From assembly GCA_902789795.1 (NCBI GenBank), contig CADAPM010000004.1, positions 62,001-126,000 on the forward strand: a DNA stretch of 64,000 nt, in the 5' to 3' direction. Origin of the DNA: an uncultured Eubacteriales bacterium (lineage in GTDB: Bacteria > Bacillota > Clostridia > Christensenellales > Aristaeellaceae). Positions 1 through 64,000 of this stretch are shown one piece after another; the stretch's first letter is position 1, and the number at the start of each line of letters is the position of its first letter. The position numbers and the translations under genes were made by a program. The notes beneath the pieces are model-generated. The model did not search any database. It was not told where the DNA came from and saw only the letters and a program-made list of their open reading frames with translations.

Positions 1-692
1 TCCGCCTGAACGCCGGGGACTGGCTGGCGGTGGTGGGCCCCAATGGGGCAGGGAAATCCACCCTGCTGAAAGCGCTGGCGGGGGAATGGCCCTATGCCGG
101 GGATCTGGACCTGGACGATCGTCCGCTGCGCCAGATGAAGCCGCGGGAGCGCTCAAAGCTGGTGGGACTCATGGATCAGGCGGCCTTCGGTCAGTTTTCC
201 TTCACGGTGGAGGAGGTCGTGCGCATGGGCCGCTATCCCTACCGCCGGGGCTTCCTGAACGGCGGGGACCCTGAGGAGGACCAGGCGGTGGAGCAGGCCC
301 TGCGGGATACGGATCTGACGGGCCTCAGGCATCGCAGCATCCTGACCCTTTCCGGCGGCGAGCAGCAGCGCTGCGCCTTGGCCCAGGCCCTCTGCCATCA
401 GCCGGAGGTGTTGCTGCTGGATGAGCCCGCCAATCACCTGGACCTGAACTTCCAGAAGGAGCTCTATCGGATCACGGACCGGTGGCGGCAGCGCCCCGGG
501 CACGCGGTCATCACCGTGCTGCACGATCTGTCGGCGGCCCGACGCTTTTCGACCGCCGCCCTGGTTCTGCATCAGGGCCGGCCTCTTGCTTACGGAGCAC
601 CGGAAACAGCCCTCTCGGACAAGATCCTCCTGGCAGCCTGGGGGATGGACGTGGCCGGGTGGATGCGCGAGATGAGCGAGGTCTGGAGCTGA
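1..692 (+). CDS. ABC transporter ATP-binding protein, iron-siderophore/cobalamin type (5' partial)
   Basis: ATPase subunit of an importer of the FecE/FhuC/BtuD family; the reading frame is open from the window edge, so the N-terminus is missing. The Walker A motif GPNGAGKST is encoded near 36-62, the signature LSGGEQQR near 349-372 and the Walker B LLLDEP directly after, followed by the H-loop VLHD. About 225 residues remain of a usual 250-260. Permease and binding-protein genes would be expected upstream, outside the window. The substrate (ferric siderophore, heme or B12) cannot be decided from this part. The gene converges on the gamma-glutamyltransferase gene and ends just before a shared terminator. 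Confidence 0.9.
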   Translation, partial: RLNAGDWLAVVGPNGAGKSTLLKALAGEWPYAGDLDLDDRPLRQMKPRERSKLVGLMDQAAFGQFSFTVEEVVRMGRYPYRRGFLNGGDPEEDQAVEQALRDTDLTGLRHRSILTLSGGEQQRCALAQALCHQPEVLLLDEPANHLDLNFQKELYRITDRWRQRPGHAVITVLHDLSAARRFSTAALVLHQGRPLAYGAPETALSDKILLAAWGMDVAGWMREMSEVWS

Positions 693-706
693 TTTGAACC
701 AATGAT

Positions 707-736
707 AAAAGCACTGCCGAACCGGGCAGTGCTTTT
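707..736. terminator. Bidirectional intrinsic terminator
   Basis: GCACTGCC (711-718) pairs with GGCAGTGC (725-732) around a six-base loop. It is flanked by AAAA on the left and TTTT on the right, so it can end transcripts from both convergent neighbours, the ABC ATPase and ggt. Confidence 0.85.
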
Positions 737-752
737 GCTATGCGTGTATCGC

Positions 753-2384
753 TTAGAAACAGGCGATATTGCTGTCTGTCCGGGACTCGGTGCCGCCCAC
801 CAGCACACCGTTGTCGAGGCGTACGATCATCTGCCCGCGGCCAAAGCTGGGGGTGTTCAGATCCACAGAGATCCGGTGACCTTTCCGCTGCAGCGCTTCT
901 GCCAGGTGGGGGTCGAAGCGCGTTTCCACGGTGACGCGGTCATCCCGCATCCACTGCCAGCGCGGGGCGTCCAGGGCCTGCTGGGGATCCATGCGGAAAT
1001 CCACATAGTTGGAGACGACCTGCAGGTGCGCCTGGGGCTGCATATAGCCGCCCATGACGCCGAAGGGCCCGACGGGCGAGCCGTCCGCTTTCAGCAGGAA
1101 GCCGGGGATGATGGTGTGGTAGGTGCGTTTGCCGGGCTCCAGGCAGTTGGCGCTTGCGGGATCGAGGGAGAAGTCGCTGCCCCGGTTCTGCAGGGAAATG
1201 CCCGTGCCGGACACCACGATGCCCGAGCCGAAGCCCATATAGTTGGACTGGATGTAGGAGACCATGTTCCCTTCCCCGTCGGCGCAGCACAGGTAGACCG
1301 TGCCGCTCTTGGGCGGGATCGCGTGGGTATAGGTGCCGGCCCTGTCCGTGATCTCCCGGGCCCTCTGCGCGCCGTAGGCCGGGTCCAGCAGGGCGTGATA
1401 GTCGATCTTCATCCGGTCCGGGTCGGTCACATAGTGGAAGGCGTCTGCAAAGGCGATCTTGATGGTTTCCAGCTGGCGGTGGGCTGTTTCTGCGCTGTCT
1501 CTGTCCTTGAGCTCAAAGTTGTTCAGGATGTTCAGCGCCATCAGTGCCACGATGCCCTGGCCGTTGGGCGGGATCTCGCAGACCTGATAGCCGCGGTAGC
1601 TGACCCGGATGGGCTCCACCCATTTCGCTTCAAAGGCCGCCAGGTCCTCATAGCGGAGGTAGCCGCCGAACTTGCGGCTCTCGGTGTCGATCTTCCGGGC
1701 GAGCTCTCCGGTATAGAAGGCCGCCGCGTTGGTCTCGCCGATGACCTCCAGGGTGTCCGCGTGATCCGGCAGGCGGATCATGTCGCCCGCCTCGTAGGGC
1801 CTGCCCTCGGGGGCGAAGGTCTTGAACCACGCGTCGAATTCCGGGCCGGTCAGCGTTTTCACGTAGCGGTCGTAGGCGAGCTGCCACATCCGGGCCAGGT
1901 TCGGCGCGCAGGGATAGCCCTCCCGGGCGTACCTGACCGCCGGGGCCAGATCCTGCGAAAGGGAGAGACGGCCGAACCGGGCGTTGGTCTCCGCCCAGGC
2001 CTTGGGCGCGCCGGATACCGTCACCGGCGTCCAGCCGGAAGTGGGCATCTTCCCGTCCGGGGCCTTGCCGTCAAAGAGGATGCGGTCGATGGAGGCCAGC
2101 ATGGGCGCCGGGCCGCTTGAGTTCAGGCCGTAAAGCTTCTGCTCCCTGGCGGACCAGATGAGGGCAAAGGCGTCCGAACCGATGCCGTTGGCGGTGGGCT
2201 CCACCACGGTCAGCGCGGCAGCAGCGGCGACGGCGGCATCCATGGCGTTGCCGCCCTGGAGCAGGGCTTCGAGGCCCGCGGCGGCCGCCTGGGGGCTGGA
2301 GGCATTGACCATGCCGCCCCGGGCGTAGATGGGAAAGCGCTGGGAGGGATATCTCTGGGCGAGGGGATCAAAGGGGGTCTTCAC
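753..2384 (-). CDS. ggt: Gamma-glutamyltransferase family protein (YwrD-like)
   Basis: Ntn-hydrolase that would cleave or transfer gamma-glutamyl groups of glutathione-like peptides. The 543-aa protein has the expected N-terminal part (GGNAMDAAVAAA, NGIGSDAF) and a second half starting at the candidate autocleavage threonine in SGTVYLCCAD, where the family usually has a T-H/S-x-S-type start. NRGSDFSLDP and the HTIIPGFLL and GVMGGYMQPQ segments are typical. I see no signal peptide, so it resembles the cytosolic YwrD group rather than secreted GGTs. Start supported by AGGAGG just upstream of ATG. Its natural substrate is unknown. Confidence 0.88.
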   Translation of the reverse strand: MKTPFDPLAQRYPSQRFPIYARGGMVNASSPQAAAAGLEALLQGGNAMDAAVAAAAALTVVEPTANGIGSDAFALIWSAREQKLYGLNSSGPAPMLASIDRILFDGKAPDGKMPTSGWTPVTVSGAPKAWAETNARFGRLSLSQDLAPAVRYAREGYPCAPNLARMWQLAYDRYVKTLTGPEFDAWFKTFAPEGRPYEAGDMIRLPDHADTLEVIGETNAAAFYTGELARKIDTESRKFGGYLRYEDLAAFEAKWVEPIRVSYRGYQVCEIPPNGQGIVALMALNILNNFELKDRDSAETAHRQLETIKIAFADAFHYVTDPDRMKIDYHALLDPAYGAQRAREITDRAGTYTHAIPPKSGTVYLCCADGEGNMVSYIQSNYMGFGSGIVVSGTGISLQNRGSDFSLDPASANCLEPGKRTYHTIIPGFLLKADGSPVGPFGVMGGYMQPQAHLQVVSNYVDFRMDPQQALDAPRWQWMRDDRVTVETRFDPHLAEALQRKGHRISVDLNTPSFGRGQMIVRLDNGVLVGGTESRTDSNIACF

Positions 2385-2432
2385 GGACGGTGCTCCTCCT
2401 GTTCGGGCAGATTGGCGTAATGCGGCGGGATC

Positions 2433-2457
2433 AAAAAGCCTCCCGCGTTGGGGAGGC
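2433..2457 (-). terminator. Intrinsic terminator
   Basis: GCCTCCC (2438-2444) and GGGAGGC (2451-2457) form a stem with a six-base loop. On the minus strand the stem is followed by five T. It lies just downstream of the LURP-one-like gene and upstream of ggt. Confidence 0.8.
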
Positions 2458-2467
2458 AGAGGAGCGC

Positions 2468-3070
2468 TCAGTTGTCCGACGATGAGCCGGAGGAGAAGCT
2501 GCTGGCGTTGGACCGGTCGCGGACCATGTGCTGCAGCGTGACGAGGATGGCAATGATCTCGTGCTCATGCTCGGGCTGATAGATGTCGATGCAATATTTA
2601 TCGTGCAGGGAAATGAACTTCTGGCTGATGACGGCGATGACGCTGTCGTACCGGTCGTAGAGGGCAAAGTTCAGCTGGGCGATATTGCCGCGCAGCTGCC
2701 AGCCCAGGCCCTCGATGTTCGTGATGTCCTTGATCAGGTGGAAGAGCTCGTTGGAGATCTCGAAGGCGGTGCCGTCCGCCATGGTCACATAATGCCGCTC
2801 ATGCAGGGTAAAGAGTTTGCGCTCGATATGAGCCACGTGCTCGCCCTGGGCGTCGGTGACGTCCGTCTTGTCGTGCAGGGACGGGAATTTGGTATTGGCC
2901 TCGTAGACGACCTGCCCGTTTTCATCCGTGATGTCGATGTGGCGGTGGAAGGAGAAGACCTTGGAGACCGTGAACAGGGAGCGGGCCGGCTCGCCGAATT
3001 CTGCCACGTTGTTGACGTTCGCCTGTTCGCCCGCCTCACGGTAACGCATATACTTTGAAAAAACGCCCAT
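2468..3070 (-). CDS. LURP-one-related / Tubby C-terminal-like family protein
   Basis: A 200-aa protein built of repeated beta-strand segments such as VFSFHRHIDITDENG, KLFTLHERHYVTMADG and KFISLHDKYCIDI, the pattern of the LURP-one/YxjI family with a Tubby-like beta-barrel. Such proteins are thought to bind membranes or lipids, but the bacterial role is not established. The ATG at 3068-3070 is chosen over a TTG two codons upstream because GAGAGG sits seven bases before it. The tail is serine-rich. It has its own terminator and no obvious functional partner nearby. Confidence 0.75.
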   Translation of the reverse strand: MGVFSKYMRYREAGEQANVNNVAEFGEPARSLFTVSKVFSFHRHIDITDENGQVVYEANTKFPSLHDKTDVTDAQGEHVAHIERKLFTLHERHYVTMADGTAFEISNELFHLIKDITNIEGLGWQLRGNIAQLNFALYDRYDSVIAVISQKFISLHDKYCIDIYQPEHEHEIIAILVTLQHMVRDRSNASSFSSGSSSDN

Positions 3071-3087
3071 AATCAAACCTCTCTTTA

Positions 3088-4626
3088 TTAATGATAATCG
3101 GAGACCATGCCCGGGGACGATTCGAGGTGGAGCTTATTGATCGCCTCGATCTCGGCCTTGCGGCGCAGGGGATGGCAGTTGGCGCAGCGGTCCAGGGAGG
3201 CGAACGCGCCTGTCTCGAGCTCCCCGTAGGTGAAGGCTGTCAGGGGCAGGTACTGGCTGCGCACGCCGGGACAGTTGGCAGTCGAGTGGTAATCTTTGCC
3301 GCCGTTGGGGTTATAGTACAGCACGGTGTCATCGGAAGGGATCTCCATCTGCCGACCCTGGAAGTCCTCCCAGATGGCCAGGCGCGTGCCGGACTTGCTG
3401 TCCACCTTCAGGTGGTTCCACAGCCAGGCCATGTTGATGCCGTCCGCGTTCCTGAGGCGCTGCACCCGAATGCAGCCGTGGCTGCCGCGGTTGCCCAGCT
3501 TGTACTCTGTGGCCCGGTAATTCTTGGAGCCGTCCGCGTTGACGACGTGGGGGATCTCGTGGATCAGGTCGCCGCCGTTGTAGCGGATGGCGTCGGAGCA
3601 GATCATGGCATCGGAACGGAAATCGCCCACTTTGCTGACCAGCAGGAACTCGCCGGTGCGGGTCTCGTTATAGGGCTGCCGCTCGTTGTACTGGCCGGTG
3701 GAGACCGCCAGGGTCGAGAACAGATGCCCTTCCTTGTAAATGTACAGCGTCTGGGTCAGCTTATCCACCAGCAGGGCATAGTCCTGGGCGGGGGTCTTCT
3801 TCTGGATCAGGGAGGTCTTGACATAGCCGGTCACGTACTCGTTCCAGACCTTGACCTTGGAATCGAAGAAAGACGCGGAGTAGCACTCGATCAGGGACCA
3901 GCCGTCGGACCGGTTTTCCAGCACGTGGACGCCCATGGAAGTGCCGGTGACCACGCCGACGCCCGCCGACTTTTCGTTCGGCTCCGAGCGGATGATGACC
4001 TGCTTTTTCTGGTTCTCGTTGAGGGTGTAGATGGGGGCGGTCAGCATCTTCCAGATGGTTGCTTCGTCCGTGATGTCCATGGGTGTGCACCAGTAGCAGG
4101 TGCCCGGCTCATGGGCGTGGGGATGCTGGCTGCGCAGGGCGGGGGTGGGGTTGAAGGCTGCCGCCGGGGTCTCCGTGGCTTCGATCACCGGCGCTTCCGG
4201 CACGTCCTCCGGTACATCCTCCGGCTGCGCGAAGGAGGCTTCCGCTTCGCTATTGACGGTGACCATGTCTTCCGGGGTCTCCAGCATCAGCTTGAGGCGG
4301 CGCGAGATCCCGTCCTGGCGCAGCTCCAGGTCATAAGCGCCGGAGGGGTACGCGCTGCCGGCGGCCGTGCCGTCCCACGGGTATTCATGGGAGCCGGCCT
4401 CCTGCCATTCGTTGAAGAGCTCGGCCTTCGTCTGCCCGTTTTCGTCGATCAGCGCCAGGGAGGTCTGGCCTGCCTGGCCCAGGTAGTACCATACGGAAAC
4501 TTCTTCGCCGGTCCGGACCATGATATTGGAGATGGACAGGGTATACTCTGCGATCGGCTCCGCAGATATGGGACAAATCGCGGTCAGCAGGGAAAGGATC
4601 AGGAATAGGGTCAAGAGTCGTTTCAT
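3088..4626 (-). CDS. Exported L,D-transpeptidase (YkuD) with SH3-like domain and Cys-rich tail
   Basis: Peptidoglycan cross-linking or remodelling enzyme acting outside the membrane. The 512-aa protein has a signal peptide (1-22), an Ig/FlgD-like segment (about 25-115), an acidic Pro-rich linker, a CYWC segment (177-180), an SH3-like domain (about 205-275) and a YkuD domain (about 280-420). The catalytic motif is SHGCIR with H383 and C385. Beyond the usual fold a 75-residue tail carries C452, C481, C484 and H485 (pattern HSTANC ... CANCHP), which could bind a metal. The substrate is inferred from the YkuD family. Upstream gene is recG. Confidence 0.88.
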   Translation of the reverse strand: MKRLLTLFLILSLLTAICPISAEPIAEYTLSISNIMVRTGEEVSVWYYLGQAGQTSLALIDENGQTKAELFNEWQEAGSHEYPWDGTAAGSAYPSGAYDLELRQDGISRRLKLMLETPEDMVTVNSEAEASFAQPEDVPEDVPEAPVIEATETPAAAFNPTPALRSQHPHAHEPGTCYWCTPMDITDEATIWKMLTAPIYTLNENQKKQVIIRSEPNEKSAGVGVVTGTSMGVHVLENRSDGWSLIECYSASFFDSKVKVWNEYVTGYVKTSLIQKKTPAQDYALLVDKLTQTLYIYKEGHLFSTLAVSTGQYNERQPYNETRTGEFLLVSKVGDFRSDAMICSDAIRYNGGDLIHEIPHVVNADGSKNYRATEYKLGNRGSHGCIRVQRLRNADGINMAWLWNHLKVDSKSGTRLAIWEDFQGRQMEIPSDDTVLYYNPNGGKDYHSTANCPGVRSQYLPLTAFTYGELETGAFASLDRCANCHPLRRKAEIEAINKLHLESSPGMVSDYH

Positions 4627-4678
4627 TTCGTCTTCCTTCGATGTTGGATTGGGGATTCTTGGGGAGACCCGGTCGGTC

Positions 4679-6691
4679 TCAGTTCATGGCGATGACGTTG
4701 AGCCACTGCTCATATCTCCGCCGCGCTTCGGTGCGGACAAGGTCATAGTCCTGTTCCGCGCCGGGGAGCTTCAGCTGTTTCAATTCGTCGGCAGCCTCAG
4801 CGATCATGCCGAGGTCGAAGCCGTCCTTCATCCCTGCGGGGAAGGTCTGGCCGTGCTGCCTGAGGCCCATCAGGTCGCCGGGCCCGCGCTGGCGCAGGTC
4901 CTCTTGGGCGATTTCAAAGCCGTCGTTGGTGCGCACCAGGGCGTTCAGCCGCTCGTTGGGGGAGGCCATCAGGAAGCACCAGCTGGTGCCGCCGCCGCGC
5001 CCCACGCGGCCCCGCAGCTGATGCAGCTGGGACAGGCCGAAGCGCTCCGCGCTCTCGATGACCATGATGGTGGCGGCAGGCACATTGACGCCCACCTCGA
5101 TCACGGTGGTGGAGACCAGCACCTGCAGCTTCCCTTCCGAGAAATCGGCGATGGTCCGGGCCTTCTCCTCGGGATCCTGGCTGCCGTAGGTCAGGCCGAG
5201 TCGAAGGTCGCTCAGAGGGCCTGAGCTCAGTTCGGCATAGACCTGTTGGGCGGAGGGCACGTCCATCATGTCGGATTCCTCCACCAGCGGACAGACGATG
5301 TAGGTCTGGCGGCCCTTGGCGGCCTCTTCCCGGATGAAGCGGTACATCCCCTCGCGCTTGCTTTCGGGCACGATGCGGGTGCTGACCGGTGTGCGGCCGG
5401 GGGGCATCTCATCGATGGTGCTGATGTCCAGGTCTCCGTACATCACCAGCGCTAAGGAGCGGGGAATGGGCGTCGCCGACATGACCAGCACGTGGGGGGA
5501 GAGGTCGGCCTTGTCTTCCAGCATGCGCCGCTGGCGGACGCCGAAGCGGTGCTGTTCGTCGGTCACGATCAGGCCCAGGCGCTCGTACTCCACGCCCGCA
5601 CTGAACAGGGCGTGGGTGCCGATCACCAGCTGCCATTCTCCGTCGGCGATGGCGCTGAGGGCCTGCTTGCGCTCCACGGCCTTCATGCCGCCCACCAGGA
5701 GGCCCGCCCGGATGCCGAAGGGCGCAAGGGCTTTCTGCGCGCTCTCCAGGTGCTGCCGGGCCAGGATCTCTGTGGGCGCCATCAGCGCCGCCTGGTAGCC
5801 CGCCCGGATGCACATCAGGATGGCTCCGAAGGCCACGGCGGTCTTGCCGCAGCCCACGTCGCCCTGCACCAGCCGGGACATGGCCCTGGGCCTGCGCAGG
5901 TCCGCCGCGATCTCCTCGAGGGCCCTGCGCTGCGCGCCTGTGGGCGGGAAGGGGAGGCTCGACCAGTATTCCTGGGTCAGCTCCTCCGGTACCGCCATGG
6001 GGATGCCCTCCCGGACATGGTCACGGTTCAGCCGCATGGCGGTCACGAACATCAGGAGGTTTTCAAAGGTCAGCCGCCGCCGGGCGATGGCGAGGGACTC
6101 ATAGGACTGGGGATGGTGGATCTCCCGGAGGGCGTAGTTGATCTCGCACAGCTGCCGCCGCTGCCGGGTGGAGAGGGGCAGGCTCTCCGTCACGCACTCG
6201 TCGATGTGGTCGAGGGCCTGGCCGATCAATTGGCCGAGCATCCCCGCCTTGAGGCCGGGGAGGGCCTTGTAGACGGGCAGGAGTCCGCGCTCGCGCTCGA
6301 TGGACGGCGCGGTGAGCTGCAGGCTGCCGCGGTACTCCGTCACGGGGCCGTACAGCAGGAGCTCCTGGTCCTGCTTCAGCTGGTCCGCCATCCAGGGCTG
6401 GTTGAAATATTGTACCCGGATCTTTCCGGTCTCGTCCCGGAGCCGGGCGGTGACCAGGGTGCGCCCCTGAAAGCGCGCAAGCCGGGGCGGCCCATCGATA
6501 CCGCCCTGCACGCACGCGGTCTGGCCGGGGCGCAGGTCGGCAATGGGCGTCAGGGTCAGGGTATCCTTATACCGGACAGGCAGCATCATCAGCAGATCAT
6601 AGATCGTGCGGACGCCCGCCTCTCCGAGGGCCTTGATCCGCGCCGGGCCCAGACCCTTGAGGGCGCTCAGGGGCAGCTTCGGCGCGGTCAT
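4679..6691 (-). CDS. recG: ATP-dependent DNA helicase RecG
   Basis: Branched-DNA helicase that remodels stalled forks and Holliday junctions. At 670 aa it is full length: N-terminal wedge/OB domain (GLGPARIKALGEAGV ... LRPGQTACVQG), helicase domain with Walker A GDVGCGKT, DEQH box (VTDEQHRFGV), TATPIPRSL, and the C-terminal helicase and TRG parts (STTVIEVGVNVP, QLHQLRGRVGRG). ATG at 6689-6691 has AAAGG seven bases before it. Only 19 bases separate it from the transketolase stop, so the two are probably cotranscribed. Confidence 0.96.
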   Translation of the reverse strand: MTAPKLPLSALKGLGPARIKALGEAGVRTIYDLLMMLPVRYKDTLTLTPIADLRPGQTACVQGGIDGPPRLARFQGRTLVTARLRDETGKIRVQYFNQPWMADQLKQDQELLLYGPVTEYRGSLQLTAPSIERERGLLPVYKALPGLKAGMLGQLIGQALDHIDECVTESLPLSTRQRRQLCEINYALREIHHPQSYESLAIARRRLTFENLLMFVTAMRLNRDHVREGIPMAVPEELTQEYWSSLPFPPTGAQRRALEEIAADLRRPRAMSRLVQGDVGCGKTAVAFGAILMCIRAGYQAALMAPTEILARQHLESAQKALAPFGIRAGLLVGGMKAVERKQALSAIADGEWQLVIGTHALFSAGVEYERLGLIVTDEQHRFGVRQRRMLEDKADLSPHVLVMSATPIPRSLALVMYGDLDISTIDEMPPGRTPVSTRIVPESKREGMYRFIREEAAKGRQTYIVCPLVEESDMMDVPSAQQVYAELSSGPLSDLRLGLTYGSQDPEEKARTIADFSEGKLQVLVSTTVIEVGVNVPAATIMVIESAERFGLSQLHQLRGRVGRGGGTSWCFLMASPNERLNALVRTNDGFEIAQEDLRQRGPGDLMGLRQHGQTFPAGMKDGFDLGMIAEAADELKQLKLPGAEQDYDLVRTEARRRYEQWLNVIAMN

Positions 6692-6710
6692 AGCATAGCC
6701 TTTCTGCAGG

Positions 6711-8631
6711 TCATTTCTTCAGCACGCGCTCCGCGGCGGCCACGACGGCCTCCGCTGTGAAGCCGAACTCCTGGAAGAGCTTCGCTGCCGGGGCGGAAGC
6801 GCCGTAGTGGTCGATGCCCAGCACTTCGCCGTCCATGCCGGTATAGCGGTACCAGGGCATGGTGCAGCCGGCCTCCATCGCCACGCGGGCGCGGATGGCG
6901 CGGGGCAGCACGGACTCCTTGTATTCGGCGTCCTGCATCTCGAACAGCTCCATGCAGGGCATGGACACGACGCGGGCGTCGACGCCCTTTTCCTTCAGGA
7001 TCGCTTGTGCCTGCATGATTTGCTCCACTTCGCTGCCGGAGGCCATCAGCAGGACGTCCGGCACGGCCTTCTCACTATCAGACAGGATATAGCCGCCCTT
7101 CAGGGCCGCCTTGCCGCTGTTCTCGTACTGGGGCAGGTTCTGGCGCGTGAGCACCAGGGCGGTGGGCAGGCCGCAGGTGAGAGCGGCGTCCCAGCCGGCG
7201 GCGGTCTCCTTGCCGTCCGCGGGGCGGAAGACCAGCAGGTCGGGCGTGGCACGCAGGCCGGCCAGCTGCTCGATGGGCTCATGGGTCAGGCCGTCCTCGC
7301 CGACTCCGATGGAGTCGTGGGTCAGCACGTAGGTGACCGGCAGCTTCATGATGGCGCTCAGGCGCATGGCGTGCTTCATGTAGTCGCTGAAGACGAAGAA
7401 GGTGCCGCAGTACACCTGCAGGCCGCCGTGCAGGGCGATGCCGTTGCAGATGGCCGCCATGGCATGCTCGCGCACGCCGAAGTGCAGGTTGCGGCCGGCG
7501 CGGTTCTCGGCGCTGTAGTCGCCGCCGCCCTTGATGTTGGTCTTGTTGGAGGGCGCCAGGTCAGCGGAGCCGCCCACCAGGTTGGGCATCAGCTTCGCCA
7601 GGCGGTTGATCATCTCGCCGGAGGTGGCCGTTCCCGCCCTCGATCCATTCGCAGAATTCCTTCGCCAGCTCCGGATAGGCCTCGGCATACTTCTCAAACA
7701 TGGCCTTCCAGTCGTCCTCGGCGGCCTGGTTGCGGACGGCGGATTCGCGGCAGTGGGCGTACACGTCGTCGGCAATGGTGAAGGGTTCGTCCGGCATGCC
7801 CAGCTTGCGGGCGGCCGCCAGCAGGTTGTCCTCGCCCAGGGGCTCGCCGTGGGCGCTGGCGGTGCCGGCCTTGGCGTCGCAGCCGTAGCCGATCGTCGTG
7901 GGGCAGATGATCAGGGTGGGCTTGTCGGTGCCCTTGGCATGCTCGATGGCGGCGCAGACCTGCTCCCAGTCGTTGCCGTCCTCAACCTGGATCACGTTCC
8001 AGCCGTAGGCCAGGAAGCGCTCGCCTACGTCCTCGCGGAAGGCGATGTCCGTGTTGCCCTCGATGCTGATCTCGTTGTCATCGTACAGCAGGGTCAGCTT
8101 GTCCAGCTTCAGGGTGCCGGCCAGGGACGCCGCTTCGGAGGAGATGCCCTCCATCATGCAGCCGTCGCCGCAGACGGCGTAGGTGCGGTGATCCACCACG
8201 GGGAAGCCCTCGCGGTTGAAGTGGGCGGCCATCATGGTCTCGGCGATGGCGAAGCCCACCGCGTTGGCAACGCCCTGGCCCAGCGGGCCGGTGGTGGTCT
8301 CGACGCCAACGGTGTGCCTGTACTCGGGATGGCCGGGGGTCAGGCTGCCCCACTGGCGGAACTGCTTCATATCCTCCATGGTCAGGCCGTAGCCGTACAG
8401 GTGCAGCAGGGAATACAGCAGCGCGCTGGCATGGCCGGAGGAGAGCACAAAGCGGTCACGGTCGGGCCACTTGGGGTCGGCGGGGTTCGCTTTCAGCTGG
8501 TACTGGTACAGAGCGTAGGCCAGCGGCGCCATGCCCATGGGCGCGCCGGGATGGCCGGATTTGGCCTTCTGCACCGTGTCTGCGCTCAGGATGCGGATGG
8601 AGTTGATGGTTTTCATGGCTATGTCAGACAT
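6711..8631 (-). CDS. tkt: Transketolase, with an apparent single-base frameshift
   Basis: Thiamine-diphosphate enzyme of the non-oxidative pentose phosphate pathway. The N-terminal part (start at 8631, AAGGAGG nine bases upstream) has [16 protein letters not shown] and the TPP/metal region GDGCMMEG. The C-terminal part has [18 protein letters not shown] and [16 protein letters not shown]. The frame breaks near 7620-7640: the first part ends CEWIEGGN and the second resumes [10 protein letters not shown]. Removing one G from a GG pair there restores an uninterrupted protein of about 640 aa. The rest is well conserved, so sequencing error or a very recent mutation is likelier than old decay. It overlaps the upstream mutase gene by 8 bases. 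Confidence 0.9.
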
Positions 8632-10144
8632 GAGTTTCGTCCTCCTTCTTGATATATGCTTCAAGGTTTGTCAGATCGATATTTGGAGCGTCCTTCAGGA
8701 CGCCGTACAGTGCTTTCGCCATCAGCAGGACGCCGCCTTTTACGTCGCTCTCGATGTTCAGCGGCATCACGGGGTCGTGCACGGAGAGACGGATGAGCAG
8801 CCAGCCGTTCTCGCGCCCGCCGTTTAAGTCAAAGCTCACGCGGATGCCCTCGCGGTTGTCCGGCGCGATATGCCAGCGGACGTCCCCGGCGGCATAGGCG
8901 TTGATCTTATCAAACACCGTGTCCGCGGCGGCAAAGCGGTCTTCGCCCAGGGTGTTCAGGCGCAGTTCCACGCTTTCCACGGGCTCCTGGAGGCCATTAA
9001 GCAGGCTGGACAGTTCCTTGCCCTCCCGGCGCAGGCGCATGGCCTCCACGATGAGCACGGTCACCAGGTACATGCCGTCGTCCAGGAAATGGTTCTCCTT
9101 GAGGGCGGCATGGCCGCTGGTCTCGATGGCCAGGGGGCACTCAATGCCGCTCTCGTTCAGGCGAATGGCCTCGTCGATGACGTTGCGGTAGCCGCGCTTG
9201 AACCGGTAGTGCTTACCGCCCCGGGCCGCGATAAACTGCGCGAGGCCGGACGAGGTGACGGAGTCGGTCACGATGGTCGCGCCGGGGGATTGCTTGAGCA
9301 GGATGGCCGAGATCAGCGCGATCAGGCGGTTGCGGTTGATCTCCCGGCCGGTATGGTCCACGATGGCGGCACGGTCGCAGTCGGTGTCAAAGATGACGCC
9401 CAGGTTCGCGCCGCTCCGTTTGACCGCCTCGCTGATGGCGGCCATGGCCTCCTCGTCCTCCGGGTTCGGGATGTGGTTGGGGAAGCGCCCGTCCGGCTCC
9501 AGGAACTGGCTGCCCCCGGTCTTGGCGCCCAGGGCGTTCAGCATATCGGCATAGAAGCCGCCCGCGCCGTTGCCCGCGTCCACCGCGACGTGCAGACCGG
9601 TCAGGGGCTTTTCCGCGTCGGTGTTCAGACCCCTGCGGATGCGCTCTGCCAGGATGTGCTGGTAGGCGGGCAGGTAGTCGCGCTCGGTCAGACGTCCGGT
9701 GGGTTCGCCGCCGAGCTCCGCCTCCTTCGCGCAGGCGATGACCTGGTCCAGCTCCTTCCCGCTCAGGCCGCCGTGGGGCAGGATGAACTTGATGCCGTTG
9801 CGGTCCGAGGGCTGGTGGCTGGCGGTGATCATCAGGGATGCGTCCGCCTGATACCCTTCGGTGAGCAGGCACATGAACATGGCGGGCGTGGTGCACAGGC
9901 CGAAATCGGTGACGTCGATGCCCAGGCTGCGCAGCCCGTCGGAGACGCCCTTCACGATGGCGGGGCCGGTCAGGCGCGAGTCGCGGCCGATGTTGACGGT
10001 GCGCAGCGGCTGCCCCTCCCTCTCACGCCACCGGGCGAAGCCCACCGCGTAGCGGGCGGCGATGTCGGGCGTCAGCACGGCGTTATCGCCCAGGGCGACG
10101 CCCCGGATATCACTGCCGGATTTGAGCTTGAACAGGTCGATCAT
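8624..10144 (-). CDS. Phosphomannomutase/phosphoglucomutase family protein
   Basis: Alpha-D-phosphohexomutase that moves phosphate between C6 and C1 of a hexose phosphate. Visible motifs are the phosphoserine loop TASHQPSDRNG, the metal loop DTDCDRAAIVD, the sugar loop ETSGHAALKEN and the phosphate-binding end segment NREGIRVSF. Length is 506 aa from the ATG at 10142-10144, which has GGAGG four bases upstream. The next gene on the strand is transketolase (8-base overlap) and glgB lies upstream in the same direction, which fits a role supplying glucose-1-phosphate, though mannose use is equally possible. Confidence 0.88.
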   Translation of the reverse strand: MIDLFKLKSGSDIRGVALGDNAVLTPDIAARYAVGFARWREREGQPLRTVNIGRDSRLTGPAIVKGVSDGLRSLGIDVTDFGLCTTPAMFMCLLTEGYQADASLMITASHQPSDRNGIKFILPHGGLSGKELDQVIACAKEAELGGEPTGRLTERDYLPAYQHILAERIRRGLNTDAEKPLTGLHVAVDAGNGAGGFYADMLNALGAKTGGSQFLEPDGRFPNHIPNPEDEEAMAAISEAVKRSGANLGVIFDTDCDRAAIVDHTGREINRNRLIALISAILLKQSPGATIVTDSVTSSGLAQFIAARGGKHYRFKRGYRNVIDEAIRLNESGIECPLAIETSGHAALKENHFLDDGMYLVTVLIVEAMRLRREGKELSSLLNGLQEPVESVELRLNTLGEDRFAAADTVFDKINAYAAGDVRWHIAPDNREGIRVSFDLNGGRENGWLLIRLSVHDPVMPLNIESDVKGGVLLMAKALYGVLKDAPNIDLTNLEAYIKKEDETHV

Positions 10145-10192
10145 ACAGCCTCCGTTCCGGAAACGACAAGGCGTTTCCAAAGAGTGATGGGA

Positions 10193-10912
10193 TCAGAAAT
10201 CTTCCAATCGCGCGCGCTTCGGCGCTTCGGGAGTATCCTGGGCGACGTTCTTCGCGCAGTCCTTGAGCAGCAGGTAGGCGGGCTTCAGGGCCTTGTAGTC
10301 CTTGATCACCCGGTCTGCCAGCTGATCGTCAAAAGCCCAGTCGTAATGGACGCCCAGGCGCTCAAAGTAAATGGACTTCAGCCGATAATAGGGCTGCAGC
10401 TTCTCCGGCACTTCCGGCGGGATCTTGATCCGCGGCATGGATGCGCCGCTGGCAACGATCTTCCGGCGCTCCAGCTTTTCGACCATCTGCAGAAAGGTTT
10501 CGCCCTCGTGCACGAGGCGCAGGCGGAAGGCGTTCATCGCCGTGCGCTCCTGGCCCCAGATGCCCACGCCCCAGGTCAGGTCGTCGGGCCCGAACTCAAA
10601 CCAGTAGAAGGGCTGCCCGTATTTGTCGACCCCGGCGGGGCGGAAGGCGATCCAGTGGTGGTCGCGGTAGGTGGATTTATCCGTGGAATAGCGCGTGTCG
10701 CGGTTGATGCGGGACAGGCACTTGGACGGCCGCAGCTCAAAGTCCGGGTCGATCTTCATCATCGCGGGGGAAAGCTCCGCAATCAGCTGATAAAAGGGCT
10801 GCTGTACCTTTTCGACGTACTCGTCGTGGTGCGCGTGCATCCAGGACACTTCATTGTGGAAACGGATGTCCATGAAAAACTGGACCGTCTCCTGCGTAAA
10901 ACCGGGGAACAA
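10193..10912 (-). CDS. DUF2461 family protein
   Basis: A 239-aa protein matching the TIGR02453/DUF2461 pattern: an N-terminal FF-x-D/N helix region, the conserved SRINRDTRYSTDKSTYRDH stretch and FEFGPDDLTWGVGIW. Its biochemical function is unknown. Translation starts at TTG (10910-10912), supported by AAGGAGG seven bases upstream and by the promoter just before it. A small hairpin (10159-10178) separates it from the mutase gene downstream. Confidence 0.85.
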   Translation of the reverse strand: MFPGFTQETVQFFMDIRFHNEVSWMHAHHDEYVEKVQQPFYQLIAELSPAMMKIDPDFELRPSKCLSRINRDTRYSTDKSTYRDHHWIAFRPAGVDKYGQPFYWFEFGPDDLTWGVGIWGQERTAMNAFRLRLVHEGETFLQMVEKLERRKIVASGASMPRIKIPPEVPEKLQPYYRLKSIYFERLGVHYDWAFDDQLADRVIKDYKALKPAYLLLKDCAKNVAQDTPEAPKRARLEDF

Positions 10913-10947
10913 GCGAGGGCCTCCTTAAAAGCGGGTGATACGTGCGT

Positions 10948-10976
10948 ATTATAATGGATTTCATCGGGAAATTCAA
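10948..10976 (-). promoter_or_regulatory. Sigma-A promoter of the DUF2461 gene
   Basis: On the minus strand TTGAAT (10971-10976), a 17-base spacer and a perfect TATAAT (10948-10953). The TTG start lies about 36 bases downstream. Confidence 0.75.
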
Positions 10977-11026
10977 CCGAAGGCAGGCTCCACAGGAAGG
11001 ACATGCCTCGAATTTTTACAAGGGCT

Positions 11027-13054
11027 TTATTCGCCTTTGACTTCCTTCAGCACCGCGGCGGACCGGGCGGGCAGGTAGTAGGTGAAGCCGGGGCCGTAAT
11101 TGGCGTCGGTCTGGGCAGTGTACACGTATTGCTCGCTGATGCGCTCCTGGCCGCCGTACTCCTTGCGGTCGCTGGAGAACACGGTGATCCACCGGGTCTT
11201 GAGCGGCACGGCCACGAAGTAGTCGGTCTGGGAGACGCTGGGGTGCAGGTTGAACAGGAAGATGAGCCCTTTGCGGCGGAACACGATCAGCTTCTTCTGC
11301 TGGTCGATCCACAGCGGCTCGACGGGCTCGCCCATCAGGCCGTTTTCGCGCATGAAGTGGATCATGTCCTTGTCGAACTCGTTGAGCCAGCTGTATTTCA
11401 GGTAGCCGTTTTCGCTCAGGCTCCACTGGCGGCGGGCGTACTTGTGGCTCCAGCCATTGCCCTCGCGCGGGAAGTCGATCCATTCCGGATGCCCGAACTC
11501 ATTGCCCATGAAGTTCAGGTAGCCGTCCTTGGCCGAACTCAGGGTGATGAAGCGGATCAGCTTGTGGTAGTCCACCGCGTTGTCGATGGCGGGGGAGTGG
11601 TAGATGCGGTCCATGCCCACATACATCTCCGCGTCGGCCAGGCGGAAGATGATGGTCTTGTCGCCCACCAGCGCTTGGTCGTGGGATTCGGCGTAGCTGA
11701 TGTTCTTTTCCTGTGGACGGGAGGTGGTCAGCTCATACCAGAGCTTGCCCATGTTCCAGTCCTCCATGCGGCTCTCCTTGAGCAGCTTGATCCAGTAGTC
11801 CGGGATGCCCATGGCCAGGCGGCGGTCGAAGCCGATGCCGGCGGCGCCGATGGGCAGGCACATGCCGGGCATGCCGCTCATCTCCTCGGCCACGGTCAGG
11901 GCGCAGGGGTTCACTTCGTGGATCAGCGCGTTGGCCAGGGTCAGGTAGACCAGGGCATTCAGGTCCGTATTCAGGGAATAATACAGCTTATAGTCCGTGA
12001 AGGCCTCGCCCAGGCCGTGGTTCACATAGATCATGGAGGTCACGCCGTCGAAGCGGAAGCCGTCGAAGTGGAACTCCTCCTGCCAGTACTTGAGGTTGGA
12101 CAGCAGGAAGTGCAGCACCTCCGTCTTGCCGTAGTCGAAGAGCCGGGTGTTCCAGGCGATGTGCCAGCCGCGGCCGCCCTCCAGGAAGTACTGGCCGTCG
12201 GTGCCGTCCTGATGGTTGAGGCCCTCGCCCTCGTTGGCGCTGGCGTGGGAGTGCACCACGTCCAGGAGCACGTGCAGCTTGAGCTCGTGCGCCTTATTGA
12301 TCAGGTAGCGCAGGTCGTCCGGCGTGCCGAAGTGGGAGGAGGGAGCGAAGAAGTTGGTCACCTGGTAGCCGAAGGAGGCGTAGTAGGGGTGCTCCTGGAT
12401 GGCCATCAGCTGCACGGCGGTGTAGCCCAGGTTCGCGATGCGGGGCAGGATGTTGTCCGCAAACTCGCGATAGGTGCCCACGCCCTCTTTCTCCGTGGCC
12501 ATGCCCACGTGGGCCTCGTAGATCAGGGTGGGCTCCACGGGGGACTTTTTGTAGAAGTCTCCGTCCGTCCATTCAAAGGGCGTCTCCGGCGCCCAGATCT
12601 GGCCGGCCAGCACATGGGTGACGGGGTTCAGCACGGCGCGGTGGATGTAGGCGGGCACGCGGTCCAGCAGCTGGCCATCCTTTTCCACCACGATCTTCAC
12701 GAACTGCATATGCTTGAGGGCGTCATGACCTTCGAGCTCGATCTCCCACACGCCGTCGGGGCTGAGCTTTTTGAGGGGATGGGTGTCCTTCTTCCAGCCG
12801 TTGAAGTCGCCCATCAGGTAGACCTTGTCCGCGCCGGGCAGCCACTCGCGGAAGACCCAACCGGTCTCGGTGCGGTGGAAGCCGAAATACATATAGCCGT
12901 CCGCAAAGCTGGACAGGTCTTCTTTATCGCCCATCAGGCGCTTCGTCGTGGCGTTGGCGAGGTCAAGGCGCATCAGGATGTCCTGCTTGAAGGCGGTCAG
13001 GCTCGGGTCGATGTGCAGCATACGTTCACAGGCGCGCTCTGGGTAGGTCAGCAT
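11027..13054 (-). CDS. glgB: 1,4-alpha-glucan branching enzyme, eukaryote-like (GH13_8) type
   Basis: Makes alpha-1,6 branches in glycogen. The 675-aa protein has a CBM48 domain (FREWLPGADKVYLMGDFNGW), the GH13 barrel with DVVHSHAS, nucleophile motif GFRFDGVT, acid/base motif VAEEMSGMPG and ESHDQA, and an all-beta C-terminal domain. The wording (YEAHVGMA, GYFLEGGRGWH-like segment, DVVHSHAS) follows the eukaryotic/Bacteroides branching enzymes rather than E. coli GlgB, which has DVVHSHxxxD context but different flanks. ATG at 13052-13054 is chosen because GGAGG lies eight bases before it. No other glg gene is in the window. Confidence 0.93.
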   Translation of the reverse strand: MLTYPERACERMLHIDPSLTAFKQDILMRLDLANATTKRLMGDKEDLSSFADGYMYFGFHRTETGWVFREWLPGADKVYLMGDFNGWKKDTHPLKKLSPDGVWEIELEGHDALKHMQFVKIVVEKDGQLLDRVPAYIHRAVLNPVTHVLAGQIWAPETPFEWTDGDFYKKSPVEPTLIYEAHVGMATEKEGVGTYREFADNILPRIANLGYTAVQLMAIQEHPYYASFGYQVTNFFAPSSHFGTPDDLRYLINKAHELKLHVLLDVVHSHASANEGEGLNHQDGTDGQYFLEGGRGWHIAWNTRLFDYGKTEVLHFLLSNLKYWQEEFHFDGFRFDGVTSMIYVNHGLGEAFTDYKLYYSLNTDLNALVYLTLANALIHEVNPCALTVAEEMSGMPGMCLPIGAAGIGFDRRLAMGIPDYWIKLLKESRMEDWNMGKLWYELTTSRPQEKNISYAESHDQALVGDKTIIFRLADAEMYVGMDRIYHSPAIDNAVDYHKLIRFITLSSAKDGYLNFMGNEFGHPEWIDFPREGNGWSHKYARRQWSLSENGYLKYSWLNEFDKDMIHFMRENGLMGEPVEPLWIDQQKKLIVFRRKGLIFLFNLHPSVSQTDYFVAVPLKTRWITVFSSDRKEYGGQERISEQYVYTAQTDANYGPGFTYYLPARSAAVLKEVKGE

Positions 13055-13137
13055 CTGGTTATCCTCCATTCTGTATTTCAGCTCGGTCTGATCAAGTAAA
13101 ATCCGGGTACTCCGGCTGATGATCAAAGCATACGTCC

Positions 13138-13166
13138 ATTATACCGGAATGGGGGAGGATGGTCAA
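13138..13166 (-). promoter_or_regulatory. Sigma-A promoter of glgB
   Basis: On the minus strand TTGACC (13161-13166), a 17-base spacer and TATAAT (13138-13143), about 85 bases before the glgB start. It is divergent from the queuosine promoter about 20 bases away. Confidence 0.82.
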
Positions 13167-13187
13167 GAAACAATTGGTACAAGTTGC

Positions 13188-13216
13188 TTGACGGCCTTCT
13201 CATCCTGTGCTATACT
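13188..13216 (+). promoter_or_regulatory. Sigma-A promoter of the queuosine operon
   Basis: TTGACG (13188-13193), 17-base spacer and TATACT (13211-13216). Transcription would begin near 13223, just before the riboswitch. Confidence 0.82.
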
Positions 13217-13236
13217 TCCCAGGCCGCGTGAGCGGC

Positions 13237-13276
13237 AGACAGTTCGTGACCATCCTGTCTTAAAACAAAACTACGG
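13237..13276 (+). promoter_or_regulatory. preQ1-I-like riboswitch aptamer
   Basis: P1 stem AGACAG (13237-13242) pairs with CTGTCT (13255-13260). The loop begins TTCGTGACC, and the A-rich tail AAAACAAAACTACG follows P1. CGTG of the loop can pair with TACG of the tail to make the H-type pseudoknot. This matches the class I preQ1 layout (short P1, UUC and ACC in the loop, A-rich tail ending ACUA). It sits between a promoter and a terminator, ahead of queuosine-precursor transport and queF genes, the known regulon. The covariance score was not computed. Confidence 0.8.
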
Positions 13277-13310
13277 GACGAGAATTTGAAAAGCTTTTTG
13301 GCTTCTCAAC

Positions 13311-13348
13311 GTGCGCCTGTGACATCGGTCAGACAGGCGCGCTTTTTT
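13311..13348 (+). terminator. Leader terminator, expression platform of the preQ1 switch
   Basis: GTGCGCCTGT (13311-13320) pairs with ACAGGCGCGC (13333-13342), followed by TTTTTT. It lies 20 bases before the transporter ATG, so readthrough is needed for expression. Ligand-bound aptamer would favour termination; no obvious antiterminator pairing was worked out. Confidence 0.8.
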
Positions 13349-13369
13349 CGTCGGAAAGAGAGTATTCCC

Positions 13370-14002
13370 ATGCAAAAGAACACGAGAAACCTGATCACTC
13401 TGAACGCCATCTTCGTCACCACCCTGGTCATCTCCAACGTGCTGAGCAGCAAGATCGTTTCCATCGCGGGCCTGACCATTCCGGCGGCGGTGGTGGCCTA
13501 TCCTTTGACCTTCCTGATGACCGACGTCATCGGCGAGATCTGGGGCCGGGAGGAGGCCGGGCACACGGTGCGTTTAGGCTTTATCTGCCAGCTGCTCAGT
13601 CTGGCGATGATCGGCCTGGCGCTGATCCTGCCGGTGGCGCCCTTCGCCGACAACCAGGCGGCGTTCTCTTCCATCCTGGGCAGCACCTTCCGCGTGGTGG
13701 CGGCATCCATGATCGCCTATCTCTGCTCCCAGACCTGGGATGTGTGGGTGTTCCACCGCATCCGCGACGCCTATATCCGCAAGCACGGCTCCACCGCGGG
13801 CGGGCGCTGGATCTGGAACAACGCGAGCACCATGACCAGCCAGCTCATCGACACGTCCATCTTTATCCTGCTGGCCTTCTACGGTACAGTCCCGGATATC
13901 CTGCATATGATCCTGAGCCAGTACCTGATCAAGTTCATCTACGCGGCGCTGGACACCATCCCCTTCTACCTGCTCACCAACCGTAAAACTGTGGAGGCGT
14001 GA
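13370..14002 (+). CDS. Queuosine precursor transporter (VUT/YhhQ family)
   Basis: Integral membrane importer of queuosine precursors such as preQ0/preQ1. The 210-aa protein has about six membrane segments and the family signatures [40 protein letters not shown] and [13 protein letters not shown]. The ATG at 13370 follows GGAAAGAGAG, a weak ribosome site. Preceded by a preQ1-type riboswitch and followed after two bases by queF, so the two genes form one operon for tRNA queuosine supply. Confidence 0.92.
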
Positions 14003-14004
14003 CC

Positions 14005-14490
14005 ATGACTGGAAGAAACGACAAGGAGACCGAGGGCCTGACCCTGCTGGGGAACCAGAAGACCGTCTACAAGAGCGATTACGCGCCGGAGGTGCTGGAG
14101 ACCTTCGTCAACAAGCACCCGGACAACGACTACTTCGTGCAGTTCAACTGCCCGGAGTTCACCAGCCTGTGCCCGATCACGGGCCAGCCGGACTTCGCGA
14201 CCATCTACATCTCCTACGTGCCCGGCGAGCGCATGGTGGAGAGCAAGTCCCTGAAATTGTACCTGTTCAGCTTCCGCAACCACGGGGACTTCCATGAGGA
14301 CTGCGTGAACGTCATCATGAAGGACCTGATCAAGCTGATGGACCCCAAGTACATCGAGGTGCTGGGCGAGTTCACGCCCCGCGGCGGCATCTCCATCTAC
14401 CCCTACTGCAATTACGGCCGCCCCGGCACCAAATGGGAAGCTGTCGCCTGGGACCGCCTGAGCCGGCACGAGCTGCACAGGAAAGCGTAA
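14005..14490 (+). CDS. queF: NADPH-dependent 7-cyano-7-deazaguanine reductase QueF
   Basis: Reduces preQ0 to preQ1 in queuosine synthesis. The 161-aa unimodular protein has the catalytic cysteine segment [13 protein letters not shown], the NADPH motif [15 protein letters not shown] and HEDC. ATG at 14005 is used because GGAGG lies seven bases before it; a GTG at 13999 is too close to that site. It would work on the molecule brought in by the preceding transporter, but queC/queD/queE are not in the window, consistent with partial salvage. Confidence 0.95.
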
Positions 14491-14507
14491 GGATCAAGCT
14501 TATATCA

Positions 14508-14539
14508 CCGGATGAACCTCTTTTCATCCGGCTTTTTTT
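14508..14539 (+). terminator. Intrinsic terminator after queF
   Basis: CCGGATGAA (14508-14516) pairs with TTCATCCGG (14523-14531) and is followed by a T run. Confidence 0.9.
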
Positions 14540-14549
14540 ATGGTATACT
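14521..14549 (+). promoter_or_regulatory. Putative extended -10 promoter of the amino-sugar operon
   Basis: TATACT (14544-14549) preceded by TG one base upstream (extended -10), with a poor -35 (TTTTCA) 17 bases upstream inside the terminator. The first gene starts 44 bases downstream. Confidence 0.5.
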
Positions 14550-14592
14550 TTAATCTGCCAGTTTATGGTGATCACCTTTTTTGGAGGCAAGC

Positions 14593-15501
14593 ATGAATCA
14601 GCCGATCCTTTTGATCATGGCAGCGGGCATGGGCTCGCGGTACGGCGGGATGAAGCAGGTGGACCCGGTGGGACCGGGCGGGGAAGCGATCCTCGATTAC
14701 AGCCTGTTCGATGCGCACCGGGCCGGGTTCCGCCGGGTGATCTTTCTGATCCGCCCCGAAATGGCGGAGGATTTTAAAGCGCATATGGAGCCCCGCCTGC
14801 GGGGCAAGATGGAAGCGATCTACGCTTTCCAGGATATCAGCATGCTGCCGGAGGGCTTCACCGTGCCGGAGGGCCGCAAAAAGCCCTGGGGCACCGGCCA
14901 CGCGGTGCTGTGCTGCAAGGATCATATCGACGCGCCCTTCTGCGCCATCAACGCCGACGACTATTATGGCGTCAAGGCTTTCCAGCTGGCTTATGACTTC
15001 CTGAGCAGCAACCGGGCCCAGGATCTCTACATGATGGTGACGTACGAGCTCAAAAACACGGTCACCCAGACGGGCTATGTGTCCCGCGGGGTCTGCTCGG
15101 CGGACGAAAACAGCCACCTCAAGACCATCGTGGAGACGACGCACATCATCTCCACCGTGGACGGCCCGCTGTATACCGAGGACGGGGAGACCTACCGCAA
15201 ATTGGCGCCTGAGACGCCGGTCAGCATGAACTTCTGGGGCTTCATGCCCTCGCTGCTGCCCGCGCTGGAGCGCGACTTCCGCGCCTTCCTGACCGCCAAC
15301 GGCCAGAGCTTGAAGGCGGAGTTCTACCTGCCCTTCGCGGTCAATGACATGATCGGCCGCGGGGAAGCGGCCGTCCAGATGCTGACCACCCCGGACAGCT
15401 GGCACGGCGTGACCTACCGGGAGGATAAGCCCGAGGTGCAGCGCGCCATCCGCGAGCTGATCGATGCGGGCGTGTATCCTGAAAAACTGTACGAGGACTG
15501 A
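14593..15501 (+). CDS. Sugar-phosphate nucleotidyltransferase family protein
   Basis: NTP-transferase fold enzyme expected to join an NTP and a sugar-1-phosphate. The 302-aa protein begins LLIMAAGMGSRYGGMKQVDP, a variant of the pyrophosphorylase signature in which the usual GxGTR-M is GMGSRYGG, and has INADDYYG for the metal-binding aspartates. ATG at 14593 has GGAGG five bases upstream. Next come a GlmU-C-like protein and glmM with gaps of 2 and 12 bases. I infer it acts as the uridylyltransferase for GlcNAc-1-P, but glucose-1-P is possible; sequence alone does not settle it. Confidence 0.8.
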   Translation: MNQPILLIMAAGMGSRYGGMKQVDPVGPGGEAILDYSLFDAHRAGFRRVIFLIRPEMAEDFKAHMEPRLRGKMEAIYAFQDISMLPEGFTVPEGRKKPWGTGHAVLCCKDHIDAPFCAINADDYYGVKAFQLAYDFLSSNRAQDLYMMVTYELKNTVTQTGYVSRGVCSADENSHLKTIVETTHIISTVDGPLYTEDGETYRKLAPETPVSMNFWGFMPSLLPALERDFRAFLTANGQSLKAEFYLPFAVNDMIGRGEAAVQMLTTPDSWHGVTYREDKPEVQRAIRELIDAGVYPEKLYED

Positions 15502-15503
15502 AT

Positions 15504-16163
15504 ATGCTGAAGATCAATGAGCTTTTCGACCTGTCCCACTCCATGGCGGGGGAGTTCCTGGCGGGCTTCACCTGGCCCTGGGAGGCGCTGCCCCACATCA
15601 AGGAGGAGATCCTGCGCCTGATCGGCACCCTGCCGAAGGACGAATACCATGAGGCCGCGCCCCAGGTGTGGGTGCACAATACGGTCACCATCGCGCCCAC
15701 GGCCTCCCTGGCCGGCCCGGCCATCATTGGCGCGAACACGGAGATCCGTCCCGGCGCTTTCATCCGCGGCAGCGCCCTGGTGGGCGCGGACTGCGTGGTC
15801 GGCAATTCCGTGGAGCTGAAGAACGTGATCATTTTCGATCACGTACAGGTGCCGCACTACAACTATGTGGGCGACAGCATCCTGGGCTATGGCGCGCACA
15901 TGGGCGCGGGAGCCGTGACCTCCAACATCAAGTCCGACAGGACCAACGTGGTGGTGCGCGACGGACAGGAACGCTTTGAGACCGGCCTCAGGAAGATGGG
16001 CGCCATGCTGGGCGACCATGTAGAGGTGGGCTGCAACAGCGTGCTGAATCCGGGCACGGTCATTGGCCCGGGCAGCCGCGTCTATCCGCTGTCCAGCGTG
16101 CGCGGATATATCCCGCCCAAGCATATCTACAAGAATAACGGCGAGATCGCCGAAATCAGATAA
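15504..16163 (+). CDS. Left-handed beta-helix (hexapeptide repeat) protein, GlmU C-terminal-like
   Basis: A 219-aa protein with an N-terminal helical region and then hexapeptide repeats (PTASLAGPAIIGANTEIRPG, NSVELKNVIIFD, YVGDSILG, GAHMGAGAVTSN). The YNYVGDSILGYGAHMGAG stretch resembles the acetyltransferase half of GlmU (HLxYxGDAxxGxxxNxGAG). It lies between a nucleotidyltransferase and glmM, so it may acetylate glucosamine-1-phosphate. It lacks an attached nucleotidyltransferase domain. Alternative: a regulatory or other acyltransferase. Confidence 0.78.
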   Translation: MLKINELFDLSHSMAGEFLAGFTWPWEALPHIKEEILRLIGTLPKDEYHEAAPQVWVHNTVTIAPTASLAGPAIIGANTEIRPGAFIRGSALVGADCVVGNSVELKNVIIFDHVQVPHYNYVGDSILGYGAHMGAGAVTSNIKSDRTNVVVRDGQERFETGLRKMGAMLGDHVEVGCNSVLNPGTVIGPGSRVYPLSSVRGYIPPKHIYKNNGEIAEIR

Positions 16164-16175
16164 TCGGAGGACACT

Positions 16176-17543
16176 ATGGGAAGATACTTTGGCACCGACG
16201 GCTTCCGCGGAGAAGCGAACGTCAGCCTGACGGCGGATCACGCCTTCAAGATCGGAAAATTCCTGGGCTGGTACTTCGGCGAGAAGCGCCGCAAGGAAGG
16301 CGAGGAGGGCGGCCCCCGCGTGGTCATCGGCAAGGACACGCGCCGCTCCAGCTATATGTTTGAATACGCACTGTGCGCGGGCCTGACCTCTACCGGCGCG
16401 GACGCCTACATCATGCACGTGACCACGACCCCCAGTGTATCCTACATCGTGCGCAGCGAGGGCTGTGACTGCGGCATCATGATCTCCGCCAGCCATAATC
16501 CTTACTACGACAACGGCATCAAGCTGATCTCCGGCAACGGCGAAAAGATGGATGAGGACACCATTGCCGCCGTGGAGGACTACCTGGACGGCCTGACCCC
16601 CGAACCGCCCGCCGTGACCCGGGACAAGATCGGCAAGACGGTGGACTTTGCCGCCGGCCGCAACCGCTACATCGGCTACCTGATCTCCCTGGCGACCCGC
16701 TCCTACAGCGGCATACGCATCGGCCTGGACTGCGCCAACGGCTCCGCCTGGATGATCGCGAAGTCCGTCTTTGACGCGCTGGGCGCGCGCACCTTTGTGA
16801 TCGGCGCGAACCCGGACGGCCTCAATATCAACCGCGGCTACGGCTCCACCCACATTGAAAACCTGCAGCGCCTGGTGCGGGAGGAAAAGCTGGACGCCGG
16901 CTTCGCCTTTGACGGAGACGCGGACCGCTGCCTGTGCGTGGATGAGAACGGCGAGGTCCTGACCGGCGACCATATCCTGTACATCTGCGGCACCTACATG
17001 AAGGACCGCAACCAGCTGCCCGGCAACAAGATTGTGGCGACGATCATGTCCAACTTCGGCTTCTTCCGCTCCCTGGACGAGGCGGGCATCGTCTATGAAA
17101 AGACCGCCGTCGGCGACAAGTATGTGAGCGAGGCGATGGTGCAGAGCGGCAGCCGCCTGGGCGGCGAGCAGTCTGGTCACATCATCTTCAAGAAGTACGC
17201 GAACACCGGCGACGGCGTGCTGACCGCCATCAAGATCATGGAGGTCATGCTGGAGACCAAGCACACCCTGGGCGAGCTGAGAAAGCCCATGTATTTCTAT
17301 CCTCAGAGCCTCAAGAGCATCCACGTGACCGACCAGCAGGCCGCCCTGGAGGACAAGGTGGTGCAGGCCGCCATCAAGGAGGCCGCGGACCGCATCGGCG
17401 ACAACGGCCGCGTGCTGGTGCGCAAGAGCGGCACCGAGCCTGTGATCCGCGTCATGGCGGAGGCAGAGGACCAGGCCACCTGCGACAAGGCCGTCCGCGA
17501 GATCATCGGCGTGATCGAAGCCAAGGGCTACGCTGCGGGCTGA
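16176..17543 (+). CDS. glmM: Phosphoglucosamine mutase
   Basis: Converts glucosamine-6-phosphate to glucosamine-1-phosphate for UDP-GlcNAc. The 455-aa protein starts with YFGTDGFRGEAN and has the phosphoserine loop ISASHNPYYDNGIK, the metal loop FDGDADRCLCVD, the sugar loop GGEQSGHII and the phosphate loop VRKSGTEPVIRVM, all typical of GlmM. GGAGG lies upstream of the ATG. It ends the three-gene operon; the preceding two genes could complete the route to UDP-GlcNAc. Confidence 0.94.
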   Translation: MGRYFGTDGFRGEANVSLTADHAFKIGKFLGWYFGEKRRKEGEEGGPRVVIGKDTRRSSYMFEYALCAGLTSTGADAYIMHVTTTPSVSYIVRSEGCDCGIMISASHNPYYDNGIKLISGNGEKMDEDTIAAVEDYLDGLTPEPPAVTRDKIGKTVDFAAGRNRYIGYLISLATRSYSGIRIGLDCANGSAWMIAKSVFDALGARTFVIGANPDGLNINRGYGSTHIENLQRLVREEKLDAGFAFDGDADRCLCVDENGEVLTGDHILYICGTYMKDRNQLPGNKIVATIMSNFGFFRSLDEAGIVYEKTAVGDKYVSEAMVQSGSRLGGEQSGHIIFKKYANTGDGVLTAIKIMEVMLETKHTLGELRKPMYFYPQSLKSIHVTDQQAALEDKVVQAAIKEAADRIGDNGRVLVRKSGTEPVIRVMAEAEDQATCDKAVREIIGVIEAKGYAAG

Positions 17544-17563
17544 AGAAGCACTGCATCGCTGCG

Positions 17564-17592
17564 TTCAAGCCGTACAGGCCTGACGATACAAT
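17564..17592 (+). promoter_or_regulatory. Possible promoter ahead of the GNAT leader
   Basis: TTCAAG (17564-17569), 17-base spacer, TACAAT (17587-17592). The -35 is weak. A short leader reading frame begins 20 bases downstream. Confidence 0.35.
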
Positions 17593-17611
17593 CATTCAAG
17601 GAGAGTACTGT

Positions 17612-17647
17612 TTGAAAAAGTACACAGCACCGGATACTGTCTGCTGA
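17612..17647 (+). CDS. Possible leader peptide MKKYTAPDTVC upstream of the GNAT gene
   Basis: An 11-codon frame opening with TTG, preceded by AAGGAG at eight bases, in the 183-base stretch between glmM and the acetyltransferase gene. Immediately after its stop comes a perfect 9-bp hairpin (17649-17657 with 17674-17682) and then the GNAT ribosome site. The order leader peptide, hairpin, gene is that of attenuation leaders of some antibiotic-resistance genes. Existence of the peptide is inferred only from this layout. Confidence 0.35.
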   Translation: MKKYTAPDTVC

Positions 17648-17648
17648 C

Positions 17649-17682
17649 CGGGAGGTCTGCAGGCAATGATCCGGACCTCCCG
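17649..17682 (+). promoter_or_regulatory. Leader hairpin before the GNAT gene
   Basis: CGGGAGGTC (17649-17657) pairs perfectly with GACCTCCCG (17674-17682), 16-base loop. No T run follows, so it is not a simple terminator. Confidence 0.5.
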
Positions 17683-17726
17683 CTGAAAGGCGATTGCAGT
17701 CAACAATTTTCGGGAGGAAATAAACA

Positions 17727-18353
17727 ATGAATAAAAATGACTACACCATTCGTCTGGAGAAGCAGGAAGACCGCCGCGCTGTCGAGAACCTGATCCGGGA
17801 GTCGTTCTGGAACGTTTACAGTCCCGGCTACCTGGAGCATTATGTGATGCATGTGCTCCGGGACGATCCGGCATTCATCCGGGAGCTCGATTTTGTGATG
17901 GAAAAGGACGGCCGCCTCATCGGGCAGAACATGTTCATGAAGACGGTCATTGAAGCCGATGACGGCCGCATGATCGACGTGCTGACCATGGGCCCCATCT
18001 GCATCACACCTGAGCTGAAACGCCATGGCTATGGCAAGATCCTGCTGGATCACTCCCTGGAGAAGGCGGCGGAGCTGGGTTTCGGCGCTGTCCTGTTTGA
18101 AGGCAATATCGGCTTCTACGGGAAGAGCGGCTTCAACTATGCCAGCCGGTTTGGGATCCGTTACCACGATCTGCCGGCGGATGCGGATGCGTCCTTCTTC
18201 CTCTGCAAAGAGCTGATCCCGGGTTATCTTGATGATGTGACGGGCGTCTACCAGACGCCCCTGGGCTATTATGTGGACGATGCGGAGGTCGAAGCCTTCG
18301 ACCGCACCTTCCCGCCCAAGGTCAAACTGAAGCTGCCGGGGCAGCTGTTCTAA
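17727..18353 (+). CDS. GNAT family N-acetyltransferase
   Basis: Acetyl-CoA dependent acyltransferase of the YhbS-like group, 208 aa. The GNAT core is visible: LGP-type motif MGPICITPELKRHGYGKILL (acetyl-CoA loop with RHGYGK) and a later EGNIGFYGKSGF strand-helix typical of motif B. The N-terminal helix pair (VENLIRESFWNVYSPGYLEHYVMHVL) probably shapes the acceptor site. GGGAGGAAAT lies upstream of the ATG. The acceptor is unknown; the leader structure upstream raises the possibility of an inducible detoxifying enzyme, without direct support. Confidence 0.85.
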   Translation: MNKNDYTIRLEKQEDRRAVENLIRESFWNVYSPGYLEHYVMHVLRDDPAFIRELDFVMEKDGRLIGQNMFMKTVIEADDGRMIDVLTMGPICITPELKRHGYGKILLDHSLEKAAELGFGAVLFEGNIGFYGKSGFNYASRFGIRYHDLPADADASFFLCKELIPGYLDDVTGVYQTPLGYYVDDAEVEAFDRTFPPKVKLKLPGQLF

Positions 18354-18368
18354 GCGAAAACAAAAAAG

Positions 18369-18665
18369 GGGCTGTTGCACAATAGGGTGAGCGCCCTCAT
18401 CCGTCAGGCTGACGCCTGACACCTTCCCCCCCATAAACGGGGGAAGGCTTTCACTTCGCGCCATGTTAAATCTTCTGAAAGTACAGCAACTTTTATGCTC
18501 TTTCGGCGGTAAATGAAAAGGCCTTCCCCCGATCTCGGGGGGCTCTGAACGCCCGGAGATCGGTCCGGTGGACCGATCTCAGTGAAGAGCGGGCCGGCAG
18601 GCCCAGGTGTGTGCTGAGCGAATGCGAAGCGGATGAGGGTTGTTCACCAGGTTGTGCAACAGCCC
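18369..18665. repeat. 297-bp element with nested inverted repeats (MITE-like)
   Basis: The ends are perfect 14-bp inverted repeats, GGGCTGTTGCACAA (18369-18382) and TTGTGCAACAGCCC (18652-18665). A second nested pair is CCCTCATCCG (18394-18403) and CGGATGAGGG (18630-18639). Inside are a hairpin CCTTCCCCC/GGGGGAAGG (about 18421-18447) and a perfect 11-bp stem GAGATCGGTCC/GGACCGATCTC (18556-18580). No gene is present. It fills the gap between the convergent GNAT and cca genes and could act as a transcription barrier. Confidence 0.75.
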
Positions 18666-18678
18666 TCTTTTCATATAC

Positions 18679-20001
18679 TCAAAGCTGCCGGGCTCTGTCC
18701 AGCAAAATGTCTCTGTCGTTGGGCACTTCATCCTTCAGTACCATCATCAGCAGCTGCTCCAGGGTCTCCCGGATATCGGGGCCCTGCAGGCCTAAGCTCA
18801 TCATGTCGTCGCCGTTCACGGCCAGGTCCTTCAGGCTCACACATTCGTGCTCCTGTACGGCCTGTTGATATCTCTCCAGGGCGGAGGGGATTGCGTCCAG
18901 CTCCTTCTGCACCTTGGGCAGGTAATGGCCCATCAGATCCGCGCGCCGGAGGCTCATCAGGGCCTCGAAGCGCTCGGGCCCCACCCGGTACATGAGCAGT
19001 TTGGCGGTGGCGGGGTTAACCTCGTCGTCGTGGTGCATGACCAGGGTGCAGGCATCCTTCAGGAAGGCGTTGGAGACCTTCAGGGACAGGAGTATGCGCT
19101 CCGCCAGCCGCGCGCCGACCTGCTGGTGCTGGGGATAGTGGTCATAGCCTTTGCGGTCGCGCATGCGGGTCTGGGGCTTGCCGCAGTCGTGCAGCAGGGC
19201 GCTCCAGCACAGCAGCGGCGTGCGGGGCTCAATGGCGTCCAGCACGTGCAGGGTGTGCTCCCACACGTCGTAGATATGGTACACGCTCTTCTGCGGGCAC
19301 ATGTACATGGGGAAGAGCTCCGGGATCACGGTAAAGAGCACGTCGTGGTACTCGGTGATCACCCGCATGGCGTGGCCGCCCTGCAGAACGCCGGTCAGCT
19401 CGGTAAAGATCCGCTCCCGACTGATGTTTTCGAGCCGCGGCGCAAGCTCGTGCATGGCGGCGGAGGTGGCGGGATCAAGCTCAAACCCCAGCCGCGACGC
19501 GAAACGCATCCCGCGCAGGATGCGCAGGGCATCCTCCTGAAAGCGCTTCTGCGGGTCGCCCACGGCGCGCAGGCAGCCCTTTTTCAGGTCCTCTGCGCCG
19601 CCGTGCAGGTCCACGAGGCCGGTCTTTTCAGACCAGGCCATGGCGTTGACGGTGAAATCCCGGCGCTCCAGATCGTCCGCCAGCCTGGTGCTGAAACGGA
19701 CCTCATCCGGATGCCGCCCGTCGGAGTAAGCGCCGTCGGCCCGGAAGGTGGTGATCTCGATCATCGTGCCGTCGATCACGGGGGAGACGGTGCCGTGCTT
19801 TTCCCCGTCCAGCACCAGATGACAGGAAGAAAAGACCCGCTTGATCTCCTCGGGCCGGGCGCTGGTGGTGATGTCATAGTCGTGGGGCGGGATGCCCATC
19901 AGGTTGTCACGGACGCAGCCGCCCACCAGATAGGCTTCATAGCCCGCCGCTTCCAGGGCATCCAGGGCATATTTTGCGGGTTTGGAAATGCTGAACTGCA
20001 T
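18679..20001 (-). CDS. cca: CCA tRNA nucleotidyltransferase
   Basis: Adds or repairs the 3' CCA of tRNAs, needed here because the tRNA-Pro gene at 40.5 kb does not encode CCA. The 440-aa protein has the class II polymerase motifs YLVGGCVRDNLMG and HDYDITTSA, the template motif RRDFTVNAMAW and RFQEDALRILRG, and a C-terminal HD domain (LLHDCGKPQ, DHYPQHQQVG). It is the last gene of a long leftward run and starts three bases after the thiI stop. Confidence 0.94.
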   Translation of the reverse strand: MQFSISKPAKYALDALEAAGYEAYLVGGCVRDNLMGIPPHDYDITTSARPEEIKRVFSSCHLVLDGEKHGTVSPVIDGTMIEITTFRADGAYSDGRHPDEVRFSTRLADDLERRDFTVNAMAWSEKTGLVDLHGGAEDLKKGCLRAVGDPQKRFQEDALRILRGMRFASRLGFELDPATSAAMHELAPRLENISRERIFTELTGVLQGGHAMRVITEYHDVLFTVIPELFPMYMCPQKSVYHIYDVWEHTLHVLDAIEPRTPLLCWSALLHDCGKPQTRMRDRKGYDHYPQHQQVGARLAERILLSLKVSNAFLKDACTLVMHHDDEVNPATAKLLMYRVGPERFEALMSLRRADLMGHYLPKVQKELDAIPSALERYQQAVQEHECVSLKDLAVNGDDMMSLGLQGPDIRETLEQLLMMVLKDEVPNDRDILLDRARQL

Positions 20002-20003
20002 GC

Positions 20004-21161
20004 TTACTCCTGCTCAGGCAGCGTGATGACTTCCGTGGCCGCCAGCGCTTCCTCGATCAGGCGCTCGCCGTCCAGCGCGTTTTCGCCCTGGAGGATCTTT
20101 TCCAGCTTCGGGTGCGTGGCCGGATGCCGCGGGGTGAAGACGGTGCAGCAGTCCTCATAGGGGAGGCAGGACGTCTCGTAGGTGCCGATCTTCTCCGCGT
20201 AGCGGATGATGTCGATCTTGTCAAAGCCGATGAGGGGGCGGAAGACGGGCATCTCCACCACCTGGTTGGTCATGTTGAGGGCCGTCATGGTCTGGCTGGC
20301 CACCTGGCCGATGCTCTCGCCGGTGATGAGGGCTTCCGCGCCTTCCTGCCGGGCGATCCGCTCCGCGATGCGCATCATGAAGCGACGCATGATCAGGGTC
20401 GTATAGTCCTCGGGGCACTTTTCATGGATCTGCAGCTGGATGTCGGTGAAGGGCACCACATGCACCCGCATGCCGCAGCTGCTCTCGCTCAGGATGCGCG
20501 CCAGGTCGATGACCTTCTCTTTCGCGCGCTCGCTGGTGTAGGGGAAGGACCAGAAGTGCACCGCGCACAGCTCCACGCCGCGCTTGGCGATCATGTAGCC
20601 CGCCACGGGGCTGTCGATGCCGCCGGAAAGCAGCAGCGCGGCCTTGCCGCCGGTGCCCACGGGCATGCCGCCCGCGCCGGGGATCACGCGCACGTACAGG
20701 TAGGCCTGGTCGCGGATCTCCACGCTCATCACGTGGTCCGGATGGTGCACGTCCACGGTGAGGCCGGGGCAGTGCTCCAGGATATAGCCGCCCACTTCCA
20801 CGTTGATCTGGGGGCTGTCCATCGGATAGCGCTTGTCGGAGCGCCGGGCCTCGACCTTGAAGCTGCCGGTCAGGCCGTCCATCAGCTTCGCGGCCTGGGC
20901 GCAGATCTCGTTAAAATCCGCCTTGTCCAGGCGCACGGCGGGGCAGACGGAGTGCACGCCGAATACCTTGGTCACCCGGCGGATGCATTCCTCCATGTCC
21001 GTGACTTCGCCCACAAAGACGCGGGCGTCCTTGAGCCAGACCCTGCCGCCCAATGGGCCGACCGCTTCGCGCACGCGGCTCACCAGGGCTTTCAGGAAAT
21101 AGGGCCGGTTCAGGCCCTTCAGATAGATCTCTCCGTAACGTACCAGCAGCAGTTGTTCCAT
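20004..21161 (-). CDS. thiI: tRNA uracil 4-sulfurtransferase ThiI
   Basis: Adenylates U8 of tRNA and inserts sulfur to make 4-thiouridine. The 385-aa protein has an N-terminal ferredoxin-like and THUMP region (to about 165) and the PP-loop LLLSGGIDSPVAGYM. It lacks the C-terminal rhodanese domain of the E. coli enzyme, as in Bacillus, where a dedicated cysteine desulfurase hands over sulfur. Such a desulfurase gene is 11 bases upstream, so the two form a functional pair. Confidence 0.95.
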   Translation of the reverse strand: MEQLLLVRYGEIYLKGLNRPYFLKALVSRVREAVGPLGGRVWLKDARVFVGEVTDMEECIRRVTKVFGVHSVCPAVRLDKADFNEICAQAAKLMDGLTGSFKVEARRSDKRYPMDSPQINVEVGGYILEHCPGLTVDVHHPDHVMSVEIRDQAYLYVRVIPGAGGMPVGTGGKAALLLSGGIDSPVAGYMIAKRGVELCAVHFWSFPYTSERAKEKVIDLARILSESSCGMRVHVVPFTDIQLQIHEKCPEDYTTLIMRRFMMRIAERIARQEGAEALITGESIGQVASQTMTALNMTNQVVEMPVFRPLIGFDKIDIIRYAEKIGTYETSCLPYEDCCTVFTPRHPATHPKLEKILQGENALDGERLIEEALAATEVITLPEQE

Positions 21162-21172
21162 GGGTTTCCTTC

Positions 21173-22309
21173 CTATCGGCGTGTGTATTTCTTGAGCAGT
21201 TCGTAGTGCCTGGCGGCAATGGCCGCAGCCTTCCGCATCTCTTCTTCCGTGTTATAGGGGCAGAGGGAGAAGCGCAGCGCGCTCTCCGCCCGGAGGCCGG
21301 AAAGACCGATGGCGCGCAGCACGCGGGAGACCTTCTGCTTGTGGCTGGAGCAGGCGGAGCCGATGCCCACATAGACCTGGTCGCCCGCCAGGGCGTACAG
21401 CATGGTCTCGCTGCGCACCGGCGGCAGGGAGACGTTCAGGATGTGCGGCGCGCTCCATTCGCCGGCCGGGTCCGGGCCGTTGTATACGGCGTCCGGGATC
21501 GCGGCCTTCAGTTCGTCATACAGCAGGCATTTCAGCTTCCGGAGGTCCGCGTCCTTGGGCCAGGCGTTGATGGCCGCGCGCAGGGCTGCGATGCCGGGGG
21601 TGTTCTCGGTGCCGGAGCGCAGGGTCTTCTCCTGGCCGCCGCCGATCTGCCGCGGGCTCAGCCTGAGGCGGGTGCGGAAGACCAGGGCGCCGATGCCCTT
21701 GGGCGCGTGGATCTTGTGCCCGGAGAGGGCATAGCTGTCCGCGCCGCTGCGGCGCAGGGAAAAGGGCACGCGCATGAAGCCCTGGACGCCGTCCACGTGC
21801 AGTACCGCTTCCGGGCAGAGCCGGTCGCGCAGGTGGGCGGCTGCCTCGATGGGCATGACCGCGCCGGTCTCGTTGTTGACCTGCATCACGCAGATCAGCT
21901 TCGTGTCCGGGGTCATCAGTTCTTCCAGCTTGTCCAGCCGGATGCGGCCGTCGGAGCCTAAGGGGATCTCCTCGGCGGTCAGGTTTTTCAGGTGCTCGCA
22001 GGCCTCCCGCACGGCGGGATGCTCGCCTGCGGAGTACAGGACCTTTCCGCCCCGCAGGTGCTCGGTGCCGCCCAGGATCGCCAGGTTGTCCGCCTCGGTG
22101 CCGCCGGAGGTGAAGACCACCCGGGCATCGCCCGGCGCGTCCAGCTCGCGCAGGATCGCGTCGCGGCAGGCGTTCATTTCCTTCTCCACGGCCATGGAGG
22201 GCATATAGAGGGCGGAAGGGTTATAGAACCCTTCCGTCATGCAGTGGACCGCGGCCTCTACGGCGTCGCCGCAGACCCGGGTCGTCGCGCTGTTGTCCAG
22301 ATAGATCAT
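21173..22309 (-). CDS. Cysteine desulfurase (IscS/NifS-like), ThiI partner
   Basis: PLP enzyme that takes sulfur from cysteine onto an active-site cysteine. The 378-aa protein begins IYLDNSATT, has the PLP lysine in SGHKIHAPKG, GQEKTLRSGTEN and the mobile cysteine loop GSACSSHKQ. Its position directly before thiI, like NifZ-ThiI in Bacillus, suggests it serves tRNA thiolation rather than general Fe-S assembly. The stop codon is TAG (21173-21175), one of only two TAG stops I find among chromosomal genes of the window. Confidence 0.93.
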   Translation of the reverse strand: MIYLDNSATTRVCGDAVEAAVHCMTEGFYNPSALYMPSMAVEKEMNACRDAILRELDAPGDARVVFTSGGTEADNLAILGGTEHLRGGKVLYSAGEHPAVREACEHLKNLTAEEIPLGSDGRIRLDKLEELMTPDTKLICVMQVNNETGAVMPIEAAAHLRDRLCPEAVLHVDGVQGFMRVPFSLRRSGADSYALSGHKIHAPKGIGALVFRTRLRLSPRQIGGGQEKTLRSGTENTPGIAALRAAINAWPKDADLRKLKCLLYDELKAAIPDAVYNGPDPAGEWSAPHILNVSLPPVRSETMLYALAGDQVYVGIGSACSSHKQKVSRVLRAIGLSGLRAESALRFSLCPYNTEEEMRKAAAIAARHYELLKKYTRR

Positions 22310-22310
22310 G

Positions 22311-22865
22311 TCAGTTCACTTGATACGCGCCCTGGGGCACCGCGCCGCGGATCAGGCGCTCCATCTCCTCGTTGGGTTCCATGATGATGATGCGCTTCAT
22401 GTTCTCTTTTTCAAAATAGATGTAGAACAGGTCGGCCTCCCGGTTCGCGAACCAGTTGGAGCGCTTGAGCCCGGGCAGGTTGATATAGCGGTTGAAGGAG
22501 CCGGAGGCTACCTTGCCACAGGCTTTGATATTTTTCAGGTTCATGGTGCCCAGCGCCTTGCGCTTCACGTTATTGTACACCGCGGCGAAATCGAGGGTGC
22601 CGTTGGTGAAGGTGTACTCGTATTCAGTGCGCAGGCGGTCCTTGAACAGGAAGATCAGCACGGCGGCGCCGATAAAGATGAGGGTGGCCACGATCTGCAC
22701 GATGCCGGCGGTGACGCTCTCGGAGAACGCGTAGGTGATCTGGGTAAAGAGCAGCAGGCCGTAGAGGCCGGTGATCACCATCACCGCCCAGGCGAAAGCG
22801 ATGCTCAGGGACTGGATGCCGCTGTTGCGCTTGCTGGCCACCTGCTCAAGAAATTGATCCATCAT
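22311..22865 (-). CDS. Small membrane protein resembling DUF6106
   Basis: A 184-aa protein with two close membrane segments (about 22-44 and 54-76) and a cytosolic part with EYEYTFTNGTLDFAAVYNNVKRK and the LKNIKACGKV and FYIYFEKEN stretches, as I recall for DUF6106 proteins of Clostridia. No catalytic motif is visible and the function is unknown. It lies one base upstream of the cysteine desulfurase gene, within the long operon. Confidence 0.65.
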   Translation of the reverse strand: MMDQFLEQVASKRNSGIQSLSIAFAWAVMVITGLYGLLLFTQITYAFSESVTAGIVQIVATLIFIGAAVLIFLFKDRLRTEYEYTFTNGTLDFAAVYNNVKRKALGTMNLKNIKACGKVASGSFNRYINLPGLKRSNWFANREADLFYIYFEKENMKRIIIMEPNEEMERLIRGAVPQGAYQVN

Positions 22866-22877
22866 AGGGGAGCCTCC

Positions 22878-23327
22878 TTATAAATAGAAGATCAGGATCG
22901 CGATCACGCCGATCAGCGCGCCGCCCAGGACTTCGATGGGGGAGTGGCCGACCAGCTCCTTGAGCCGCTCGTCGGTCAGGGGCTTGCCTTCCACGAACAG
23001 CTCGTTCAGGATCTGGTTGATCATGGCGCCCTGCTTGCCGGTCTCGTACCGGACGCCCATGGCGTCGTAAATGACAATGACCATCAGCGCAAAGGCGACC
23101 GCGAAGACGGAGGTGTTGAAGCCCTCCGACAGGCCGACGGCGATGGCCAGCGCCAGGGTCAGCGAGGTGTGGGAGCTGGGCATGCCGCCGGAGCCCCAGA
23201 GACGCCGCCAGTTGATGGTCTTCTCGATGAAAGAATAGAGGCAGAACTTGATCACCTGGGCCATCAGCCAGGCGACGGCTGCGCAGACCAGGGGTTTATT
23301 TGCGCCGAGCGCTTCCAGCAGATTCAA
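22878..23327 (-). CDS. Divergent PAP2 family membrane protein (DUF212, YuiD-like)
   Basis: A 149-aa membrane protein with the family motifs GSGGMPSSHTSL, YDAMGVRYETGKQ and the end motif VGHSPIEVLGGALIG, in the expected order. The family is a distant relative of PAP2 phosphatases and acid phosphatase/vanadium haloperoxidase proteins. A role on a lipid phosphate is plausible, and the prenyl diphosphate synthase gene is next to it, but no substrate is known. Confidence 0.88.
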   Translation of the reverse strand: MNLLEALGANKPLVCAAVAWLMAQVIKFCLYSFIEKTINWRRLWGSGGMPSSHTSLTLALAIAVGLSEGFNTSVFAVAFALMVIVIYDAMGVRYETGKQGAMINQILNELFVEGKPLTDERLKELVGHSPIEVLGGALIGVIAILIFYL

Positions 23328-23341
23328 TCCGCTCTCTCCTT

Positions 23342-24208
23342 TCAGTGGATCCGGTGCAGCGCCCGCAGCGCTGTCTCCCGCAGGAAGCCGGCCTTCTCCC
23401 CGAAGGGAGCCAGGGCTTCCGCGGCCTGATCCGTCCAGTATTTTGCGTCTTTCGCAGCCTGCTCCTCGCCCACGGCTTTGGGCCAGGTCAGTTTATCCTC
23501 CGCCAGGTCTTTCCCGGGCGTCTTGCCCAGCGCGGCTGCGTCGCTGTGCAGGTCCAGCAGGTCGTCGATGATCTGGAAAGCCCGTCCCAGGCCCAGGGCA
23601 TAGGCGGATCCCGCCTGCAGCTGCTCCTCGGATGCGCCGGCCAGGATCAGTCCCGCCTCCACCGCGGCCTGAAAGAGGGCGGCGGTCTTTCCGGTCTGCA
23701 TGCGCTCGATCAGGTCCCGGTCCATAGGCTTGCCCGTAAAGGCGATGTCCAGGCACTGCCCGCCCACCATGCCGTGGGCTCCCGCGTACCGGGAGATCGT
23801 GTGCGCGGCTTCCAGCGCCCGGGGGTGCCTGCTTTCCAGCATGGTCTCATGGGCCAGGTTCAAAAGCCCGTCTCCGGCCAGGATCGCCATGGCCTCGCCA
23901 TAGGCGACGTGGCAGGTGGGCTGGCCCCGGCGCAGCACGTCATTGTCCATGGCGGGCAGGTCGTCATGCACCAGGGAGTAGGCGTGGATCATTTCCATGG
24001 CCGCGGCAAAGGGCATCACGCGCTCGTCCGCGGGCGCGAGCATGTCATGGGCTTTGAGCAGCAGCATGGGCCGCAGGCGCTTGCCGGGGCTCAGCAGGGC
24101 ATAGCGCATGGCGCTCTGCAGAGGCTCCGGGATCGTATCCGGGACCGCGCTTCTGAGGGCTTCTTCCACCCGCGCCTGACATTCCGCGGCTTCGGCTTCG
24201 TAATTCAC
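23342..24208 (-). CDS. ispA: Polyprenyl synthetase (farnesyl/geranyl diphosphate synthase)
   Basis: Condenses IPP with allylic diphosphates. The 288-aa protein has the first aspartate-rich motif DDLPAMDNDVLRRG, GQCLDI, and the second motif QIIDDLLD, with KTAALFQAAVEAG between. The two residues between the aspartates of the first motif and the length fit the short-chain bacterial FPP synthase group. Overlaps xseB by 4 bases, as in many Clostridia and Bacilli. Confidence 0.93.
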   Translation of the reverse strand: MNYEAEAAECQARVEEALRSAVPDTIPEPLQSAMRYALLSPGKRLRPMLLLKAHDMLAPADERVMPFAAAMEMIHAYSLVHDDLPAMDNDVLRRGQPTCHVAYGEAMAILAGDGLLNLAHETMLESRHPRALEAAHTISRYAGAHGMVGGQCLDIAFTGKPMDRDLIERMQTGKTAALFQAAVEAGLILAGASEEQLQAGSAYALGLGRAFQIIDDLLDLHSDAAALGKTPGKDLAEDKLTWPKAVGEEQAAKDAKYWTDQAAEALAPFGEKAGFLRETALRALHRIH

Positions 24209-24423
24209 GGCGCGTCCTCCATCACGGTCAGGCCTGTATCCGTCAGCTCCAGCATGCGCTTTTCCGCCGTATCCAGCTCCTGGGTCAGGCTGCGGTGCAG
24301 CTTCATCCCCTGCTCGTACAGTTTCAGCGTCTCCTCCAGAGAGAGCTGGCCTTCTTCCATCCGGCGGATGATCTCTTCGAGCTCCGTGAGCCGCGTGTCA
24401 AAGGTCTTTTTAGCTGCCGCCAA
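24205..24423 (-). CDS. xseB: Exodeoxyribonuclease VII small subunit
   Basis: A 72-aa helical protein (FDTRLTELEEIIRRMEEG, LEETLKLYEQGMKL) that joins XseA in the single-strand exonuclease VII complex. It starts at TTG (24421-24423) with AGGAGG eight bases upstream. The gene overlaps xseA by 14 bases, implying translational coupling. Confidence 0.94.
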   Translation of the reverse strand: MAAAKKTFDTRLTELEEIIRRMEEGQLSLEETLKLYEQGMKLHRSLTQELDTAEKRMLELTDTGLTVMEDAP

Positions 24424-25624
24424 AGGGATCTCCTCCTTCTTGAGATAGGGTGCGGACCCGGGCCGTGCCGTCCTGGAACATGAGCTCCATCGTGTCCGGC
24501 AGCCCGGAAACGCGGGTGACGGGATGGCCCTTCAGGTCCCGCGCGATCACATAGCCCCGCTTGAGCACGGCCTGGGGGCCCAGGGCTTCCAGCCTCGCCA
24601 GCTGCCGGCTGACCAGGGCCGACTGTTCTTTGAGGCTGGCCTGGGCGGCTGCGTTCAGGCGGGAGATGAGCAATGCCTCCCGGCTGCGGCGGTCCTGAAG
24701 CTGTGCCGCCGGGTGCAGGCGCGCCAGCCGCGTTTCCGCCTGGGAAAGGGCGGTCCTGCGCTCGTTCAGCGCGTCATGGCCGGCCTTCACCGTCCGCGCC
24801 CGCAGGGACAAGAGCTGGTCTTCCAGCTGGCTGCGCTCGGGCACGGCCAGCTCTGCCGCGGCACTGGGGGTCGCGGCGCGCACGTCCGCCGCAAAGTCTG
24901 ACAGGGTCACGTCCGTCTCATGGCCCACCGCCGAGATCACCGGCACCGGGCAGGCCGCGATGGCGCGGACCACGACTTCTTCATTGAAGGCCCACAGGTC
25001 TTCCAGGGATCCGCCGCCGCGGCCGATGATCAGCACGTCGATGCCGGGGATGGCAGCGATGTCCCGGATGCCCTGAGCGATATCCTCCGCCGCTCCGATG
25101 CCCTGCACCTGGGCGGGGCGCAGCACCAGCTGCACGCCCGGGTTGCGTCGTCCGGCCACCCGCGCGATATCGTGGATCACCGCGCCGGTGCGGGCGGTGA
25201 CGATGCCGATCATGCCGGGCAGCAGGGGCAGCGGGCGCTTGCGGCCCGCGTCGAACAGGCCTTCGGCCATCAGGCGGCGCTTCAATTCTTCAAAGCGCTG
25301 ATAGAGCGCGCCGAGCCCGTCGGGGGACATGCCCGCGGCATAAAACTGGTAGCTGCCCGAGGCTGTGTACAGAGATACGCTGCCTCTCAGCTCCACGCGC
25401 ATGCCGTCGGCGGGGGTAAAGGTCAGGCGGGAAGCGTCCTGCCGGAACATGACGCACTGGATGCGCGCCTGTTCATCCTTGAGGGAAAAATACAGGTGTC
25501 CGGACACGTGGCGCTTGAAGTTGCTGATCTCGCCCCTGAGCTTCAGGTCCTTGAGCATGGGGTCGCCCGCCAGGGAGCGCCGCACGTACTCGTTCAGGTC
25601 CGAGACGGTCAGGGACCAGCTCAT
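24410..25624 (-). CDS. xseA: Exodeoxyribonuclease VII large subunit
   Basis: Catalytic subunit of exonuclease VII, degrading single-stranded DNA from both ends. The 404-aa protein has the N-terminal OB fold (LRGEISNFKRHVSGHLYFSLKD), the nuclease core with ARTGAVIHDIARV, RGGGSLEDLWAFNEE and SAVGHETDVTLSDFAAD, and a coiled-coil tail where XseB binds. It overlaps folD by 4 bases. Confidence 0.96.
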   Translation of the reverse strand: MSWSLTVSDLNEYVRRSLAGDPMLKDLKLRGEISNFKRHVSGHLYFSLKDEQARIQCVMFRQDASRLTFTPADGMRVELRGSVSLYTASGSYQFYAAGMSPDGLGALYQRFEELKRRLMAEGLFDAGRKRPLPLLPGMIGIVTARTGAVIHDIARVAGRRNPGVQLVLRPAQVQGIGAAEDIAQGIRDIAAIPGIDVLIIGRGGGSLEDLWAFNEEVVVRAIAACPVPVISAVGHETDVTLSDFAADVRAATPSAAAELAVPERSQLEDQLLSLRARTVKAGHDALNERRTALSQAETRLARLHPAAQLQDRRSREALLISRLNAAAQASLKEQSALVSRQLARLEALGPQAVLKRGYVIARDLKGHPVTRVSGLPDTMELMFQDGTARVRTLSQEGGDPFGGS

Positions 25625-26466
25625 GCGTGGTTGGTCTCCGCCAGGCTGACCACGTTGTCCATCAGCATGGCCACGGTCATCAGGCCGACGCCGCCGGGCA
25701 CCGGGCTGATGTAGCCCGCGACCTTGGAGACGTTCTCAAAGTCCACGTCGCCCACCAGGCGTCCATTGACGCGGTTGATGCCCACGTCCACCACGGCGGC
25801 GCCGGGCTTGACCATGTCCTCGGTGATGAGGTGGGGCTTGCCCACCGCGGCCACCAGGATGTCCGCCTGGAGCGTCTGGGCCTTGAGGTCCGGCGTGTGG
25901 GAATGGCAGAGGGTGATGGTGGCGTTCTCCTGCATGAGCATCAGCGCCGCGGGTTTGCCCACGATGTTGCTGCGGCCCACGACCACCGCGTGCGCGCCGT
26001 CGATCTTGATGCCCGCCTGCTTGAGCATGAACAGGATCCCCTTGGGCGTGCAGGGCTGTACCCCGTCCAGGGAGAGCATCAGCCGCCCGGCGTTCAGGGC
26101 GTGGAAGCCGTCCACGTCCTTCTCCGGCGCGATGCAGGACAGGGCGTGCTGCTCGTCCAGATGGCTGGGCAGGGGCAGCTGCAGCAGGATGCCGTCGATG
26201 CGCTCATCCCGGTTCAGCAGGTCGATCTGCTTTTCCAGCTCGGCCTGGGTCGTATCGGCAGCCAGGATCAGCGTGCGGGAGTAGATGCCCACCCGGTCAC
26301 AGGCGCGGCCCTTGCTGCGCACATAGGTCTGGCTGGCCGGGTCTTCGCCCACCAGGATCACCGCCAGGCCCGGGGTGATCCCACGCTTTTTCAGGTCCTT
26401 GACCTTTTCAGCCACGCTGTCCAGGGCCATATCCGCATAGACGTGTCCATCGAGAATGACTGCCAT
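25621..26466 (-). CDS. folD: Bifunctional methylenetetrahydrofolate dehydrogenase/methenyl-THF cyclohydrolase
   Basis: One-carbon enzyme interconverting methylene-, methenyl- and 10-formyl-THF. The 281-aa protein has YVRSKGRACDRVGI with the catalytic lysine, LLQLPLPSHLDEQ, DVDGFHALNAGRL, the NAD(P) motif VVGRSNIVGKPAA and the closing PVPGGVGLMT. It is in a leftward operon with the exonuclease VII genes, a common clostridial arrangement. Confidence 0.97.
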   Translation of the reverse strand: MAVILDGHVYADMALDSVAEKVKDLKKRGITPGLAVILVGEDPASQTYVRSKGRACDRVGIYSRTLILAADTTQAELEKQIDLLNRDERIDGILLQLPLPSHLDEQHALSCIAPEKDVDGFHALNAGRLMLSLDGVQPCTPKGILFMLKQAGIKIDGAHAVVVGRSNIVGKPAALMLMQENATITLCHSHTPDLKAQTLQADILVAAVGKPHLITEDMVKPGAAVVDVGINRVNGRLVGDVDFENVSKVAGYISPVPGGVGLMTVAMLMDNVVSLAETNHA

Positions 26467-26494
26467 GACGATCCATCCTTTCTTATACCGGCGA

Positions 26495-27424
26495 TTAGCT
26501 CCCGCGCTGGAGGCGGTTGAGCCCGATCAGCGCGACGCCGGCCGCGTTGTCGCCGGAAAGCTCGGGCTTGCCGAAATAGAGGCTCAGGGGGATGCGGCGC
26601 TTCTGCACGCGTGTGAGGCAGAGCCCGCGCAGGCGCAGGGAGGACATGACCCCGCCGAAAAGCAGCGCCTCATGGACGCCTGTCTCATGGGCCGCATTCT
26701 CCAGCATTTTCAGGATCGTGCGGCACAGCACATCGTAGGTCTCCGCCGAAAGCTCCGCCGGCGTCAGGGACTTTGAAAGCTGCCTGAGCTTTGTCTCCGC
26801 GCCGGAAAGGTGGCAGGACGCGCCGCTGACCGTGGAGGGGATCAGGCCCTTGGCGTCAGTGCCCTCGGCCAGCTTCTCCATGTAGGGGCCGGCAGGGAAG
26901 GGCTGGCCCAGCAGAACGCCGATGCGGTCCACCAGCTGCCCGGCGTGCAGATCCAGGCAGGTGCCCAGCATGCGCACGCTTTCGCCTTCGCACAGCAGCA
27001 CGTCCGTCGTGCCGCCGGAAAGATGCAGCGCCAGGTAGCGCTCGGCCCGGAGGCCGCTGTCCACCCGGGCGGCCCTGAGGTGTCCCAGCTGGTGCGTGGT
27101 CTCAAAAAAGGGCACGTGCAGGGCGGCGGCGATGGAGCGCCCTACGCCCGCGCCTACCCGGAAGACCGGCATGTAGGAATCCTCGTCGGAGCGGGGGGCG
27201 GCGGAGGCGCACACGCAGTCCGGCTTCAATGCCGTCTGGCTGAACAGCCGTTCCACCAGCTCGGGCAGCTGCTTTACATGCAGGAAGACCGCGTCGCTCT
27301 GCCTGAGCCCCGCGTCGCCGGTCTTTACCGGCAGCAGGCGGCGCTCCGACAGGAGGAGGCCCCGGTCATCCGCCAGGGCTGCCGAAGTGGTATAGCAGCT
27401 GGTGTCGATGCCCAGACAAATCAA
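26495..27424 (-). CDS. TsaD/Kae1-like M22 family protein (TsaD paralogue)
   Basis: A 309-aa ASKHA-fold protein: phosphate-1 motif GIDTSCYTTSAAL, the THQLGHL segment where TsaD has its metal-binding HxxxH, LALHLSGGTTDVLL and LSGDNAAGVALIG. It is shorter and more divergent than true TsaD, and its place between nusB and folD/xseA is typical of the clostridial paralogue often labelled peptidase M22. Whether it carries out tRNA threonylcarbamoylation is unknown. Starts at TTG, overlapping the nusB stop by 4 bases. Confidence 0.8.
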   Translation of the reverse strand: MICLGIDTSCYTTSAALADDRGLLLSERRLLPVKTGDAGLRQSDAVFLHVKQLPELVERLFSQTALKPDCVCASAAPRSDEDSYMPVFRVGAGVGRSIAAALHVPFFETTHQLGHLRAARVDSGLRAERYLALHLSGGTTDVLLCEGESVRMLGTCLDLHAGQLVDRIGVLLGQPFPAGPYMEKLAEGTDAKGLIPSTVSGASCHLSGAETKLRQLSKSLTPAELSAETYDVLCRTILKMLENAAHETGVHEALLFGGVMSSLRLRGLCLTRVQKRRIPLSLYFGKPELSGDNAAGVALIGLNRLQRGS

Positions 27425-27852
27425 TCGGCGGCCTCGTTATGGTCCTTCAAATAGGCGCTCAGCACGCCATTCACAAAGGAACCGCTCTTTTCGGTGGAGT
27501 ATTTGCCGGCCATGTCCACCGCTTCCTTGATGATGACGGAAGCCGGGGTATCCTGCTCATGCTGCAGGCAGTAAAACGCCAGCCGCAGGACGCACAGGTC
27601 CACCCGCGCGATGCGGTCCAGCGTCCAGCCGCGCAGATACGCGCTGATCTGCTGGTCCAGCGAGGCGGCTTCGGCGGTCACGCCGTCCACCAGGCGGTCG
27701 ATCAGTGCCTTGTCGTCGGTGTACTCCGCGTCGTTGCCCGCCGTGGCTTCGGTGAAGCCGATCAGTTCTCCCAAAGTTTCTTCCGCACTGCCGCCTTCCA
27801 GACGTTCATACAAAAGCTGCATGGCTGCCGCGCGTGCCTGTATTCTGGCCAT
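27421..27852 (-). CDS. nusB: Transcription antitermination factor NusB
   Basis: All-helical RNA-binding protein that joins NusE on boxA of rRNA operons. The 143-aa protein has the typical start ARIQARAAAMQLLYERLEGG, DRIARVDLCVLRLAFYCL and ending VNGVLSAYLKD. It is separated from the DUF2273 gene by a long hairpin, and overlaps the M22 gene. Confidence 0.94.
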   Translation of the reverse strand: MARIQARAAAMQLLYERLEGGSAEETLGELIGFTEATAGNDAEYTDDKALIDRLVDGVTAEAASLDQQISAYLRGWTLDRIARVDLCVLRLAFYCLQHEQDTPASVIIKEAVDMAGKYSTEKSGSFVNGVLSAYLKDHNEAAD

Positions 27853-27875
27853 TCGTGTCTCCTTGTTACACGTCA

Positions 27876-27908
27876 GGACCGCAGGCGCAGCATATACGCC
27901 TGCGGTCC
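27876..27908 (-). other. 12-bp perfect hairpin between DUF2273 and nusB
   Basis: GGACCGCAGGCG (27876-27887) pairs with CGCCTGCGGTCC (27897-27908), nine-base loop. No T run follows on either strand. It could be an RNA processing or stability element, or a Rho-assisted partial stop between the Asp23 genes and nusB. Confidence 0.5.
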
Positions 27909-27930
27909 AGGGTGTTATTCTGTTATGAGG

Positions 27931-28449
27931 TCAGTCTTTCTTTTCTTCTTCGTCCAGCACGTCTTCGACCTTGTCGGCGATCTCTTCGACGGCTTCCTCG
28001 GCCTGCTCGGTCACTTCTTCAGCGATCTCGGCGGCTTCTTCCTGGATCTCCTCAGCCTTCTCCTCGACGGCTTCGTCTGCGGTCTCGACTGCTTCCTCAG
28101 CGGCGTCCTGGGCTTCTTCAACGATCTCTTCGACGGCTTCCTCGGCGGGAGCGTCTTCGCGCTTCACGGCCTCGCGGACCTTCTGCTCCAGCTCCTGGCG
28201 CTTCGCCTTCAGCTCGGCACGCTGGGGAGCGACCTTATCCATGGTGCCGCGCAGGAATTCCTTCTTGTTCGGCACGCCGCCAATGAAGATGCCCAGCAGC
28301 ACCAGCACGGTGATCAACAGCGTCTTCCAGAAACCGATGGTCATGAAGAGAACGGCGATGACGACCGCCAGGACCACGCAGAAGATCATGCATTCGATGG
28401 TGCCGACTTGCAGGAATTTACGGATCTTTTTTTCAGTGCTTTCAGCCAT
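27931..28449 (-). CDS. DUF2273 membrane protein with long acidic tail
   Basis: Small membrane protein of the Asp23 group. In 172 aa there are two membrane segments (about 20-38 and 42-62) followed by KKEFLRG and a 100-residue Glu/Ala-rich tail (VEEIVEEAQDAAEEAVE and similar) that should be helical or disordered. DUF2273 proteins usually are about 60-80 aa, so the tail is an extension. It follows asp23 and amaP and probably helps anchor the Asp23 complex. Confidence 0.82.
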   Translation of the reverse strand: MAESTEKKIRKFLQVGTIECMIFCVVLAVVIAVLFMTIGFWKTLLITVLVLLGIFIGGVPNKKEFLRGTMDKVAPQRAELKAKRQELEQKVREAVKREDAPAEEAVEEIVEEAQDAAEEAVETADEAVEEKAEEIQEEAAEIAEEVTEQAEEAVEEIADKVEDVLDEEEKKD

Positions 28450-28535
28450 GTTCGTTGCCTCCTTAGTTGATTGAGCGTTATATGGTATCGCCGATCACAT
28501 CAGCGATAGGAACGATGGGAAGATGCTTGAGCCTA

Positions 28536-29348
28536 TTACTCCTGAGCAGGCTCCTCGGCGGGCTGTTCGGGCTCCTTCTTTTCTTCCTCGGCGGCGGCCG
28601 GCGCTTCTTCAGCGTTCTCGGCGGGGGCTTCGGGCTCGGCGGGCTTTTCTTCCTGGGCGGGCTCCTGCGGCTGCTCGGGCTCGGACTCGAACACCAGCTC
28701 GTGGGCGGCCTTCTTTTCGGGCTTTTCCTCGGTCTCGACCTTGTCCACCTCATAGGGGGAGGAGACATTCAGGTCCGCATTGGTGTTCACGATGGCCACC
28801 TTGACGTCGCGCACGCTCACGCCGGTGGAGACGGTCAGGTACTGCTTGATCTGCTTCTGCAGGGATTCCACCGCCAGCGGGATGGAAATGTTGTTGGGCA
28901 TGGACGCCTTCAGGTCCACGGATACGCCGTCGCGGTGGTTGCTGATCCTGAGGGCGGAGACGTCGATCTCCTCGTGCATGTCGGTGCACTTGCGCACCAG
29001 GTTCTCGATGGCGCGGACCGCGATGCGGATCTCGCCGTTCTCGGTCTGCTGCACGATGAACTCGTTCTTCTTATAGCGCAGCTTGCCCGGCACGGTCAGA
29101 AGGAAGATGGCGCTCAGCACCTGGATCAGGCCGATGCCCATCAGGATGATGCGGCGCAGGGTCCAGTAGCCTTCCGAATTGAAGACGGCCTTCTCCATCG
29201 TGATGACGTCATTGACGAGGTCCTGGGATGCGGTGTTCAGCGTCACGGCGTTCAGGCGGATGCCCACATACAGGGTGGCGATGCCGAAAATCAGTAAAAA
29301 CAGCGCAATGATAACGATACAGAGCTTGGTGCCAAAACGTGCTTTCAT
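28536..29348 (-). CDS. amaP: Alkaline shock response membrane anchor AmaP, with acidic tail
   Basis: Membrane anchor for Asp23/Gls24 proteins. The 270-aa protein has two membrane segments (about 8-30 and 62-84), an Asp23-like cytosolic domain (GEIRIAVRAIENLVRKCT ... VRDVKVAIVNTNAD) and an 80-residue Glu/Pro/Ala-rich tail. It is directly downstream of asp23. The tail resembles those of both neighbours, suggesting a shared property. Confidence 0.87.
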   Translation of the reverse strand: MKARFGTKLCIVIIALFLLIFGIATLYVGIRLNAVTLNTASQDLVNDVITMEKAVFNSEGYWTLRRIILMGIGLIQVLSAIFLLTVPGKLRYKKNEFIVQQTENGEIRIAVRAIENLVRKCTDMHEEIDVSALRISNHRDGVSVDLKASMPNNISIPLAVESLQKQIKQYLTVSTGVSVRDVKVAIVNTNADLNVSSPYEVDKVETEEKPEKKAAHELVFESEPEQPQEPAQEEKPAEPEAPAENAEEAPAAAEEEKKEPEQPAEEPAQE

Positions 29349-29379
29349 CTTTTCGTTGCCTCCATGTCAGTATGTTGTT

Positions 29380-30084
29380 TTATGCCCGGCGGCGCGGCTT
29401 GTGGGTACGCGGCGGCTTGTTTCCCTCAGCCGGGGCTTCCTCGGCGGGAGTTTCGGGCTCCTGGGACGCAGCGTCGGTTTCTGCCGGCGCTTCCGCAGGC
29501 TGGGCCTCAGGCTCCGCAGCGGGGGCTGCTTCCTCCGTGGCCGGGGTCTCCGGCTCGGCGGGCGCTTCAGCAGGCGCTTCTTCCGCAGCCGGCTTTTCGG
29601 CGGGCGCGGCTTCCTGCGCGGGAGCGGGGGCCTTGCGGCTCTTCTTCTTGGCGGGCTTGGGCGCTTCGATGGCAGGCGTCTTGGACGCTTCGATCGCGGC
29701 GTTCTCTTTTTCAAAGCTTACGCCCTGAACGTGCACGTCCACCTTGACCACGTGCAGGCCGGTCATGCTCTCGATGGCCTTGCGCACGTTCTCCTGCACT
29801 TCGAGGGCCACCTTCTGGATGGGCTGGCCGTATTCCACGATGGCGTATATATCGATGGAGACTTCCTCGCCGCCCATTTCGACCTTGATACCGCGGGTGA
29901 TGTTGCGGTTGCGGCTGATGATATCTCCGATGCCGCCGCTGGTGACCATGCCGGCAATGCCATCCACTTCGCCGGCGGCCACGCCCGCGATGATGGCGAT
30001 CACTTCTGTCGCATATTTGATGGTGCCGCCGTTTTGCAGATCGATATCCGCGTTGATCGGCAGATTGTCATTTTTTGCGGCCAT
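29380..30084 (-). CDS. Asp23/Gls24 family envelope stress response protein
   Basis: Cytosolic protein associated with the membrane through AmaP. Residues 1-110 form the Asp23 domain (IKYATEVIAIIAGVAAGEVDGIAGM, GEEVSIDIYAIVEYGQPI, VQENVRKAIESMTG). A basic KKKSRK patch and a 95-residue Pro/Ala/Glu tail ending in basic RRRA follow; typical family members are 110-160 aa. It is the first gene of the operon, with a good promoter and AAGGAGG before the ATG. Confidence 0.93.
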   Translation of the reverse strand: MAAKNDNLPINADIDLQNGGTIKYATEVIAIIAGVAAGEVDGIAGMVTSGGIGDIISRNRNITRGIKVEMGGEEVSIDIYAIVEYGQPIQKVALEVQENVRKAIESMTGLHVVKVDVHVQGVSFEKENAAIEASKTPAIEAPKPAKKKSRKAPAPAQEAAPAEKPAAEEAPAEAPAEPETPATEEAAPAAEPEAQPAEAPAETDAASQEPETPAEEAPAEGNKPPRTHKPRRRA

Positions 30085-30112
30085 ACAGATACACCTCCTT
30101 GCATTCTATAAT

Positions 30113-30141
30113 AGTATATCAAATTCTTTTTGATTTGGCAA
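30113..30141 (-). promoter_or_regulatory. Sigma-A promoter of the asp23 operon
   Basis: Minus strand TTGCCA (30136-30141), 17-base spacer, TATACT (30113-30118), ending about 28 bases before the asp23 ATG. It may drive much of the run down to cca. Confidence 0.8.
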
Positions 30142-30214
30142 CTGCAGAACAGCAAAAATCATTCCTGGCTGAGGTTTACCGCCCTTTTCCGCGAGGCGGG
30201 GGAAGGGGAGGGGC

Positions 30215-31696
30215 TCAGAGGGCCTCCTCCGCCTTCTGCTCGGTGCTTTCAGGCGCCGCGCTGCCGACGTTTTCGATCAGTTTGGTGTAGAAGGCCACCG
30301 CGCCGGGCAGGCAGGCGTATTCGATGTTCTCGTTGAGCCCGTGCATGCCCTTCATCTGCTCCGGGCCGTAGACCACGGGCGCGAAGCGCACAACGTGGTC
30401 GCAGATCTCCTGGTAGAAGCGGGCGTCGGTGGCGCCGGTCATCACGTAGGGGCTGGAGGGGCAGCCAGGGAAGACCTCGGCCACGGTGCGCTTCACGGTC
30501 TTGAAGGCCTCGCTGCGGATGTCGGTGGCGGGAGTATAGTCCGAGGCGTGGCGCACGTCCATCTCCAGGCCGTACTTATCGGCCTTTTTCCTGAGGATAG
30601 CCAGGCTCTCCTCCATGCCCTGATGGGGGATGAAGCGCAGGTTCGCGCCTACGGAAGCCTCCTGGGGCATGACGTTGAAGGCGTCCGACCCGCTGGCCAT
30701 GGTGAAGGCGATAGTGGTTCGCAGCATGGCACCCGCCTGGGCGCTGATCAGCGGCAGCACCTGCAACAGCAGCGGCTTGAACAGCCACAGGTTGCCCAGC
30801 ACGAAGCGCAGGGGAAAGGAGGCGTAGGGGGCCAGGGTCTCAAACATGGCCGCCACCTCCGGCAGGAGCTTGCGGCGGAAGGGGTTTCTGTGCTCCATTT
30901 CGTGGATGAAATCGCCGAGCCGGGCCAGCGGGGAATTCCGCTTGGGGGCGGAGGCGTGGCCGCCGTTGGAACGGGCGGTGAAGAGCACGTCCGCCTTGCC
31001 TTTTTCAAACACGCCCAGCATGGCAAAATTGCCGTGGATGCCGCCGATGGGCTCGGTGATGATGCCGCCGCCCTCGTCCACCACCAGCCAGGGGCGGACG
31101 CCGCGGCGCTTGAGCTCGGCCACCAGCTTGGGGCAGCCGTCTCCGGCCCACTCCTCGGTGCAGGAGGAGGACAGGTACACGTCCTGGGGCGGCACATAAT
31201 CCTGGCTGAGCAGGCGCTCGACGGCCTCAAAGAAGGCCATGACGGAGCACTTGGTGTCGGAGGTGCCGCGGCCCCAGACCTTGCCGTCGGCAATGTCGCC
31301 GGAGAAGGGCGCGTGCTCCCACTGCCCTTCCGCAGGCACCACGTCCTGGTGGCTCATGAGCACCAGCGGGCGGTCGGAGGCCTGACCCTTCCAGAAATAC
31401 AGCAGGTTGCCGTCGATCTCCGTCTTCTCCAGGCGCTCGTGCACCAGGGGGAACAGCTCCTCGAGACAGCGATGGAAGGCGAGGAATTTTTCCCGCTGAT
31501 CCGTTTCCGGCACGGATACCGTCTCCACCTGCACCATTTTGGAGAGCTTTTCCGCCAGCGCCAGGGCTTCGTCCTGGTCTGGCTGCGGGACGTAGGTGGA
31601 GCGCTTCTTTTCCCCGGTCAGGGTGCGGATCAGGGCCGTAATTAGCAGGACGGCCAGTACCAGCAGCAGTACCAGCAGCAGTCGCAGTACGATCAT
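30215..31696 (-). CDS. M20 family metallopeptidase, membrane-anchored
   Basis: Di-zinc peptidase/amidohydrolase of the PM20D1/carboxypeptidase S type. The 493-aa protein has an N-terminal membrane helix (about 3-26), metal ligands in LMSHQDVVPA, GRGTSDTK, SCTEEWAGDG and GMHGLNE, and an inserted dimerisation domain starting near FTARSNGGHAS. The orientation of the catalytic domain is uncertain. Overlaps the upstream membrane gene by 4 bases; the DUF5058 gene is upstream again, so the peptide or acyl-amino acid handled may be moved by those two proteins. Confidence 0.9.
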   Translation of the reverse strand: MIVLRLLLVLLLVLAVLLITALIRTLTGEKKRSTYVPQPDQDEALALAEKLSKMVQVETVSVPETDQREKFLAFHRCLEELFPLVHERLEKTEIDGNLLYFWKGQASDRPLVLMSHQDVVPAEGQWEHAPFSGDIADGKVWGRGTSDTKCSVMAFFEAVERLLSQDYVPPQDVYLSSSCTEEWAGDGCPKLVAELKRRGVRPWLVVDEGGGIITEPIGGIHGNFAMLGVFEKGKADVLFTARSNGGHASAPKRNSPLARLGDFIHEMEHRNPFRRKLLPEVAAMFETLAPYASFPLRFVLGNLWLFKPLLLQVLPLISAQAGAMLRTTIAFTMASGSDAFNVMPQEASVGANLRFIPHQGMEESLAILRKKADKYGLEMDVRHASDYTPATDIRSEAFKTVKRTVAEVFPGCPSSPYVMTGATDARFYQEICDHVVRFAPVVYGPEQMKGMHGLNENIEYACLPGAVAFYTKLIENVGSAAPESTEQKAEEAL

Positions 31697-32391
31697 GCCC
31701 TGCCTCCTTCCTGGGCCTTGCGGAACTTGAGCCAGCTCAGCCCGATGGCCAGCGCGCCGGAGGGGATGATCATGAAGGAGGTGGAGGAGGCGAGGGACGG
31801 CACCAGGATGAACAGCGCGGACATGATGATGAGCGGGATCAGCGCCAGCACCACGTCCTTGCGGTAATAGCGGTAGGCCAAGGCGCCGAAGAGGGCGGGC
31901 ACCACCTGGTCAAAGGCCGGGCGCAGGACGGGGCTCTGCAGTACCGGCTGGAGCGGCGTGAGCAGCAGCACGCCCACCGCCAGCACCAGGATGGTCACTA
32001 AGGACGAGGTGGCGATGGAGAGGGTGGAAATGATCTCGTTCTCCGCGGTGCCGTTCTTCGCGTCCACGATCTCGCGGGCGTTCATGGCGCAGGGGATCTT
32101 CATGTTGATCAGGTTGCCGGTGATGAAGGCCAGGTAGCTGCCGCCGGCCCCGAGCATGGGCGTGTAGATCAGGAATTCCGCCACGCTGGAGACGGTCCAG
32201 ACCAGGCCGACCGCCAGGAAGCCCCGCGCGGCAGCGCCCAGGTCCGGCATCGCGCCCAGGTACGCGCCGATCACGAAGGGTGCGCCTACCAGCAGGATCA
32301 AAGTGATCACGGACACCAGCCGCCCCAGACGGTGGGTGGAGCGGAGATAATCCTGATAAACGTTCTTTTCCGGTCGCATTCTGTCAGTCAT
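31693..32391 (-). CDS. Multi-pass membrane protein, partner of DUF5058
   Basis: A 232-aa protein with about six membrane segments (around 25-45, 55-75, 80-100, 125-150, 165-180, 185-215) and a polar loop IPCAMNAREIVDAKNGTAEN that may be functionally important. I do not recognise a characterised family. It lies between the DUF5058 and M20 peptidase genes with 3-base spacing and 4-base overlap. I infer the two membrane proteins form one transporter. Confidence 0.65.
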   Translation of the reverse strand: MTDRMRPEKNVYQDYLRSTHRLGRLVSVITLILLVGAPFVIGAYLGAMPDLGAAARGFLAVGLVWTVSSVAEFLIYTPMLGAGGSYLAFITGNLINMKIPCAMNAREIVDAKNGTAENEIISTLSIATSSLVTILVLAVGVLLLTPLQPVLQSPVLRPAFDQVVPALFGALAYRYYRKDVVLALIPLIIMSALFILVPSLASSTSFMIIPSGALAIGLSWLKFRKAQEGGRA

Positions 32392-32394
32392 AGC

Positions 32395-33147
32395 TCAGCC
32401 TCCGATCAGCACAGCGGTCAGCATGCCCAGGAGCATGCTCCCGGCGATGGAGAAGCCTTCCAGCCACTCCAGGTGCTTTTTCTCCGTCAGCCAGGTGAAC
32501 CCGGCCATGGCCAGCGCGGCCACGGCAGCCACCGCCAGTGGCGTCCAGCTGCCGCGGAATTGGAACACGCCCGCGCCGGACACATAGCTGCCGATGTAGG
32601 AGCCGATGTAGGCGCTGACCATGCCCACGAACATGGCGGTCATGGCCGCGTCGGCAAAGCTGGGGCCTTCCTTCCGGGCCTTGACCTTCCCGCCGCCGGA
32701 GAGCTTGTCCAGATACCGCTTCCCGAACACCGTCATCAGGATCATACCCCACATGATGCACACGCTCATGAGCAGGGCGATGGTGGAGAAGCCGCCGGCG
32801 GTCATGCTCTCGCCGGACAGCTGCAGGCCCAGCTGCTCCGCCGCGGCCTGGGCCACCTGCGTCTCATAGTGCAGCGCGCCGATGACCGATAGCCGCAGCC
32901 AGGGCCACGGGATGCCCAGGCTGCCCGACAGGGCGATGACGCCCAGCAGGATGCCCACGCTGGGCAGGACGGAAAAGGTGGCGCTGGCGGTCATGGCGCG
33001 CTTCATGCGGGCCACATCCATGCCAATGGCCTTCCCGGCCTTCCAGGCGCGCAGGATGAACACGAGGCAGACCACCGCCACAAAGGCGACGATCGCCCCG
33101 CAGATCAGGTACATGGTGCCGCTGTTCAGCTGGCTGAGTACGGACAT
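32395..33147 (-). CDS. DUF5058 family membrane protein
   Basis: A 250-aa membrane protein with five or six hydrophobic segments and the MKRAMTASATFSVLPSVGIL stretch characteristic of DUF5058 proteins. Start chosen at 33145-33147 because GGAAGG lies seven bases upstream; an ATG two codons earlier abuts that site. First gene of a three-gene operon with a second membrane protein and an M20 peptidase. Transport of a peptide-like substrate is inferred from context only. Confidence 0.75.
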   Translation of the reverse strand: MSVLSQLNSGTMYLICGAIVAFVAVVCLVFILRAWKAGKAIGMDVARMKRAMTASATFSVLPSVGILLGVIALSGSLGIPWPWLRLSVIGALHYETQVAQAAAEQLGLQLSGESMTAGGFSTIALLMSVCIMWGMILMTVFGKRYLDKLSGGGKVKARKEGPSFADAAMTAMFVGMVSAYIGSYIGSYVSGAGVFQFRGSWTPLAVAAVAALAMAGFTWLTEKKHLEWLEGFSIAGSMLLGMLTAVLIGG

Positions 33148-33178
33148 ATGCATTCCTTCCTTTACAAGGTGATGATGC

Positions 33179-33214
33179 AAAAAAGAGCCAGCCGACACAG
33201 ATGTGCCGGCTGGC
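33179..33214 (-). terminator. Intrinsic terminator
   Basis: GCCAGCCG (33187-33194) pairs with CGGCTGGC (33207-33214); on the minus strand it is followed by TTTTTT. It ends the small P-loop gene upstream of the DUF5058 operon. Confidence 0.85.
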
Positions 33215-33226
33215 CGTGGTTTATGT

Positions 33227-33637
33227 TCAGATGAAGTATTCGCGCAGGAAATCCGGCGCCACGGCATCGTCGACGCTGGCCGAGATGACAAAGTCCACAT
33301 GGTGGGCTTCGCTGATGACCTTCAGACGGTCAAAGAAGGGCTTGAGCTCCTCCGCGGGGACCTTGACCAGCTTCATAAAGGCATCGATGAATACGACGCT
33401 GATATCGAAGTTCTGTGTAAGCATGCCGCACAGGAAACCCAGGCACATATCCGGCGTGTTGACGCCGTACTCGCCCGCGTTCACAAAGCGGACTTCATGG
33501 GGCAGGTCGTACATGTAGCGGGTATCATCGTCTACGAAGACGATGTCACCGGTCGCAGTCTTCACAGACTGTACCGCCATATCGAGGATCTTCTTTGTTT
33601 TACCGCTGCCTTTTTTACCGTGGATGATCTGTATCAT
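33227..33637 (-). CDS. Small P-loop NTPase-like protein
   Basis: A 136-aa protein with a clear Walker A motif HGKKGSGKTKKI near the start and a probable Walker B strand ISVVFIDAFMKL. It is much shorter than motor ATPases; similar clostridial proteins are often mislabelled PilT. No pilus genes are nearby. It stands alone between a promoter and a terminator. Function unknown. Confidence 0.75.
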   Translation of the reverse strand: MIQIIHGKKGSGKTKKILDMAVQSVKTATGDIVFVDDDTRYMYDLPHEVRFVNAGEYGVNTPDMCLGFLCGMLTQNFDISVVFIDAFMKLVKVPAEELKPFFDRLKVISEAHHVDFVISASVDDAVAPDFLREYFI

Positions 33638-33673
33638 GGGAAACTCCCCCCTTCAAAGTTTGTTCCTGATGCC

Positions 33674-33702
33674 ATTATACACGATAATCCGAGTTTTGAC
33701 CA
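33674..33702 (-). promoter_or_regulatory. Promoter of the small P-loop gene
   Basis: Minus strand TGGTCA (33697-33702), 17-base spacer, TATAAT (33674-33679), about 37 bases before the ATG. Confidence 0.55.
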
Positions 33703-33746
33703 GCCCTAAATCAAGAAAATTGCCAAACCCCGAAAAACAGCGCGGA

Positions 33747-36059
33747 TCACAGCCCGGAAGTGTCGAGCTCGTCGGCATTGAGGCCAAGGTCAGTGTACAT
33801 TTGACTGACAACTTCTATATTATCGGTTTTCGCATACATGATAGAAACACCGGTAAGATCGTATAAAACTACACACGTGTCATCACTGCCCAGCCATACA
33901 GTGCCAAAGAAATTATCTGAAGCACAGGGACCATATACCGAGGTCAGCTTATTTTTCAAATCGGCTTTTGCAGCTTCTTCGTCCGGTGTTTTCAGTGTTA
34001 CATTAACAGACAGGAGTCCAGGATTCTTTTTATTCAGTTTTCCTTTGTTGATGCTATACACATAATCCAGCGCGATGTCGTTGACTGTATACCCTGCGAT
34101 TTTTTTCTGGATTTTTGTGTCATAAATCCAATCTTCGTATAATACCTGGTCATAATAATGAATGAGCTCATAGGGTGGATCAAATTTACCGGAATACAGA
34201 CGTCCACTGGAGGCACCTGAACTGCCATAAGCCGCGCTGGTGCTCTTGATAAGCCCGGCCTTGACCAGGGCTTTGCGCGCGGCGTCCGGGGTGGAGCCCC
34301 AGGGGATGTTCTGGAAGGTGATGGGCTGGTCATAGCTGGCGGGCTTTTCCGTGGCCTTGGGGGCTTCCGTCGCCTTGGGCGCGGCGGTAGCTTTCGCGGC
34401 GGGCTTGGCCGTAGCGGCGGTCTTGGTGCTGGCGGAGCCGAAGCTGAAAGCCCCGGTGGACGCCTTCTTGGTCAGGTCGATCTTAAAGACCGAGTCGCAC
34501 ATGTTGAAATCGTAGCCGCCGTTCCTGCGGAACTTGACGCTGAAGTTATTGTCGACGCCGAGCTTGACGGTGCAGGTCTTGTAGCTGTTCAGCACGCCGG
34601 TGGGGACTTCAAAGTAGAAGTAGCAGTCCACCGTCGTCTTCGGACTCACGTCATCCTCAAAGGCCTTCCCATCGGGCTGCAGGCCGCAGGCCATGCCGTC
34701 ATAGTAGACGCCATCAAATTCCGCTTCCAGGTACAGGCGGTTGATGTCCACGACGCGGCTGCCGTTGTTGGTGAACTTGCCCTGGATGTACAGGAACCTG
34801 TTCCCCTTCTGGGGCTCATAGGTGAACCAGTAGCTGGGCTTATTGTTCAGGTAGGAATAGAGGATGTCCGCGGTGCCCTGCTTGACCAGCTTGATGGAGA
34901 CTGTGTCCGTCTTCAGCGTGTCGCCGATCTGATAGCGCTCTTCGCTTTCCTCAGTGTTGGCAGCGGCGGAGATGATGGAGCCGTCCTCGGCGTATACGGG
35001 CTCTTCGGCGGGGATCGCAGAAGGATCAATGACGCCTTCATTGATTAACCTGTTCAGCTCGTCGTTGGTCTTGGGGATTTCGAAGCCGTACTCCTGCACT
35101 ATTGCGATCTGCTCATTGGACAGGTTGAAGGGATTGTCCGGATCAGCAGCGGCAGTCTCCTTGGCGGAAGAAGAGAAGGAGAAATCGGTGCTTGCTTCCT
35201 TGGTCGTGCTCGCGGCAGGGGCCTGGGTCGCCTTGGGGGTGGGCTTCTTGTTCAGCTTGTCGTTGCCCGGCGCGATGTCGACGGTGATCTGATCCCCGTT
35301 CAGGGAGAGGGTCGCCAGCTTGGTGCTGCCGGTCTTGACGGTGTATTCCTTGCCCGAACCGCTGACGGTATAGCCCGCGTTTTTGAGCGCGTCCACATAG
35401 GCCTTCAGGATGTCGGCGGCCTTATCCTGATTGCTCATGGGGCGGTAGCGGTAGTTGATGCTGGTGACCTTCTTGTTGACGCTGCTGGAGCCGTGGCCGC
35501 TCTGGAATACATCCACGAAGCTCTCGGGAGCGGCCAGGCTGGGGCTTTCCTCATAATAGACCATTTCCCGGACCGCGTTGCGGTCGCCCTGGAAGTTGAT
35601 GGTCACGCCGCTGATGGTAAAGTACACATTGCCGGTGGGGATGAAGCCCTCGTAGGGCTCCTCCACGAGGAAGTCGAGGACCACGTTTTCCAGCTCGGCA
35701 AAGCGCTTGATGTCCAGCGCCTCGTACTCCACCCAGAAGAAGGTCTTGGCCCGGGAGTGGGCGGCTACGTTGCTGCCGGAGTTCCCGAACACACCGCGGG
35801 AGATGGTCCAGCCGTTGCCGGTCCCGCGCCAGGAGACGCAGACCGCTTTGTCGCTGTCGTTGACGATGACTGCCGGGAAGGACAGGATGGACATGCCGTC
35901 ATCCTCGACCTCGCCGGTCAGGTAAGCGCTGACGCCATTTTCGTTGAACAGGTCGAGCCGGACGCCCTTGGTGAAGGTCAGCTGAGTATCAGCCTGCGCC
36001 GCAGCGCAAGAGACCGCAAGCAGGAGCGCCAGGGAGAGTAAAAGAACAGCTTTTTTCAT
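33747..36059 (-). CDS. Large exported protein with C-terminal IPWGS domain and -SGL end
   Basis: Unrecognised 770-aa secreted protein. It has a signal peptide (about 1-23), a beta-rich first part, two Pro/Thr/Ala linkers with KPTPKATQAPAAS-like sequence (about 275-310 and 555-590) and a middle domain that resembles extracellular Ig-like or DUF4352-type folds (FLYIQGKFTNNGSRVVDINRL). The last 180 residues open with ITFQNIPWGSTPDAARKAL and end NADELDTSGL. IPWGS and the final -GL recur in the neighbouring 208-aa exported protein, so these are paralogous domains. The 3' third is more AT-rich than the rest. Confidence 0.8.
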   Translation of the reverse strand: MKKAVLLLSLALLLAVSCAAAQADTQLTFTKGVRLDLFNENGVSAYLTGEVEDDGMSILSFPAVIVNDSDKAVCVSWRGTGNGWTISRGVFGNSGSNVAAHSRAKTFFWVEYEALDIKRFAELENVVLDFLVEEPYEGFIPTGNVYFTISGVTINFQGDRNAVREMVYYEESPSLAAPESFVDVFQSGHGSSSVNKKVTSINYRYRPMSNQDKAADILKAYVDALKNAGYTVSGSGKEYTVKTGSTKLATLSLNGDQITVDIAPGNDKLNKKPTPKATQAPAASTTKEASTDFSFSSSAKETAAADPDNPFNLSNEQIAIVQEYGFEIPKTNDELNRLINEGVIDPSAIPAEEPVYAEDGSIISAAANTEESEERYQIGDTLKTDTVSIKLVKQGTADILYSYLNNKPSYWFTYEPQKGNRFLYIQGKFTNNGSRVVDINRLYLEAEFDGVYYDGMACGLQPDGKAFEDDVSPKTTVDCYFYFEVPTGVLNSYKTCTVKLGVDNNFSVKFRRNGGYDFNMCDSVFKIDLTKKASTGAFSFGSASTKTAATAKPAAKATAAPKATEAPKATEKPASYDQPITFQNIPWGSTPDAARKALVKAGLIKSTSAAYGSSGASSGRLYSGKFDPPYELIHYYDQVLYEDWIYDTKIQKKIAGYTVNDIALDYVYSINKGKLNKKNPGLLSVNVTLKTPDEEAAKADLKNKLTSVYGPCASDNFFGTVWLGSDDTCVVLYDLTGVSIMYAKTDNIEVVSQMYTDLGLNADELDTSGL

Positions 36060-36175
36060 GGTCGGTATACCTCACTCCATTTTTATAGCATCTGTTGATC
36101 CGGCCGCTTCCCGCCGCGCAGGGGAGGACGGATGATCCTCCTCCTGTAGCAGGAAAGCAGCTGTTTGCCAAGCGG

Positions 36176-36802
36176 TCACAGTCCGCCGAGGTCCGAAGCG
36201 TCGGCGGGCGCTTTCGTTTCTGTGTCCGGCAGGACCTCGTTCCAGGTGGTCTTGCCGTAGACGATGGCGCCGTTCATATAGTCGTACGCGACCGCTGTCT
36301 GGTTCCCGCCCCGGATCACGAAGGGATCCTCGATGCTCGGTTCGCCGTAGACGGAGGACAGCTTCCCGGTCAGATCGTCATAATCGGCACCGTTCGGCGT
36401 GATCATGATGGACATCAGCTTTTCGTCGGGGGTGAAGATCAGGGTGATGCTTCTGACCTCGTACCCGCCGAATTTGAAGGACAGGCCGCTGGAACGGTTG
36501 GTGGCCACGATGATGTGGCTGTTATAATACTTGGGCGACCAGGGGTCGTCGTCCAGCATGCCGTCTTCCAGCATGAATGAGCAGAAAACGCCCATCGGGC
36601 TGAGATCGGCATAGTCTCCCTTCATTAAATCGTTGGGAGTGCTGATGATCTTTTTGTCGATCAGCAGCTTTACGGTCTCACTGTAGCTGCTGCCCCAGGG
36701 GATGTCCTGCCAGACGATCTCCTGCGCCTCATTCTCCGCAAAGGCGGTTGTCATCGCCGCCAGCAGCATGACCGTCAGCAGCATAGCGATTAATCTTTTC
36801 AT
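36176..36802 (-). CDS. Exported IPWGS-domain protein ending -LGGL
   Basis: A 208-aa protein with a signal peptide (1-22, MKRLIAMLLTVMLLAAMTTAFA) and one domain beginning IVWQDIPWGSSYSETVKLL. It contains SSGLSFKFGGYEVRSITLIF and LTGKLSSVYGEPS, the latter echoed as LKGKLTSLYGEPL in the exported protein at 49654 and LKNKLTSVYGPCA in the 770-aa protein. The C-terminus is DASDLGGL. No known family is recognised. It follows the WG-repeat gene in the leftward cassette. Confidence 0.8.
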   Translation of the reverse strand: MKRLIAMLLTVMLLAAMTTAFAENEAQEIVWQDIPWGSSYSETVKLLIDKKIISTPNDLMKGDYADLSPMGVFCSFMLEDGMLDDDPWSPKYYNSHIIVATNRSSGLSFKFGGYEVRSITLIFTPDEKLMSIMITPNGADYDDLTGKLSSVYGEPSIEDPFVIRGGNQTAVAYDYMNGAIVYGKTTWNEVLPDTETKAPADASDLGGL

Positions 36803-36837
36803 GATCGATCCATCCTTCCTGTTTTTGTGAGTATTGG

Positions 36838-36867
36838 GGTGTAAACGGGATCATTTTACACCTTTTT
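36838..36867 (+). other. Hairpin with T run on the plus strand
   Basis: GGTGTAAA (36838-36845) pairs with TTTACACC (36855-36862) and is followed by TTTTT on the plus strand, opposite to the flanking genes. It could stop antisense transcription; no plus-strand gene is seen. Confidence 0.3.
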
Positions 36868-36875
36868 CCCGCAAA

Positions 36876-39071
36876 TTACCAGATGATGTTTCCGAAGGCG
36901 TCAATAATATGCCACTGCCCGTTGACTTTGACTGTGGCACGCTGGGTTTCTTTGTCGAAGGCTTTGGCGTCCTCGCAGGTGCAGGCGATGACCAGATTGC
37001 CGCTCTTGTCGATGTATCCATAGCGGGAACCTTGCCTGACCAAAGAACGATCAGCATAGAACCAGCCGATCGAGTTGTATTTAGGGACCATGATGGTTCT
37101 TCCGGAACCGTCCAGAAGCCCCCATACATCACCTTTTTTAACGGCAAATTGGTCATCCCTCGAACGGTAAGAGATCTGATCGTACTGGGCTTTGATGATG
37201 TATTTGCCGCTTTTGTCGATGACTCCGTAATAGCCCTTCTTGTCATAGTCCAGATGCCCCAGCTTATCTGTGCCGCAGGTCTGTACGATTGCTTTTCCGT
37301 TCTCGAAAGGTCCCGCGGTCATCCAGGCGATCCCATCCGGCGGGAAAATGATCAGTCCCAGCAGGCCGGAATCCAGATAGATCATTGTTTGCGTCTTGGT
37401 GTAGATTCCACCGGTAATATGCTTATCATCTTGCCACATCATAGCAGGCAGGCGATCCTCGCTTGGCATATTCCAACTAAGCACTTCGAGGGCATCAAAT
37501 GAGGTCTTGCTGTTCTGGGTGTTCAGATAGCGGGATTCGGCCACTTCGCTGCCGGAGGATGCGTCCAGCTTGACGACTGTTTCTCTTGCGCCAACGCGCT
37601 TTGTGGCGAAGAAATAACCGGATTCATCGTCATAATAGGGATAGCGATACTTTTTGTCCAGAACAAAGCTGCTGATAAGCTTTCCTTCTGTATTGATAAA
37701 GCCATAAGTCTGCTGACCGTTTTCTTCGATCAGGACTTGCGCTTTTCCGTTCTTGAACCGATAGCAGGACCAGGTATCCGGTACAGAGATCGCCATTTCA
37801 CCCGCTTCATTCAAATAGCCATTGAAACCCTTGCCCTTAACAGAGACCAGCCCTTCGCTGAAAGTGGGATTGTTGGCGAATTCAGCGCCGAGGAATGTAC
37901 CGTCTTTCCTGATCAAGCGATAGATATCACCTTTCTTGACGGTCCAAACGTCCGTAAGACCGCTATCGTAAATCTCATCCCATTCACAAGGCAGAACAAG
38001 GTTGCCTTTCTTATCGATGACGCCATAAAGGTTATTCATCTTGACATCGCTATAACCGTCATCAAACGCCTCTGCGCTGTCGTAGATGGGCGGAATGACG
38101 ACATGTCCGTCGCTGTCGAGAAAGCCATTTTTTCCCTGCGCGGTTTCAAAGCGGATCATGCCATCACTGATCGAACCCATCCATTGCGCGGTCCTGGCTG
38201 GCAGTTCCTCTTCCTGGCGTTTTGCCTCCTCCGCTCTGGAAATCATTGTTTTCTGCTGCTCACGGGCTAACCGAGCTAATTCATCAGCGTCTTTGAAATG
38301 GCCCAGGCTCTCAAGCTGCTCTGCCGCCCGACCATACCTCTCGCCGAGGTCTGCTAATTCTGCAGCGGAAAATTTGACCACACTATAAGAATCTTGATGA
38401 ACTCTGTCATAAGTGGACACGGCCTGCTCATACTGGCTGTTTGGAATGAAGTAGAACTTTGCTGCCGCAAATCCGCCGCCCAGAAGCAGGACGAACAGCA
38501 AAACAAGGGCTATGATCCGCCCGCCGCTCTTTTTCTGCTCGGGAACCGGTGCTGCGGCCGAAGGCTCCTGCACGGAAGCTGTTTCTTGGGGAAGTTCTTT
38601 GTTCTGTTTCAGGGCCTCCATCTGACGGCTCATTTCGGCTATTTGCTGGCGTAAATGTTCCAATTCATCAGACGCCGCAGCGGATGATTTCTGCGCGCTG
38701 GGCGCTTTGGCCGCTCTGACCAGACACGCGATCAGAAGCGCAATGGCTAAGATAGCCAGGCCGATCGTCATAACATGCCCGATCTTATAGCTCGAGGAGA
38801 AAAAGTATCCATTGGAGGGCAAAAGCCAGGCAAACTCAAAAAGTCCCAGGCAGATAAGCGTAAGAAAACCGCATATTGCACCAAAGACTGCGGCGGCTTT
38901 TTTCTTCTTTCCGGCAATAAACAGAATGATTTCCAACAGGAAAAACAGACAGGCGGCACAATAGAATGGACCTAAAAAACCTACTGTGTCACCCAGGCCG
39001 ATATACCGGCTATTAGAGCCCAGCCTGTTCCGACACCCTTCATAGAACCATTGGATCCACGATCTGCTCAT
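36876..39071 (-). CDS. WG-repeat membrane protein
   Basis: A 731-aa protein with three or four membrane helices in the first 130 residues, a short coiled coil (about 135-165, LEHLRQQIAEMSRQMEALKQ), another membrane helix near 185-205, and a large domain of WG repeats from about 300 (GKNGFLDSDGHVVIPPIYDS, YGVIDKKGNLVLP, GYIDKSGNLVIA). WG repeats form propeller-like binding surfaces, here probably outside the cell. AAGGAG lies 11 bases before the ATG. It sits between the small membrane protein and two exported -GL proteins, possibly as their scaffold or receptor. Confidence 0.85.
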   Translation of the reverse strand: MSRSWIQWFYEGCRNRLGSNSRYIGLGDTVGFLGPFYCAACLFFLLEIILFIAGKKKKAAAVFGAICGFLTLICLGLFEFAWLLPSNGYFFSSSYKIGHVMTIGLAILAIALLIACLVRAAKAPSAQKSSAAASDELEHLRQQIAEMSRQMEALKQNKELPQETASVQEPSAAAPVPEQKKSGGRIIALVLLFVLLLGGGFAAAKFYFIPNSQYEQAVSTYDRVHQDSYSVVKFSAAELADLGERYGRAAEQLESLGHFKDADELARLAREQQKTMISRAEEAKRQEEELPARTAQWMGSISDGMIRFETAQGKNGFLDSDGHVVIPPIYDSAEAFDDGYSDVKMNNLYGVIDKKGNLVLPCEWDEIYDSGLTDVWTVKKGDIYRLIRKDGTFLGAEFANNPTFSEGLVSVKGKGFNGYLNEAGEMAISVPDTWSCYRFKNGKAQVLIEENGQQTYGFINTEGKLISSFVLDKKYRYPYYDDESGYFFATKRVGARETVVKLDASSGSEVAESRYLNTQNSKTSFDALEVLSWNMPSEDRLPAMMWQDDKHITGGIYTKTQTMIYLDSGLLGLIIFPPDGIAWMTAGPFENGKAIVQTCGTDKLGHLDYDKKGYYGVIDKSGKYIIKAQYDQISYRSRDDQFAVKKGDVWGLLDGSGRTIMVPKYNSIGWFYADRSLVRQGSRYGYIDKSGNLVIACTCEDAKAFDKETQRATVKVNGQWHIIDAFGNIIW

Positions 39072-39116
39072 AACGTAAACAACTCCTTAACCTCTGAATT
39101 GACATTTAATGTGGTG

Positions 39117-39401
39117 CTATCCTCTTTCTTCCATCACGCCCAGGCAAATGTCATCCTTGTCGAACAGGAGGGAAACGAAATAGCTTCCTTCCTCCCATGC
39201 CCTCAAAGTCTGACCGTTTGCTTCCCGGATGGTGCTCTGCGGGGAGGCTTTGACCTCCGCCGCGATTTGCGCGTATTCCCGGCCGACCAGGGATCCCATG
39301 GCGGACAGCTTTTCACGCAGCGTTTTCCGCCGGGTGAAGTAAACCGCCGTCAGGATGCATCCGGCCAGGAATGCCGCTACGATCCAGCCCAGATACAGCA
39401 T
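39117..39401 (-). CDS. Small membrane-anchored protein, cassette A copy
   Basis: A 94-aa protein starting MLYLGWIVAAFLAG: one N-terminal membrane helix (about 3-23), then a soluble part with REYAQIAAEVKASPQSTIRE, GQTLRAWEEGSYFVSLLFD and DDICLGV. It is clearly paralogous to the 93-aa protein at 49350 (same MLxYLGWIxAAFLAG start, QSTI/HSTI, TLRxWxE, SLLFD, LGV). Start set at the ATG 39399-39401, just after GGGAGG. No known family is recognised. Its stop is TAG. Confidence 0.72.
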   Translation of the reverse strand: MLYLGWIVAAFLAGCILTAVYFTRRKTLREKLSAMGSLVGREYAQIAAEVKASPQSTIREANGQTLRAWEEGSYFVSLLFDKDDICLGVMEERG

Positions 39402-39444
39402 TGTCCTCCCTTCCTTCGTGCGCTTTGTGCAAAATATCAATTCT

Positions 39445-39473
39445 ATCTTAATCAGATAGCCCGGAAAAGTCAC
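39445..39473 (-). promoter_or_regulatory. Promoter of the cassette A small membrane gene
   Basis: Minus strand GTGACT (39468-39473), 17-base spacer starting TTTCCGGGCT, TAAGAT (39445-39450). The same GTGACTTTT...GGGCT block with 17-base spacer precedes the paralogue at 49350. Confidence 0.5.
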
Positions 39474-39598
39474 GCTCTTATCTGTAGCATTGGCGTAAAA
39501 TCCCGATAGCATTTTGGATCGGGCCTGAAATAGGGCCGGATTTGCATACAAAAACGCCCCTCGGGGAGAGGGACGGATTTGTGAAAACGTGAGATCGC

Positions 39599-40414
39599 TT
39601 ATTTTGCTGTCAGGGGGATATAGGCGGTGAAGGTCAGCGCCGCGCCGTTGGCATCGGTGCCCCGCAGCAGGGTGGCGACCCCCGTGACGGTATCCTGTAC
39701 GGGCAGGCCGCCCTGGAAAGACCAGTCGCCGTTTGCCGGTATGTCTGTTGACAGGCCGGCCGCCTGCATGTCTGCCGCCGTATATATTTGCTCTATGTTT
39801 TCTTTGTCTCTGCAGAATATCACGTGTTCGACGCGGTCTACCGAGATGGCGATGCCGTTCATTTCGTGATAAGCGAAGTCATACAGCCAAAAGTCATAAT
39901 TCTCACTGTGGTTGACAGTCAAGGTAGGATCGATGCGCAGATAGGCTTTGCCCGCTTCATTCGCCGTCTCCTTCTGAAAACGTTCCACCGTGTAGATTTC
40001 CCCGTTGGTCGGCGATTTATAGGCCCGTTCCTTTGCTGATGACTGATGCAGCAGCGCAGGCACCAGCAGGCCGATGCACAGCACAGCCGCTGCCGCCAGG
40101 GCGATCCAATAGTATTTTTTCCGGCGCGGGGCGCTGACGCTCTCGGCCAGTTTTTCCGATGGGCGGGCAGCGGACAGGGGCTGCCCGGCATCCTGGGGGG
40201 CCTCTGTGGCCGTCTCAGCAGTCTGTCCTTCCGTTTCAAAGCTGTATTCCAGCGCCTTCGACAGCTTGAGCAGCGTCTCCCCGTCGGGCATGGTGCGGTT
40301 GGTCTCCCAATGGGATACGGCCTGCCGCGATACGTGCATCATCTCCGCCAGGGCGTCCTGGGTCATGCCTTTGGCTTTGCGGGCGTTCTTGATCTGGTCT
40401 CCGAGAATGGTCAT
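39599..40414 (-). CDS. XRE-type transmembrane regulator, cassette A
   Basis: A 271-aa one-component regulator: helix-turn-helix domain (about 5-60, GMTQDALAEMMHVSRQAVSHWE), Glu/Ala-rich linker, one membrane helix (about 101-122) and an extracytoplasmic domain (about 125-271) with AYHEMNGIAISVDRV, GLSTDIPANGDW and GGLPVQ. The paralogue at 48367 has the same length and the same external domain. The ATG at 40412-40414 follows AGCGAAGG. It probably senses an outside signal and controls the cassette, which is inference from architecture. Confidence 0.83.
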   Translation of the reverse strand: MTILGDQIKNARKAKGMTQDALAEMMHVSRQAVSHWETNRTMPDGETLLKLSKALEYSFETEGQTAETATEAPQDAGQPLSAARPSEKLAESVSAPRRKKYYWIALAAAAVLCIGLLVPALLHQSSAKERAYKSPTNGEIYTVERFQKETANEAGKAYLRIDPTLTVNHSENYDFWLYDFAYHEMNGIAISVDRVEHVIFCRDKENIEQIYTAADMQAAGLSTDIPANGDWSFQGGLPVQDTVTGVATLLRGTDANGAALTFTAYIPLTAK

Positions 40415-40445
40415 CCTTCGCTTCTCCCGTTCATAGATTCGCGCA

Positions 40446-40482
40446 AAACGAAAAGCCTGAAACCTTGCAGTCTCAGGCTTTT
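40446..40482 (-). terminator. Terminator of the tRNA-Pro gene
   Basis: AAAAGCCTGA (40451-40460) pairs with TCAGGCTTTT (40473-40482), with TTTTCGTTTTG on the minus strand after the stem. It lies directly 3' of the tRNA. Confidence 0.8.
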
Positions 40483-40487
40483 CTCCA

Positions 40488-40561
40488 TCTGGGTGGAGAG
40501 ATTCGAACTCTCGACCTCTTGAACCCCATTCAAGCACGCTACCAAGCTGCGCTACACCCAG
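40488..40561 (-). tRNA. tRNA-Pro (anticodon GGG)
   Basis: A complete cloverleaf: acceptor CTGGGTG/CACCCAG, D arm AGCTTGGTA, anticodon stem CTTGA/TCAAG with loop ATGGGGT (anticodon GGG), T arm GAGAG TTCGAAT CTCTC. No CCA is encoded. Its 5' half (from the anticodon loop up) lies in the 43-bp repeat shared with the far end of the integrated element, so this half was supplied by the element, and transcription now depends on a promoter inside it. Confidence 0.95.
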
Positions 40562-40564
40562 ATA
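40522..40564. repeat. Attachment-site repeat (left copy)
   Basis: 43 bp identical to 45935-45977, in direct orientation. It covers the tRNA-Pro gene from the anticodon loop to three bases beyond the 5' end. Identity stops at 40565 (A versus G). Confidence 0.92.
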
Positions 40565-40597
40565 AGAATCATTGATTTACAAGGGTTTTCAAGTGCT

Positions 40598-40633
40598 GCG
40601 TGCTTGAATCTTTGCACGTCAGCGTGCTTGAAT
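40598..40633 (+). repeat. Two copies of GCGTGCTTGAAT, candidate integrase sites
   Basis: GCGTGCTTGAAT at 40598-40609 and 40622-40633, spaced 24 bases, identical to a 12-mer of the tRNA core (minus strand of 40528-40539). Same-phase repeats next to an att site suggest extra integrase binding sites. Confidence 0.5.
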
Positions 40634-40650
40634 CCTTGCGAACAAGGCGT

Positions 40651-40679
40651 ATTATACTCTGTTATTCTGTGCTTGTCAA
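40651..40679 (-). promoter_or_regulatory. Element-borne consensus promoter for tRNA-Pro
   Basis: Minus strand TTGACA (40674-40679), 17-base spacer, TATAAT (40651-40656): a perfect sigma-A consensus about 90 bases before the rebuilt tRNA. It lies inside the element, replacing the promoter lost on integration. Confidence 0.85.
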
Positions 40680-40792
40680 GCAGAACATGCACCCAAAAAT
40701 CTTTGTTAAGTTGCTGGAGGGACTATATCGGGAGATTATCAAGACAAACCTAATGATAAGACATGGGGGAGACAATTTACCATCATGGGGTA

Positions 40793-40818
40793 GGAACCCC
40801 GCGCGTGCGTGGGGTTCC
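40793..40818 (-). other. GGAACCCC hairpin after the serine recombinase gene
   Basis: GGAACCCC (40793-40800) pairs with GGGGTTCC (40811-40818). No T run. A longer relative with the same ATCATGG flank lies at 41932-41959 after the helicase gene. The rest of 40565-40792 holds only the promoter and repeats listed. Confidence 0.5.
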
Positions 40819-40819
40819 G

Positions 40820-41368
40820 TTATTGCATTTCCTTGACTTTTCGGTAAAACGTTGCCTTGGTCATTCCTGCACGTTTCATTGCTTCAACGGCGGTTATATG
40901 CTCTTCTTTCCATTCCTTTACGATATCAGAGAAACTATCACAAGGTTGAATTGTTGGGCGTCCCATACGTCCTTCTTTCTTGGCTATCGCAATACCTTCT
41001 GCTTGCCTTGAAAGAATCTGTTCCCGTTCAAACTGCGCCAGACTGGCGAATACAGAGAGCATAAAGCGTCCTGCGGGCGTGCTTGTATCAATCTGCTCTT
41101 TCTGTGAGACAAACGCCACACCTTTCTTATTCAGAATATCAATGATATTAAGCAAATCTCGTGTATCACGGGCGAGACGTGAATAACTTTCCACTGTTAC
41201 CACGTCACCTTCACGGACATAATCCAACATGGCTTGAAGTTGCGGACGATTAGTATTCTTGCCGCTGATTTTCTCAATAAAAACCTTGTCATAATTAGAC
41301 AAATCCTGTTCCTGCCGCGCTGTGTTCTGCTCTTGGGTACTTACCCGAATGTACTTAATACTTGCCAT
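40820..41368 (-). CDS. Serine recombinase (resolvase/invertase family)
   Basis: Small serine site-specific recombinase, 182 aa. Catalytic domain with the nucleophile in YIRVSTQEQNTARQ, the SRLARDTRDLL helix, and AGRFMLSVFASLAQFEREQI leading to the dimer helix, then a C-terminal HTH (ITAVEAMKRAGMTKATFYRKV). ATG at 41366-41368 has AAGGAAG eight bases upstream. It may resolve element multimers or invert DNA; a cluster of TGATAC repeats lies upstream. Base composition is AT-rich, as in the rest of the element. Confidence 0.92.
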   Translation of the reverse strand: MASIKYIRVSTQEQNTARQEQDLSNYDKVFIEKISGKNTNRPQLQAMLDYVREGDVVTVESYSRLARDTRDLLNIIDILNKKGVAFVSQKEQIDTSTPAGRFMLSVFASLAQFEREQILSRQAEGIAIAKKEGRMGRPTIQPCDSFSDIVKEWKEEHITAVEAMKRAGMTKATFYRKVKEMQ

Positions 41369-41394
41369 TAGACACACTTCCTTTCTGCAATGAT

Positions 41395-41423
41395 AGTGTA
41401 TCATAAAGTGTATCAAAAGTCAA
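41395..41423 (-). promoter_or_regulatory. Promoter/operator of the serine recombinase gene
   Basis: Minus strand TTGACT (41418-41423), 17-base spacer, TACACT (41395-41400). The spacer and -10 hold two direct TGATACAC repeats 12 bases apart, a likely autorepression or recombination site. Further TGATACG copies are at 41434, 41466 and 41515. Confidence 0.55.
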
Positions 41424-41446
41424 TACTTAATTTTGATACGTCGCAT

Positions 41447-41506
41447 AAATAAAAAAAGAACCTTGTGATACGTAAAAACACATGGTTTTTGACCGTCTCA
41501 CAAGGT
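41447..41506 (-). terminator. Intrinsic terminator with interrupted long stem
   Basis: ACCTTGTGA (41460-41468) pairs with TCACAAGGT (41498-41506), and AAAAAC/GTTTTT pairs inside. On the minus strand a TTCTTTTTTT run follows. It would end transcripts of the small gene at 41528 and insulate the recombinase. Confidence 0.65.
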
Positions 41507-41527
41507 ATAGTATTTGATACGCTATGA

Positions 41528-41776
41528 TTATTTAAATCTTTTCTGCAATTCGCTGATAAGTCTTTTTTTGATTTCATCGGCTAAACTATTTAACGCAATA
41601 GGATTGCCGTTAAGAATCGTGTGGATGTCAAGCAGAATCTATTTGTCATGTTCCCGAATGGCATCATCAATCATTTTCTGACATTCCGCGCGCTGTTCTT
41701 GTCTGTCAATATCATGCTGTATTTCTGCTTGGATTTTTTTAAGGCGTTCTTTTTCAAGTTGAAAATAATCTGTCAT
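41528..41776 (-). CDS. Small element protein with an in-frame TAG
   Basis: AAGGAGG precedes an ATG at 41774-41776. The first 45 codons give MTDYFQLEKERLKKIQAEIQ and on to REHDK, then TAG at 41639-41641. The same frame stays open for 36 more codons (ILLDIHTILNGNPIALNSLA ... ISELQKRFK) to TAA at 41528-41530, and the second part looks equally protein-like (charged helices). Either the TAG is read as an amino acid or the gene is truncated at 45 aa. No family recognised; probably helical. Confidence 0.6.
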
Positions 41777-41931
41777 ATAAACCTCCTTTTTCCGCTACTT
41801 CCCAAATACGAATAAAGAACGGAAAGAATACATTGTATAATTATATTTATCATATAAGAGAATCAAATTCTCCCTGATAATATGTGATTTTGCTAAATCA
41901 TGATACTGTTTTTTTCTTTTATCATGGTACA

Positions 41932-41959
41932 GGAACCCCCGCCACACGGCGGGGGTTCC
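41932..41959 (-). other. GGAACCCCCGCC hairpin after the helicase gene
   Basis: Perfect 12-bp stem GGAACCCCCGCC/GGCGGGGGTTCC with loop ACAC, GC-rich against AT-rich surroundings. No T run. It is the second copy of the hairpin type at 40793. The rest of 41777-42026 shows nothing else certain. Confidence 0.55.
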
Positions 41960-42026
41960 GTCTTTGCCTTTACAATTACTTTTTTGTAGGGTTCTTATTA
42001 TAGAAACCCCACATTTTCAACGGCAA

Positions 42027-43199
42027 TCATAAGCGGTGAATGACTACATACGGTCTATCATCCGTTTTGCCCTCCGTTATAGTATAGCCGCTATCAGTAA
42101 TCAAGTGACACAATTTTTTCCATGGAATGAAGCGTCCCTTGTCGTTTTTGATATAAATTTCTTTGTTTAACTCTGCCTTTCCTTCTTTGAACAGTTTTCG
42201 CTCAATAAACTCATCTGGAATCATAATAATCCCATTGTCTTTATCCAAAAGGTATAGAGTCTGTAAATCTCCACGGTAACGACCACGCGCTTGTGTAATA
42301 TGCGTTTGATTGCTGTTATGAACAATAAAGTAATCCATTGTAGAACGTATATTGATGGCTGTCTCACAACTGGCGTTTATAATCAGCAAATTATACTCTG
42401 GCGGCACTTCTTCATAGGTCAGAAGATAATTGAGGACGCGGATTTGCTCTTTGCTCATCGGCTGTTTTTCGTATGAAAGACTCCAAAGACATATTGGATT
42501 ATGGCCGCAATCTCGCGCAATTTTCTCATACTCTATCATCTGCGTAACTCTGGCGACGTATAACGCGCCGCGCTGACTTGGAGATATATTACAGAGAAGT
42601 TGGTTTATGCTGGCATAACGCACGGTTTTCTCTTCGATATAGTGCCGTAATACAGTTGTATCAATAGGAACATAGTATTGCGGACAATATAGTTTTGACA
42701 AAAAGTCAGGTGTTGCCGTTATTCCAACAAATAACGTTTTCCCGCGTCTTACTGCATCACAGATGTTATCTCGCGCAATAGCGGTAAAGTTTCCTTCTTC
42801 CCCAAATGCTGAAAACTGAACAAGATTATGTGCTTCATCACATATTATCACTTCAAAATGGTCTGCAAAGTGTGGATATCTGCTGCACCAGACGCCGAAT
42901 TTGGCATATGTTGTAACTACAACTTTGTTTTTATCAAATTCCGTAAGTTGCTTTTCTTCCGCAATATCCTCATCAAAATACAAGCATGGCAAGGTTAAAT
43001 TCTTTTCTTTTGCTATACGCTGGCATCCGCTTTTCGTGTCAATAAGATACAATGCCCTGTATGGCTACGAAGCAAGCGGTGCTATTACGTTGATAGCGGC
43101 AGTAGATTTGCCACATCCACAAGGCGCAATAATAATGTTAAATGTTCCGTGAAAAAACGAATCCTATTCAAGGATTTCGGAAAGATACTTTTCGGACAT
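42027..43199 (-). CDS. DEAH-type helicase with two in-frame TAG codons
   Basis: Superfamily 2 helicase-like protein of 390 codons. ATG at 43197-43199 has AAGGAG upstream. The frame reads MSEKYLSEILE, TAG (43164-43166), DSFFHGTFNIIIAPCGCGKST (Walker A), AAINVIAPLAS, TAG (43065-43067), PYRALYLIDTKSG, then continues unbroken with VIICDEAHNL (DEAH box), FVGITATPD and ARGRYRG (arginine motif) to TGA. Both TAGs bracket Walker A, so the helicase works only if they are read through. The alternative is a pseudogene; the downstream 340 codons show no other damage. Confidence 0.75.
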
Positions 43200-43255
43200 A
43201 CAATTCTCCTTTATGATTTTATTAGGATTTAGTGCTTTATCCTTTTTCTATAATA

Positions 43256-43284
43256 ATTATATCATAAATTTCAAAAATAATCAA
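43256..43284 (-). promoter_or_regulatory. Promoter of the helicase gene
   Basis: Minus strand TTGATT (43279-43284), 17-base spacer, TATAAT (43256-43261), 57 bases before the ATG with its own ribosome site. A good promoter speaks for a gene still in use. Confidence 0.65.
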
Positions 43285-43458
43285 ATGTTAAGCGCTGTCA
43301 AGCAATTGAGCGTAGACCATCTAAATAGCTCTATAACGTTTAAATTATACCGTATTCATATGTAATTCATAGAAAACCATCATTTTTCATAGGGAATAAT
43401 CGCAAATGCTTGAAAAAGATGTGAATTACTTGAAAACGAACACATTTCAAGCAAATGA

Positions 43459-43487
43459 TTGACATTTGCAAAACTCTGGATTATAAT
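43459..43487 (+). promoter_or_regulatory. Consensus promoter of the element's rightward genes
   Basis: TTGACA (43459-43464), 17-base spacer, TATAAT (43482-43487). The -35 sits in an inverted repeat CAAATG-ATTGA-CATTTG, and CTTGAAA/TTTCAAG motifs recur at 43410-43450, so a regulator may bind here. The rest of 43285-43458 has no gene. Confidence 0.8.
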
Positions 43488-43521
43488 AAGCCAAATCTTA
43501 CATTAAAGAGGAGGAGCCTTT

Positions 43522-43752
43522 ATGCGCATCATACTGGATACCGACAAGAAACAAATTATCGTCCCGTGGAACTATCAGCAGAAACTCAACGACATTAACA
43601 AAATTGCAAAAGAATTTGGCGGACAAGACTCAAAAGAAGCTACATTCACTGGCTATATTGATGACATTTGGAAGGACTGCATGAAGCATTCGGATACATG
43701 CGTTGTAACGGGACAAAAGCCCGCAAGAAATGGCGTGAAAAAGAATGGCTAA
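43522..43752 (+). CDS. Small element protein, unknown
   Basis: A 76-aa basic protein (MRIILDTDKKQIIVPWNYQQ ... QKPARNGVKKNG) with AGAGGAGGAG before the ATG and a consensus promoter. Short proteins of this kind, starting with a KQIIVP-like strand, are common in gut mobile elements, but I cannot assign a function. It overlaps the next gene by 8 bases. Confidence 0.7.
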   Translation: MRIILDTDKKQIIVPWNYQQKLNDINKIAKEFGGQDSKEATFTGYIDDIWKDCMKHSDTCVVTGQKPARNGVKKNG

Positions 43753-43933
43753 CAGAATAACACCCGAAGAGATTGTGCGTATGAACCAATTATACGCCAG
43801 ATTAGGAACTTACGCCGCGGTTGCGCGTGAGATGGGGCGCTCTGCATCGGCAGTAGCGAAGTATGTGAAGCTGGCGGGAACGCCAGATGTAGTGAAAGAT
43901 AAGTTTAAAGAAGCGATAAGACAGAAGAAGTGA
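43745..43933 (+). CDS. Small HTH protein
   Basis: A 62-aa protein whose core ARLGTYAAVAREMGRSASAVAKYVKLAG is a clear helix-turn-helix of the resolvase/sigma-like kind. It is translationally coupled to the gene before it (8-base overlap). Likely a DNA-binding regulator or an accessory (excisionase-like) factor; which one is not decidable from the sequence. Confidence 0.7.
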   Translation: MANRITPEEIVRMNQLYARLGTYAAVAREMGRSASAVAKYVKLAGTPDVVKDKFKEAIRQKK

Positions 43934-43973
43934 CGGACTTTATATTCATAATCTTTTAGAAGAGGATACGACA

Positions 43974-44789
43974 ATGAAGAGAATTTGTGTATTAATCTAT
44001 GTTATTTGTCTTTTTTCTACATTGTCAGCAGTTGCTTATGGTGATTCATTAACTTCTTCTGAACGTGAAGCTGCATCAAAAGTGGAGTATATTGCTGACA
44101 GAGAATTTTTTTATTACGAAAGAGATAATGTTTATGTAATTAGGTTTTCTTTAAAAGACAAGGATAAGAATAGGATAGCATCACCCTGCACAGTTGAAGC
44201 ACAATTAGTTAATGCCGAAGGAACTGAAGTATATTCAATCAAAAAGACGCTGTCAATGACTGGTGATTTCAGTACGTGGACATGGTCAAGTAAACTTTTT
44301 CAAGATCGTAATGGTATTTATGGAACAATCTATATTTCACCAAATGACATTTTAAAGAGTAAAAGTGCTAAAGGAACAATGCTTATCAAAGTTTATTTAG
44401 ATAAGTATATTAGCTTTGCAGAAAAAACAATTGATGTTGATGAACTCCCGACCATTGATACATCAGTGATTTTCCCTCAATTGCCTAAAACCATTTCGGA
44501 TAAAAGTTATGGTAATACTGCAATTATCAAAATCACAAACATGACATACAAATATAATAATACTACACTTAAAATCTATTTGACAGGTGAACTGGATTTT
44601 ACATGGTATGAAGTTTCTCGGATGTATCATGTTGGTTGGAGATTAATTGATGAAGAAGGTTATATCGTTAAAAGTGGACAATTACTGACAGATAGTCTGG
44701 GGTGGCACGATAAATTTAAAAATAAAGAAATCATCATATTTGATGTAGAACCAGGACTTTATAAATTGGAATTAAGAGATGTTGTATAG
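43974..44789 (+). CDS. Exported element cargo protein
   Basis: A 271-aa protein with a signal peptide (about 1-22, ending AVAYG) and a beta-rich mature part with two Ig-like stretches (FSLKDKDKNRIASPCTVEAQ and IIKITNMTYKYNNTTLKIYL). No catalytic motif or family recognised. GAGGATACGACA precedes the ATG. The gene ends TAG TAG and then, eight codons on, TAA (44811-44813), so its end would shift if TAG is sense in this element. Confidence 0.7.
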   Translation: MKRICVLIYVICLFSTLSAVAYGDSLTSSEREAASKVEYIADREFFYYERDNVYVIRFSLKDKDKNRIASPCTVEAQLVNAEGTEVYSIKKTLSMTGDFSTWTWSSKLFQDRNGIYGTIYISPNDILKSKSAKGTMLIKVYLDKYISFAEKTIDVDELPTIDTSVIFPQLPKTISDKSYGNTAIIKITNMTYKYNNTTLKIYLTGELDFTWYEVSRMYHVGWRLIDEEGYIVKSGQLLTDSLGWHDKFKNKEIIIFDVEPGLYKLELRDVV

Positions 44790-44890
44790 TAGTATTGTAT
44801 GCGAGAAAGGTAATATATAGAGTATAATAAATCATCAGATATGTATTCCTTTACCGCTGCGATGTCTATGCCCGTCTATTTGGGTGATTA

Positions 44891-45817
44891 CTATCGGATT
44901 CTGATTTTTGAATTGCTGTGTTGTATCTGGGATAACGGAGAAAGGTTATCATAATCTCGCAAAATATCTGAATTGAAAATCTCACAATACTTTTGGGTCA
45001 TTTCAAGTGTGGAATGGCCCAAAAGCTTTTGCAATGTAAAGGCATTTCCGCCACAGTCAAGCAAATATTTTCGTGCGAACGTATGGCGAAAAAGATGTAT
45101 GGAAGTCTTATTAACGCCTCTGGCACGGTTATATCGCTGGATGGCTGAAGTAAGACAATTTTCACTCATCTGTCCGTTGAATTCATTTGGAAACAAATAA
45201 TCATTATCTGTTCCTTTTCGGTGGCGCAAGTATTCCTGAAGGATATGCTTCATTTCGGAACACAAAGGAGATACTTGCGCCTTCTTATTTTTTGTATGGC
45301 GAAAATAGCAAATGCCACTTTCTAAATCAATATCAGAATTCTTGATATTCCGCAAGGTAGCGGCGCGGCAACCGCTATTCAAAAGCATATTGATGATAAC
45401 CCAGTTACGATATTCAGAAAAAGCACATTGGCGGAGATTTGGTTTTTTCAGAAGCAGACGCAGTTCTTCATCTGTGTATGTTTCTTTAATGCTGTCCTCA
45501 TACTTGTATAATGGCACATGAAGTATTGATAATCCTTGTTCTCTTGCCCAAGAGAAAAATGTCTTAATCGTTACTAAATATGATGCAATTGTGTGAGACT
45601 TCAATCCTTTATCGCGCAGATGAGAGATTAGAACGTCAATATCTTTCTTCTTGATAGAATCAATTGGTACATTCCAGTTGATGAATTTTCCCGTTGCATG
45701 AAAATGATTCTTATAACTGTCCAGTGTCTTTTCTGCTAATCCCAGTGCTTTCTTGGCAAGAATGAAATCATCAAAGCAATCAGAAGCGGAACTGTGATTT
45801 TCAATCCTAATACGCAT
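44891..45817 (-). CDS. Tyrosine integrase
   Basis: Phage-type tyrosine recombinase, 308 aa. N-terminal SAM-like DNA-binding domain (LAEKTLDSYKNHFHATGKF) and catalytic domain with NSGCRAATLRNI (R), HLFRHTFARKYL (HxxR), LLGHSTLEMTQKYC (H and nucleophile Y). The stop TAG is followed directly by TAA. It lies at the right end of the element, 118 bases downstream of the orphan tRNA half, so the original host tRNA promoter (46014-46042) may now transcribe it. It should mediate integration into tRNA-Pro. Confidence 0.94.
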   Translation of the reverse strand: MRIRIENHSSASDCFDDFILAKKALGLAEKTLDSYKNHFHATGKFINWNVPIDSIKKKDIDVLISHLRDKGLKSHTIASYLVTIKTFFSWAREQGLSILHVPLYKYEDSIKETYTDEELRLLLKKPNLRQCAFSEYRNWVIINMLLNSGCRAATLRNIKNSDIDLESGICYFRHTKNKKAQVSPLCSEMKHILQEYLRHRKGTDNDYLFPNEFNGQMSENCLTSAIQRYNRARGVNKTSIHLFRHTFARKYLLDCGGNAFTLQKLLGHSTLEMTQKYCEIFNSDILRDYDNLSPLSQIQHSNSKIRIR

Positions 45818-45853
45818 AATATCAGCACCCTTGAATTTGGATTATTAGCAAAA

Positions 45854-45865
45854 ATTCAAGCACGC
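45854..45865 (-). repeat. GCGTGCTTGAAT copy at the right end
   Basis: The 12-mer shared by both att cores and the two left-end repeats occurs once here on the minus strand, between the integrase gene and the right att copy. Confidence 0.45.
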
Positions 45866-45934
45866 CGAAATGAAAAGAGAACCGTTGAAAATCAACGATT
45901 CTCATTAAAGCTAGGGCGAATGCTTTCTGGAACT

Positions 45935-45977
45935 AACCCCATTCAAGCACGCTACCAAGCTGCGCTACACCCAGATA
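45935..45977 (-). pseudogene. Right att repeat: orphan 5' half of tRNA-Pro
   Basis: The second copy of the 43-bp repeat. It holds the tRNA-Pro 5' half (5' end at 45974) down to the anticodon loop, without any 3' half. It keeps the original upstream promoter, so it is the displaced native start of the gene. Confidence 0.9.
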
Positions 45978-46013
45978 GACGGTATCAGGACCTGCGCCCT
46001 GACAACGGTGCAC

Positions 46014-46042
46014 ATTATAGCACCGCTGAAGGCGCTTGTCAA
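46014..46042 (-). promoter_or_regulatory. Original host tRNA-Pro promoter
   Basis: Minus strand TTGACA (46037-46042), 17-base spacer, TATAAT (46014-46019), again a perfect consensus, 40 bases before the orphan tRNA half. It points into the element toward the integrase gene. Confidence 0.85.
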
Positions 46043-46100
46043 GCCTGAAAAATGAAGTTTACGGTGTTCGGGACTGTCCGGTCTCAATCAGCCCTTCGTC

Positions 46101-46640
46101 TCACTCAAACTGAATGAGGCTGAGCAGCAGGTCGGCGATCTCTTCCGGGGGCTCCCGGCGGTCCTTGTTCAGCCAGACGCAGAGGATGCGGTAGGCGCCA
46201 TAGGTGATGTAATTGAACACATACTCGTGCAGGCCGCTGTCCGGGCGGCCTGCGGTCTTGCTCAGGATCGCCTCCCGCACGGCGGCCAGGTTGAGCAGCT
46301 TCTGCGGGAAGAGGGGGTCCACGTTGTTGTTGATGATCAGCCGCACGAAATCCAGGTGCTCTTCCATATACTCACAGAAGGACCGGATGATCTGCGCCGG
46401 GTTTTCTGCGTGCTCCGTGATGGTCCTGGAGAGGAAATCCAGCAGGTCCTTCTCCATATCGGACAGCAGGTCGAACTGGCTGCCGTAATGCTTGTAAAAG
46501 GTCGTGCGGTTGATGTCGGCGCGCTGGCACAATTCCCGGATGGATACATGATAGATGTCGGTTTCGTGCAGCATTTCCGTCAGTGTTTCCTTGAGCATCC
46601 TTCTGGTCATGAGGACGCGGCGGTCTCTTTTCTCTTCCAT
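46101..46640 (-). CDS. TetR/AcrR family transcriptional regulator
   Basis: A 179-aa repressor: N-terminal HTH with HVSIRELCQRADINRTTFYKHYGSQFDLL and a helical ligand-binding part containing a TetR_C-like region (FCEYMEEHLDFVRLIINNN). The ATG at 46638-46640 (MEEKRDRR) is taken as start although its ribosome site is weak; an in-frame ATG at 46695-46697 would add 19 residues. It is divergent from the TSUP fusion gene, with a palindromic operator between, so it very likely represses that gene. Confidence 0.87.
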   Translation of the reverse strand: MEEKRDRRVLMTRRMLKETLTEMLHETDIYHVSIRELCQRADINRTTFYKHYGSQFDLLSDMEKDLLDFLSRTITEHAENPAQIIRSFCEYMEEHLDFVRLIINNNVDPLFPQKLLNLAAVREAILSKTAGRPDSGLHEYVFNYITYGAYRILCVWLNKDRREPPEEIADLLLSLIQFE

Positions 46641-46719
46641 GGCTGTGCCCGCTTTCTTTATTTGTTCAACATTTTGCCCGAAAATGTCGATTAACATTCC
46701 GTCGTAAAAAATCTGTCGG

Positions 46720-46747
46720 TTGTTTTATCAACACGTGTTGATATAAT
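46720..46747 (+). promoter_or_regulatory. Promoter with palindromic TetR operator
   Basis: TTGTTT (46720-46725), 16-base spacer, TATAAT (46742-46747). The spacer is the perfect 18-bp palindrome TATCAACACGTGTTGATA (46726-46743), overlapping the -10. Binding would exclude RNA polymerase. It is the only strong palindrome between tetR and the fusion gene. Confidence 0.82.
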
Positions 46748-46786
46748 TGTAATCGAAGAGGGATTCGCTGTCAAGGAGGTGGAGAG

Positions 46787-48295
46787 ATGGAGTATCTGTG
46801 GTATGTGATCGCCGCGCTGGGGGCGGGCATCGGGACAGGACTGGCCGGGCTGTCCGCTGCCACGGTCATGGTGCCGATCCTGATCGTGCTCTGCCCGTCG
46901 TTTGCGGGGGAGACCGGCGCGTACCAGGCGACGGCCATCGCCCTGGCTTCGGATATCCTGGGCTCCGCCGTGACGGCCTGGACCTACGCCAAACATCAGC
47001 ACATCGACCTGAAGCGCGGCTGGATCATGCTGGTGTGCATCCTGTCCATGTGCACGGTGGGGAGCTATGTGGCCTTCATCGTCGGCAATGTGGTACTGGG
47101 CACCTTTACGCTGTTTTTGACCTTCTGCATCGGCATCCGCTTTCTGGTCAAGCCGGATACCAGCCGGCGGGATCAGGCGGCGAAAGGCGCAAAGCTGGAC
47201 GCGAAGGGGATCGCGGTCTCCCTGTTTTTCGGGCTCACCATTGGCTTTGGCACCGGGTTCGTGGGCACGGGCGGCGGCATGATGATGCTGGTGGTGTTCA
47301 CGGCCTTCCTCGGCATGGAGCTGAAAACGGCGGTCGGCACCAGCACCTTCATCATGACCTTCACGGCGCTGATCGCCTCGGTCAGCCATATCCTGATCCA
47401 TCCGGCCATCGTGCTGGAAAGGTGGGACGCGCTGCTGATCTCGGTGGTGACCGCCACGGCGGCCAGCCTGATCTCCGCGCGCTTTGCCAACCGGGTGAAC
47501 AACCGCACGGTGGGGCTGGTGACCGGCGCGGTGCTGACGGTGCTCGGCGCGTCGATGCTCCTGCTCCATTACTGGGATGTCCTGTCGCGCAGCGAGCTTT
47601 TCATGCAGGTGCTGCGGTGCCTGGGGATTTTCCTGGCTTATGTGGTCCCGAGCCTGACCATCCTCGTGCCCATCCGTTTTCTGACGATGGTGCCCTCCTT
47701 CGTGTTCCGGAAGCTGCTGCACATCGTGGCCCTGGTGTTCGCCTCACTGATGATCATGACCGCCGGGAGCTGGCAGGCGGCCGCGCTGGCCGCCCTGACC
47801 TGCATGGCGGCCCTCTTTCCCGTGCTGACGCTTTGCGAAAAAGAAAAGTGGTACGCAAAGCTGCTGGTGCAGAAGAGCCCCGGCGAGGTCAAGCGGAGCA
47901 TGCTGATGATCTTTCTCGTGATCGCGGCGGCGGTGGCTGTCGGATGGGGACTGTTCGGCAAGCAGAAGATCGCCGCTGCGGCCGTTCTGATCTGGGGCAT
48001 CGGCGACGCCGCTGCCGCGCTGGTCGGAGTCCCCTTCGGGAAGCACAAGGTGAAGATGAAGGGGACGGACGGCAAAAAGTCCTGGGAGGGCAGCGCAGCT
48101 ATGCTGGTCGTCTCCTTCCTGGGCGGCCTGGGGATGCTTTTGTGGGGCCAGGGGACGCCCTTCGGGCAGGCGCTGGCCGCGGCCTTCCTGGCATCGGCGG
48201 TCGGCACAGCCGTGGAGCTCTATTCGCCGAGCGAATACGATACCGTCACCGTGCCCGCTGCCGTGCTGGCGGTGCTGCTCTTGATGGGCCTGTAA
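46787..48295 (+). CDS. TSUP (TauE/SafE) transporter fused to a dolichol kinase/CDP-DAG synthase-like domain
   Basis: A 502-aa membrane protein in two parts. Residues 1-265 are a TSUP anion/sulfite exporter domain (GAGIGTGLAGLSAATVMVP, FGTGFVGTGGGMMMLVV, two repeats of four helices). Residues about 285-502 match the CTP-dependent lipid kinase/phosphatidate cytidylyltransferase group (FRKLLHIVALVFASL, IWGIGDAAAALVG, KSWEGSAAMLVVSFLGG, ELYSPSEYDTVTVP). AAGGAGGTGGAG precedes the ATG. Controlled by the divergent TetR gene. The frame is continuous; I know of no such fusion described. Confidence 0.85.
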   Translation: MEYLWYVIAALGAGIGTGLAGLSAATVMVPILIVLCPSFAGETGAYQATAIALASDILGSAVTAWTYAKHQHIDLKRGWIMLVCILSMCTVGSYVAFIVGNVVLGTFTLFLTFCIGIRFLVKPDTSRRDQAAKGAKLDAKGIAVSLFFGLTIGFGTGFVGTGGGMMMLVVFTAFLGMELKTAVGTSTFIMTFTALIASVSHILIHPAIVLERWDALLISVVTATAASLISARFANRVNNRTVGLVTGAVLTVLGASMLLLHYWDVLSRSELFMQVLRCLGIFLAYVVPSLTILVPIRFLTMVPSFVFRKLLHIVALVFASLMIMTAGSWQAAALAALTCMAALFPVLTLCEKEKWYAKLLVQKSPGEVKRSMLMIFLVIAAAVAVGWGLFGKQKIAAAAVLIWGIGDAAAALVGVPFGKHKVKMKGTDGKKSWEGSAAMLVVSFLGGLGMLLWGQGTPFGQALAAAFLASAVGTAVELYSPSEYDTVTVPAAVLAVLLLMGL

Positions 48296-48302
48296 AGAGG
48301 AC

Positions 48303-48331
48303 TTGAAAAAAAGCGCCGCTTTCGGTATAAT
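48303..48331 (+). promoter_or_regulatory. Sigma-A promoter of the cassette B regulator
   Basis: TTGAAA (48303-48308), 17-base spacer, TATAAT (48326-48331). AAGGAGG follows 11 bases before the ATG. Confidence 0.8.
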
Positions 48332-48366
48332 GCGCATGTTTCTGTCAGAAGGAGGATAAGCGCATC

Positions 48367-49182
48367 ATGGCGACATTTGCCGAACAGCTGACCGCCGCTC
48401 GGAAGGCGGCGGGTATGACGCAGGAAGAATTATCCGAAGCCGTACACGTGGCGCGGAACACCATTTCCAACTGGGAGCGCGGCCAGCGCCAGCCCGATCT
48501 GGATACCTTGCGTCTCCTGGGGCAGGCGCTCCATTATGATTTTATGAATGACTGCGCCGCGCAGACGGAGGACGCAGCCGTTCCCGCCGCAGCGGATGAA
48601 AATGGGGAAACGCCCGCAGAGCTGCAGCCGGCGAAGAAGCGGAACATATGGGTGATCGCGGCCGCGGCGGTGCTCATCCTGATCCTGATCGGCACGGCGG
48701 TCAAACTGCTTTGGCCCCAGGGGACCCCTGCCTATGCGCCCGCCGCCCGTCTGGCGGACGAAGCAGGGCAATTGACGGTCGAGTTTTTCCAGAAGCCCGC
48801 CCAGAAGGCAGAAAAACTGCCCTATCTGGCCGTCAGCTACGATACCCGTGTGGAAACGGACCAGGGACAGGACATGTTCTTTTACAGCTTCCATCTTCAC
48901 GAGACCAACGGCTATCGCTTTAAGATCAATCAGGTGGTGCTCTACAGCTTTGGGCCCGGGAACACCTATGCCGATCCCTTCCCCGCGGAGAAGCTCCGGG
49001 AGTTCGGTTTGGCGACGGAGATCCCCGGCCACGGAGACTATGACTGGACCGGCGGCTTCCCCGTGCAGCCCTATGTGGGCGTCGGCATCATCACGTATGG
49101 CGAGGATGAGCAGGGCACGGAAATGGAGTTCCACGGGTATATCGACTACAACGCTTCATTGCCTGCCGATATGAAGAATTAA
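48367..49182 (+). CDS. XRE-type transmembrane regulator, cassette B
   Basis: A 271-aa protein, exactly the length of the regulator at 39599. HTH domain (about 5-58, GMTQEELSEAVHVARNTISNWE), acidic linker, membrane helix (about 94-116) and external domain with FHLHETNGYRFKINQVV, GLATEIPGHGDYDW and GGFPVQPYVGVG, matching the cassette A copy segment for segment. Followed by a terminator and then the small membrane protein and an exported protein. Role inferred: signal-sensing transcription factor. Confidence 0.84.
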   Translation: MATFAEQLTAARKAAGMTQEELSEAVHVARNTISNWERGQRQPDLDTLRLLGQALHYDFMNDCAAQTEDAAVPAAADENGETPAELQPAKKRNIWVIAAAAVLILILIGTAVKLLWPQGTPAYAPAARLADEAGQLTVEFFQKPAQKAEKLPYLAVSYDTRVETDQGQDMFFYSFHLHETNGYRFKINQVVLYSFGPGNTYADPFPAEKLREFGLATEIPGHGDYDWTGGFPVQPYVGVGIITYGEDEQGTEMEFHGYIDYNASLPADMKN

Positions 49183-49199
49183 CAGCTCTCACCTGTCAG

Positions 49200-49224
49200 C
49201 AGCCCCGAAGGGGGCTGTTTTTTT
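49200..49224 (+). terminator. Intrinsic terminator
   Basis: CAGCCCC (49200-49206) pairs with GGGGCTG (49211-49217), then seven T. Ends the cassette B regulator transcript. Confidence 0.9.
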
Positions 49225-49251
49225 GTGTGGAATTATGGGAAAACCGTAAAT

Positions 49252-49278
49252 GTCCCGGATCGGGACGCGGATGTCCCG
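49252..49278 (+). promoter_or_regulatory. Palindromic operator candidate upstream of the cassette B small gene
   Basis: GTCCCG-GAT-CGGGAC (49252-49266) is a perfect inverted repeat; a third half-site GTCCCG is at 49273-49278. It ends 10 bases before the promoter -35. Confidence 0.5.
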
Positions 49279-49287
49279 CTTCGTGAC

Positions 49288-49316
49288 GTGACTTTTGGGC
49301 TGGTATCCCTTACAAT
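49288..49316 (+). promoter_or_regulatory. Promoter of the cassette B small membrane gene
   Basis: GTGACT (49288-49293), 17-base spacer starting TTTGGGCT, TACAAT (49311-49316). Shares GTGACTTTT and GGGCT with the promoter at 39445-39473. Confidence 0.55.
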
Positions 49317-49349
49317 GATTCTATCAAGCGAGCGAAGGAAGGGGGCTGT

Positions 49350-49631
49350 ATGCTGGTTTACCTTGGCTGGATCGCTGCCGCGTTCCTGGCCGGGATGCTG
49401 TTTGCGGAATGGCTGAAACGCCGCAGACCGTCCCTGCAGGTGCGGGTGAAAAGGGCCGCCGTGTTCCGGGGGAAAACCTATCAGGAGGTTTTGTCCGAAA
49501 TGAGCGCGCCGCACAGCACCATTCAGCGAACAGACGGGCGCACGCTGCGCACATGGCAGGAGGACGGGTACAGCATCTCCCTCCTGTTTGACGCCGGGGA
49601 CCTGTGCCTGGGTGTCGAAAGTGAAAAATAA
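49350..49631 (+). CDS. Small membrane-anchored protein, cassette B copy
   Basis: A 93-aa protein, MLVYLGWIAAAFLAGMLFAE: one membrane helix, a basic stretch (LKRRR) and a soluble part with APHSTIQRTDGRTLRTWQE and ISLLFDAGDLCLGV. Paralogue of the protein at 39117. GGAAGGGGG lies before the ATG. The exported -EGL protein follows after 22 bases and is probably cotranscribed. The topology (basic residues after the helix) puts the soluble part in the cytosol. Function unknown. Confidence 0.75.
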   Translation: MLVYLGWIAAAFLAGMLFAEWLKRRRPSLQVRVKRAAVFRGKTYQEVLSEMSAPHSTIQRTDGRTLRTWQEDGYSISLLFDAGDLCLGVESEK

Positions 49632-49653
49632 TGAAAAGAAAGGAAAGAAAACC

Positions 49654-50424
49654 ATGAAAAGATCCATCGCGCTTCTGATCGCACTGACCCTGCTTCTGTC
49701 CTGCGCTTCTGCCATGGCGGAAAACATGTACGGGAAAGACATCCAGTTCTCCGGCCATACCTTTGGAGAAACCTTTGCCCAAGCGATCCAGGGCATTGAG
49801 GTCGACAGCGTTGACTTTCAGGATGGCCGCTGGCCGGTCACGTCCCGCAAGATCGCCGATCCGGCTTATATGTATATCGTCCATCTGACGAACCGGGACG
49901 AGGCGGCTGTCCGGTATTGCTTTTCCATGCGCGCCGGCGAGCAGACGGTCGCCGGATACCGAGCGGGCGTCACCATGTATTTTTACTATCCGGATGCGGA
50001 CGCGGCCAGCCGTTTTGAATTGGGCCGGGCGCAGCTGAATGCAGGCGTCTATGACTTCTATGAGGGCGATGCAAAAGGCATTTACGACAGCCTGAAAGGC
50101 AAGCTCACGAGCCTGTACGGCGAACCCCTGGCGGTCACTGAGGACGCGAACGAGATCTGGGGCGAGATCGCCTACCGCGAAGATATGGAGCGGGCGGATT
50201 TCGAGAGAGAATACCGGGAAGCGGTCGATCGGTGCAAAGCCACGCTGGTGGCGTGGAAATCCAGCACCAACGGCGGTATGGTGGTGCTGGTGAACGGCTT
50301 CAAGTACGATACGCCGATGACGTCCCTGTGCTATCTGGACAGCCGGGCGGACGAGGTCATTCAAAGTCTGTATCAGAGCACCAGCGGCAGCGGCGCCGCC
50401 AACGACAGCATGGAAGGCCTGTAA
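49654..50424 (+). CDS. Exported protein ending -MEGL, cassette B
   Basis: A 256-aa secreted protein with signal peptide MKRSIALLIALTLLLSCASA followed by MAEN, matching the start of the 208-aa protein at 36176. The mature part has IQFSGHTFGETFAQAIQGIE at the place of the IPWGS motif, LKGKLTSLYGEPLAV and ends NDSMEGL. The ATG at 49654 is used as it opens the signal peptide and follows AAAGGAAAG. No known domain. Same family as the two exported proteins of cassette A, by shared order of motifs. Confidence 0.75.
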   Translation: MKRSIALLIALTLLLSCASAMAENMYGKDIQFSGHTFGETFAQAIQGIEVDSVDFQDGRWPVTSRKIADPAYMYIVHLTNRDEAAVRYCFSMRAGEQTVAGYRAGVTMYFYYPDADAASRFELGRAQLNAGVYDFYEGDAKGIYDSLKGKLTSLYGEPLAVTEDANEIWGEIAYREDMERADFEREYREAVDRCKATLVAWKSSTNGGMVVLVNGFKYDTPMTSLCYLDSRADEVIQSLYQSTSGSGAANDSMEGL

Positions 50425-50476
50425 AGCGGAAAATCGGACCGAAGTTTTCTTCATTGAAAGCTGAAGAAATTCCATC

Positions 50477-50506
50477 TTGAAAAGAGCGCGCCTTGTCGTG
50501 TATACT
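50477..50506 (+). promoter_or_regulatory. Promoter of pth-mfd
   Basis: TTGAAA (50477-50482), 18-base spacer, TATACT (50501-50506). An A/T-rich inverted repeat (50509-50536) follows at the transcript start. Confidence 0.65.
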
Positions 50507-50578
50507 GTAAAGGCTGCAAAGCAATTTGCGGCCTTTTCGCGTGTAAAGATGAACGCGGAAGCAAGAAACGGAGGAACT

Positions 50579-51149
50579 ATGCGGATCATCGTAGGCCTGG
50601 GCAACCCGGGCGATAAATACGCGCATACGCGGCACAACGCGGGGTTCGACACCCTGGATATCCTGAGCATGCGCCTTAATACACCCATCAAAAAGCTGAA
50701 GTGCCACGCCACCATCGGCGAGACGTCGCTGGGCGGCGAGCGGCTGGTGCTCATCAAGCCCCAGACCTTCATGAACCTGAGCGGGCAGACGGTCAGCGAG
50801 GCTCTCAGCTGGTACAAGGTCGAGCCGAAGGACATGCTTCTGATCGTGGATGATATCGACCTGCCCTTCGGCCAGGTGCGCCTGCGCGCAAAGGGCGGCC
50901 CGGGCACCCACAACGGCCTGCGCAGCATCCTGCAGTACACGGGCAGCGGGGACTTCCCGCGCATCCGCATCGGCATGGGGACGCCGCCCCCGGAATGGGA
51001 CCTGGCGGACTATGTGCTGGGCCACTTCGACAGCCATGAGGCGCGGGAGACGGCCTTCAATGCCTACCAGACGGCGGCGGACGCCGCTTTGTGCTGGGCG
51101 GAGCACGGCATCGACAAGGCCATGAACGAATACAATAGGAAAACACCGA

Positions 51150-51157
<8 letters not shown>
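50579..51157 (+). CDS. pth: Peptidyl-tRNA hydrolase
   Basis: Releases peptides from dropped-off peptidyl-tRNA. The 192-aa protein begins IIVGLGNPGDKYAHTRHNAG with the catalytic histidine in RHNAG, and has KPQTFMNLSG, DDIDLPFGQ and GGPGTHNGLRSI. The ATG at 50579 has GGAGG just upstream. It overlaps mfd by 8 bases, the usual pth-mfd order of Firmicutes. Confidence 0.96.
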
Positions 51158-54698
<3,541 letters not shown>

Positions 54699-54713
54699 TA
54701 TGGGCTGGCTCTG

Positions 54714-56435
54714 TCAATCCAGCCAGCGGCTGTCCAGGTATTCGAGCCTCGTGCGCAGGAAATTGCGGATGTAAACGATGGTTTCGGGATAGGTCGCACC
54801 CGTGTTGACGGGAAAGTCCCGGTTCACAATGTTCAGTGTAGGTCGCCGGGCAAAATTCATGTTGGCGGTACAGGTCAGCAACGTTTCCCAGTCCTCCAGG
54901 GAACGGGTCCTGCCCGTAGACTTGGAGGCGGGGAGTTCACCGAGCAGCACCAAAACCTGCGGCCGGAAGACCTTTTTGTAGGCTTCTTTTACGGCGTTCA
55001 CGAAATCCTCGTGGGCATAGAGCTTCGGGAACCAGTAGTATTCTTCGCGCTTCCCTTCGACATTGGGCTTGACGCCCGCGAGCAGGCCTTCGGGCACGTT
55101 GGTGATCCCTTTGTATTTGTCAGAGGAAAAGACGCCCAGACAGTTGTCATAGTCCCACACGGGGCCGAAGTGCAGCCTGGTATCGGCGGCATCGATATCC
55201 TTATACAGATAGAAGCTCGTCTTGTTGGCGTCGAGGTTCTTGGTCACCTCGTCCACCAGATACTTATTGACCATGGAATCCAGATCCGCGAGCTCTGTAT
55301 AGTGTTTTCCGGTCTCGGGATCAATGCCGTCCGGCGCTTCGATGGCGTTTTCGAAGGCCTGGACGAGGGAGCGGATGTACAGGACCTGCTCCTTGGAGGG
55401 ATGGTCGGGTTCCTTGATCAGCACAGCCTGGCCGGCATTCGTGACAAAGCCTGCTTCAGAGCCCTTGTAGCGGTTGTTCATCTCCAACTGGATCAGGTAC
55501 CCGCCGGTGATATCGGCGGGATCATTTTTGATGTTGTAATACTTGTAAGTCCCGGGCTTGTAGGCATTTGTCCCCGCCAGCGGGTAGGAATCCAGGGACT
55601 TTTTGTTCACGGCGGCAGTCGCTTCTTCGAGCTCCTCGATATTGACTCTGTTCTTGCCGACCTGTACTTTTTCCGTTAGCATGAAAGTGCCGTAATACTC
55701 ATTGTTCAGATAAAGGTCGCAGAACCTGTAGTCGATCGTGTACGGCATCCGGGCGCCGTCGGCCAGGTCGAATGCGATAGCATCCCGGATCAGAGAATTG
55801 TCATTATAATTTGCGAGCAAAAGCCAGGTCTTGCTCTTATTCATACCGAGCAGGCCTACTTTGTTTTTCAGTTTGATCTGGAAGGATTTCTTTACCACCT
55901 GGAAAGAGTAATTGCCTCTCAGACGTACAGAATCAACTTCATCCTTGAAATGGAAGGTCGGTTTGCCGTTCTCGTCGATCACCATCAGCGTTGCGTCTTC
56001 CTGATTTTTTTTGCTCTGCGAAAGACGATTAAGGTTCCCGCTTTTTGTGTTGAGATACACTGAGGCAACGTTTTTTGACTGAAGCACAGAAACAGTGTAT
56101 TTTTTTGTGCCTACGGTGAGGGTTACCTGTGATCCCGGCACAAATGCATTGGTCAGGTCGCCGTCCTGCACAGTTTCACCGTTAATCTTGACTGACTTGA
56201 TCCCGCCTGTCAGGAACACGCGGCGGCTGGACGCGTCAACATAAGTGGGGAGAAAAAGACGGTATCCGTCTTTTGTCTTGAGTATGGATATGGCATCGAT
56301 CGGCACCTGTTTCCCGGGTGCATTTTCCGTATTGGCTCCGCCGATAAACACGTTTGAAATACCGGCCGCGAGCACTGAGGCGGGCAAAACGGCCAGTATG
56401 GCGAGCATGAGGATGCACAGCAGCTTCTTTTTCAT
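54714..56435 (-). CDS. Exported CotH kinase family protein
   Basis: A 573-aa secreted protein with signal peptide (about 1-23), an N-terminal cadherin-like/Ig segment (GIKSVKINGETVQDGDLTN) and a CotH kinase domain from about 120: VRLRGNYSFQVVKKSFQIKL, NYNDNSLIRDAIAFDLA, YYGTFMLTEKVQVGKNRVN and the metal-binding DYDNCLG. CotH proteins are atypical secreted protein kinases. It overlaps the PIG-L gene upstream by 4 bases; both are exported, so they may act on the same surface polymer or protein. The phosphate acceptor is unknown. Confidence 0.88.
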   Translation of the reverse strand: MKKKLLCILMLAILAVLPASVLAAGISNVFIGGANTENAPGKQVPIDAISILKTKDGYRLFLPTYVDASSRRVFLTGGIKSVKINGETVQDGDLTNAFVPGSQVTLTVGTKKYTVSVLQSKNVASVYLNTKSGNLNRLSQSKKNQEDATLMVIDENGKPTFHFKDEVDSVRLRGNYSFQVVKKSFQIKLKNKVGLLGMNKSKTWLLLANYNDNSLIRDAIAFDLADGARMPYTIDYRFCDLYLNNEYYGTFMLTEKVQVGKNRVNIEELEEATAAVNKKSLDSYPLAGTNAYKPGTYKYYNIKNDPADITGGYLIQLEMNNRYKGSEAGFVTNAGQAVLIKEPDHPSKEQVLYIRSLVQAFENAIEAPDGIDPETGKHYTELADLDSMVNKYLVDEVTKNLDANKTSFYLYKDIDAADTRLHFGPVWDYDNCLGVFSSDKYKGITNVPEGLLAGVKPNVEGKREEYYWFPKLYAHEDFVNAVKEAYKKVFRPQVLVLLGELPASKSTGRTRSLEDWETLLTCTANMNFARRPTLNIVNRDFPVNTGATYPETIVYIRNFLRTRLEYLDSRWLD

Positions 56436-58243
56436 TTCTTCTTTGCTCCTGTTTTCGGGAGGTTTTCAAAGAAATCGTTATTCTTGATATCAGGCCCCAC
56501 CAGGCTGCGGTATAGCCCAAAGCAGGTGTTGTCATAATCCTTTCCGAAGCTGTCGAGTGAATATACAGAACTGTGATGGGCTTCGGTGGTATGCTTTTCG
56601 AATGCCACATAGGCGGTGTGCAGCGGAGAGAGATTATAGAGGCTTTCCACAGGGGTATCGAAATCCACGTTGATCCGGTGCTCGGGATCATACAGGTGGA
56701 TGTAATACTTGGGAACGTCCCATACACCGTATTTCTTGGCCGTTTCAGGGTACATAGTTTCATCCCCGGCATACAGAACGCCGTGGAGCGTGGAATCAGC
56801 GGTGAGGATATGGTTGAAATGGCCGAATTCGCCGTTCAGGTCATGCCCGATCACCACGTCCGGCTTATACTTGCGGATGACCTCTGTCATATCGCCGTAC
56901 ATGCCTTCATATCCGCCCCAGCTGGCGATATTGATTTTCCAGGTGGTGCGCTCATCCACCCTGTGCAGATAGAGCGGGTAGGTGCGAAGGCCGAGGGCCC
57001 ACAGGGCGTTCAACGTTTCGGTGTAGGCGGGACGGCCTAAAGCGGGGTCCGTCATGTACACGACCGCCACCGTTTTCCCCTGGGAGACGCACCAGGGGAT
57101 GACGCCGCCGAAGAACAGGCACTCGTCATTCCGGTGGGCCACGACCACCATCACGTCCACTTTTTTGGGCACTTCCTCCCAATGCTGCGCGACGATCGGC
57201 CTTTTGCCCTTTTCATACACGTACAGCTCTGTGAGCAGCATGTTTTTCTGATCGCAGCTGATCTCCGCTTTGACAGCGCCTTCCGTGACGGGGTAGTCCG
57301 TAATGTAGAAGGAACCGAGATTCTCGTCCCGGCAGGCCCCGATGATTTTGCCGTCTTTGTCGAAGTAGCGGACGGTGATGCCGCGGCAGACCTCTCGATA
57401 TTCCAGCTGGATGCTGTCCATCGTCTTTCCTTCCGGGAAAGTGATGGTCAGTTTCTTTTTGCCGCCCATCTCCCATCCGGTCAGGCAGCTGCCGTCCGTC
57501 ATCCTTTTGACGTTGGCGGCAGGGGTGCTGAAGGCGCATTGCTCGGTCGCGCTGTAGTGACGGCTGAAGCTGCCCGAAATGCAGAAGATGCTGTTATACA
57601 GCACTTTTTTGAGGCTCCCGCAGGATACCGTCAGGGTCAGGTAGCGGTCCCCGGGCCGCAATTCGGAGAAGGGGATCAGCTTGCTGACGGAGGCCAGGCT
57701 GAAGGAGCGTACATTCTCGTCATAGCTGTGCTGGATGTAGACGCCGCACTCCTCCTTCATGCTCCTGACGTTATACAGCTCCACCCGGATCTCTGTGAGG
57801 GGGAGGGAGCTGGCGATGGAACCGGAAAGCCGGGGGACAGACTCGCCGATGAGCATCAGGAACGGCATCTGCAGGTCCTTGACATCCACGGTCCAATCGG
57901 CTTTTTCCGGGGTCTCGATCTCTTTGGGGCTCTTTTTGGCTACTTTGGACTTCTGAATATAGCCCGCGCAGCCGCTCTCGGTCACGATATAGTATTCTTT
58001 ATCGCATTCGCCGATGATGGTGCAGTCTTCGCCCTTTTGCGCTTTGGTCAGGACAGCGCCCTTGCACGAAACGATATACACTTCGGCGCCGAGCTTCAAT
58101 TCGCCTTCCAGCGGTGTGCTGTAGCGCTCCAGGCGAGAACCCTGGAGAATGGCTTCCGCCTGCTGTTCAGGCGTGGCGGCAGACGCGGTGGCGCAGGAAA
58201 AAAGGATCATGGTCAACAGCATGACCAGCAGGATCTTCTTCAC
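56432..58243 (-). CDS. Exported PIG-L deacetylase-family protein with altered HPDDE motif
   Basis: A 603-aa secreted protein: signal peptide (about 1-22), SH3-like domain (about 40-102), a beta-rich discoidin-like middle and a PIG-L/LmbE domain (about 362-575). The metal motif reads AHRNDE (H370, N372, D373) instead of AHPDDE, so the catalytic-base aspartate is asparagine while the zinc ligands H and D remain; the later GHDLNGEFGHFNH keeps its histidines. It may be inactive or a binding protein. Cotranscribed with cotH; the neighbour at 58520 keeps HPDDE. Confidence 0.87.
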   Translation of the reverse strand: MKKILLVMLLTMILFSCATASAATPEQQAEAILQGSRLERYSTPLEGELKLGAEVYIVSCKGAVLTKAQKGEDCTIIGECDKEYYIVTESGCAGYIQKSKVAKKSPKEIETPEKADWTVDVKDLQMPFLMLIGESVPRLSGSIASSLPLTEIRVELYNVRSMKEECGVYIQHSYDENVRSFSLASVSKLIPFSELRPGDRYLTLTVSCGSLKKVLYNSIFCISGSFSRHYSATEQCAFSTPAANVKRMTDGSCLTGWEMGGKKKLTITFPEGKTMDSIQLEYREVCRGITVRYFDKDGKIIGACRDENLGSFYITDYPVTEGAVKAEISCDQKNMLLTELYVYEKGKRPIVAQHWEEVPKKVDVMVVVAHRNDECLFFGGVIPWCVSQGKTVAVVYMTDPALGRPAYTETLNALWALGLRTYPLYLHRVDERTTWKINIASWGGYEGMYGDMTEVIRKYKPDVVIGHDLNGEFGHFNHILTADSTLHGVLYAGDETMYPETAKKYGVWDVPKYYIHLYDPEHRINVDFDTPVESLYNLSPLHTAYVAFEKHTTEAHHSSVYSLDSFGKDYDNTCFGLYRSLVGPDIKNNDFFENLPKTGAKKK

Positions 58244-58326
58244 GTTGATGGCTCCATTTCGATGATTGGCCGGTTATATATGAAGGCCGTGCTTCGCAGG
58301 GGCTTTCATTCGGCTTTCCGTGCTTT

Positions 58327-58355
58327 TATATACCATATCAGCGCTGATAATTCAA
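58327..58355 (-). promoter_or_regulatory. Promoter of the PIG-L/CotH operon with palindrome in the spacer
   Basis: Minus strand TTGAAT (58350-58355), 17-base spacer, TATATA (58327-58332). The spacer holds the perfect palindrome TATCAGCGCTGATA (58336-58349), a likely repressor site. The rest of 58356-58468 has no feature I can support. Confidence 0.6.
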
Positions 58356-58468
58356 GTGTTAATTGGTGTGAGTCCTTGAAATCGGGAGCTTTTGGGGAAA
58401 GATAGGTGATGACAGCAAAACTGAGTGGTGGCTCCGGAAAAGCCAGAATAAACCTCTATAAAAAGATC

Positions 58469-58503
58469 CCGCCAGCAGAGTTTATGCTGGCGGCATGCTA
58501 TTG
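58469..58503 (-). terminator. Intrinsic terminator of the second PIG-L gene
   Basis: CCGCCAGCA (58479-58487) pairs with TGCTGGCGG (58495-58503); on the minus strand a GATCTTTTTAT run follows. Confidence 0.85.
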
Positions 58504-58519
58504 ATCGGAGAAAAAACTG

Positions 58520-59743
58520 TCAGCAATCGTCTTCGTCCGATGTCATATCGAGAGAAATGTGTTCAAACAGATCGTTCAACGCCTCGTCCGGCCCAACATT
58601 GCTGTAATAGAGGCCGAACAGGCGGCTGTCTTGCCGCCCTCTGTCCAAAACTTGGTACTTGTGGCGTGAATTCTGCTGAGAGACATGTTTTTTGAATGCT
58701 GATCGCGCGACCTCGAGGCCGGTCCTGCCGTCGAAAGCGCTCAGGGGCTCCCGCCAGTTGAACTGAATCTGCCCTTCCTTCCAGAGATGCAGATACAGCT
58801 TTTGCGGTGCATATACACCGTAGGCTTCGACGGATGCGGGATCGTAAGCCGGATCCAGGCCATACCTGGTCACGGCATCGATCACAGCTTGGACTGTGAT
58901 CACGTGGTGAAAGTGCCCGTATTCGCCGTTGATATCCTGGGTCACGACTACCTTGGGGCGGTAGCGACGCAAAGCAGCGGTCACGCGTGTCGGTGCGACA
59001 TCCTTCCCGCCCCAGGCGGCGACAGCGGATACCAGGGAAGAGCCGGTCTTGTCCGGCAGATCGCCGATATCCGGGTACTGCCGGACGCCCATGGTCCACA
59101 GACCTTCCAGCAATTCCGCTGTGCGCATGCCATTGAGACCGCCCACCATGTATACCACCATGACCTTCAGTCCCCGTTCGCCTGCATAGGTAGGCAGCAG
59201 GCCGCCGAACCACAGGATCTCATCGTCCGGGTGTGTCGAAACCAGCATCAGGTCAGCGTCCCCTTCAAGGGGTTCCCAGCGCTGGACCCAATCTGGCAGT
59301 TCACCTTCTCCGAGCACATGGATATTGCTGATCCGCAGGCTCTCGCCCTCTGTGCGGCGGATGACAAAGGTCTCTGCGGGCTCAGAAAACGCGATCCAGT
59401 TCGTGGCGTATGGCTGGTCATATTCGGCCAGCAAATGTCCTTCTGCATCCTCAAAGCGCAAGACGGGGTTGCATTTGAACAGGGTCAGCATGACGCCCTG
59501 CGCAGGCTTCCCCTTGGGGCACTTTACCTGTATGTCGCCGCCTGGCTTACCCTCATCCTCCCAGTAGTTCTGGTAGTTGTTGTTGTGCATGTTGCGCAGC
59601 TTTTTACTGTTGACACTGGTCGAGAACTTGCATTTGGCAGTCAGGTCAGCTGCCACGTCTGCTGCGAGCGCCGTACCGCTCAGCAGGCATAACAGAAAGA
59701 CAATCAGCGCTAAACGAATGATTGTATGTGAAGCAGGTTTCAT
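58520..59743 (-). CDS. Exported PIG-L deacetylase-family protein
   Basis: A 407-aa secreted protein with signal peptide (about 1-27), a beta-rich first domain (about 40-150) and a PIG-L/LmbE deacetylase domain with an intact STHPDDEILWFGG motif (H171, D173, D174) and TQDINGEYGHFHH carrying the third metal ligand. Expected to remove an N-acetyl group from a sugar at the cell surface. It has its own promoter and terminator. The C-terminal segment resembles that of the PIG-L protein at 56432 (FGLYYSNVGPD / FGLYRSLVGPD), so they are paralogues. Confidence 0.9.
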   Translation of the reverse strand: MKPASHTIIRLALIVFLLCLLSGTALAADVAADLTAKCKFSTSVNSKKLRNMHNNNYQNYWEDEGKPGGDIQVKCPKGKPAQGVMLTLFKCNPVLRFEDAEGHLLAEYDQPYATNWIAFSEPAETFVIRRTEGESLRISNIHVLGEGELPDWVQRWEPLEGDADLMLVSTHPDDEILWFGGLLPTYAGERGLKVMVVYMVGGLNGMRTAELLEGLWTMGVRQYPDIGDLPDKTGSSLVSAVAAWGGKDVAPTRVTAALRRYRPKVVVTQDINGEYGHFHHVITVQAVIDAVTRYGLDPAYDPASVEAYGVYAPQKLYLHLWKEGQIQFNWREPLSAFDGRTGLEVARSAFKKHVSQQNSRHKYQVLDRGRQDSRLFGLYYSNVGPDEALNDLFEHISLDMTSDEDDC

Positions 59744-59821
59744 AGTGCCTCCTTAGGTTTGGACCATAGGTTCTTGCATCTGAGTATGATCGGGTAGCGG
59801 GGGGACCGATAAAGCATAAGT

Positions 59822-59850
59822 ATTCTACATTCTTTACCTGGGTTTGTCAA
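59822..59850 (-). promoter_or_regulatory. Promoter of the second PIG-L gene
   Basis: Minus strand TTGACA (59845-59850), 17-base spacer, TAGAAT (59822-59827), about 80 bases before the ATG. Confidence 0.72.
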
Positions 59851-59931
59851 TTTACAGAAAACTCAGGTGCAGTGTGTCTTCAGCGGGTTCGATCCGGTGG
59901 AGTCCGTCTGGCTTCTGTACACATTTTTGTG

Positions 59932-59960
59932 CTTGACGCCAAATCATAAAACCAATATAA
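59932..59960 (+). promoter_or_regulatory. Promoter of the rimO operon
   Basis: TTGACG (59932-59937), 17-base spacer, TATAAT (59955-59960). The short leader contains AGTCTG/CAGACT, a 6-bp hairpin. Confidence 0.82.
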
Positions 59961-60014
59961 TGAAACAGTCTGTGCATAAACAGACTTATTGCTGTGCGGA
60001 GGGACTGCTGAGGG

Positions 60015-61316
60015 ATGAAAGTTGGGCTGGTATCACTGGGCTGCGTCAAGAATCAGGTGGACGCGGAGCAAATGCTTTCGCTGCTGCTGGGAGAAGGCTA
60101 TGAGTTCACCGCGGATGCGGCGGAGGCGGAGGTCATCCTGGTGAACACCTGCGGCTTCATCGAGTCCGCCAAGACGGAGTCCATCGAGGCCATCCTGGAC
60201 ATGGCGCGCATGAAGCAGGAGGGCAAATGCCGCGTCCTGTGCGTGACCGGCTGCCTGGCCCAGCGCTATGAGAAGGAACTGCTCGAGGAGATCCCGGAGA
60301 TCGACTGCCTGCTGGGCGTCGGCGGCCAGGACAGGCTGCCCCGGATGCTTGAGGAGGCACTGCAGGGAGAGCGGCCCCACGACGTGCGTCGTGACCGGGC
60401 CTTTTTGGAGTGCGGCCGCGTGCTCTTGACCCCGCCCTACACCGCCTATGTGAAGACCGGCGACGGCTGCGACAACCGCTGCACCTTCTGCGCCATCCCG
60501 CTGATCCGCGGCGGCTACCGCTCGCGCCCCCGGGAGGCCATTTTAGCGGAGATGCGGGAGCTGGCAGCTAAGGGCGCGAAGGAGCAGATCCTGATCGCCC
60601 AGGACACGACCCGCTACGGCACCGACACGGGCGACAGCCTGGCTGAGCTCCTGCGCGAGGCGTCGAAGATCGAGGGCATCGAGTGGCTGCGGGTGCTGTA
60701 TATGTACCCTGACGAGGTCACGGACGAGCTGCTCACGACCATGGCCGCCCTGCCCAAGGTGGCCCCGTACCTGGACCTGCCCCTGCAGCACGCCTCCATG
60801 CGCCTGCTGCCCCGCATGAACCGGCGCGGGGACACGGAGCACAACCGCCGCCTGCTGAAAAAGGCGCGGGACATGGGCTTCTGCCTGCGCACCACCTTCA
60901 TCGTGGGCTTCCCCGGCGAGACCGAGGAGGACTTTGAGGAGCTCATGGACTTCACCCGGGAGATGGCCTTCGACCGCATGGGCGCTTTCGCCTATTCCCC
61001 CGAGGAGGGCACCAAGGCGGCGGAGATGCCGGACCAGGTGCCCGAGGAGGTCAAACAGGAGCGCTTGGATCGCCTGATGCGCCTGCAGGCGGAGATCAGC
61101 CTGACCCGCAACCGGCTGCGGGTCGGCACCGTTGCGAAGGTGCTCGTCACCGGCCGCGAGGGGGATGCCTATATCGGGCGCAGCATCCTGGAGGCGCCGG
61201 ACGCCGACGGCGTGATCCGGTTCCGCTCCGCGAAAGAGCTGACGGAGGGCAGCTTCGTGAACGTGCAGATCACGGACGCGGACGAGTATGACCTGTATGG
61301 CGAGGTGACGGCATGA
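60015..61316 (+). CDS. rimO: Ribosomal protein S12 methylthiotransferase RimO
   Basis: Radical SAM enzyme that adds a methylthio group to Asp of ribosomal protein S12. The 433-aa protein has the N-terminal UPF0004 domain with three cluster cysteines (SLGCVKNQVD, VNTCGFIESA, VTGCLAQRY), the radical SAM motif CDNRCTFCAIP and a C-terminal TRAM domain. SLGCVKNQVD and GFIESAK favour RimO over MiaB. Overlaps pgsA by 4 bases. Confidence 0.95.
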   Translation: MKVGLVSLGCVKNQVDAEQMLSLLLGEGYEFTADAAEAEVILVNTCGFIESAKTESIEAILDMARMKQEGKCRVLCVTGCLAQRYEKELLEEIPEIDCLLGVGGQDRLPRMLEEALQGERPHDVRRDRAFLECGRVLLTPPYTAYVKTGDGCDNRCTFCAIPLIRGGYRSRPREAILAEMRELAAKGAKEQILIAQDTTRYGTDTGDSLAELLREASKIEGIEWLRVLYMYPDEVTDELLTTMAALPKVAPYLDLPLQHASMRLLPRMNRRGDTEHNRRLLKKARDMGFCLRTTFIVGFPGETEEDFEELMDFTREMAFDRMGAFAYSPEEGTKAAEMPDQVPEEVKQERLDRLMRLQAEISLTRNRLRVGTVAKVLVTGREGDAYIGRSILEAPDADGVIRFRSAKELTEGSFVNVQITDADEYDLYGEVTA

Positions 61317-61831
61317 ATCTGCCCAATAAGCTGACCGTTCTGCGGGCGGCGCTGGTGCCGGTGGTATGCGTGCTGATCGGCTTCGGGCTCTATCCCTGGG
61401 CGGCGGCGGTCTTCGCCATCGGCGCGGTGACGGACTTCCTGGACGGGTACCTGGCGCGCCGGGACGGGCTGGTGACTGTATTCGGGAAGTTCCTGGATCC
61501 GGTGGCGGATAAGCTGCTGGTGCTGACGGCCATGATCATGCTCGCGGAAAAGGGCCTCCTGCCCGCCTGGGCGGTAGTGATCGTCGCCGCGCGGGACCTG
61601 GCGGTGGACGGCCTGCGCATGGTGGCCAGCGGCAGCGGCAAGGTCGTCGCGGCCAAGCTGCCGGGCAAGATCAAGACTGTGCTGCAGCTTGCCTGCGTAC
61701 TGTCCGCGCTGATCCTGCAGATCCACCCTGTGACGACGGTATTGACCATCGCCATGGCGGTGATGACGGTGGTATCAGGCGGGATCTATTTCAGGGAACT
61801 GGGCGGAGAAGTATTCAAAGACAAGGATTGA
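61313..61831 (+). CDS. pgsA: CDP-diacylglycerol--glycerol-3-phosphate 3-phosphatidyltransferase
   Basis: Makes phosphatidylglycerol phosphate in the membrane. The 172-aa protein has several membrane helices and the CDP-alcohol phosphotransferase motif from DFLDGYLARRD through FGKFLDPVADK (D-x2-DG-x2-AR-x8-G-x3-D-x3-D). The starting NLPNKLTVLRAALVP is typical. In an operon after rimO, as in many Clostridia, and before recA. Confidence 0.95.
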   Translation: MNLPNKLTVLRAALVPVVCVLIGFGLYPWAAAVFAIGAVTDFLDGYLARRDGLVTVFGKFLDPVADKLLVLTAMIMLAEKGLLPAWAVVIVAARDLAVDGLRMVASGSGKVVAAKLPGKIKTVLQLACVLSALILQIHPVTTVLTIAMAVMTVVSGGIYFRELGGEVFKDKD

Positions 61832-61851
61832 AAGCGAAAACAGAGCTGGAA

Positions 61852-62295
61852 ATGAAAACCATTGAGCGATATTTGCTGAATACGGATACTCTGCCGACCA
61901 TCCCGACGCCTCATGACTGTGTTGTCGTCGAGATCAAAGAGGACAGCGAGTTTCTTACATTCGTTTTTGAAGATGAATTGAATCTGCACGACTCGATCGA
62001 AGCAATCCGTCCATCAGCCGCAGGACTGACAATACGATTTCACAAGAGTAAACACTATGCCAGTGACTCGGTTCTGTACTTGCGGAACATTAGGAGAAAG
62101 CGGAGCGGGTACCGTCCTGTGAGGCTTGATGAACTTTTCAGACTTACGGCTCATAAGGATTTGGAATACCTCTATCATTATGTTGGCTATCAGGGTTTGA
62201 TTATCAAACTCTGGTCCTGGTCCTGTCGAAACGATATTCAACTCGAACTCAGCACAGATTACGTGGAATTCGAATGGGAAGATGAGCGGCGCTGA
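61852..62295 (+). CDS. Hypothetical protein between pgsA and recA
   Basis: A 147-aa soluble protein (MKTIERYLLNTDTLPTIPTP ... YVEFEWEDERR), acidic, mixed alpha/beta. No family recognised. It is visibly more AT-rich than pgsA and recA, and the ribosome site before the ATG is weak, both of which suggest a late insertion between operon genes that are often adjacent. A TTG at 61828 after AAGGA would extend it by 8 residues and overlap the pgsA stop. Confidence 0.6.
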   Translation: MKTIERYLLNTDTLPTIPTPHDCVVVEIKEDSEFLTFVFEDELNLHDSIEAIRPSAAGLTIRFHKSKHYASDSVLYLRNIRRKRSGYRPVRLDELFRLTAHKDLEYLYHYVGYQGLIIKLWSWSCRNDIQLELSTDYVEFEWEDERR

Positions 62296-62354
62296 GAACT
62301 GTATCGGACAATGTTTCATTTGACTGGAATTAATAAAGAAGAAAGGATGATAAT

Positions 62355-63463
62355 ATGGCCAAGAAACCGACTGAAGAAAAAGTCCTGATGACAAATGACA
62401 GGACGAAGGAAGAGAAGGCGAAGGCGCTGGAAGTGGCGCTGAGCGCGCTGGACAAGCAGTTCGGCAAGGGTACCGTCATGAAGCTGGGCGACCGCGCCAC
62501 CTTGAAGGTGGACGTGGTATCCACCGGCTGTCTGGACCTGGACTTTGCCCTGGGCGTGGGCGGCGTGCCCCGAGGCCGCATCATCGAGGTCTACGGCCCG
62601 GAATCCTCCGGTAAGACCACCATGGCCCTGCAGCTGGTGGCCCAGGTGCAGAAGGGCGGCGGCGTGGCCGCGTACATCGACGTGGAGCACGCGCTGGACC
62701 CGATCTACGCCAAGAACCTGGGCGTGGACATCGACAACCTGTACATCAGCCAGCCCAGCACCGGCGAGGACGCCCTGGAGATCGCGGAAGCGCTGGTGCG
62801 CTCCGGCGCGGTGGAGATCATCGTGGTGGACTCCGTGGCCGCGCTGGTGCCGCGCGCCGAGATCGACGGCGAAATGGGCGACAGCTTTGTGGGCCTGCAG
62901 GCCCGCATGATGAGCCAGGCCATGCGCAAGCTGGCGGGCGTGGTCAACAAGACCAACTCCATCGCCCTGTTCATCAACCAGCTGCGTGAGAAGGTGGGCG
63001 TCATGTACGGCAACCCGGAGACGACCCCCGGCGGCCGCGCCCTCAAGTTCTACGCCTCCGTCCGCCTGGACATCCGCAAGGGTGAGCCCATCAAGAACGG
63101 CTCCGAGATCATCGGCAACCGCATGAAGATCAAGGTGGTCAAGAACAAGGTGGCTCCGCCCTTCCGCACCTGCGAGGTGGACCTGCTCTACGGCCAGGGC
63201 ATCAGCACGGGTCGCTCCTGGATATGGCGGTCCAGAAAGACATCATCCAGAAGTCCGGCGCGTGGTTCTCCTACAAGGATCAGCGCATCGGCCAGGGCCG
63301 CGACAATACCCGCATCTTCCTCAAAGAGCATCCGGAGATCACCGCTGAGATCGAAAGCGCCCTGCGCCAGGAGTTCGAGCAGAGCATGACGGTCAACGAG
63401 GACGCCGCCAGCACCGATATCCCCGAGATGCCCGAGCGCCTGCTGACGGGTGATGAAGACTGA
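62355..63463 (+). CDS. recA: Recombinase RecA, with an apparent single-base frameshift
   Basis: Strand-exchange protein and SOS co-protease. The first part has [17 protein letters not shown] (Walker A), [19 protein letters not shown], the L2-region segment [22 protein letters not shown] and ends at YGQGISTG. The frame then breaks near 63211: adding one base after ACGGG gives [20 protein letters not shown] and continues through [10 protein letters not shown] to TGA at 63461-63463, for about 369 aa in total. Since recA is normally single copy, an error or programmed shift should be checked. AGAAAGGATG precedes the ATG. Confidence 0.93.
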
Positions 63464-64000
63464 TGAACGTCAGTGAGATCCTGCACCGCAACCAGCTGAG
63501 CCAGTGCCGGCTCTGCCGCATCTCCCTGGACGACCTGAGCGTGAGCAAGGAAGGGGATACCCTGCTGAGCCACGTGTCCTTGCACGTGCACTGCGGCCGC
63601 CTGACCGCTCTGGTGGGCCCCAACGGCGCGGGCAAGACCACGCTGATCCGGGCCCTCCTGGGCCAGCTGGGCTACTCGGGCCGGGTAGAGCATCAGGACG
63701 CCCAGGGCCACCGCATCGGCACCATCCGCACGGGCTATGTGCCGCAGCACTTTCCCTTTGACCGGCAGATGCCGGTGACCGTGGAAGACCTGATGGCGAG
63801 CCTGGTGTCCAGGCGCCCGGTGTGGCTGGGGGTCAGCGAGAAGACCCGTAAGCACATCCGGGAGCAGCTGACCCTGGCCCACGGCGAGGGCCTGCTCAAG
63901 CGCCGCCTGGGCGCTTTGAGCGGCGGTGAGATGCAGCGCGTGCTGCTGGCGCTGGCCCTGGACCCGCTGCCCGACCTGCTGATCCTGGACGAGCCGGTCT
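63463..64000 (+). CDS. Metal-type ABC transporter ATP-binding protein (3' partial)
   Basis: ATPase subunit resembling ZnuC/MntB proteins, cut by the window edge after 179 codons. Its ATG overlaps the recA stop (TGATG). Visible: LTALVGPNGAGKTTLIRALLG (Walker A), GYVPQHFPFDRQMPVTVEDLM (Q-loop), LSGGEMQRVLLALAL (signature) and LLILDEPV (Walker B). An N-terminal extension with CRLCRISLD precedes the ABC domain and holds two cysteines. The permease and binding protein are probably beyond the edge; zinc or manganese is inferred from similarity only. Confidence 0.87.
   Translation, partial: MNVSEILHRNQLSQCRLCRISLDDLSVSKEGDTLLSHVSLHVHCGRLTALVGPNGAGKTTLIRALLGQLGYSGRVEHQDAQGHRIGTIRTGYVPQHFPFDRQMPVTVEDLMASLVSRRPVWLGVSEKTRKHIREQLTLAHGEGLLKRRLGALSGGEMQRVLLALALDPLPDLLILDEPV

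Follow-up and report, generated by a model that had tools for sequence, protein, structure and literature searches.

Two genes of a small integrated element in an uncultured Eubacteriales bacterium, one for a helicase-type protein and one for a small protein, are interrupted in frame by TAG alone. The same holds for every interrupted copy among the strong matches to these genes in 308 genomes of the host family. TAG is likely read as sense in this element family, a reading in which we have good confidence. We also lean, more modestly, towards a fuller account in which these TAGs are sense codons, probably for glutamine, decoded with the help of an outside amber suppressor. Recoding is favored over decay because TAG-only interruption recurs between elements, because Gln is enriched at the TAG columns of the small gene and because the encoded proteins mostly evolve at ordinary rates. 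An earlier note on this DNA had asked whether the TAGs mark amber recoding or decay; the comparisons favor the former, and our account of how the codons are read is a proposal.

The element and its two interrupted genes

The window, that is, the whole stretch of 64,000 nucleotides that was analyzed, contains an element whose limits are set by a perfect 43-nt direct repeat, with a span of 5.4 kb between the two copies. The left copy overlaps a tRNA-Pro(ggg) gene, and on the minus strand the helicase, the small gene and a serine recombinase stand in a row. The features are as follows:

40487..40562, minus strand: tRNA-Pro(ggg), the integration site (ARAGORN)
40522..40564: left copy of the 43-nt direct repeat, presumed att site (repeat search)
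40820..41368, minus strand: serine recombinase (resolvase domain, family match), free of internal stops
41528..41776, minus strand: small gene, 82 codons including the TAG, with an AAGGAGG site upstream (ORF reading and homologues)
41639..41641, minus strand: in-frame TAG of the small gene, in a Gln-rich column (alignments)
42027..43199, minus strand: helicase-type gene with two TAGs (ResIII/DEAD family in the intact homologue P0003)
43065..43067, minus strand: second in-frame TAG of the helicase, after Walker A (alignment)
43164..43166, minus strand: first in-frame TAG of the helicase, codon 12 (alignment)
43522..43752, plus strand: short ORF, 76 aa, no family match
43745..43933, plus strand: short ORF, 62 aa, with a helix-turn-helix look by eye only
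43974..44789, plus strand: 271-aa protein with a signal-like start by eye, ending TAG-TAG
44891..45817, minus strand: tyrosine integrase, free of internal stops, ending TAG-TAA
45935..45977: right copy of the 43-nt direct repeat (repeat search)

The endings first described for the integrase (TAG-TAA) and for the 271-aa cargo protein (TAG-TAG, then TAA) were both borne out, the TAA of the latter lying seven codons beyond the second TAG. The 271-aa protein has no match in Pfam, PHROGs, PADLOC or NCBIfam. Two similar GC-rich stretches (40811-40830 and 41952-41971, 85% alike) lie close to the ends of element genes, each, by eye, at the foot of a hairpin-like repeat. Outside the element, TAG is a rare terminator, yet in use: among 46 coding-like ORFs, a crude choice, TGA ends 25, TAA 16 and TAG five, and some of these five may be shadow frames. 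The rarity claimed earlier stands, at five of 46 rather than at two of about fifty.

The helicase frame reads as originally reported (43199-42027, minus strand), with an ATG start, TAG at 43164-43166 and 43065-43067 and a TGA end. Its Walker A motif (APCGCGKST) lies between the two TAGs and DEAH downstream of both, and AAGGAG-type ribosome sites stand upstream of the helicase start and of the small-gene start. With the piece after the second TAG as query, 201 proteins were found and 120 listed; many of those listed are ~390 aa long. Homology spans both TAGs (43 of the 120 listed homologues aligned, with the three pieces kept apart), so the segment ahead of the first TAG and the one between the two are parts of one protein with the rest. 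Residues vary in the column of the first TAG (T, V, A, P, with occasional S and Q), and that of the second holds mainly S, with H, Q, K and T in the nearest relatives. The window's piece represents a cluster of three sequences from three contigs, and no full-length, near-identical copy is among the matches listed.

In family searches, the intact homologue P0003 gives a ResIII/DEAD-type family match and a weak match to CyRepA1-type plasmid replication helicases (NCBIfam NF042913; residues 18-323, E 0.003); at 16.5 bits against a cut-off of 200, it falls outside the CyRepA1 family. The helicase also matches phage helicases weakly, and its piece matches one phage record (a Clostridioides phage, 30% identity) and one plasmid record. 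Judged from its sequence, the protein likely has a replication role.

The small gene likewise has the structure first ascribed to it (41776-41528, minus strand): an ATG with AAGGAGG, a single internal TAG at 41639-41641, 36 more codons and a TAA. The protein collection holds a 45-aa form and an 82-aa form, each from two contigs; the 82-aa form is identical apart from a Gln at the TAG site, and is either an allele or a code-15 gene call. For an intact homologue, structure modeling predicts two helices with a mean pLDDT of 74 and a pTM of 0.37, a model too weak for a fold search, and a sequence search of solved structures gave no similar entry. The small protein weakly matches a PHROG family without a function. 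The homologue P0127 has no match in 50,697 phage and 72,556 plasmid records, and a single 15-residue match of the small gene to viral contigs was set aside.

TAG-only interruption in related elements

A search of 308 host-family genomes with an alignment of the window's helicase piece and intact homologues (A1) gives 24 matches, of which 17 count as strong (E below 1e-70). TAG-free copies form the majority (13/17); the other four carry internal stops, and all six stops are TAG, two in the window, two in G229 and one each in G029:C193 and G123. A wider search of drawn samples (396 genomes from the order, 391 from the class) yields clear relatives beyond the host family in G550, G477 (partial), G779 and G956, all stop-free. 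For the small gene, the 308 genomes give 24 matches, and 10 of these are strong (E below 1e-9). TAG occurs in six of the 10, and their in-frame stops are TAG in 10 of 10 cases: one each in the window, G029:C193, G127 and G185, two in G153, and, in G123, one inside the match and four when the gene is read through to its TAA. This G123 copy thus holds four TAGs in ~100 codons with its end in place. The strong matches of G155, G029:C139, G138 and G139 are free of TAG, as are 13 of the 14 weak ones, the exception being a fragment in G039, and neither TAA nor TGA occurs inside any of the 24 small-gene matches. Combined, the strong matches to the two genes have 16 in-frame stops, all TAG, and no frame break was seen in the TAG-bearing copies. 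The binning of G127 and G185 is less certain, because both contigs are short (8.5 and 4.5 kb). In the small gene, TAGs occur anywhere between its early part and a point close to its end; in the helicase they range between codon 12 and the final third, three of them falling within the first 20 codons. Recurrence in related elements, which the earlier note proposed as a check, was found; the same TAG-only pattern there, together with homology across the helicase TAGs, points to more than chance.

Comparison of whole element loci adds further TAG-bearing genes, namely a helix-turn-helix gene in G029:C139 (two TAGs) and a 137-aa-type gene in G123 (one). As antisense shadow frames swamp the raw locus-to-locus stop count, the best frame was kept and flank identity was then required. 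The best-frame count of 40 stops (TAG 25, TGA 13, TAA 2) becomes TAG 19, TGA 3 and TAA 1 with the looser identity filter and TAG 16, TGA 2 and TAA 1 with the stricter one, with four and three of the TAGs, respectively, coming from phage. The stops were sorted by eye. Non-TAG stops put aside by hand were those of G138 (antisense to a chromosomal gene), G153 (upstream of the integrase start), G115 (upstream of a helicase fragment) and G029:C139 at 74537 (upstream of a gene); a TAG at G123 31778, which precedes a start, was likewise put aside. The other non-TAG stops of the 40 were judged extragenic, in gaps or in a shadow frame, with one true exception found, a TGA in the G155 integrase (L059, near 5093, minus strand) with homology on both sides.

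The helix-turn-helix gene lies directly upstream of the small gene in larger elements, and three copies were compared:

L168, near 8903-9059, plus strand: helix-turn-helix gene
L110, 17650-18018, plus strand: helix-turn-helix gene
L113, 358-651, minus strand: helix-turn-helix gene

The two in-frame TAGs are confined to the G029:C139 copy. The gene weakly matches many such domains, including, for the G153 copy, that of a terminase small subunit, a possible link that we treat as a lead rather than a finding. The larger elements L110 (G029:C193) and L113 (G153) also contain a series of short related ORFs starting MKKNA, and the larger element of G029 carries a gene for ArdC-type antirestriction and one for a putative surface protein of great length.

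The small-gene alignments suggest which residue the TAGs would encode. In a 12-gene alignment, Gln accounts for 0.402 of the residues at the TAG columns versus 0.081 at random positions of the same rows (nine TAGs with enough comparators; p 5e-5, the floor of 20,000 draws). A larger alignment, extended by 117 homologues found with TAG-free query rows (215 found, 120 listed), gives 0.384 versus 0.088 (p 1.5e-4). The log-odds profile of the TAGs is led by Q (10.6), ahead of K (7.6) and E (3.7), and on that scale the genuine Gln codons of these rows reach 9.5. The window's TAG falls in the same column as that of the very diverged G185 copy in both alignments; those of the window and G029:C193 occupy neighboring columns. 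In the 12-row alignment the second G153 TAG is aligned with the fourth G123 TAG, whereas the larger one separates them. The columns of the first G153 TAG, the G127 TAG and the first G123 TAG are mainly T, E and K rather than Gln-rich. For the helicase, the log-odds over six positions are nearly level (K 2.8, Q 2.6, T 2.5). The expectation that Gln would align at the TAG sites is thus upheld for the small gene, where TAG is likely read as Gln, and the helicase columns do not decide the residue.

Chance was modeled with a one-step codon mutation null built from the codons of these genes, pseudogenes not being counted. With transition weights of 1 to 4, the expected share of TAG among new stops is 0.30 to 0.35 for the small gene and 0.38 to 0.40 for the helicase, and with transitions almost alone it reaches 0.43 and 0.45. 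At shares of 0.36-0.45, 16 TAGs out of 16 have a p of 8e-8 to 3e-6, events being treated as independent. Without the window, which was the source of the idea, 13 out of 13 give 2e-6 to 3e-5, and with one vote per gene, 12 out of 12 give 3e-5 at a share of 0.42.

These values bear on the possibility that the TAGs are nonsense mutations in genes that are unneeded after integration, their excess being due to mutation bias and chance. Pseudogene mimicry is the main caution for a sense reading here: from a screen of over 250,000 genomes, in-frame stops in pseudogenes are described as able to mimic reassignment (PMC8629427). Decay would equally place TAG at Gln columns, through mutated Gln codons, but CAA is as frequent as CAG in these genes (145 and 146 in the helicases, 35 and 30 in the small genes) and TAA is absent, which counts against it. 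The family does contain other breaks: the G155 integrase has its TGA, the G175 helicase is cut off after ~95 codons, and for the G115 helicase the search recovered the C-terminal part only; the TAG-bearing copies have neither mixed stops nor frame breaks, and the intact end of the four-TAG small gene of G123 also argues against decay. Evolutionary rates point mostly the same way. The G127 small gene (one TAG) differs from that of G155 (none) by 18 synonymous and three amino-acid codon changes besides the TAG column (dN/dS 0.03 overall, 0.02 after the TAG), and between the helicases of G229 and G244, whose synonymous sites are saturated, dN is 0.27 upstream of the first TAG and 0.21 downstream of the last. 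In relative-rate tests, three of the four helicases (window, G229 and G029:C193) give even counts, and none of the small genes of the window, G127, G185, G153 and G123 is significantly faster than its relatives. In favor of decay, the G123 helicase, alone among these, is faster than its sisters (62 v 33, 82 v 32). Also against a sense reading, the G185 and G155 small genes differ by three amino-acid changes before the TAG and 31 after. The second half of the gene is variable in TAG-free copies too: its identity is at or below 0.45 in 56/273 intact pairs with like first halves, and the 0.31 of G185 and G155 is rather low for such pairs. Constraint gives no date for the TAGs, some of which may be young in their copies. 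Taken with the suppressor tRNA search of four host assemblies, which found none and so speaks for decay, this evidence makes decay an unlikely account of the TAGs.

Possible sources of decoding

The host offers no evident decoder. Loss of RF1, raised earlier as a point to check, does not hold, as RF1 scores above its cut-off in this host (G000). Host tRNAs were located with Rfam RF00005 and their anticodons then read; a CUA anticodon was found in none of 42/42 tRNAs read in G000, 32/32 in G123, 37/37 in G153 and 36/38 in G127, in assemblies that are 88%, 93%, 84% and 95% complete, respectively. In G000, Asn and Ile tRNAs, for example, are absent among those read, the assembly being incomplete. 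The genome-wide search for a CUA tRNA suggested by the earlier note thus gave none in four incomplete assemblies, leaving room for an outside source. Its remark that the element shows no suppressor tRNA was correct, ARAGORN and Rfam finding no tRNA other than that of the integration site. With Rfam at a loose threshold, neither the window's element nor three element stretches gave anything further, such as a degenerate tRNA, and the related stretches scanned hold single tRNAs only, near the integrase end where an integrase was recognized. A pattern search for a host suppressor found nothing in three genomes; its T-arm part occurs in just 28/77 known tRNA lines, so the tRNAs from RF00005 were read instead. 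Pyrrolysine coding was considered and rejected, PylS being below its cut-off in 5/5 genomes (incomplete assemblies). With RF1 present and no CUA tRNA in the element or among the host tRNAs read, a suppressor should come from outside.

Phage sequences provide one link to such a source. Three viral-contig records encode distant helicase relatives (23-27% identity), and two further viral-contig scans for the helicase found nothing. One of the three, L071 (IMGVR_UViG_3300021399_000151, 70150 bases; L133, L134 and L135 are further loci of this record), encodes a relative of 23% identity with four in-frame TAGs, and its long frames elsewhere contain up to 14, which gives it the appearance of a recoded phage; the helicases of the other two records have none. 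Among its 11 tRNA matches, nine were read by ARAGORN, none of them CUA; of the other two, one reads as Gln(UUG) by our own folding and one is unreadable. When the ORFs of ten element loci were compared with the three phage records, helicase aside, a single weak match appeared (E 1e-5, from a G123 stretch). The sole phage link is thus one recoded phage with a distant relative of the helicase.

These observations are compatible with a conditional mode of expression. In the integrated state, RF1 would end the helicase and the small protein early at their TAGs, while the integrase and the serine recombinase, free of internal stops, could still be made. Full-length helicase and small protein would appear only with an amber suppressor from outside, whose likeliest source would be an infecting or induced phage using TAG as Gln; a helper phage enters this proposal because a suppressor is needed. 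The TAGs would tie the replication-type genes of the element to the code-switched phase of its helper. That a recoded helper phage supplies the suppressor, with the TAGs acting as a lock, is the mechanism we favor, at somewhat less than an even chance. At much the same odds stands the generalization that a family of satellites locks replication-type, and perhaps packaging, genes by amber codons, which the host would be unable to read, with the helper's code switch as the induction signal.

Sense decoding might instead draw on a source inside the cell, without a helper, through low-level reading of TAG by normal tRNAs or through an unusual or unassembled host suppressor. Normal tRNAs reading TAG would require no additional part, and the host assemblies are incomplete enough to hide a tRNA, as the Asn and Ile tRNAs of G000 illustrate. 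This is nevertheless quite improbable, given the RF1 of G000, the PylS results and the four TAGs of the G123 small gene, at which low read-through would leave almost no product. Programmed early stops, in which short products work or translation restarts past the TAG, could suit the three helicase TAGs within the first 20 codons, past which translation could conceivably resume, and the neighboring columns of the small-gene TAGs in the window and G029:C193; but TAG positions vary widely in both genes, and a restart after the second helicase TAG of the window would lose Walker A, which makes this account very hard to credit.

Comparison with known systems

Stop-codon recoding has been documented in phages that encode a suppressor tRNA themselves. 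Amber-coded genes in satellites or integrated elements do not appear among the literature matches listed, which were judged by title and the start of the abstract and include few subscription journals. Recoding of this kind, if true, shapes mobile elements that have no decoder of their own, in a host where TAG serves as a stop, and a code switch as a signal between phage and parasite becomes directly testable. Standard gene calling would then be breaking TAG-coded genes and filing them as pseudogenes.

In its gene content, the element resembles phage-inducible chromosomal islands (PICIs) and other phage satellites, with an integrase, att repeats at a tRNA and a replication-type gene, and with structural genes unrecognized (PMC6092414). 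PICIs are described there as about 12-15 kb long, with an integrase, a replication module and a master regulator. The element spans 5.4 kb, carries a serine recombinase and has no identified master regulator, and its size and the regulator keep it out of the PICI class. TAG-coded genes are no feature of PICIs as described in that source (PMC6092414), whereas here the helicase and the small gene contain in-frame TAGs. The recoded phage L071 shares with the element a helicase relative with TAGs and differs from it in being at least 70 kb long.

The closest parallels are with gut phages of genetic code 15. Mass spectrometry has identified TAG read as Gln late in infection for two crAss-like phages, and suppressor tRNAs are marked in both crAss-like genomes shown (PMC9523058); in recoded gut phages, suppressor tRNAs are reported next to theta ribozymes (PMC10879173). 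The code-15 systems described there (PMC9523058) are phages, whereas the element considered here is a 5.4-kb integrated one without structural genes, whose only tRNA is that of its integration site and in which no CUA suppressor tRNA was found. What it has in common with these phages (PMC9523058) is in-frame interruption by TAG only, in a helicase and a small gene that end in TGA and TAA, together with TAG columns enriched in Gln in one gene and a host that uses the normal code.
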